Below, one piece after another: positions 1 through 33,557 of a stretch of DNA of 33,557 nt. Source of the DNA: Bacteroidota bacterium (GTDB lineage: Bacteria; Bacteroidota; Ignavibacteria; SZUA-365). A program made the translations under genes and the position numbers. Under the pieces are notes generated by a model. That model was not told the origin of the DNA. It searched no databases and saw only the letters and a list, made by a program, of their open reading frames with translations. Numbering within the stretch: the first letter of the stretch is position 1; each line of letters starts with the position of its first letter. Where the stretch lies: assembly GCA_029907355.1 (NCBI GenBank), contig JARYLZ010000030.1, forward strand, positions 1 through 33,557, written 5' to 3'.

Positions 1-144
1 GGCAATCCCGTCGTACCACTCGATGCACTCGCCGTTTTCGAGCGACCAGTACATGCCTGCGGTTACTTCCGTGACGGAAGAGACTTCGCTCAGTTCCGCC
101 ACGAACTCCTCTCCCCGGAGGGTGAACGAAATCAATGTTCTCAT
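1..144 (-). CDS. Partial gene, N-terminal 48 codons of an unknown small protein
   Basis: The minus strand is open from an ATG at 144 to the window edge, giving 48 codons. The protein begins MRTLISFTLRGEEF and continues with an acidic, beta-rich stretch that includes MYWSLENGE and ends in WYDGIA. There is no signal peptide or membrane segment at the start, so a cytosolic protein is likely. Codon use resembles the neighbouring intact genes (G/C at third positions). No strong Shine-Dalgarno sequence precedes the ATG. I do not recognise the family. The gene is transcribed away from the response-regulator operon end at 680, in the same direction, with a 535-base gap. The rest of the gene lies outside the window. 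Confidence 0.6.
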   Translation of the reverse strand, partial: MRTLISFTLRGEEFVAELSEVSSVTEVTAGMYWSLENGECIEWYDGIA

Positions 145-679
145 TGTGCGATGGGCAGAGTAGTTTTGCGCCCTCAAACTCATCCAAGTCAAAGAATGTG
201 CCGGGCGAAGACCACTCTTTTTCCCCAGGAAAACGTGTTCCGACCTCCCTTGGATGGAACGGTCTGTTCCACCCTCCTGTAACGCTCTTTTACATACGCG
301 GACCGATTCCGATGGTATGGGATTTTCTCGCGAGGGATATGGCACGATCGCAGGTCTTCGCCATACGCCCGTGGGAGGATGGGACCGGCTGTGATGATAG
401 GGCTCGGATAGGAGCCCGCTCGTGGGGGTCTGTCAGACTATCGATGCGAGTATGACCACAACAGGTTCGGGCAGGTACGCTTCTCCGGCACACCCGACGC
501 TTCGGCATAGAACGGCCATGTTACACACGCTGATTCTCGGCAGAGACCTTCTCCCTGAGAAGGCTTTCACGGCATCAGAATTTCCCCTGTGCGTCCGCAG
601 GGTTGTGCCGATAGAGTCCGATGCCGTTTTATAGGTCGTGTATCTGGGGCCGGTCCCGCACAAATCACGCAAATCGCCC
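145..679. other. Gap without a supportable gene
   Basis: These 535 bases separate the end of the sigma-54 response regulator from the next minus-strand gene. Short open frames exist on both strands, but none has a convincing ribosome binding site or protein-like composition throughout. A 28-residue minus-strand stretch near 436-519, ending in ILASIV, is mildly protein-like and could be debris. I see no terminator hairpin with a T-run directly after 680. Confidence 0.4.
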
Positions 680-2055
<1,376 letters not shown>

Positions 2056-2059
<4 letters not shown>

Positions 2060-4155
2060 ACCCCCTCCGGTGCAGCGGGGAGAACTATCGTGAAGACCGT
2101 CCGGCCGGGCCGGCTTTCCGCGAGCTTCAGATCGCCTCCATGCAGTTCGCAGATCCGACGCGCATGGACAAGCCCGAGTCCCGTCCCGTTCGGTTTCGTG
2201 CTCTGGAACGGTTTGAAGAGCGACACCGGGTCCGCGACTCCGCATCCGTCATCGACGATGTCGCACTCGGCCGTTCCGGGAGCAGCCTGTTTCCGCGCAA
2301 AGATCTCGATGTTCCCGCCGTTTCCGACGGCTTCAAGGGCATTCTTCACGAGGTTCCTGATTGCCGAGACCATCATGTGCCTGTCCGCGTAGATCGCCAA
2401 GGTCCCCACCAAGTTCCGAAACGTGATGTTCCGCTCAAGAAATTCAACACGGAATGGCGACGCGGCCTCCTCGATGATTTCCCGGAGAGCGATTCGCACG
2501 GGGGAAAACGCCTCCCTCACGTCTTCGAGCCCGTACTTGACGATACGGCGCAGCCGCTGTATTTCGGACCGGATAATGCGAAGGGGTTCCGTACATCGGT
2601 CGTCCTCCGCCAGTTCCAATGCGAGGAGGTCGATATTGATGGATATCGATGTGAGCGGCGTTTTGACCTCGTGGAGTATGCGGGAAGACGCACGACCGAT
2701 TCTCGCGTATACCTCTTCCTCGGAATCGCGCCCATCGGAGGAACGGTCTTCCCCGATGATCCTCCCCACCAACAAGTACGATACGTTCGCATCGCAGCCG
2801 GTGAATACGTTGGTACTCAAGAAAACCATTTTCTTCTTTTCACCAGCCGGTGTCCGGAACACGATTTCCCGCGGCACTTCACCGTCAAGAACCGCCCGAC
2901 GGAGTTCTTCGCGTGCCGAATCGGAAAGCGCCGGGAATAATCCGTCAAGGTGAGCAGGGCGATCCCCTCGACTCCCGTTCCATTGCAGGAGACAGGCGCA
3001 TGCTTTCTTGTTCATGAAGAGGATGTTGAGATCTTCATCCACGAGGAGTATCACGGAAGACGCGTTGTCCATCGCGCCGAGGACGGCCAAAAGCCGCTCG
3101 CCGCCGATCAACATTTCCGTGATATCCTTCCCGGTGAGATGAAAACCCGACACGTTGCCGCTGCCGTCTTGGACGGCACGGCAATCCCACAGGAACCATT
3201 TCGCTCCGGACGCCGCAGTGGCTTCCGTGACGAAGGCAGACCGGTACGGCGGCTTGAGGAGTTTTTCGAGAACAGGCTTCCAGGAACCTTTCATGCTGAT
3301 GAGGCTCCAGGCATGCATGCCGATCGGGTCGTCGCACATATCAGCAAAGGCATTCCGGAATGCGGAATCCGCTTCGACAATGCGTCCCTTGCCGTCCAGC
3401 GTAACGACCACGTCAGCAGGTGGGAGTTTCACCTCCCGGCGCCCGAGCGGGAGCACCGCGCCGGAGAGGCGCGAGAAGGCGCAACCGAAGCGGAAGACTC
3501 TTTTTTCCACCGAGGCGCGTAGTTCCCGGGAAAGCGAGTCCAGTGTCCGTGAGGCGAGGTTCAGCGACCCGACTGCTCTGCCCTCGCACCAGAGCGGGAT
3601 GACGGCGATGGAGCGCATCTTCTCCCGCCGGTAGATTTCATACATACCGTATTTCGAGTTCTCCGCCCTGATGTAATACGGCGCCGCACCGCACATGACC
3701 TCCGCCATTGGAGAATTCAGGCTTATGATTTTCACCGTGTCCCGGAACTTCCGGGACAGCCTGCGGTGTGCGACCAACACGAGAGCGCCGTCGCTTTCCC
3801 GGACGAGATAAACCGCTCCGCAATCTATCCCTTCAAGGGATAGGACATCGTCGAGCAACTCCCGGCAAAGACGAATGGCGGGGGACAAGCTGACGGTCGC
3901 TTGAGTACCGCCTTTACGGTTCCCCTGCCGACACGTGGCCCTGCGTAGGGCTATGCTTTCCGCCTGTTCCTCGATTCCCGGCGTTGGAAAAAGCTCGCTA
4001 TCGGGTTCGCGTATCTCCGCTGGCGATCGCCCGTTCCCGCCCTCTCTCCTCCCGACATCTCGATATATGCGGTACGCGTAGCCGTACCCTTCGAGTATCC
4101 GGTAGAGATCGTGCAGCCTCCCATCTGCATCGATTTCCAAGAATACACGACCCAT
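2056..4155 (-). CDS. Soluble sensor histidine kinase with GAF and PAS domains
   Basis: This 699-residue kinase has no membrane segment, so it should sense a cytoplasmic signal. A GAF-like domain lies at about 90-235, followed by two PAS-like domains at about 250-365 and 375-480. The dimerisation/phosphoacceptor helix contains ILHEVKTPLTS with His495. The ATPase domain shows the N box (NLVKNALEAV), the G1 box (DDGCGVADP) and the G2 box (GTGLGLVHARRICELHGG). Start ATG at 4155 is preceded by a GGGAGG ribosome binding site. Its last codons overlap the response-regulator start by ATGA, which indicates translational coupling. This architecture is typical of NtrB/AtoS-like kinases that drive sigma-54 activators. 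The ligand of the GAF/PAS part cannot be read from the sequence. Confidence 0.93.
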
Positions 4156-4316
4156 CTCTCCCTCCCTTTGTTTGATACAGGTACGTTATATGAAGCAGCG
4201 TCATGGCACGACCCGGCAACAGCGAGACCGAAAACACAAAGATTCGTGACGTGAAATGCCCCTAGCAGCAGGCTTGAAAGAAAGGTTAGCCTTACGTCCC
4301 TCACGGAGCGCTTCCG

Positions 4317-4786
4317 TTAATCCCTCAACATCAGCGACTCCGTCTCACCGGCAACCAAACCTATCATGATCGCATCCGCCATGAGGTCCATGATAGATCC
4401 GTTAAAGAATGAAAAAACATAATATCCATTTATAAGATTGTCAATAGTACATCCCACTTGTTAACTGTATCATCAGATAGTATTTAGCTGCCGAGCTGCC
4501 GTCTATCTTTTTCACGCGAACTCCTACGGGTATAACGAGGAGCGAGGGGACGTGCGTGATACCCCTCCCACGGAAATAGGCGAACAGACCAGTATCAGGA
4601 TCGAGTCGTTCTCATCTCGTTCTGCCTTCATCACATCGTTCTTCTCCTCTCCTTATACACACAAACATGTCTTCCTGGGGAAAAACGCTTCAGGACAGCG
4701 GCGTTCATGACGTTCTCGGCCATCTTCTATTCTTTATCCCGGCACGAAAACTCGGAATTAACGGAAACCACAACCACGTTTTGCTC
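4317..4786 (-). pseudogene. Decayed thioredoxin-fold protein (inferred remnant)
   Basis: No single frame is open across this stretch, but consecutive pieces in different frames read as one ordered protein. From the 5' side they are: a piece with VVVVSVNSEFSCRDKE, an in-frame TAG, then KMAENVMNAAVLKRF; a frame-shifted piece EDMFVCIRRGEE; a piece VMKAERDENDSIL; a 51-residue piece (4596-4441) with LFAYFRGRGITHVPSLLVIP and VKKIDGSSAAKYYL; and a 46-codon piece (4457-4317) ending GLVAGETESLMLRD. The order of a Cys-containing strand, a helix, a second strand, a VPS loop in the place of the usual cis-proline loop, and a final glycine-containing strand matches thioredoxin-like folds. At least three frameshifts and one stop are needed. 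It lies just upstream of the kinase operon. The family assignment is inference and could be wrong. Confidence 0.45.
4416..4444 (-). promoter_or_regulatory. Possible sigma-70-like promoter for the kinase operon
   Basis: On the minus strand TTGACA is followed after 17 bases by TATGTT, a perfect -35 and a 4/6 -10. It points at the histidine kinase start about 260 bases downstream. It lies inside the proposed pseudogene remnant, so it may be a chance match; Bacteroidota primary promoters also often differ from this consensus. Confidence 0.22.
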
Positions 4787-5227
4787 CCTGTCACGTGAGT
4801 GTTCTAGCAAACGACCCGTAAATCCAAGTTCAGAAAACGGCGCACAGCTTCGACGGCTTGCCGACGTTCACGCGAAGAGAGCGAAAAAATTCTCGCGCGC
4901 TTCGCGGAAGCCTGTCGTATAGACGGGCGCTATCATTGCGAAATCTTGATTTTATGCACAATGTACGAGATGCCTGTGCGTGCATGGCGTGATCAGACGG
5001 CCATCTCTGTAGCGGCGAAGCGAGGGGATAATTGAGCAGGATTGTATCCCTTGGCATACTTCCCCTCCATTTCGGGAAACTACCCTCTGCGGGAACCCCA
5101 CCGCATTTCGATGCCGATCCGATGATGCACACACCCATGGTCGTCTTACCGGCTTCCTCGGCGTTCAGAGACGATGGGGGAAAACGCTCAGGGAAACCGA
5201 AATGAAACGGGAAGCGCGTCGTCGCGC
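4787..5227. other. Gap, probably gene debris
   Basis: There is no intact gene. On the minus strand several protein-like pieces appear in changing frames, for example one containing EGKYAKGYNPAQLSPRFAAT interrupted by TGA, and one containing RRQAVEAVRRFLNLDLRVV. They lie in line with the thioredoxin-like remnant and downstream of the HtrA-like gene, so they could be further pieces of a decayed operon. I could not assign them to a family. Confidence 0.3.
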
Positions 5228-6669
5228 TCACCGGGACATCGCAGCCATGCCGAGATTCAAGGAACGGAATGCAAAGGGGATCCGGTATGTTTGGAGAACA
5301 GCCTCGTTGACCGCCCCGGCGCGGTCCTTGTCGATGACGATCAGCCTGTCATCCTCGAAGCGGATCCTCACCCAACGCGGGGAACTCTCCACGAGACGTA
5401 CAAAGTCTTCGAAGGACTTCACGCGCACATCGTTCACCGAACGGACTAAGGCATCCGTGAAATAGCCGGTATTCTCCTCGTGGGGAAGCACATTATGAAG
5501 GTAGACGATGCTCCGGCGATCTTCCCGCCGGGATTTGTAATCGTATATCTGGACCGTCGATGGGGGATATCGCGTGAAAAGTTCATAGTAACTCATGTTG
5601 TGCTCGATGAATACAAATCCGCACACGATGTAATACGGCGGATTCGCCGAATGACTCGTCTGGGGAACGAGTTCCGTCCTCGGGACCGCCGTTTCCTGGA
5701 ACCGATGGGTTTTACCCCGCCTGAGGACGGTATAGGTAACGGTGTCCCCAACCTGGTGAGCGCTCATGATGTGACCGATGTCGACGAGCATCGCCGGGGC
5801 GAGTTCGTATTTACCGTTCGAGAGCACGCGATGCCCATCGATTTCGAGAATGACGTCATTCTCTTTGAGGAGTGTCTGTGCCCGTTCTTCGTAATTGACC
5901 GCGACCACCAGGATACCGTTATCCCCCTCACGGCTCAATCCGAAGTATTCGCGCAGCATGGGGTTTTCCATGGTCTGGTAAAACACGGGGAGGTCAGGGA
6001 AGCCGTCCACGCGCCCGTCTTCGATGTCGGAAAGGAAATGGAGAATGACCGGAGCCGGAACGAGGTAATTCATCCCCTGCATGGATGAGATCCGCTGCAT
6101 GGCCATTCCCACCACCTTGCCGTCCATGATTGCGGGTCCCCCGCTGTTGCCCGGGTTGATCGCGGCGTCGACCTGTATCGTCAAGAATCTTTTCAAGCTG
6201 TGGAGGTAGGGCTGTACTTCGATACGGGAAACGATACCGGTGCTTCGCGAAATCTCCTCCCCGCCTGCCGGGTAACCGATCACGGTCACCTTATCCTCAA
6301 CGTTCGGCAATTCTCCCAATTCCAGCGGTGTCACGCCGTGAAAAAACGACGTATCGTCGACGGTGAGAACCGCCATGTCCGCGTCATGGGTGATGTACGC
6401 GATGGATGCCGTGTAGCGGCGCGCCTCTCCCGCTTTTTCACTTGGATGAACGTCGCGAAATCCACGACGTGCGCATTGGTGAGAATTCTCCTCCCCGCGA
6501 TCACGAAGCCGGTTCCCGTCACCGCGACCGGTTGGTCCGGGATCCAGGGCTGATACGTCGTTACAGGCGCGCTGGTACAGTACACTTTGACGACGGCGGA
6601 TTCCGTCCGTTGTGCTGCCGCGCCATATTGAGCAACGAGAATGACGAACAGAATGACGGCGGGTTTCAT
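5228..6669 (-). pseudogene. HtrA/Deg-type serine protease with a C-terminal PDZ region, broken by one frameshift
   Basis: An exported trypsin-like protease, about 480 residues when the two frames are joined. The first frame starts MKPAVILFVILVAQYGAAAQ, a clear signal peptide, and carries the catalytic His in ILTNAHVV. Near 6425-6440 the reading frame changes. The second frame carries the catalytic Asp region (THDADMAVLTV) and the Ser motif (NPGNSGGPAI), followed by PDZ-like sequence to the stop at 5228. Adding one base in the short C-run near 6428-6430 (a G on the coding strand) would give KKRGEARRYTAS and rejoin the frames; this junction fits Deg proteins of the bacterial/plant Deg9 type. 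The start at 6669 is set by a GGAGGT ribosome binding site; an in-frame ATG lies four codons upstream. Probable role: periplasmic protein quality control. The break may be a real mutation or a sequencing indel. Confidence 0.85.
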
Positions 6670-6673
6670 GGCG

Positions 6674-6679
6674 ACCTCC
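6674..6679 (-). promoter_or_regulatory. Ribosome binding site deciding the HtrA-like start
   Basis: The coding strand reads GGAGGT four bases before the ATG at 6669. It overlaps the alternative upstream ATG at 6681 and therefore argues for the downstream start, which also leaves a normal-length signal peptide. Confidence 0.6.
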
Positions 6680-6727
6680 ATGCCTTGGTTGTTTCTCGTG
6701 CCTTCCGCGACCGCGGATATTTCCGAA

Positions 6728-7417
6728 TCACCCGAACATGGTGGTTAAATCGTTCATTGATCCTCCTTCCCCCTGCCATGCGATTCCCCCCGTATTATCT
6801 GGCCGGACACCGACTTCGAGCGCGGTATTCCATTGTTCAACGGCGGTCGTGAGCAGATTCCCATGCATATGGCCGTACCCATCAAACGGACGAAGCTTCG
6901 GTGAAGAGTCACGGAGAACACGGGGGAAAGGAAGCCTGCAAGCAAGCTGGTTCGTCGAACGGTTGTGCGAAGCCTGAAAAACGCCCATCAACACCGTGAA
7001 GCGCCTGAACCATGTCAGGAGGAACGTCCACACGACGCCCAACATCCAGGAGACACCGGTGAATGATGTCTCGTTTTTCGTCAAGCCGCCGATTCCCCTC
7101 ACTGCCAGACGCAAGCCGTTCGATAACCATTTTTCGAGCCAAGGGGAATCCCACCACGAACTCCTCCGCCTCTTTTCCCCGACGTTGTAACCTCTACCCA
7201 TCACGGCGTCGCCGCCATGCCTCGAGAGGGTGAATACCATCCTTGCGGAGGAAAGAACGCCGGCAGCGCCCATGATGGGACCGATGACATAGCTATACAG
7301 GGATACCGGGAAATGCATCCTTCTCAACCGGTTCTGCACCAGGATCGGCAGCCGGTCCCTGAAGGTACCAAGGCCCAACGAGAGGAAAAGCGCTGCCCAT
7401 ACGATCGCCCGTTTCAT
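6728..7417 (-). CDS. Hypothetical membrane protein (229 residues)
   Basis: The ORF starts with an ATG preceded by an AAGGGGGG tract and overlaps the upstream ORF stop by ATGA. The first 25 residues (MKRAIVWAALFLSLGLG...) form a hydrophobic segment. A second lies at about 40-60, and a third, rich in Trp and Phe, at about 120-150 (WMLGVVWTFLLTWF). Codon choice in the first 150 codons looks coding. The last 70 residues are less convincing, and the final nine codons are preceded by a perfect GGAGG site, which may mean the real 3' end was altered. I do not recognise the family. The Thr-Gly/Trp segment around 115-145 faintly recalls polytopic dolichol-kinase/cytidylyltransferase-like proteins, but this is too weak for a call. 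Confidence 0.4.
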   Translation of the reverse strand: MKRAIVWAALFLSLGLGTFRDRLPILVQNRLRRMHFPVSLYSYVIGPIMGAAGVLSSARMVFTLSRHGGDAVMGRGYNVGEKRRRSSWWDSPWLEKWLSNGLRLAVRGIGGLTKNETSFTGVSWMLGVVWTFLLTWFRRFTVLMGVFQASHNRSTNQLACRLPFPRVLRDSSPKLRPFDGYGHMHGNLLTTAVEQWNTALEVGVRPDNTGGIAWQGEGGSMNDLTTMFG

Positions 7418-7704
7418 GACGCCCCCCTTTTCCCGTGAGATTCTTTTCCCCCACCATACCTCAGGATCGATTCACGCCGGGACGATGACATGCAGCTTTC
7501 GAGGCACGTTACTCGTATCGCCTTCCCGATCCCCACATATTCAATCACCTGGAAACCCGTTTTCATCTCACCGATCCCGGATGAGGGTTTCTTTTTCCCG
7601 TTCTCGATAAACAGCACGTAGACTCTATACATGGGTGAGTCAATATCCATGCCATACGGGCTGATGCCGTAAACCCCTTTTACACTGAATTTTCCATCGG
7701 TCAT
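7414..7704 (-). CDS. Small hypothetical protein (96 residues)
   Basis: The ORF opens MTDGKFSVKGVYGISPYGMD, and its first 65 residues look like a compact beta-rich domain (MYRVYVLFIENGKKK, GFQVIEYVGIGKA). The last 30 residues are Ser/Arg/Gly-rich and may be non-native. Start and stop both overlap neighbouring ORFs by ATGA, which supports co-translation if all three are real. There is no signal peptide. Family not recognised. Confidence 0.42.
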   Translation of the reverse strand: MTDGKFSVKGVYGISPYGMDIDSPMYRVYVLFIENGKKKPSSGIGEMKTGFQVIEYVGIGKAIRVTCLESCMSSSRRESILRYGGGKESHGKRGAS

Positions 7705-8006
7705 GCTTTCTCGATGTGTGACGCGTTTTCACTCAATCGTGAACGACAGGAACACGAACGACCCGGAAAGGAAATCTGCGCTTCAGCAACGGCCTGCCGA
7801 ACGAAATCGTCCATCCCGCCTTCATGCCTCATTCTCATAGAGGATCCGGACTCATCAGGAGAAATATCACCTCCATGAATGCGCTGATTCTTTCTCTCTC
7901 CCGTTTCCGTTTCCTGAAGGTCATCCATACCCTTCACCGACCTGCGATGGCTCACATTGTACGCCGGAGAAATACGCAGTATGCTGCACGTCGTCCGTTT
8001 CTTCAA
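7701..8006 (-). CDS. Doubtful hypothetical ORF (101 residues), perhaps a remnant
   Basis: This is the first ORF of an ATGA-coupled chain of three. The middle part (GMDDFVRQAVAEAQISFPG) looks like protein. A one-base shift after it would give RVVRVPVVHD followed by a stop, a more natural-looking ending. Upstream, another frame reads ISVRSFEETDDVQHTAYFSG before a stop. Both suggest the present ORF mixes frames of a damaged gene. No family is recognised and no strong ribosome binding site is visible. Confidence 0.22.
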   Translation of the reverse strand: MKKRTTCSILRISPAYNVSHRRSVKGMDDLQETETGERKNQRIHGGDISPDESGSSMRMRHEGGMDDFVRQAVAEAQISFPGRSCSCRSRLSENASHIEKA

Positions 8007-8868
8007 AGCTCCTCACGGAAATCTGTGTTAGGGCTATGGCCTGTGGGAGACCACTATAGAGCAATGTGAAGGTGTTTGCCGTTCATACAATCGCTGCAAT
8101 TTTTCACGCATGGAACAACGACACCGAACGACGAGGCGGGCTCTCTGATGTTCATCTCTCTCGCGTTCGGAAAGGAGCACTGACGATGGAGAGTTTCGTT
8201 CAGTCCGCTCGCGTACAAGGCGACGAGGGATTCCCTCCCTGCATTCGGCAGCCGGAGAGAGGCTTTCCTCTGTTGTCTATCTTGTACAATCCCCAGCATT
8301 CGTCCCCGAGCGCAAGGGTCAGCCTCCATGCCTCCTACGAGTCCTTCCCCGGTCCGATAGGAGCACGAGAGTCTGTACCCTCCGTGCCCTCTGCGATCAA
8401 ATATCACGGCATACGGCCGACCACGTTGTATAGAGCGGCTTACGACTGTTCATGAAGTGTCTGAACATAGATGAGCACACGGACTGAGGACTAAGGAGGA
8501 AGCCGAATGATGATGTGATTCATTCTTCCGGATTCTTCCGAATGCTATTAGGATTTCACCATGATGGATACGGCGATGAGGTGAATGAATCCGGCAGGAG
8601 GTGAGACCAGGGAAACGGCGATCCCTCGTGGGGAGCATGAAGCCATGCTCGAAGGAAATCCCATCATGCGAAGGGCATGATGATTCTTGCGCCGCTAAGA
8701 TGCGCATTCTCTTTTTTCCCTTCGAGCGCCCGATTGCCCTTTCATCGAAGAAGGAAACAGCCATGCGATAGTCATCGAGCGATCCCATGACGAGTGCTCT
8801 ATATCCATAGTCTATTTCTCGTGGGGAGATAGTCAAGCCCTGCAATACGGAAAAGAATCCGCACTTCT
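8007..8868. other. Gap with only doubtful ORFs
   Basis: The stretch holds two minus-strand open frames, 8054-8407 (117 residues) and 8450-8845 (131 residues). Both have partly protein-like, partly implausible composition and no recognisable domain. A minus-strand TTGACT-16-TAGACT pair occurs near 8813-8840 and could be a chance promoter match. In view of the clear debris elsewhere in this window, decayed genes are the likeliest content. Confidence 0.3.
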
Positions 8869-8997
8869 TTATTCGGCTATCAGACGATTTCCCTCCCTTT
8901 TTCTTCGCACATTCTCATGTGGGACCTCCTTGAGATAGGCTTCAAGGGAACTGTTCGCACCGTCGAGGATATCGACAGAAAAGGGCATCCCGCGCAT
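8869..8997 (-). CDS. Small ORF or C-terminal remnant (42 residues)
   Basis: The ORF starts at an ATG preceded by a GAGG ribosome binding site and reads MRGMPFSVDILDGANSSLEA, followed by a charged helix-like tail ending RKREGNRLIAE. It is well formed: coding-like third positions and an amphipathic, charged C-terminus. It follows the FN3 gene on the same strand, separated by a hairpin. It may be a genuine small protein or the end of a larger lost gene. Family not recognised. Confidence 0.35.
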   Translation of the reverse strand: MRGMPFSVDILDGANSSLEAYLKEVPHENVRRKREGNRLIAE

Positions 8998-9014
8998 AAG
9001 AGTTCCTCAGCGGG

Positions 9015-9042
9015 GGCAAGCGTTCGATCGTTACCGCTTGCC
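9015..9042. terminator. 8-bp perfect hairpin after the FN3 gene
   Basis: GGCAAGCG and CGCTTGCC form a perfect 8-bp stem around a 12-base loop, about 32 bases past the TAG of the FN3 gene. No T-run follows on either strand, so it may be a weak or factor-dependent terminator or an RNA 3'-end stabiliser rather than a classical intrinsic terminator. Confidence 0.4.
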
Positions 9043-9073
9043 TCGACGAGGAGAGAAGAGCCGGCGAATGGCG

Positions 9074-11212
9074 CTATCGCTCGGCACCGACCCGCACGCT
9101 CACCCGCTCGCTCAGCGGCGACTCCGCGCCCCCCCGCGTCATTACCTTGACTGCGTACGTGTACACGCCGTCGCCGACGAGCGCGGTATCGGTATAACGG
9201 GCATCGGGGATTTCGAGGGAAACGAGCGGCAGGAGGGGGTGATCTCCGAACGAACGGTAGATGACGTAGTATATTGCCTCGTCGCCTCGTTTCGTATAGC
9301 GCCATTGGAGAGTGACGGTGTTCCGCTGTTCGTCCCACGAGGCGCGCAAATCGGAAACGGGCGGGCGCAGTCCCGTGTCATACGGCCTGCCTTGTACCGC
9401 GACGTCCGCGCGCGCACGAAGCCCGCTGCTGTCCACGGCCTCGAGTTGATACTCGTACATCAGCCCGACGCGTACATCCTTATCCTCGTACGTGTCCGCG
9501 TCTCGTCTCAGGGTCGTGATCGGTATCCACGCTTCCTCGCCGGAAACGTGTCGAAGGAGGACATGCTCGCGCACGTCGTCACTGCCCGACGGCACCCATC
9601 GCAGGATAAGGGATGAGTCGGTCGCCAGGACGTCCGTGAAGACCGGCGATTCGGGGGGTACGACATCGGGGCGTCGAATCTCGACCGGTGCGCACGGGAG
9701 CGAGTGATTGTAATTCCAGTTCACAGCGGCTACCTGGTAATAGACATGCTTGGTGAGCGTGTTCACTTCCACCGTGTCATGGAACACCGTGTCTTTCCAT
9801 ACCTGGCCTGTCCGTTGGGAGAACTCGTGGTCGGCGGCGTTCGCCCAGAGGACACGGTAGCCGAGGAGATTGCGCTCCCGATTAGCGTTCCAGCGCAGGG
9901 TCACGACGCCGGAGCTGTCGATGGTGCCCACCAGACCGGTGGGGACGGCGGGTGGGATCGTATCGATGACGAACCCGTACAGGGGCAAGGAATGTGCGGT
10001 ATTCCCGGCGGTATCGATTGCGGAAACGATATAGAACGGTTCCCTGTCGTCCGGATTGTCGTCCGTGAACGACCGAGCCGTCCTCGCGAGCGGTTTTTCC
10101 GTCAGTGAGCGGAAACCGCTGTCGGATACCGCACTGCGCGAGATGATGAAACCCGCGAGGTCCGGTACGACTTCGGGCACTTCCCACGAAAGCTTAATGC
10201 GACGATCGCCGATCTGCTCGGGGTTGCGCACCAGGGGTGGGAACGGCGGCGTCAGGTCATGCGCCGCTGCGCGCGCCTCCGCGGGCTCGCCCGCCATGCC
10301 GAACGGGTCGTTCCCCTGGACGCGGTAGATATACGATATGTTGTTGACGGCCGTCGTGTCTACAAACCCTCCTCGTGGGGGTATGCCATTCTCGTTGCGC
10401 AGGATCACGAGCGGTGTGGTCGTGAGTTTTCGGAACGTTTTCCCGCCGTCGTCCGAGCGGAAGACGTCATACCCCGTGTACTCGAATGCGGGGACCTCCC
10501 AGCTCAGCTCGATGCGCCCGTCGAGACCCCTGGCGGTAAACGCGTTGGGGGGAGGAAGTGAGACCTGACCGCGTTCCGCCGTGACGGTCACTTCCCCGGC
10601 AGCGACCCGATAATCCCGGGGTTCGGCCATCGAAACGATATATGTGTAGGTTTCGCCTTTCCGCACCATGCGGTCCACATAACGGAGTCCGAGTATCTCG
10701 GCAGCCCGTGGGTCGTTGTCCGCGCTGAATAACGCATAGCCGTAAAGCATCGTGTTGCGTTCGGCGTTCGCTTCGAGGGTGTCGAGTCCGAGGCTGTCCG
10801 AAACCCCGATGAGTGTGGTGTCGCTCCAGAGCGCCAATGCAGCGACGCCGATGAAGCGGTCTCGCGGCGTCCGCGTCATGGATCCCGCAATGCGTTCCGG
10901 ATCCCAAGGGAATACCTTCTGAGGCGTCAGCATCACGCGTTCGCCTCCCGCCGACCTCCGCTCGACGGTATAGCCGATGCGGTTGCACAGGCGCCATGCG
11001 TGCGGGGTGCTCGGCGCCCAGCGGAGGATGACAGAATCCGCAGAGGGACGCGCGATCACGTAAATCGATGCGAAACCGGGATCGTGGGGAACAGTCCGCC
11101 GAGAAGTTTCTCCGCCGCTCTGAGCCACCGCGTCGGAAACGCCCAGGGTGAGGAGAGCGAGAGCGCTGATGATGGAAGTTCGAGAACGAGCACGGTGCGC
11201 AGTAGTACCCAT
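9074..11212 (-). CDS. Exported multi-FN3-domain protein
   Basis: A secreted protein of about 712 residues made of roughly six fibronectin type III-like modules. The signal peptide is SIISALALLTLGVSDAVAQ. Each module shows the FN3 hallmarks: a Trp in the B strand (ILRWAPST, IELSWEVP, IKLSWEVP, VTLRWNAN, LILRWVPS, VTLQWRY), a YxVxR-type C' strand, and proline-rich linkers. There is no T9SS sorting domain or lipobox. Start choice: an in-frame ATG at 11275 overlaps the upstream stop by ATGA, but it gives an overlong charged leader; the ATG at 11212 has AGGTGG just upstream and gives a normal signal peptide, so it is preferred. It is the last gene of a three-gene surface locus and probably works with the giant protein before it, for instance as a periplasmic or surface adaptor. 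That role is inference. Confidence 0.85.
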   Translation of the reverse strand: MGTTAHRARSRTSIISALALLTLGVSDAVAQSGGETSRRTVPHDPGFASIYVIARPSADSVILRWAPSTPHAWRLCNRIGYTVERRSAGGERVMLTPQKVFPWDPERIAGSMTRTPRDRFIGVAALALWSDTTLIGVSDSLGLDTLEANAERNTMLYGYALFSADNDPRAAEILGLRYVDRMVRKGETYTYIVSMAEPRDYRVAAGEVTVTAERGQVSLPPPNAFTARGLDGRIELSWEVPAFEYTGYDVFRSDDGGKTFRKLTTTPLVILRNENGIPPRGGFVDTTAVNNISYIYRVQGNDPFGMAGEPAEARAAAHDLTPPFPPLVRNPEQIGDRRIKLSWEVPEVVPDLAGFIISRSAVSDSGFRSLTEKPLARTARSFTDDNPDDREPFYIVSAIDTAGNTAHSLPLYGFVIDTIPPAVPTGLVGTIDSSGVVTLRWNANRERNLLGYRVLWANAADHEFSQRTGQVWKDTVFHDTVEVNTLTKHVYYQVAAVNWNYNHSLPCAPVEIRRPDVVPPESPVFTDVLATDSSLILRWVPSGSDDVREHVLLRHVSGEEAWIPITTLRRDADTYEDKDVRVGLMYEYQLEAVDSSGLRARADVAVQGRPYDTGLRPPVSDLRASWDEQRNTVTLQWRYTKRGDEAIYYVIYRSFGDHPLLPLVSLEIPDARYTDTALVGDGVYTYAVKVMTRGGAESPLSERVSVRVGAER

Positions 11213-11271
11213 CTTTCCACCTACCGATATCAGGTTCCGGTCGGCATTTCTTCGCATGTCTGAGAGGCGTT

Positions 11272-14200
11272 TCATATGCGGCACTCCGTCCCTTTCGAGA
11301 ACTTGAACGTACACGACCCGTGGACGAGCCCCCCGAGAATGTTGTAGTTGCCTCGCACGGTCCCTGTCACCCACAGGGGGTTCGGTGCTCCGGCGTCGAG
11401 GAGCATGGCTGCGCTGATACCGAGGATTTCGAAATTCCCGCGATAACCGAAATAACAGCATTCGCACCATTTACAGATCACGCAATACCATGGGCCGCAC
11501 GGTTTCCAGAGGTGGCTGCTGATATCGACGTACAGCCCGACCGATCCCGATACATAGGCATAGAGTTGGCCTTGCGCTTGCCACTTGTTGATGCCGGTAC
11601 AGTTGTTCTGTTTGAGCACCGCGATATCGAAACCGCCTCCTGCGCTGAATTCGCCGTAGAAAATTCCCCAGGTCTGCCTGCCGGTGCTGAAAGAGATATC
11701 CGCGCCGAAAGCGAAACCGTTTCCTGCGGCGATATTCGTGTTCCGATTCGACGTCGGTGAGCCGATGATCCTCCGCACGTTTTCCGGCGGAGGGAGCGGG
11801 GGCGGCAGGTTCTTCCCCATCATGAGATACGCGCCAACCTGCCCGAGCCAGGATGCGAGACGGATCTGGAACCTGCTGCTCGGCTCTCCGATCTTGAAGT
11901 ACCACGTGCTCGATTCGATGTGCAGGACAGCTTGGCCGCCGCCGGTGACCGGCGGGGCGTTGATGTTCACCGTGAAGAGACCGTGGAACGTCTTCTGCGG
12001 GAAGTAATACGTCAGGTCGCAGAACATCGTGACCTTGGCGTTCTGCCTCGCGGTGATTTCGGTCATCATGTAGCCGTTCCCCTGAAGGGTGATGCGGCCC
12101 ATCGAGATCCCGCCCGTGCTCGTGTTGCGTATCAGTTCGATCTCGAGAACGATATCGGCGTTGAAAGCCGCCGATGAGGGGTAGGTACCCATGACGACCA
12201 TCGCCTTGAAGCCGAAGACGCCATCGGCAGGTACGAAGCGGAAACCGGACACGGTGGCACCGGGCGTCGTACCGGCCACGGCGGAGGATGTCGGGACACC
12301 GGGTGTCCCAGGACCTTCCCTTCGCATGTTCCACCAGAAACCTCCCCCGAAGCCGTAGAATGCGGTGCCCGTCTGAAACTGTCCCGCACCGATAGGGATA
12401 CCGGGGTTGAAGATCGCTCTCGCATCGACGTAGAAGTACCGGAAATTGTTGACGCTCCCGAATTGCACGGTGGCCGTGATGTTGATCATCTGGATGACAC
12501 TGGCTTCGATCGCACCGCGGAAGCCGTTGCCGTAGACGGGGTCCTGGCGGTAGAACGTGATCGACCCCTTGATTTTCACCGGTCCCAGATCGGCATCGAC
12601 CGTGACTTGTTGAAGTTCGATACTGTTGTATTTGAATTTCTGCCCGCCTCCGCTCACGTCGAGTTCACCCCATAGGATCAGCGTGGTGCTCCCCCCGATG
12701 GCGGTGGATCCCGGGGCGAAATTGACGTTGATGGAGAATTTGATACCCGTCAGGTCCTTATTGGAGACGGTCCTGTTCTGCAGGTCGATGTTCGATATCG
12801 AGATGGGGAACCCGGCGAGCCCTTTTTGCGGGCTGGCGAAACCGAACGTCCCTTTCGTGAAATACGGTTTCACGCTCTGCAGTTTCATGTTTTGGAACCC
12901 GATCCCGAGCAAGTTGACGCCCGGTACCGGCCCGATCGTCCCGGCAATGGATATGCTCCCGTTGAGGATCGCGACGGCGCGGAATTGCCGTTGGGGATTG
13001 TCGTTGCCCAGCGTGATACTGGACGTGGAAAAGAGCTTGATCGAGGCCATCCAAATGTTCGCCTTGAACGTGTCGGCGGGTTGGATGACGAACGCCATGC
13101 GGAGGGACTTGGCGGTGTCGGTTGAGAGCGGGCGGGAGAGCGTCGCCGTGTATTTGAATGGGGAATCGGAAATCGGCATCTGGATTCTGCCTTTCAGCCA
13201 GCCCGCCCGCAGGGAACTGCTCACGATTTCCACGCCGATAGTGTCGAGACTGCCGCCCCATGAACCGAAGTTGCCCCTCGGGTACTGGAACACGTTCTCG
13301 GCGCGGAAACTCCCCGTGATGCCTGCACGCGTGATCAGCAGGTTCTGCACGGCGATCTGAGGTGGCTGGGTCGCGTCGAATGTGCGCAGAGCCGGGGGCA
13401 ACGATATGCTGGCGCGCTTGATGAAGAAACCTTTCCAGGTATTGTCCTTCACGCCGACATACCCGTCGGGAAATACGATTCCCGCGGGGTTGGCCTCGTC
13501 CGACTTATCGATCGCCATCTCCTGCACTTCGAGGACCATGCCGGGGACGCCCGCCAGTTCGCAGCGGTCCATGCTCGCCGCCGCGAGGAAATTGCCCCCC
13601 CGCGAAACGACCGTGCGGAACTTCGCTTTGACCTTCGAGGTCCCGTCGTCGGTCGGGAACGGCTTGAGCCATGTACGGGGAAACTTGACCTGCGCGCTCA
13701 AGTGCAGCTCCTTGAAACCGCGGCAGTCCAGCGAGACGTAACATCCCGGCTCCTCGCCTTTCGGCGCAAGGAATTTGAAGCTCCATGTCTCGCTCGCCGT
13801 GTACCCGAGATCCGCCGGCAGGTACAGCTCGACGTTCCCATCGCCGCCGATGCCTGCAGGGGAAATGCAGATCCTGCGCGCGCCGAGGCCGACGGCGATC
13901 TCCGGACCCCATTCGGGGATGGCGCAGGAGATGACGGCATTCATGTACGCCGCGGTCGGTTTGAACACCATCCCGATGATGCCGAGAACAACCTTGCGCC
14001 CCATGATATCGTTATCGAAGCCCAGCGGCATTTTCGCGGGCATTCCCGCGAGCGCGCTCACCAGCCGGGCGGAGTTGGTCGTTACCCCGTAGATGGTCTT
14101 GAGCTGTGCGTCCGTCAGGCCGAGTGCATCGCCGAGCCCGTTGGCGAGTTCCTTGGAAAGCCCGACGTCCTCTGCCTGCTGTGCGACGATGTCGCCCTCG

Positions 14201-17160
14201 TACATCTCGTTGTTCGCGTTGACCTTCACATCGAAAAACTCCACGGCGATTTTCACCGACAGCATGAATGGGATCGTGATAAACCCCGTTCCGCTGAGTG
14301 CCGCAGGCGTACCGCTGACCGTCACGAGCTTCAGTGTGAAGCGTCCGACCCGGAGTGTGTCGTTCGGTTTGAGTTGTTGCGTCCCCGGCGTTTGCAGAGT
14401 TGGCGGGGCGATCGAGCAGACATCCAGGCAACCTTCCGACGCGGTGGAGTCGGCCGTGAATACGGCCAGTGCGCTTCGGACCGTATCGCGTGTACATCGC
14501 GCCGTGTCCTTTCGAATCGACGCCGGGTTGAATGTCATCGTGAAACGCCAGAGGTAACTCTTCTTCTGCACAACCGCGAACCGCTGGGCCGCCCCCGGGA
14601 AATTGACGAACTTGAGGTCCAACACCGGGTTCCCCAGGGAATCGAGGCGCTGGACGATGTTCGCCGCGGCGCTCCCAGTGAAACTCCTGTCGAACACCGG
14701 CGAGCGCTTGAGGACTTCGTTCGTGTCCTCGCGGGCGCTGGTCATCTGCCAGACCTGCAGGCGCCCACTCCGAATAGCGGACGGGACGATTTCGGGGGAA
14801 ACGGAAAGGGAGAACAGCGGCAGAGAATCCTTCTTCCAGAAACCCCTGTCCGGAGGTTGCAAGGCGGTCAAACGCACGCACTCCGCGACGGAGACGGCCC
14901 CGGGCCTCCACGTTGTGTCGAATGTGAACACCCCGGGCGACGACGTCACTTCCGCCACCGGACAGCGTACCGAGTCCTTGCGGATCGTCGCGCTGTCGAC
15001 CCCGAGCGTGAAACGCCAGAGGTAGGTCTTGCCCTGGGTGAAATCATGTTTATAGCTCTCGGTCGATGGGCTCCTATTTTCATTGATGAACACGAGGTCC
15101 ACAGGCGAGCCCCCTGCGGAATCGGGTCGGACCTCTACATGGATCGTGTTATGACCGAAGAAACGGCGGTCGTACACCGGTGCGCGGGAGAAGACGGAAG
15201 AGGTGTCTTCCGTGGGGCTGTTCATCTCCCAAATCTTCAAGTTTCCGCTGGTTATGCCGTTCTGGACTATCGCCGGTGAGGCATGCACGCGGAACTGTGG
15301 CCTGTTGCTGCTGTACCAAACGCCCCTTTGCATCGGCGATACCGGGTCGAGCCGGAAGCACGCCACGGCGGCACTCGTGTCTCGAAGGCTTGCAATCGAA
15401 TCGTAGCGGAAAACGGCTTTCCCGCTCGTGATGGTCGACACCGAGCAGGGTTCGCGGTCGATGCGCACCGCGAACCGGTCGAACTCGAGCGTGAAATCCC
15501 ACAGGTACCACGCACCGTTCTCCGCGGCCCACTGTTTCGCCGCCCCGGGATGATTGACGTACATGAGGTCGAGAACAGTCTCGGAAGCCGACGACGATTT
15601 CACCGCGAGGTTCGCGGTAGGGTTGCCGGAGAAGACCAGCCTCCTGTCCGGGAATCTGCTCCCGATGTCGGTCCGCGTCGAATCCTCTATTTTCCAAATG
15701 TTGAGCGTCCCGCCCGTCACAGCCGCCTGCGCGATGCCCGGTGAGACTTTCACGGTGAACAGCGGTTTCGAACTCTGCGTCCAGCGGCTGGTGTCGGCGG
15801 GTTGAACGGCTTCGATGACGAAACAGGGCGACCAGCTGAACCTCCCGACAGTGCTCGTGGTCGACCCCCGCATACATTCCACCGAGTCCGCGCGGATGGA
15901 AGCGCTATCGTGCTGGAGGTCGAAACGCCACGCGTACCATGTGTCCTTCGTCGTGGTGAATTTCGCGTCCTCGGCCTGCGTGAACTTCAACTCGATGATC
16001 GTCGTGTCGCCCGTTCCCTTGTTCAGCGCAACTTTGTCCTCGCCGTTGCCGGTGAATGTTTTGTCGTATACGGGTGTTCGCACGGTGACCGAAGCCGTAT
16101 CCTCGTCCTTGTTGACCATGCGCCAGATGCGCAAGCGCCCGCCGCGTATACCCCTGCGGGAGATCGCCGGGGAAGCCCGGAGCCGGAAGACGGGAACCGG
16201 GCTCGACGTGAGAACTTGCCGATCGGTCGGCTCCGACGCGAGCAGGGTGAAGCACAGCACGCTGGGTTTCTTGTCGGGTTCACCGTAGACGAAGGAGCAG
16301 GCGATGCTCTTCCCATCGTTCCGGAAGGCGACGCGCCCGCCCGGCGTATATGCGCGCACGCGCCACGCGTACGTCGTGCCTTTGACCAGCAAGGGAAGCA
16401 TGGCGTCATAGGAGAAGAGCGTCGAGATCAAATCGCGGCGTACGACCATCGCCGGGTCACCGGGTGCATCGAGTGCGGATTCCGGCGTTTTGCCCGCAGC
16501 GACCGGCACGATCGTCAACTCGTAGCGGATATTGGCCAATTCGGCCGTCGGCACCCCGGCGACCGGCGCGATCCACTGGAACAGAACGAGTTGCGGGTCG
16601 GACTGCCGCACCGTCGATGCGCATACGGGCGAGATCGGCTGGGGGACCTCGGCGTATTGAATGTTGACGAACTGACATGCCTGGGGCGGCGGCGCCGATA
16701 GGGGCGCGAGCGTGGCGTAGTCGAGAGCCTGAGCGCAGATCGTGTAGGAACCCTCCGGCAAACGACCGCTCCGCGCAACTTGGTCGCGATCCACGCCCGA
16801 CCCGTCGACCTGATTCTGGTTGAAGAGGTTATAATCGCGCCCGGTGAGGGTGAGCATGCCGTTCGGTCCGATCGTGAACGGCTGCATCGGGACGTTGTCC
16901 TTGGTCCAGATGCGGATCGTCTTTTCGCTGTTCTCCAGGATTCCCGATAGGCGGAATTGGTACGTGTTCGATTGCGTGTTGCGCACGGTGAGCTGGATGC
17001 GTTCGGGGTGGGCTTCCCAGTCCGACAGCAACGGGCTGTAGGGGGGTATGATCGTCACAGCCACCTGAAGGGGGTATTGCTGGGCTTCGGTGTTCGAAGA
17101 CAGCGCCGCCGCGAGCAGAAAGGCATATAATGTCCGTTTCGGGAAGTACAAACGCGTCAT
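11272..17160 (-). CDS. Giant secreted surface protein (1962 residues) with tandem repeats
   Basis: It starts with a signal peptide (YAFLLAAALSSNTEAQ) after an AGGAA ribosome binding site. Residues 29-165 form an opening module (VTIIPPYSPLLSDW...) of a kind I recall from very large uncharacterised Bacteroidota surface proteins, sometimes labelled TANFOR-like; not tested. A module with an FN3-like Trp (about 170-290) follows, then four tandem repeats of about 145 residues (303-904). The remaining thousand residues are beta-rich with Gly/Asn/Thr-rich strands, which suggests a long beta-solenoid or barrel-like body. Near the C-terminus six cysteines fall within 15 residues (CGPWYCVICKWCECC). There is no T9SS sorting tail. 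It lies 57 bases after a predicted outer-membrane barrel gene and overlaps the longest frame of the FN3 gene by ATGA. A cell-surface or translocation role is plausible; no enzyme motif was seen. Confidence 0.9.
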   Translation of the reverse strand: MTRLYFPKRTLYAFLLAAALSSNTEAQQYPLQVAVTIIPPYSPLLSDWEAHPERIQLTVRNTQSNTYQFRLSGILENSEKTIRIWTKDNVPMQPFTIGPNGMLTLTGRDYNLFNQNQVDGSGVDRDQVARSGRLPEGSYTICAQALDYATLAPLSAPPPQACQFVNIQYAEVPQPISPVCASTVRQSDPQLVLFQWIAPVAGVPTAELANIRYELTIVPVAAGKTPESALDAPGDPAMVVRRDLISTLFSYDAMLPLLVKGTTYAWRVRAYTPGGRVAFRNDGKSIACSFVYGEPDKKPSVLCFTLLASEPTDRQVLTSSPVPVFRLRASPAISRRGIRGGRLRIWRMVNKDEDTASVTVRTPVYDKTFTGNGEDKVALNKGTGDTTIIELKFTQAEDAKFTTTKDTWYAWRFDLQHDSASIRADSVECMRGSTTSTVGRFSWSPCFVIEAVQPADTSRWTQSSKPLFTVKVSPGIAQAAVTGGTLNIWKIEDSTRTDIGSRFPDRRLVFSGNPTANLAVKSSSASETVLDLMYVNHPGAAKQWAAENGAWYLWDFTLEFDRFAVRIDREPCSVSTITSGKAVFRYDSIASLRDTSAAVACFRLDPVSPMQRGVWYSSNRPQFRVHASPAIVQNGITSGNLKIWEMNSPTEDTSSVFSRAPVYDRRFFGHNTIHVEVRPDSAGGSPVDLVFINENRSPSTESYKHDFTQGKTYLWRFTLGVDSATIRKDSVRCPVAEVTSSPGVFTFDTTWRPGAVSVAECVRLTALQPPDRGFWKKDSLPLFSLSVSPEIVPSAIRSGRLQVWQMTSAREDTNEVLKRSPVFDRSFTGSAAANIVQRLDSLGNPVLDLKFVNFPGAAQRFAVVQKKSYLWRFTMTFNPASIRKDTARCTRDTVRSALAVFTADSTASEGCLDVCSIAPPTLQTPGTQQLKPNDTLRVGRFTLKLVTVSGTPAALSGTGFITIPFMLSVKIAVEFFDVKVNANNEMYEGDIVAQQAEDVGLSKELANGLGDALGLTDAQLKTIYGVTTNSARLVSALAGMPAKMPLGFDNDIMGRKVVLGIIGMVFKPTAAYMNAVISCAIPEWGPEIAVGLGARRICISPAGIGGDGNVELYLPADLGYTASETWSFKFLAPKGEEPGCYVSLDCRGFKELHLSAQVKFPRTWLKPFPTDDGTSKVKAKFRTVVSRGGNFLAAASMDRCELAGVPGMVLEVQEMAIDKSDEANPAGIVFPDGYVGVKDNTWKGFFIKRASISLPPALRTFDATQPPQIAVQNLLITRAGITGSFRAENVFQYPRGNFGSWGGSLDTIGVEIVSSSLRAGWLKGRIQMPISDSPFKYTATLSRPLSTDTAKSLRMAFVIQPADTFKANIWMASIKLFSTSSITLGNDNPQRQFRAVAILNGSISIAGTIGPVPGVNLLGIGFQNMKLQSVKPYFTKGTFGFASPQKGLAGFPISISNIDLQNRTVSNKDLTGIKFSINVNFAPGSTAIGGSTTLILWGELDVSGGGQKFKYNSIELQQVTVDADLGPVKIKGSITFYRQDPVYGNGFRGAIEASVIQMINITATVQFGSVNNFRYFYVDARAIFNPGIPIGAGQFQTGTAFYGFGGGFWWNMRREGPGTPGVPTSSAVAGTTPGATVSGFRFVPADGVFGFKAMVVMGTYPSSAAFNADIVLEIELIRNTSTGGISMGRITLQGNGYMMTEITARQNAKVTMFCDLTYYFPQKTFHGLFTVNINAPPVTGGGQAVLHIESSTWYFKIGEPSSRFQIRLASWLGQVGAYLMMGKNLPPPLPPPENVRRIIGSPTSNRNTNIAAGNGFAFGADISFSTGRQTWGIFYGEFSAGGGFDIAVLKQNNCTGINKWQAQGQLYAYVSGSVGLYVDISSHLWKPCGPWYCVICKWCECCYFGYRGNFEILGISAAMLLDAGAPNPLWVTGTVRGNYNILGGLVHGSCTFKFSKGTECRI
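14449..16254 (-). repeat. Four tandem ~145-residue repeats inside the giant protein
   Basis: Repeats cover protein residues about 303-444, 446-587, 601-748 and 761-904. Each begins with a Cys-Phe/Val strand, then a 'P.F.....SP.I....I..G.L.IW' core, a 'PV.D..F.G' strand, an 'LDL.FVN' strand, and ends 'YLWRFT......IR.D...C'. The two cysteines at the repeat ends could pair across each unit. The repeats are diverged at DNA level, so they are old duplications. Confidence 0.85.
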
Positions 17161-17217
17161 GGCTGTGTTCCTGGATAAGACGATGTGTGATACCCGAACG
17201 AGTTGACGACAGCAAGG

Positions 17218-18993
17218 TCAGGGATTCCTTCGCGCCGATGGCGACCACGAAAATGCGCGCGTGTAATGGAGCATGGCCGTGTGTTCGCGGAAGACCGGGT
17301 TGATCTGCGAACCGCCCCCGTTCTGACTGCCTGTATACGTGAAGGATAACTGGTCGTCTGCCGAGGCACGGTACCCGACGGCAAGGGACTGGGTGACGAC
17401 ACCCGACGCACCCGCCGAGCCGACCGTTATCCGCGAGTAGCCGACGACGAGACTCAGCTGGAGCGCGCCCTCGAAAAAGGATGTGGAGCCTCCGACGCTG
17501 AAACCGATGTTTTTCGTTTCCCCGAATGCCGTCTCCGTGTTCGACCAGCTCGCCGACGTCACGGCGCTCCATGGAGTTTCCTTGACACCGAGGAAGTATG
17601 AGACCGATGCGGTTTTCGTGGTCGAACCCGAAAAGCGGCCGGAGAGGATGTTCATGTCGTCGTATTGCATCATGATGGCGGATACCGTCACGACGTGGCG
17701 CAATGCGGACGACTCCAGCATCATGCGAGGCGTAAGAGATAGGGAGGTGTTGACGTTGCGGACACGGATGGAATCGTTGAGCGCCTCGCGTGCGGACGCC
17801 TGGCTGGTGGCGTAGTTGGAGAACGCGGCGTCGATGTTCCATGTCCGGTTCGGCGACCAACCGATGTTCGCGGAAGTGATGAGACGGGTCGTGGTCGCCG
17901 CTTTCGTGTTGCCGACATTGTCGCTCTGCACCCCGGCCGACGCCGCGATGCGCAGAGCGCCGTTGAACAGATGGAAGCTCGGCGAGACGGTGATATTCTG
18001 AACGTCCGAATTGAAATAGTACGCACCGAATGACGTGAATTCCGGTTCGATGATCTCGTAGTCGATGCGGGTGATCGCCCAGGGCAAGCGGAACAGGACA
18101 CCGGCTCTCGCGGCGAACGCGAGCGTCGAGGTCGTGCGGACATCGAAGAACCTCTTGAAATGCCGCACGCGGTTCTGCTGTTTCGACCCGCTGAGACCAC
18201 CGCCCGTCAGCGGCGGCGAGTACAGGTTCCGCGTCAGGAAAGACGCGCCGACATCGAGATCGGCGCTGAGCCAGTCGAAGGCGACGAAATGGGCCTCGAA
18301 ACTCCCCGTCGTGTTTTCTTGGGGGAGTACATTCGACGGTCTCCGCGCGAGCGAGTTCGTGTCGTCGGAAGCCTGGAAGAGCGAGATCCGGAAAAAGCCG
18401 TCCTCGTTGCCGATCTTCGCCATCGCACCCCATCCCGTCCGCCGATAGGCAGGGGCGGCCGATGGGTTCGTGGAATCCTGCTCGACGGCTCGTGCCAGGC
18501 GGCCGTAAAGCAGGGCGAACTGGAAATCCTTCGGGAACAGTTCCACGGCGGCGCCTGCGAAGCGGATGCCGGCCACCGAGTACCGCGACCACGTCAGGGA
18601 GCGATACCCCAGGTGTGCCCGAACCCACTTATAGGTGGGCGAGAGCCCGAACTCGTCGAACGGTTGATGGTAACTCCGCTCCCGCTCGGCGAAGACGAAA
18701 CTGAACGGGATCTCCACGTCGTACACTGTCGCCGTAGCCGCTCCGCTCAGCATCCACGAAAACGGTTGTTGCCTTCTCGGTAGGCCGGAGATGGAATTCC
18801 CCCCCATGGTCCCGCTCACGCTGCCTCGGATCGAGAACGGCTGGATTTCTCCGATTCGAGAGAGCTCCTGCGCAGACGATACGAAGGGGAAAAGCTGAAC
18901 GAGGAGAAAAATGTACGCGCATGTCCCCCCGTTGATCAACCGTTCGAACAGGCGGGGAGAAGGAACGTCTCTCTTCCGTGTCGGAACGTCCAT
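17218..18993 (-). CDS. Predicted outer-membrane beta-barrel protein (591 residues)
   Basis: A signal peptide (IFLLVQLFPFVSSAQ) is followed by about 550 residues of alternating hydrophobic/polar strands with many aromatic ends (FRFAG-, WNIDAAFSNY-, LSFTYTGSQ-type), typical of a barrel. The N-terminal part (IQPFSIRGSVSGTMGGNSIS, then PTYKWVRAHLGYRSLTWSRY) resembles a conserved barrel family I recall next to giant surface-protein genes in Bacteroidota. The start at 18993 has GGTGAT at correct spacing. It is the first gene of the three-gene surface locus and probably provides the outer-membrane anchor or pore for the giant protein. No plug domain, OmpA domain or TonB box was seen. Confidence 0.8.
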   Translation of the reverse strand: MDVPTRKRDVPSPRLFERLINGGTCAYIFLLVQLFPFVSSAQELSRIGEIQPFSIRGSVSGTMGGNSISGLPRRQQPFSWMLSGAATATVYDVEIPFSFVFAERERSYHQPFDEFGLSPTYKWVRAHLGYRSLTWSRYSVAGIRFAGAAVELFPKDFQFALLYGRLARAVEQDSTNPSAAPAYRRTGWGAMAKIGNEDGFFRISLFQASDDTNSLARRPSNVLPQENTTGSFEAHFVAFDWLSADLDVGASFLTRNLYSPPLTGGGLSGSKQQNRVRHFKRFFDVRTTSTLAFAARAGVLFRLPWAITRIDYEIIEPEFTSFGAYYFNSDVQNITVSPSFHLFNGALRIAASAGVQSDNVGNTKAATTTRLITSANIGWSPNRTWNIDAAFSNYATSQASAREALNDSIRVRNVNTSLSLTPRMMLESSALRHVVTVSAIMMQYDDMNILSGRFSGSTTKTASVSYFLGVKETPWSAVTSASWSNTETAFGETKNIGFSVGGSTSFFEGALQLSLVVGYSRITVGSAGASGVVTQSLAVGYRASADDQLSFTYTGSQNGGGSQINPVFREHTAMLHYTRAFSWSPSARRNP

Positions 18994-20535
18994 GGATCAC
19001 CGTCGATATCTCGGGCCTGCGGCAGCGTGTTTGCCCTTTTCTCGGCGGGTTCCTCTCTCGTATACGGGATATTTCTCGGTTCTCTGATCTCGACGATCAT
19101 ATCGTCGTTGAGACGTTCTTCCTGAAACAATGGACATCGAACATCTTCCTCCGTGTATGATTCCGGTCGTGATTTCACTTGGTATCCCGATGAAATGCAT
19201 CCCTCACACCTCCCTGTCCATCTCTTAAGAGAGGGGTTCGATAATTATGCATTTCGAGGGATGTTCGAACAAAGCATTATTGGATATCGTGTGTATACTT
19301 TGATATATTTTATCATTACAAGCAAGATAAATTTTTCCGATGTCGATTCCTAGAATTTTTCTTTAACGGAGAAAAATTTTCTTTTTCTCGGAATAAGTAT
19401 CGAATAATAATGTATTTCCCTCTCATGAGGTAAATCGTATCCCTTTCCGCTGCGCTATCACGGGGAAAAGAAGGAATTCGTTCGACATTTCTGGCGGTCT
19501 CGAAGTTCCATCGGAAAACATCATGGTATGTATGTCGGCACATAGACAAGGAATTCGAACGATTTGCGAGAATCATTGATTTAACCGTGTACCGCGTTTC
19601 CGAAAATCCGATACATGGATCCCGGATGATTCTCCGTTATTCATTGCCCTTTTCAGCGATATTACGAAACATGACCATTTCTGATATACATACGTTTGGC
19701 GATCGCCCTTTCATTCATCCCAACGATCGATGGATCTCGAGAATAATATTACACCGGGTTAGCTTCTGTATACTGTTCGTAAGCCGATCAGATAAACGAT
19801 ATCATTTATGCTTTTGATGACCGACGAGCTTTTCTGACGATAACGTTCATCAACGAGATATCGGTATAAACATAACCGCAAGAGAAAGTACCGTTGGGAT
19901 CGGAAATATTTCCTTTTTATGCTGCGGCTTGAACAGACTGACCATGTATTCCGGTTATATCAGGATGGAATACATAAAGCGTGCGATGCGTTGAAATCAT
20001 ACTTGTCGCACCATGACGGTTCCATGGCCAGCTTTGAGGCGATGCACCGATATTCGAAATATCAATTCAGACAAAGCACGACGACACGCGGCGAAAAAGC
20101 CTATTCTGGGCCCCGCTGTACAATGATGGTGTTTATCATTCGGGAGGGATCATACAATGATGATCACAGGTGTTATAAACAATCCAACGATTTTCTATTG
20201 AAGGATAAACCGTTTCCTCTTGCCTAACGATACCCTCACTATTTGATACCGTCGGTCCTCCTTCGCACGGTTTCGACCGCTGACCGACTTGTTCATCGCA
20301 GACTGAGAACCGCCGAGAATCTCGAAATGCCTATTCCATCCGAGAATTCGAGCGATGATCCGTCGCATATTCCCGCTTCCTTCGTACACTCGAAATGACA
20401 ACGGATGATGTATCGGGAAGAACGCTGCAAGGATGGCGGTTTCGACTTTCCCACCGAAGAGAATCCCTCGTGTATCGTCATCGAGGACGCTTTCCCCTTG
20501 TGCAAAGGGATGGGTTCCCCTTCTCAGGCGAAGCA
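18994..20535. other. 1.5 kb AT-rich gene-poor spacer
   Basis: Base composition falls clearly between about 19200 and 20250 compared with the GC-rich genes on both sides. Only short open frames occur, e.g. plus-strand 19919-20227 (102 residues) and a minus-strand acidic frame 18936-19178 starting at GTG that overlaps the barrel gene start. None has a convincing ribosome binding site together with protein-like composition. The upstream regulatory region of the surface locus must lie in the first few hundred bases; no promoter was identified with confidence. Confidence 0.5.
19354..19378. other. 9-bp perfect AT-rich inverted repeat
   Basis: AATTTTTCT and AGAAAAATT form a perfect 9-bp stem around the 7-base loop TTAACGG. 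On the plus strand it is followed by a T-rich tract (TTCTTTTTC). It could be a regulator binding site or weak terminator in the spacer upstream of the surface locus; its AT-rich setting makes chance occurrence possible. Confidence 0.3.
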
Positions 20536-21432
20536 TCACTCGGCCAATCGTAGCCCTTTCGACACGGCGTATTCTGCGACGGATTCCCACTCCCTCGGCT
20601 CGATACGGCGCATCAACTCGGGGTAACGGGCAGCTTGCCATGCAGGCCGGTACTGGTCCATCACGTTGATGTACGTATTCACTGAAATTTCATCCGCGAG
20701 AAAATCGATGACCGCACGCGAGGCCGCGATCCCGTGAGGGAGAACGAGATGGCGCACTAAGAGGCCGCGGCGCGCGAGACCGTCCGGGCCGATGTGAAGA
20801 TCCCCGACCTGCCGGTGCATCTCACGTACCGCCCTGCGCACCGCATCCCAATAATCGGGCACGGACGAGTAGCGTGCAGCAGCCTCATTGCTCCCGTACT
20901 TGATATCGGGCATGTATATATCGACGATACCGTCCAGCATTTTCAGAACTTCCACGTTTTCATACCCGCCGCAATTATAGACTAACGGGATTTCCAGCCC
21001 CCGTTCGGTCGCCAGAGCCATCGCGGATGCCAGGTGCGCAGTATAGTGCGTCGGTGTGACGATGTTGATGTTGTGGCACCCCTTCCCCTGCAGTTCGAGC
21101 ATGAAACCGCAAAGCGCCTCGTCCGTAACCTCTTCCCCTTCCGCGAGCTGGCTGATGCTCCAGTTCTGGCAAAACGCGCAATGGAGATTGCACCCGGCGA
21201 AAAATATCGTCCCGGATCCATACCCGCCGACGAGGACCCTTTCCTCACCGAAATGCGCCCCTATCGAGGAAACTCGCACTGCCGCTCCGCCATGGCAAGG
21301 GCCGCACTCACCCTTCAATCTTTTGGTTCCGCATCGACGAGGGCAGAGCCTGCAATTCTCCATCAACGAATACAGGCTTTTTATTCGAGCCTGAAATTCG
21401 TCCCGTGTGAGCTGTCTATATATCGCCGACAT
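20536..21432 (-). CDS. Radical SAM protein, PflA-like (COG1313 type)
   Basis: A 298-residue protein with a complete radical SAM motif C81-NLH-C85-AF-C88 that binds the 4Fe-4S cluster and S-adenosylmethionine. A GTIFFAG strand precedes it, and a GG motif follows in YNCGGYENVEV. The N-terminus carries a second cysteine set (C27, C30, C34, C43, C46) as in the uncharacterised 'putative pyruvate formate-lyase activating enzyme' family. Length is normal for that family. No glycyl-radical enzyme gene is nearby, so its substrate is unknown, and activation of pyruvate formate-lyase should not be assumed. The ATG at 21432 lacks a good ribosome binding site; an in-frame ATG at codon 24 would still keep all cysteines. 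It appears to be a single-gene unit. Confidence 0.92.
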   Translation of the reverse strand: MSAIYRQLTRDEFQARIKSLYSLMENCRLCPRRCGTKRLKGECGPCHGGAAVRVSSIGAHFGEERVLVGGYGSGTIFFAGCNLHCAFCQNWSISQLAEGEEVTDEALCGFMLELQGKGCHNINIVTPTHYTAHLASAMALATERGLEIPLVYNCGGYENVEVLKMLDGIVDIYMPDIKYGSNEAAARYSSVPDYWDAVRRAVREMHRQVGDLHIGPDGLARRGLLVRHLVLPHGIAASRAVIDFLADEISVNTYINVMDQYRPAWQAARYPELMRRIEPREWESVAEYAVSKGLRLAE

Positions 21433-22425
21433 GGATATAAAAACCCGTTTACCGGCATGAATATGCCATCTCCCGACGTCATTTCCACACCTCTTCGGTA
21501 CCGACGAATGAGAGCGATGTTTTGCCGGCGGAATCCCACATGCATGAAAAATACATCGGGAATTGGAATACGGTCTCGCGAGGTGCCCCCCTTCACCACC
21601 CCGCCCATATCATGTCATGCAGTGGGAAGTATGTTCGTTCCTTTTCATTCCCTCTACTGAACTCCAAAGAGAATGCTTTAATACAACCGCGCACCGCTCA
21701 TTCTCCATCGATCGCCGTTGCCACGTGCACGGTGGTATCTTTTATCATCGGATTGCACACTCTCGAACTGGTGATCTTGCTGGTCCCGTGCCGGTTCAGG
21801 AATACAAGGGATACATATGGACGGTGCAAACGTATTGGGAGCAATGCATGACCTTCCCTTTCGGTTTGTTCCCGGCACGCAGAAGAAGAAACACACTCAA
21901 ACGAGATACCGACCGACTACGAGAACGATCCTCATCGCATGTATAAAGTACGATCAGCCGGTTTGAGTCTTCCTGCAATTCCCGGAACAAAACCGCTCCT
22001 TGTTTTCCGCCGCAAAGAACTTGAAGGCCACTTCCCCGCATTCGCCATGCCGACGAGGGTATTGGGAACCGCTGCGAGCTCTGTCCTTATTCTTTCCCAT
22101 TGAGTAGGATTCCCGATGAACCTTTCTCGCAGCTACCGCAAAGGGATACCCTCAACCATCGGGCCGGGAGGAACCATGCTTAACCGGGAGATCCCCTCGA
22201 GTCCTGCACCTGCGATGCATCGCAACGGCAACATTATCGCCGTAAAAATTTCCGGCGTTGTTCTTCCCTCTTTCGTGACAACCCGCTATGAACCGAGAAG
22301 CATAGCGGTGTGATAACTATGCAGGTATTTGCGTACCTCCGGTTTTCGTTATCATGCGTGAAGTCCGATAGTCGCTCGTGGGCCGTGTAGAACCTCGGGG
22401 AATGGTCGGCGTTCCGCTTCACGCC
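21433..22425. other. Gap with protein-coding debris
   Basis: This 1 kb stretch has no intact gene. The clearest content is the zinc-ribbon-like remnant listed separately. Further upstream another minus-strand piece reads NAGNFYGDNVAVAMHRRC before losing the frame. Between about 21435 and 21950 only short unconvincing frames occur. Confidence 0.4.
21954..22122 (-). pseudogene. Remnant of an unknown protein with a zinc-ribbon-like tail
   Basis: In one frame the minus strand reads LRERFIGNPTQWERIRTELA then AVPNTLVGMANA. One base-shift later it continues CGEVAFKFFAAENKERFCSG then NCRKTQTG and a stop (21954-21956). The combined text has a helix followed by cysteines in FCSGNCRK, which resembles a small metal-binding end. 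No start codon or ribosome binding site is evident upstream. The family is not recognised; that the two pieces belong together is inferred from order and composition. Confidence 0.38.
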
Positions 22426-22842
22426 TCATCGGAAGAAAAAGAACCAGAACGCGGCCACTCGTTGCATGCGGACGTTCCGAAATCTGCCGACAATCGTCCC
22501 ATTCGACCCGCGAATCGTCCCGTTCGACTCGACTTTGCCGATTCTCGAACCGTTTGCAGCTCTCACGGTCCCATCATCGCTGATGGTCCCCAGCGTCGAT
22601 CCGTTCGAGCCCCTGACGCGGCCGTCCTGTTCAATCTTCCCCAGCTTCACACCGTTGGCCGCTCTCACAGTCCCATCGGTTTCGAAAGAACCGATCTTGG
22701 TCCCATTGGAACCCCTCACCGTTCCATACTGGTCGATCGTCGCAATCCTCGCTCCGTTCGAAGAATAGATATCCTGTGCGCCTGCGGGGATGAAGGCCGT
22801 CAACGCGAGGACGAGCATAGCAATCGGGTTACGCATTTTCAC
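22426..22842 (-). CDS. Small secreted protein with a 17-residue repeat (beta-flower-like)
   Basis: A 138-residue protein. The start is GTG at 22842 with GGAG five bases upstream; an ATG two codons later is the alternative. The signal peptide is PIAMLVLALTAFIPAGAQ. Residues 28-115 contain five full copies plus a partial sixth of a 17-residue unit of the form S-N-G-x-x-I-G-x-I-x-x-D-G-T-V-R-G/A, with Asn-Gly pairs at 29, 46, 63, 80, 97 and 114. Such units fold as repeated beta-hairpins; I recall similar Bacteroidota proteins described as five-fold beta-flower proteins, consistent with five full copies here. The C-terminus ends in an unusual aromatic run (FWFFFFR). It is probably periplasmic or exported; function unknown. 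Confidence 0.85.
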   Translation of the reverse strand: MKMRNPIAMLVLALTAFIPAGAQDIYSSNGARIATIDQYGTVRGSNGTKIGSFETDGTVRAANGVKLGKIEQDGRVRGSNGSTLGTISDDGTVRAANGSRIGKVESNGTIRGSNGTIVGRFRNVRMQRVAAFWFFFFR

Positions 22843-22912
22843 ATTCGCTCCGATATCGTTGGAGACATGTCACATGGTGTTTTTTCCGATACCATGATGC
22901 TCATACAGGAGT

Positions 22913-23397
22913 TTACTTCCTTACCCTGATCATTTCAAGCGTTCCGTTGAACAACGCACGATCGTCGCTCACTTTGACCATTGTCGCAGGCACTTCCGAT
23001 GGCCCGGTCGTAAAGTGGACGGTATTCCCGTCGACAGACGTGACCGTGAACTCACCTTCCACCGGGGTTCCGGCATCGTACCCCCACTCGGTGACGTATC
23101 CGATGACGACATTTCCTCCATCGTTACGCAATCCTTTCTTGAACACCACAACGGCTCTCACTTCTTCAGCGATCTCCGAATTGTACGTCTTTTCGACAGA
23201 AATCCACCCACCAGTCCCTTCCGTCAGCCATGCCGTTGCTTCATCAATCCGGGAATTTGCCGCCGCTTCAATTTTGTGCTCGATTTCCTGTCGAAGTCTT
23301 TCGGTTATTTTCAGAACACCTCGATCAATTCAACGGCGCATCGTAGCCACTTTTCACGTGGCCGTTCCTGTGTCGCTTTGATCACGCCGGCCATCAT
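22913..23397 (-). pseudogene. Unknown ~161-residue protein broken by one frameshift
   Basis: Two frames join into one plausible protein. The first runs from ATG at 23397 (MMAGVIKATQERPREKWLRC... to VELIEVF) and ends at a TGA at 23311-23313. The second continues KITERLRQEIEHKIEAAANS, then TEGTGGWISVEKTYN, then a beta-rich C-terminal domain (NVVIGYVTEWGYD, EGEFTVTSVDGNTVHFTT) to the stop at 22913. One extra base in the TTC run (GTGTTTCTG) would merge them. An amphipathic coiled-coil-like helix is followed by a beta domain; there is no signal peptide. A GTG start at 23161 would give only an 82-residue fragment. Family not recognised. The shift may be a real lesion or an assembly indel. Confidence 0.6.
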
Positions 23398-23504
23398 TGT
23401 CTTTTAGAACGCGTGTGCACGAACGATATTCATGCTTTCATTTCTGAATCGCCACCGTACTCTGTGCCGGAGAGCAGGGACGAAAGGGGTTGCTCCATTT
23501 CGCC

Positions 23505-23974
23505 GGGAATGGGTTATCGGCTGCAAGAGTATGTCATCGAAGTGGCGGGCGGTTCCGCTGTCTATCTCCCGGAATCCTTTCACGTATTTCCTGTCAACGA
23601 GTTCGCCTTCCATCAACCCCGAGACACTCGTCCACATACACGTCTATCCCATACAGATTGCCGAATGGCGGCTTGGCGCCGAGCTCACATTCCTAGAACA
23701 GATCTCGGAATTCGGTTTCCATCACAAGCGCAACCGACGCGCCGATCGCGTTACCCTGCATGTCGAAGTCAATCAGGTACGAGGCGGGGAGAACGGCCAC
23801 CGCGGGCTTGCCGTCGACCTTGATGAGGACTGTCTTCGCCATCTCATCGCCCGGAATATTTGTCGTCTGAGCAACTTCCTGGGTCGCGAACACCGGTGGA
23901 TGCATTATAGAGACGTATTTCACACCCTTTCTGTCCAGATGCTCCATTAACCGGCGTGCGGATAAGGGAAACAT
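23505..23974 (-). pseudogene. YbaK/EbsC-type aminoacyl-tRNA deacylase, broken
   Basis: The first 93 codons (23974-23693) match the family opening: LDRKGVKYVSI, FATQEVAQTTNIPGDEMAKT with the conserved lysine, and AVAVLPASYLIDFD. The frame then meets TAG at 23693-23695, exactly where the family continues (METEFRDLF, stop, ECELGAKPPFGNLYGIDVYV). GAKPPFGNLYG is the classic second YbaK motif. After VYVDE a frameshift moves to a third segment containing GELVDRKYVKGFREI and HFDDILLQPI, which lines up with the family C-terminus. Joined length is about 157 codons, normal for the family. These proteins clear mischarged tRNAs. This copy should be inactive unless the stop and shift are sequence errors. 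Confidence 0.8.
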
Positions 23975-24080
23975 CGGTCTTCAGATTGTCGAACGGCAGC
24001 TATTACGGAAAGATTAAGTGAAATCGGGATAAGAATGAAACGAGCTCGGATTGGAATCTCAACCTTTGATAAACAGAGAT

Positions 24081-24110
24081 CGGGCGGCCGTTCCGAAAAT
24101 CGGTCGCCCG
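24081..24110 (-). terminator. GC-rich hairpin after the T9SS cargo gene
   Basis: CGGGCGGCCG and CGGTCGCCCG form a 10-bp stem with a single imperfect pair around a 10-base loop, about 25 bases past the stop at 24135. It is a plausible transcription stop for the minus-strand cargo gene, followed by a moderately T-rich stretch. The imperfect pair is a G-U wobble on the plus strand but an A-C mismatch on the minus strand. Confidence 0.55.
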
Positions 24111-24134
24111 TCGTGGACTGATAGGGCTTTCGAC

Positions 24135-27100
24135 CTATCGCAGTAAGGTGATCCGCTTCATCGCAAAGAAACTACCGGACCGCATAACGAGCGCGTAGAT
24201 ACCGCTCGACAGCCTGCTCGCATCCCATTTCACGGTGTAAAGCCCGGCGTCCTTGATCTCATCCACCGGCGCGCCGACGATGCGCCCGCAGGCATCATAT
24301 ATTTCGATTTTCACATGCGCGCGTTCGCCGACTGAAAAAACCAGCGACGTGGAGCGGTTGAACGGATTGGGATAATTCTGGAACAGATCGAAGCGGTTCA
24401 GTTTCCCGCCCGAGAGAGCTCCAAGCGTGATATCGACATCGGCGATTCCGCTGCACAGATAGAATCCATCCTGCGCGGTCTGCCAGATCAAGCGGCATCC
24501 CGCAAGGGTGGGCGACACTCCGAGGCATAGATCGAATTCCACGAAATTACCAGGTGCCACGCCCGCTACCGATGTGAGAATGACTTCAGATGGAGACACC
24601 CAGACCGGCTTCCATGCCCCCGCGCCCACGTTCACCGACAGTATCAACACGCCTTCCTCGGGAACTAGGAGTCTGACGGTGTTGAATCCGGATTCTGGCA
24701 CATGCTCGTTGAAAACCGTGACGTTGTAGCAATGCCGCTGGCCGGTGTTATGCACAGCCGCCCTGTCGCAAGCGCTGAAGGGCATGCACGATGTAGGTAT
24801 ACTGTCCCTTGCCACAGCATCGCCTCCTCCGGATAGAGCGTACAGGTGGAGTATGCGGGATTTGTTCGATGGTAGGGTCGCGATGAAGAATTCCTTGCCG
24901 GTAGTATCCATGACCGGTTCTGTCGCCGTCTCGAAGCACACCCAAGAACAGTGGTCAGAATAGTGGTCATTTTGCAATACCACAGATCCACTGGGCAGAA
25001 GTCCCCTGCCCTCGATGATTTGCCAACCTGTGGGCGCCCGACTTCCGGAAGGCCGGAAAATGCCCAGTTCATCATCTTCGTCATCGGTCGCGATGCCTAC
25101 GACAACCATGCTGTAAATCCCATCGCTTTCCCAATCCGGCTTGCGCACTCTGATGCGAATCGAACAGCTGTCTTCGCCTTCAGCGTCGAAATATGGATGA
25201 GGATCGTGTGGATCCCAAAGAAGCCATGAAAGGGTGGCGGTTCCACAGCACAGTGCCCGCCCCCCACGCGATGTACGCCATCCGACGTCGACGCTGCAAG
25301 AATGCGGTACGGCAATCTCACTCAGGCAATTCCTCTGTACCCTGATCACGAAATCCCCGCTCCGAGCACCCAAGGCCACCGGTGAAGTGGGGGTCGAGAA
25401 GGATACCGAACGCCCGTCCGCGGCAATGATGCCCGTCCAACCCTCCGGAACACCGGCAGGCGTCTGGAAGCGTCCTCCATCGGTAAGCATGTAAAGGTAA
25501 AATTCGTCCGCCGCCTCGAGATAAGGATTGAGATTCCGGAAGCCCGTGTTGAAAACACGCGACATGGCCGTCGAATGATGGAACTCCGCCGCCGTGCAGG
25601 TATCGAGGCAGCAGTGAATCGAGTCCGTATCCTCGCACACGACAGCCTCGTGCAGTCTGATGCTCCAGGAATAGACAACGATCCTGTTGCGAGGCGTGCG
25701 GAGACAGAAATTGAAGCTTCTGCTCGAGTGAGGATTCAGCGGAGGGATCAACTGGTAGTTGAGCGTGTTCGCCGCCCACGGAGGAATGCGACTCATGCCC
25801 TCAGGCATGCTGCCAGGTTCGAAAGCCGCTCCTTCGCTCAACAGATCAAGCCTGAAGCCGTCGACCGGGGAGGCGCCACCGTTGATGATAGTCCCCACGA
25901 AGCAGCAGCAGGTATCCAGGGCGGTCAGCACAAATGCGCAAGTATCTTTCCAGACAGCGCCCTCGCATCCCAACGTATCGAATCCCTCGCAGAGAAGCGT
26001 CTCACCCGTCGGTCCAATGTTCCAAGTGCGCCAGCGTATTACGGTAACACCGCCCGCGAGCGAACTCAGCTGGAATTTGAAACCGTCCCGGTACGCACCC
26101 GGTACAACAGCCGCAGCGGTTGTGCTGTATCGGACGCCGGTGACATACGGCGGTATAACAGGCGGTGTGACAGTCCAGCTCATATCAGGTCTCTCCGCGG
26201 ACGTGAATACCGTTCCTGCCGGTGAGACAATGCTGATATCCAACGCGTGCACCGGCAAAGCCGTCGGATTGTTGTTCCGGAATCCGCACCTGTAGCGACA
26301 CTCGCCGTCGAACTGCTCGAAATGCATGGTGTGACAGGTGTCGCAAGAAATATCCCAGGTTCCTTTGCAGAGCTCCGTGGTATCGTTCCACATTCTCCAA
26401 ACCACGGTGCCTCGGCCGCCCTGCAGCACGCAAAACTTGAACACGCCGGCATACGCACTGAGATGAAGTGGAATTCCCGTGTAATTGATCAGTGCTGGAG
26501 TCACCGAACTTGCCCAGGTCAGCGGAGGCGACACAGCTGCCGATGCGAAATTGACCGTCGCTCCCGGCGCCGTCTCAATCGTTACGCGGTCGCATGGAAG
26601 CATGAACGGATTGACATTAACGAAATCGAAAGAGAAACAGCATTCCTGCGCATTTGCGTCCCTGTCGAGATTGATTTCAGGGCAGTTGCAGGTCATGCAT
26701 AAACCCAGACTGTAAGCCAGCCCATTGAGCGCCCGGTTATGAACACCCGGCTGGTGCACCGGGTCCAGCCACGGCCCCAACAACGGACTCGGCGGACAGC
26801 GCCCGCCGTCCCAGGCAATCAGAACGATTGTGTAATCCCCTGCCGGGAGGTTCAATTCGAAAATATTCGATGGAGGCAGGCTCACATCGCCGCTGGTGAA
26901 AGCTCCCATGGCGGTGCCGATATATCCCGGAGGAGGAGTCGCGCCGGTACAAGGCGTCAGCCATGGAGCAGGCGGTACGAATGAAGCGGGCATGGTTCCG
27001 GAATACAGATACACATCACAGAAATCATCTACAGCTACATATAGACACCCCTTTACTGGACACGCCGCGGAGAAGTCCACTCGGAACGCGGCGCTGTTAC

Positions 27101-27746
27101 TGTCTTTTTCCATTATGCCGCCTCCGTTCCATACCCACTCGGGCCGGATACCGTTGATCGGCAGATCGGGCGGATTCGGCCGAAGCGGAAGAGCAGAAGC
27201 GCTGTGGAACGGAACGCGCATCCATGAATCTTCTCCCTGCGACCAGTACAACGTATTCCCGTCGCTGCGGCGGGTGATCGACATCTCAGGGCCGCATGGA
27301 AGCTGAGTCGGACAGTGACACTGGGGATAATCCAGCGTGTCAGTCCATGTCACCGTATCAGGCGTGCTGTACACCGCGATCACGTCGATTATTCTTTCGT
27401 CGAGCAGTGGACCGGAAGCCGAAAGCACCCATGGGTCGTAAACCAATGTACAGGTCGTCATGTCAAGGCGCGCCGCTCCGTACCATCCCGTGACTCCCGG
27501 ATCCTGCCAGGTATTTGCGGCATTGAGAACTATCCCCCTGCCTCCGTTAAGGTACCGGCTCCTGCTCATCGAGTGCAAGACACGCAGCTCGAGCAGCAGT
27601 GCGCAATTCGGTATATGGATTTCGACCATCGAGTCGCACGTGATCCTGCCTACCGAGAAGTCATCTACCTGACCCTGAGTCGGAACAACGCCGGCCAGTA
27701 GGATCGCGAGGATAATGATCGATGTGTACGCGTGCCTTTGTTTCAT
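24135..27746 (-). CDS. T9SS-secreted cysteine-rich repeat protein (1203 residues)
   Basis: A signal peptide (IIILAILLAGVVPTQGQ) and a C-terminal type-A sorting domain (FQNYPNPFN, then VKIEIYDACGRIV, GLYTVKWDASRLSSGIYALV and a basic end) mark it as cargo of the type IX secretion system. The middle (about 355-860) holds at least four diverged ~115-130-residue modules, each opening with paired cysteines (CNCPEI, DTCHTM, DTCCC, LDTCTAA). Each module ends in a strand like 'VVWRMWN....LCKGT', which suggests immunoglobulin-like beta-sandwiches with disulphides. An AGGAAA ribosome binding site precedes the ATG. No enzyme motif was seen; adhesin or matrix protein are possible roles. It follows the sigma-54 regulator at 28031 by 284 bases. 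Confidence 0.92.
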   Translation of the reverse strand: MKQRHAYTSIIILAILLAGVVPTQGQVDDFSVGRITCDSMVEIHIPNCALLLELRVLHSMSRSRYLNGGRGIVLNAANTWQDPGVTGWYGAARLDMTTCTLVYDPWVLSASGPLLDERIIDVIAVYSTPDTVTWTDTLDYPQCHCPTQLPCGPEMSITRRSDGNTLYWSQGEDSWMRVPFHSASALPLRPNPPDLPINGIRPEWVWNGGGIMEKDSNSAAFRVDFSAACPVKGCLYVAVDDFCDVYLYSGTMPASFVPPAPWLTPCTGATPPPGYIGTAMGAFTSGDVSLPPSNIFELNLPAGDYTIVLIAWDGGRCPPSPLLGPWLDPVHQPGVHNRALNGLAYSLGLCMTCNCPEINLDRDANAQECCFSFDFVNVNPFMLPCDRVTIETAPGATVNFASAAVSPPLTWASSVTPALINYTGIPLHLSAYAGVFKFCVLQGGRGTVVWRMWNDTTELCKGTWDISCDTCHTMHFEQFDGECRYRCGFRNNNPTALPVHALDISIVSPAGTVFTSAERPDMSWTVTPPVIPPYVTGVRYSTTAAAVVPGAYRDGFKFQLSSLAGGVTVIRWRTWNIGPTGETLLCEGFDTLGCEGAVWKDTCAFVLTALDTCCCFVGTIINGGASPVDGFRLDLLSEGAAFEPGSMPEGMSRIPPWAANTLNYQLIPPLNPHSSRSFNFCLRTPRNRIVVYSWSIRLHEAVVCEDTDSIHCCLDTCTAAEFHHSTAMSRVFNTGFRNLNPYLEAADEFYLYMLTDGGRFQTPAGVPEGWTGIIAADGRSVSFSTPTSPVALGARSGDFVIRVQRNCLSEIAVPHSCSVDVGWRTSRGGRALCCGTATLSWLLWDPHDPHPYFDAEGEDSCSIRIRVRKPDWESDGIYSMVVVGIATDDEDDELGIFRPSGSRAPTGWQIIEGRGLLPSGSVVLQNDHYSDHCSWVCFETATEPVMDTTGKEFFIATLPSNKSRILHLYALSGGGDAVARDSIPTSCMPFSACDRAAVHNTGQRHCYNVTVFNEHVPESGFNTVRLLVPEEGVLILSVNVGAGAWKPVWVSPSEVILTSVAGVAPGNFVEFDLCLGVSPTLAGCRLIWQTAQDGFYLCSGIADVDITLGALSGGKLNRFDLFQNYPNPFNRSTSLVFSVGERAHVKIEIYDACGRIVGAPVDEIKDAGLYTVKWDASRLSSGIYALVMRSGSFFAMKRITLLR

Positions 27747-28030
27747 TGTAGCATTTCCTGTGCTGTGAACGGTTCGTCGCGTTTACGTTGTGCAAATCCG
27801 TTTTCTGACGTCTTTATCGATCGATGCGACAAAAGGCGTTCCACTCTGTTCGAGGCTCCTCGAGCTTTTTTCGAGAGTCGTCCCGGGCATGTTTCACATG
27901 CCGTCTAAAAGGAAACCGGCTCTTTACGCTCCGATCAGCGAAGTGGAATCCGGAATTTTTTCCCGTTCATCACGAAGAATTTCCCCGTCGCAAGATGTCA
28001 TCATCGAGGACCCGTTTCAGTCGGACTCGA

Positions 28031-29431
28031 TCACCCGCCGGTCAGTCGATCCCACGCCTTGCGAAACGTACTCGGATCGAGTTTGAGCAACCTTGCCGCT
28101 TCGGCTTTGTTGCCGCCGGCTTCGCCCATGAAATACCGGAACACGGCGCGTTGCATCGATGCCATGAAGGCGTCGATGCCGGCGCTGAGCAATTCTTCGC
28201 GATGCCTAAGAATAAAAGCAGGAATTTCATCTGAAAATGACCGTTCTCGTTCACGGTCATACCGCTCCCTCGCTAAAGCGGATACGTCGCTGGGAGTGAT
28301 ACTGTCACCGGATGCAGTCAGAACGAGACGGCTTATGAATCCGCGGAGTTCCCTCACATTGCCTGGCCACTGCATTGATCGCAACAGATCGACAGCCGTT
28401 TCTTCAATCGAGAAGGGCGGAGCGTCCTCGTTCCCTGCCTTTTCCTGCCTGAAGAAATGAGCGGTCAGCAATGGAATATCGTCGCTCCGTTCTCGAAGGG
28501 ACGGTATGTGGATAATTCCGGATTCAAGACGGTACAGAAGATCGCGCCTGAAACTGCTGCGTTCAAGGGAATCGATCGATCGATTCGTGCTGCAGATTAT
28601 CCTTGCACGTACAACTTGTGGCAAACCTCCGACAGGCGAGAACTCACCAGGATCGAGAGCCCGCAGTAGCTTTACCTGTATGGCCGGAGTGGATTCGGAA
28701 ATTTCATCGAGAAAGAGAGTACCTCTTTCGGCGAGTTTGAACAGACCTTCGCGCGCTCCCAAGGCGCCGGTAAACGCGCCGCGGACATGGCCGAACAGTT
28801 CGCTTTCAGCGAGCGTATCTACAATGGCGCCGCAATTGACAGCGAGATAGACTTCGTCCTTGCGGTGGCTAAGCGCATGAAGAGAGTGGGCGACGAGTTC
28901 CTTGCCTGTTCCAGTCTCACCTGAAATCAGTATCGGGCGATCCGTAGGCGCGAGTTTTTCGATGAGTGTACAGACCCGTTGCATAGCAGGACAAGCTGCG
29001 ACGAAACCGAATCTCTCCAGGATCGACTCTGCAGAAAACGTCGTCTCGAGTTTCTTCGTTCGCGAGCGGATTGCATTCTCCACCCGCTCCAGAATCTTCT
29101 CTATCGGCCATGACTTCTCGATAAAATCTTCGGCACGGGACTTGATTGCTTCCACTGTGACCGATGTGATATTGTCAGTAACACCGGTCATCATAATGGC
29201 TGGGACGTCTGGTGCTACAACCTGCAGGCGACGGAGCACTTCCATCCCGGACATACCCGGCATGTTGACGTCGATGAGTATCAAATCGGGATGTTCCGAC
29301 TCGAGCCGGGCTAGCAAGTGTTCGCCCGATGTAAAAGTCTGGGTTGCATATCCCGCTGACTTGAAATCGAGGGCGAGCAGCGCCAGCGTATCAGGCCAAT
29401 CATCGACGAGGAAAACGCGCGGCATTTTCAT
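28031..29431 (-). CDS. Sigma-54-dependent response regulator (NtrC family)
   Basis: A 466-residue activator with three domains. The receiver (about 1-120) has phospho-acceptor Asp54 in LILIDVNMPG. The AAA+ domain has Walker A GETGTGKE, GAFTGA loop and canonical Walker B FLDEI. The Fis-type C-terminal helix-turn-helix includes NKAEAARLLKLDPSTFRKAW. The start at 29431 has an in-frame ATG two codons later as alternative, and no strong ribosome binding site. No kinase lies on the same strand next to it. Before the IS insertion its start was only 78 bases from the divergent sensor gene now at 31135, so that sensor may be its partner, or may share control. The T9SS cargo gene directly downstream is a candidate target or co-transcribed gene. 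Confidence 0.94.
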   Translation of the reverse strand: MKMPRVFLVDDWPDTLALLALDFKSAGYATQTFTSGEHLLARLESEHPDLILIDVNMPGMSGMEVLRRLQVVAPDVPAIMMTGVTDNITSVTVEAIKSRAEDFIEKSWPIEKILERVENAIRSRTKKLETTFSAESILERFGFVAACPAMQRVCTLIEKLAPTDRPILISGETGTGKELVAHSLHALSHRKDEVYLAVNCGAIVDTLAESELFGHVRGAFTGALGAREGLFKLAERGTLFLDEISESTPAIQVKLLRALDPGEFSPVGGLPQVVRARIICSTNRSIDSLERSSFRRDLLYRLESGIIHIPSLRERSDDIPLLTAHFFRQEKAGNEDAPPFSIEETAVDLLRSMQWPGNVRELRGFISRLVLTASGDSITPSDVSALARERYDRERERSFSDEIPAFILRHREELLSAGIDAFMASMQRAVFRYFMGEAGGNKAEAARLLKLDPSTFRKAWDRLTGG

Positions 29432-29509
29432 ACACCCGGAGAAACATTTGATAGAGGAAATATGTTGAAAAGTTATGATTTTTCAATACCTTTTTTGATT
29501 TCTATCGGG

Positions 29510-29526
29510 ATGAATCCGGAAACATC
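29510..29526 (+). repeat. Left copy of 17-bp target-site duplication
   Basis: ATGAATCCGGAAACATC is identical to the copy at 31135-31151. The identity ends exactly here: flanking bases differ on both sides, and the IS end (TGT...) begins at the next base. Confidence 0.85.
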
Positions 29527-29580
29527 TGTGATGCCACAGTCGAAATGTCAGGGGTTAAGCTCAGTAGAAATGTCAGTAGT
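29527..29580 (+). repeat. Left terminal inverted repeat of the IS
   Basis: It starts TGTGATGCCACAG and carries two direct copies of a GAAATGTCAG-x-x-GTTAA motif (29542-29558 and 29567-29583). They are probably transposase binding sites. The inner copy matches the right end over 14 bases. Confidence 0.7.
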
Positions 29581-29632
29581 TAAACGAAACTTTGGGCTCT
29601 CACAACAGGAAGCTCCGGGAATGAAAGCTACC

Positions 29633-30767
29633 ATGAATATGACAACTGAAGCACTAAACAAATCCCACGTATTCCGATTGCTAACAATAGGCAAAATCTC
29701 GATTGCTGATGCGAGTGCGTAGCTTGGTATCACTTGGATAATGCGACAAGCCGTCGAATTTCAGCTACCCGAACGGGACTCACGAGCAGGTTGTGAACAT
29801 CATTCGTCGCCCTGATACGGATTACGGGCCTGAATTGCTCAGTAAGGTTTTGGATGAGCGATATCCGATACGAATCACTTCCGAGACTCTGCGCCGCTGG
29901 ATGATCGAAGCCGGTCTTTGGAAGAGAGCGAGGAAAGGTCGACGACACAGGAAAAAGCGGCCGCGTCGCACGGCAATAGGCGAACTCGTGCAGTTTGACG
30001 CGAGTCATCATGATTGGTTCGAGGGCTGCGGACCGGTCTGTTGCCTGTTCGTCTTAATCGATGACGCCTCTAACCGTAGCTTCCTGCACTTTGCCCCGGC
30101 CGAGGGCAAGCATGCAGCCTTGGAAGCTCTTCTCCTCTGCATCCGGCGTTATGGTATTTCCAGCGCTCTGCACGTCGACCGTCACAGCCTATACTGGAAT
30201 GAAGAAAAGCTGACCCGGTTTGCACGCGCGCTCAGGCAGTTGGGTTGTCGCCTGTTTTATGCTCAACGTACTCAGTCCAAAGGACGTGTGGAAAGAGCCA
30301 GTTGCACTCAACAGGAACGTCTGATCAAAACGATTCGGCCGGAGAACTTCTTGACCGCAGAGCGTGCGAACGCATTCCTGAAAGGAGGCTATCTCGATAA
30401 GGATAATCAGCGCTTATCGGACACCGACACCATGGTCGATGTGCATCGCGAAGCAACACCCTATTATATGGAGAATATCATCGGTCATGAGCAGGAATGC
30501 TGTTTCAATCACGACATGACTATTCGCCTTCGCTCAATCTTCTATCAGTTGCTTGCAACCATTCATCAACTCGTTATTCCACGGCAGCGCGTCATTCTGC
30601 GACGCTGACTTTATGGCTCTGTGCACATTCTCTGGCGTGAGCAGGAACTGACTATTTCCGAATGCGCCGTACGGCCGACTTCAAAGCGGAAGATGGTTCA
30701 ACCGGCTGATAACCACCTAACCACCCGTCGCAACATCGGCCTCCTACAGCGAATGCCGGAAAAATGA
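29633..30767 (+). pseudogene. IS transposase (ISNCY/IS1202-like), inactivated
   Basis: The N-terminal piece (from 29633: MNMTTEALNKSHVFRLLTIG then KISIADASA) is the first half of a helix-turn-helix and ends at TAG (29722). The frame then shifts, and the spacing to KPSNFSYPNG is about 25-30 residues too short, so part of the DNA-binding domain is deleted. The main frame contains the catalytic core: Asp in QFDASHHDWFEG, Asp in LHVDRHSLYW, Glu in QSKGRVERAS. It stops at TGA (30606-30608). Directly past that stop the same frame continues LYGSVHILWREQELTI to 30767; the position corresponds to a Trp in related proteins as I remember them (TGG to TGA). The DDE residues survive, but the enzyme should be non-functional. 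Confidence 0.82.
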
Positions 30768-31080
30768 AGATCAGCGAACCGTGCAGGGTAAAGACATCAA
30801 GTAAACAGATCTTATCTGTGATCCTTTCTTGCCGGTCAAGATAATCTCCCGCATTTGTTCCATGTCAAAAGTATATCAACCGCCGCAGAGCGAAAATGTC
30901 GAACTCATCAAATCTACAATCGTCCGTGATTTTTCGGAAGCTGTCATGATCTTTTCCGGTGTTGCGGAGGATCTTGACAGGGCTATGCGAGAGATTCTTC
31001 GCACTTTCGGCATGAAAGAATCGCGAGAGCACAGACTCAGGACTTTCGACATTCCTCTCCAGCCGTTTTTCTGTTTGCTT

Positions 31081-31134
31081 TTACTGACATTTCTATAAAG
31101 CTTATTTAGCTGCAATTTCCAAATTACTACAACA
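31081..31134 (-). repeat. Right terminal inverted repeat of the IS
   Basis: The reverse complement begins TGTTGTAGTAATTTG and contains GAAATTGCAG and TAGAAATGTCAGTA at nearly the same distances from the tip as in the left end. It ends at the base before the second 17-bp repeat. Confidence 0.7.
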
Positions 31135-31151
31135 ATGAATCCGGAAACATC
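31135..31151 (+). repeat. Right copy of 17-bp target-site duplication, includes the sensor start codon
   Basis: This is the exact second copy of ATGAATCCGGAAACATC. Its first three bases are the start codon of the sensor ORF, so the duplication restored the gene start after insertion. Confidence 0.85.
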
Positions 31152-33557
31152 AAGGCTATGCAATTTCACTCGATGCAGCAGGAGGCTGCAAGCGTGCTGC
31201 CTTCTCGATAGTGCATCCGTACTCACACGAACTGTTGCGACTTTCATCGTTCTGCTGACCTGCGCCGCAACCGCACTTTCACAGGAAAGAGTGGCACGCA
31301 TTTACACTGAGAAGGACGGATTGCCCACCGCGACAGTTTTCTGCGTATTGCGCGATGAATGCGGCGTGTTGTGGATCGGCCACGAGCGTGGTCTTTCAAG
31401 ATTTGACGGAAGCATATGGCAGCACGTCGGCGCGACTGAAGGACTAAGCAACGCTGTTCTTGGATTGGAGATATACAATGGGCGCCTCTGGTGCGGCACT
31501 ACCGCCGGAATATACAGGATCGACACCGTGTGTGTTCGAGGGGTCACACGCTTGAAGGCTTCACACATCAAGGAATTCGGCACGAACAACTCGCCCGTAC
31601 TGGTGGTGTGGAAAGGTCGTCTTTGGGTCACAAGTTGCGACATTTCCTTCCCGCACTCGCATCCTGCAAATCGCGAAACTCGAAACAGGGGTTTGCTGTG
31701 GTGCGAATCCCGCGGCTCGAAATATGTTTACGGCGAGTACTCTGCCAAAGACGGGCTCGCAGGCAATGGCGTTGTTGGATTTGCCGTCGCGGGAGACAGT
31801 CTGGTTGTTGTTTCCTCCGGAGTGACGTCCGTGCACTACTCGGGAGGGCGTTTTTTTCTGCGTCCCTTGTTCCATAACATCGACCAAATCCTTCAACCTC
31901 CGGAACCCGCCCAACTCTGGGCGTACGCTACGGCCGTTCCTTCGGGAATCGTAATAAGCCGGCAATATCTGTACCTGCTGAAGAACGGCCGGATTGAAAT
32001 GCGGAATCGGCTCGGAACAGGCTTCGCGAAATGGAAGGACTCTCTTCTATGGTTGGTACAGCCGGGAATCGGCATTGTGCTGCTCGATCGCGACATGCGC
32101 CGTGTTCGGGACCGAATCGACACGGACGCGGGATTAGCCAATAATTACACTCACAATCACCTCTTCTTCGACTCCGACGGTTCCGTATGGATTCCATCAC
32201 TGTGCGGTTTGACGCATCTCATCTCTCTCTCAGCACGTAGATTCCCCTTGCGAAGAAGCGTACACGGAATCTGCGAAATGAACGGCGAAGTGCTTATGGG
32301 AGTCGAAGACAAGTTGTTCACTCTCAACGGCAACGGCTATTTACAAGAACGCTCCATGCCTTTGGTCGCAAACAAGGCGTCCCAGTCATTCATCACGGAT
32401 ATTTCAACGCATCGGAAGGATCTTTTCGCCACCGTTTCCGGCGACCTGTTACGTTTCAGAGGCGGCCGGACGAACAGCGCGGAAATCATTTTAAGCAGCA
32501 CAACGGAAGAGAGAAAAAAGCGAATTCCTTATTCCGTTCGCCGCTTCATCATTCTCGAAGACGGCGGCATTGCATTCGCTATGAACCGAATGTTCGGATA
32601 CTTGCATCCGGAAAAATTCCGAAGGCCGTTCTTCTGGGATACTACGGCATCAAGCAGTGGCAATTTCCGCTTCGAGGGCGGATTGCCGGGCGCAAAAGTA
32701 CTCTGTCTATTGCAGCGCGAAAACAAGGTGTGGCTCGGCACAAACCGCGGTCTTGCCGTGTTCGATCCGGAAAAGCGCGCCATCAGCAAAGTACCGTGGC
32801 CTTCTTTGTCGAGAGTACAAGCTGCAATTTACGATCTAACGCAACACGGCAACGAACGGCTGCTCATTGCAGCGGATGACGGGATTTGGATAGCCGATTC
32901 AACGCGGCTGAGAAAATGCGTTTTCCCGTCCGGTTTCAAGCATGCGTATTCCGCGCTATCCGCCGGAAATTTCATAATTATCGGCGGAGATCAAGGCTTA
33001 TGTGTTTTCCGCGATACAGTGCTTACCCGTGTAGTGACGGAAGCCGAGGGACTGACTCATCGCGGAGTGACGCATCTTTTTCGGGACAGCCGCAGCAGAA
33101 TTTATGCTTTGACGGCTTCAGGCGTTTCGATTTATGATGAGTCGGAATTATTGCGCGAATGCGAAACCCCGAAAGTCGCTATACACTTGATCGAAGTGAA
33201 TGGACAAGTGCAATTCGCGCATCTGCTTCCGACGACTCCGGCCGTTCCGCAAATCATTGAAAGCAGGCGGCCGTACTCGTCCCTTCTTGTTCGTTGCGTT
33301 TCCTCGTCCACGGCAGGGGCGAGAGAAATTGAATACCGTTTCCACCTTCGCGGCGACGACACCCTCTTCACGTCGGAATCAGCTGAACCGGTATGTGTGT
33401 TTTCCAACATCAGTCCGGGCGATTGGCGTTGCGAAGTACAAGCCCGTCATCTAGGCGGGTCATGGTCCCCGCCGGCGGCTTTCATTTTTCACGTGCCAAT
33501 GCCTGTATATATGCGCTGGTGGTTCATTGCTTCGCTCGCCGCATTGTTACTATTGCT
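31135..33557 (+). CDS. Two-component sensor with beta-propeller and Y_Y_Y domain (C-terminus outside window)
   Basis: The frame stays open for 807 codons from ATG 31135 to the window edge. A signal/anchor segment (VATFIVLLTCAATALSQ) precedes a periplasmic region made of regulator-propeller repeats, e.g. VLRDECGVLWIGHERGLSRF, GRLWCGTTAGIYRID and NKVWLGTNRGLAVFD, each with the W-x-G-T-x-x-G-x-x-x-x-D pattern. Residues about 700-785 match the Y_Y_Y beta domain (EIEYRFHLRGDD, GDWRCEVQARHLGGSWSPP). A membrane helix begins at about 795 (MRWWFIASLAALLL). In known proteins of this build a histidine kinase, LytTR or GGDEF output follows; that part is not in the window. The likely ligand is extracellular carbohydrate or another exported compound. 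The IS ends directly before the ATG, so native promoter and ribosome binding site are probably lost. Confidence 0.9.
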   Translation, partial: MNPETSRLCNFTRCSRRLQACCLLDSASVLTRTVATFIVLLTCAATALSQERVARIYTEKDGLPTATVFCVLRDECGVLWIGHERGLSRFDGSIWQHVGATEGLSNAVLGLEIYNGRLWCGTTAGIYRIDTVCVRGVTRLKASHIKEFGTNNSPVLVVWKGRLWVTSCDISFPHSHPANRETRNRGLLWCESRGSKYVYGEYSAKDGLAGNGVVGFAVAGDSLVVVSSGVTSVHYSGGRFFLRPLFHNIDQILQPPEPAQLWAYATAVPSGIVISRQYLYLLKNGRIEMRNRLGTGFAKWKDSLLWLVQPGIGIVLLDRDMRRVRDRIDTDAGLANNYTHNHLFFDSDGSVWIPSLCGLTHLISLSARRFPLRRSVHGICEMNGEVLMGVEDKLFTLNGNGYLQERSMPLVANKASQSFITDISTHRKDLFATVSGDLLRFRGGRTNSAEIILSSTTEERKKRIPYSVRRFIILEDGGIAFAMNRMFGYLHPEKFRRPFFWDTTASSSGNFRFEGGLPGAKVLCLLQRENKVWLGTNRGLAVFDPEKRAISKVPWPSLSRVQAAIYDLTQHGNERLLIAADDGIWIADSTRLRKCVFPSGFKHAYSALSAGNFIIIGGDQGLCVFRDTVLTRVVTEAEGLTHRGVTHLFRDSRSRIYALTASGVSIYDESELLRECETPKVAIHLIEVNGQVQFAHLLPTTPAVPQIIESRRPYSSLLVRCVSSSTAGAREIEYRFHLRGDDTLFTSESAEPVCVFSNISPGDWRCEVQARHLGGSWSPPAAFIFHVPMPVYMRWWFIASLAALLLL

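Follow-up and report, generated by a model that had tools for sequence, protein, structure and literature searches.

A divergent sensor-regulator pair with an insertion between its genes

The window, by which we mean the whole 33,557-nt stretch analysed here (contig JARYLZ010000030.1 of the Ignavibacteria assembly GCA_029907355.1), ends with two divergently oriented signalling genes, a response regulator and a sensor, with a short intergenic region and an insertion sequence (IS) between them (Table 1). The sensor frame is open for 807 codons up to the contig end at 33557, which cuts the gene ahead of any kinase domain. The first-pass annotation had called this frame intact; that holds for the visible part, which stops ahead of the kinase part. 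An HATPase_c fragment at the start of contig C138 is 33% identical to the ortholog; its identification as the missing kinase half of the sensor was set aside, as a link between C138 and the window contig is not established. Elsewhere in the window, an 18-bp exact repeat, CGTGAAACGCCAGAGGTA, occurs at 14539-14556 and 15007-15024, 468 bp apart, inside a long minus-strand open reading frame (11272-17160), and probably corresponds to repeated protein modules.

Table 1. Features of the sensor-regulator locus and of the element inserted in it (TSD, target site duplication)
Feature	Position	Strand	Basis
Divergent response regulator with sigma-54 interaction domain	28031-29431	-	Pfam Response_reg, Sigma54_activat, HTH_8
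Original region between the divergent starts, 78 bp, GC 0.32	29432-29509		Equal spacing in L003 and L004
Left TSD copy, ATGAATCCGGAAACATC	29510-29526	+	Exact match to 31135-31151
Decayed IS1202-family IS, 1608 bp, TGT...ACA	29527-31134	+	Ends and TSD by the rule applied to eight relatives; single copy
Left-end GAAATGTCAG pair, probable transposase binding sites (predicted)	29542-29576 (29542-29551, 29567-29576)	+	16 and 41 bases in from the end; same spacing in relatives
Transposase pseudogene: TAG at 29720; about 62 bp missing and frame change at about 29735-29747; TGA at 30606; frame change near 30716	29543-30793	+	tblastn with intact L018; transpos_ISNCY_2
Long 3' non-coding part of the IS	30794-31134	+	Aligned with L018 2490-2826
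Right-end repeat pair: inner GAAATGTCAG (31084-31093), outer degraded GAAATTGCAG (31110-31119)	31084-31119	-	42 and 16 bases in from the end; same spacing in relatives
Right TSD copy, bases 1-3 forming the ATG of the sensor frame	31135-31151	+	Exact repeat; reading frame start at 31135
Sensor reading frame, two-component regulator propeller	31135-33557	+	Pfam Reg_prop; 33% identical orthologs

Boundaries of the element and its relatives in the class

The two TSD copies form an exact 17-bp direct repeat, and the 1608-bp spacer between them opens with TGT (29527-29529) and closes with ACA (31132-31134). Beyond these two copies the 17-mer was absent from the 3.25-Mb genome, with up to two mismatches allowed, and 17-mer repeats arose in 0 of 300 composition-matched random sequences. 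The exact repeat, the TGT ends and the placement of the left copy 78 bases from the regulator start at 29431 had all been proposed in the first-pass annotation, and all are confirmed here. That annotation had also named 29565 and 31095 as ends that the element might have instead. These positions are explained by the inner end repeats, which are present at the same spacing in relatives of the element; we therefore reject them and uphold 29527 and 31134 as the true ends. The outer repeat of the right end carries two mismatches.

Related transposases are found in 28 of the 391 genomes of the same class, the window genome counted. Eight related elements have readable ends; these are bounded by TGT and ACA, measure 1385-1502 bp and are flanked by TSDs of 15-16 bp (one of them with a mismatch), so that the 17-bp TSD in the window is one base above the longest of these. 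Nearly all eight have repeats of the GAAATGTCAG type about 16 and 41 or 42 bases from each end, an arrangement that the window element shares.

An element from the same family of organisms (L018, on G005:C211) is 1657 bp long and has an intact transposase frame of 435 aa, 47-50% identical to that of the window element. Both have a long 3' non-coding region; the L018 contig stops at the right end of its element, so that a TSD of L018 cannot be seen. This region, about 340 bp between the transposase and the right end (L018 2490-2826), includes the common blocks GTATATCAACCGCCGC and CTTGACAGGGCT. Most of the other relatives are shorter than these two elements. A passenger gene in the 3' region was considered and rejected, its candidate being a 78-codon open reading frame (30862-31098) without relatives.

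A decayed member of the IS1202 (ISNCY) family

Members of the IS1202 family are described as having TGT/ACA ends, doubled repeats and a TnsB-like transposase of the DDE type in which the catalytic E is followed, seven residues on, by Q, and most measure 1327-1747 bp; the long-TSD subgroup has TSDs of 16-17 or 27-28 bp (PMC10132070). Further features by which membership of the long-TSD group was judged are a TSD of 16-28 bp, terminal inverted repeats (TIRs) of 24-26 bp with 15-25 identical positions, and a transposase of 394-507 aa. The window element has the TGT/ACA ends, a second internal repeat at each end, the Q after E and the TSD length. Its plus-strand frame at 29793-30608 matches the NCBIfam model transpos_ISNCY_2 with 202 bits, below the cut-off of 250 as expected of a fragment; three intact relatives exceed that cut-off, at 369-386 bits. 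In the core frame, KGRVERASCTQQ has Q seven residues downstream of the catalytic E. An intact transposase of 394-507 aa is lacking, since two stop codons, a deletion and shifts of frame break the gene, and the TIR has 14 of 26 positions identical, compared with 19-24 in the class relatives, which is consistent with decay.

The element at 29527-31134 is thus an IS1202-family insertion of the long-TSD kind, and the earlier family assignment is borne out by the ends, the doubled repeats, the transpos_ISNCY_2 match and the TSD; placement in the long-TSD group is made on TSD length as the sole ground. With the published long-TSD elements ISTde1, ISCARN62/63/53 and ISHahy13 (PMC10132070) it has in common the TGT/ACA ends, the doubled repeats of transposase-binding type, the spacing of seven residues from the catalytic E to Q, a TSD of 16-17 bp and a length of 1.3-1.75 kb. 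It differs from them, in a likeness drawn via published descriptions, by its pseudogene transposase and degraded TIR (14/26). The ISAjo2 group of the same family also has TGT ends and doubled repeats, but its members have TSDs of 3-5 bp and insert beside dif sites (PMC10132070), whereas the window element has a 17-bp TSD.

Two nonsense codons, a deletion with a frameshift and a late frameshift interrupt the transposase, and relatives have W at the position of the TGA at 30606; we therefore regard this copy, judged from its sequence, as a dead insertion. No further DNA copy of the element was found in the genome. Another transposase remnant of the ISNCY type, heavily decayed, lies elsewhere in the same genome (L077 1501-2013; G000:C93:19666-20178); a search there for IS ends of this type gave nothing recognisable. 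Loss at conserved columns was mildly elevated in the window element (24/95; L018, 23/122; six relatives, minus-strand frames left out) and was set aside as evidence.

A probable start codon in the duplicated target

A close relative with an empty site, holding a single copy of the 17-mer, was not found in two scans of GTDB contigs and 16 genomes of the order. Only two clearly orthologous loci were recovered, from one Chlorobiota and one Bacteroidetes metagenome-assembled genome (L003 and L004). Their sensors are only 33% identical to the window sensor, the one in L003 being 1090 aa long with an HATPase_c domain; the neighbouring regulator is clearly related (59% at the L003 locus). Both loci have the divergent pair with 78 bp between the start codons and no IS, and their sensors begin with MKETTAF and MKEMTPF, compared with MNPETSRL in the window. 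Given the equal spacing and the matching N-termini, the ATG within the TSD (29510 and 31135) is probably the ancestral sensor start, as judged from these distant, 33% identical orthologs, and was probably duplicated along with the target. The first-pass annotation had the start codon 'rebuilt' by the target duplication. That the TSD carries the start codon is supported by the two distant loci; the codon was duplicated together with its target and not rebuilt.

Another possible reading is that the sensor originally began at ATG 29462 and that the IS landed at about codon 17-22, leaving a 5'-truncated gene with an internal Met supplied by the TSD. Once the flanks are joined, the open frame runs from ATG 29462 past ATG 29510, and AGGA stands just upstream of ATG 29462; in this genome 17 of 39 genes have Shine-Dalgarno-like motifs, an enrichment over the 6.4 obtained in shuffles. 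The open frame and this enrichment make such an insertion possible as a minor alternative. However, the AGGA is only 3 nt from ATG 29462, in the orthologs 78 bp separate the sensor start from the regulator and the N-termini match MNPET, and L004 has just seven open codons above its sensor start; we consider the truncation unlikely.

In two of the nine TSD-bearing insertions, the window element and L030, the right TSD copy opens with the in-frame ATG of a co-oriented gene. L030 (2567-3412) is a related IS from another genus, and the gene in question is a short-chain dehydrogenase reading frame. The dehydrogenase domain begins at residue 36, and AAAGGA precedes an ATG further downstream, so this TSD ATG probably lies about 29 codons upstream of the real dehydrogenase start. 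None of the remaining seven insertions has the start-codon pattern, and a survey of the phylum gave no additional readable insertions. Since the L030 ATG stands above the likely start and the other seven lack the pattern, chance is the better reading, and a preference of long-TSD IS1202 elements for targets at or near gene starts seems very improbable. No conserved target has been found for the long-TSD members (PMC10132070).

Expression of the sensor after the insertion

That insertion sequences can alter neighbouring genes is well known. The first-pass annotation had described a clear regulatory rewiring; such rewiring by the IS is plausible, and sensor expression may have changed, although nothing in the sequence demonstrates an altered switching-on of the sensor gene after the insertion. 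One route would be a promoter in the right end of the IS, with the sensor now read by IS-borne transcription. The final part of the IS is AT-rich (GC 0.425 in the 3' region) and directly abuts the ATG, but scans of 31025-31134 for sigma-70-type and Bacteroidota-type promoters did not rise above shuffled sequence, and we hold this route to be doubtful. Scans of the native region and of the orthologs likewise gave no clear excess over shuffled sequence, and for this reason the scans carry little weight for or against a promoter.

The sensor might instead still be read from its native promoter, with transcription now passing through the dead IS. The sensor has the same orientation as the transposase remnant, and the sole terminator-like site of the region is on the minus strand, none being found on the plus strand; as a hypothesis, native read-through is therefore on a par with a promoter in the IS. 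It would, however, entail a 1.6-kb untranslated leader with many stop codons, which may favour premature termination, and we put it forward only tentatively.

Discussion

We propose with high confidence that a long-TSD IS1202-family element inserted at the boundary between the promoter region and the sensor gene, that the 17-bp target including the sensor start was duplicated, and that the transposase has since decayed. In such a course of events the IS would have transposed to the edge of the 78-bp divergent promoter region, and staggered cleavage followed by repair would have duplicated a 17-bp target opening with the sensor start codon. Because the duplicated target begins with that codon, the sensor coding sequence would have stayed whole, with its upstream DNA replaced by the right end of the IS; the sigma-54 regulator would have retained 95 bp of native upstream DNA. 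The two nonsense codons, the deletion with its frameshift and the other frameshift would have accumulated in the transposase later.

Its tidy position apart, the insertion is an ordinary one for a known family. At a conserved sensor-regulator pair, it split the promoter region and left the visible reading frame of the sensor unbroken. For the long-TSD side of the recently defined IS1202 family, of which independent examples had been few, the analysis contributes one decayed member and eight relatives whose ends can be read.
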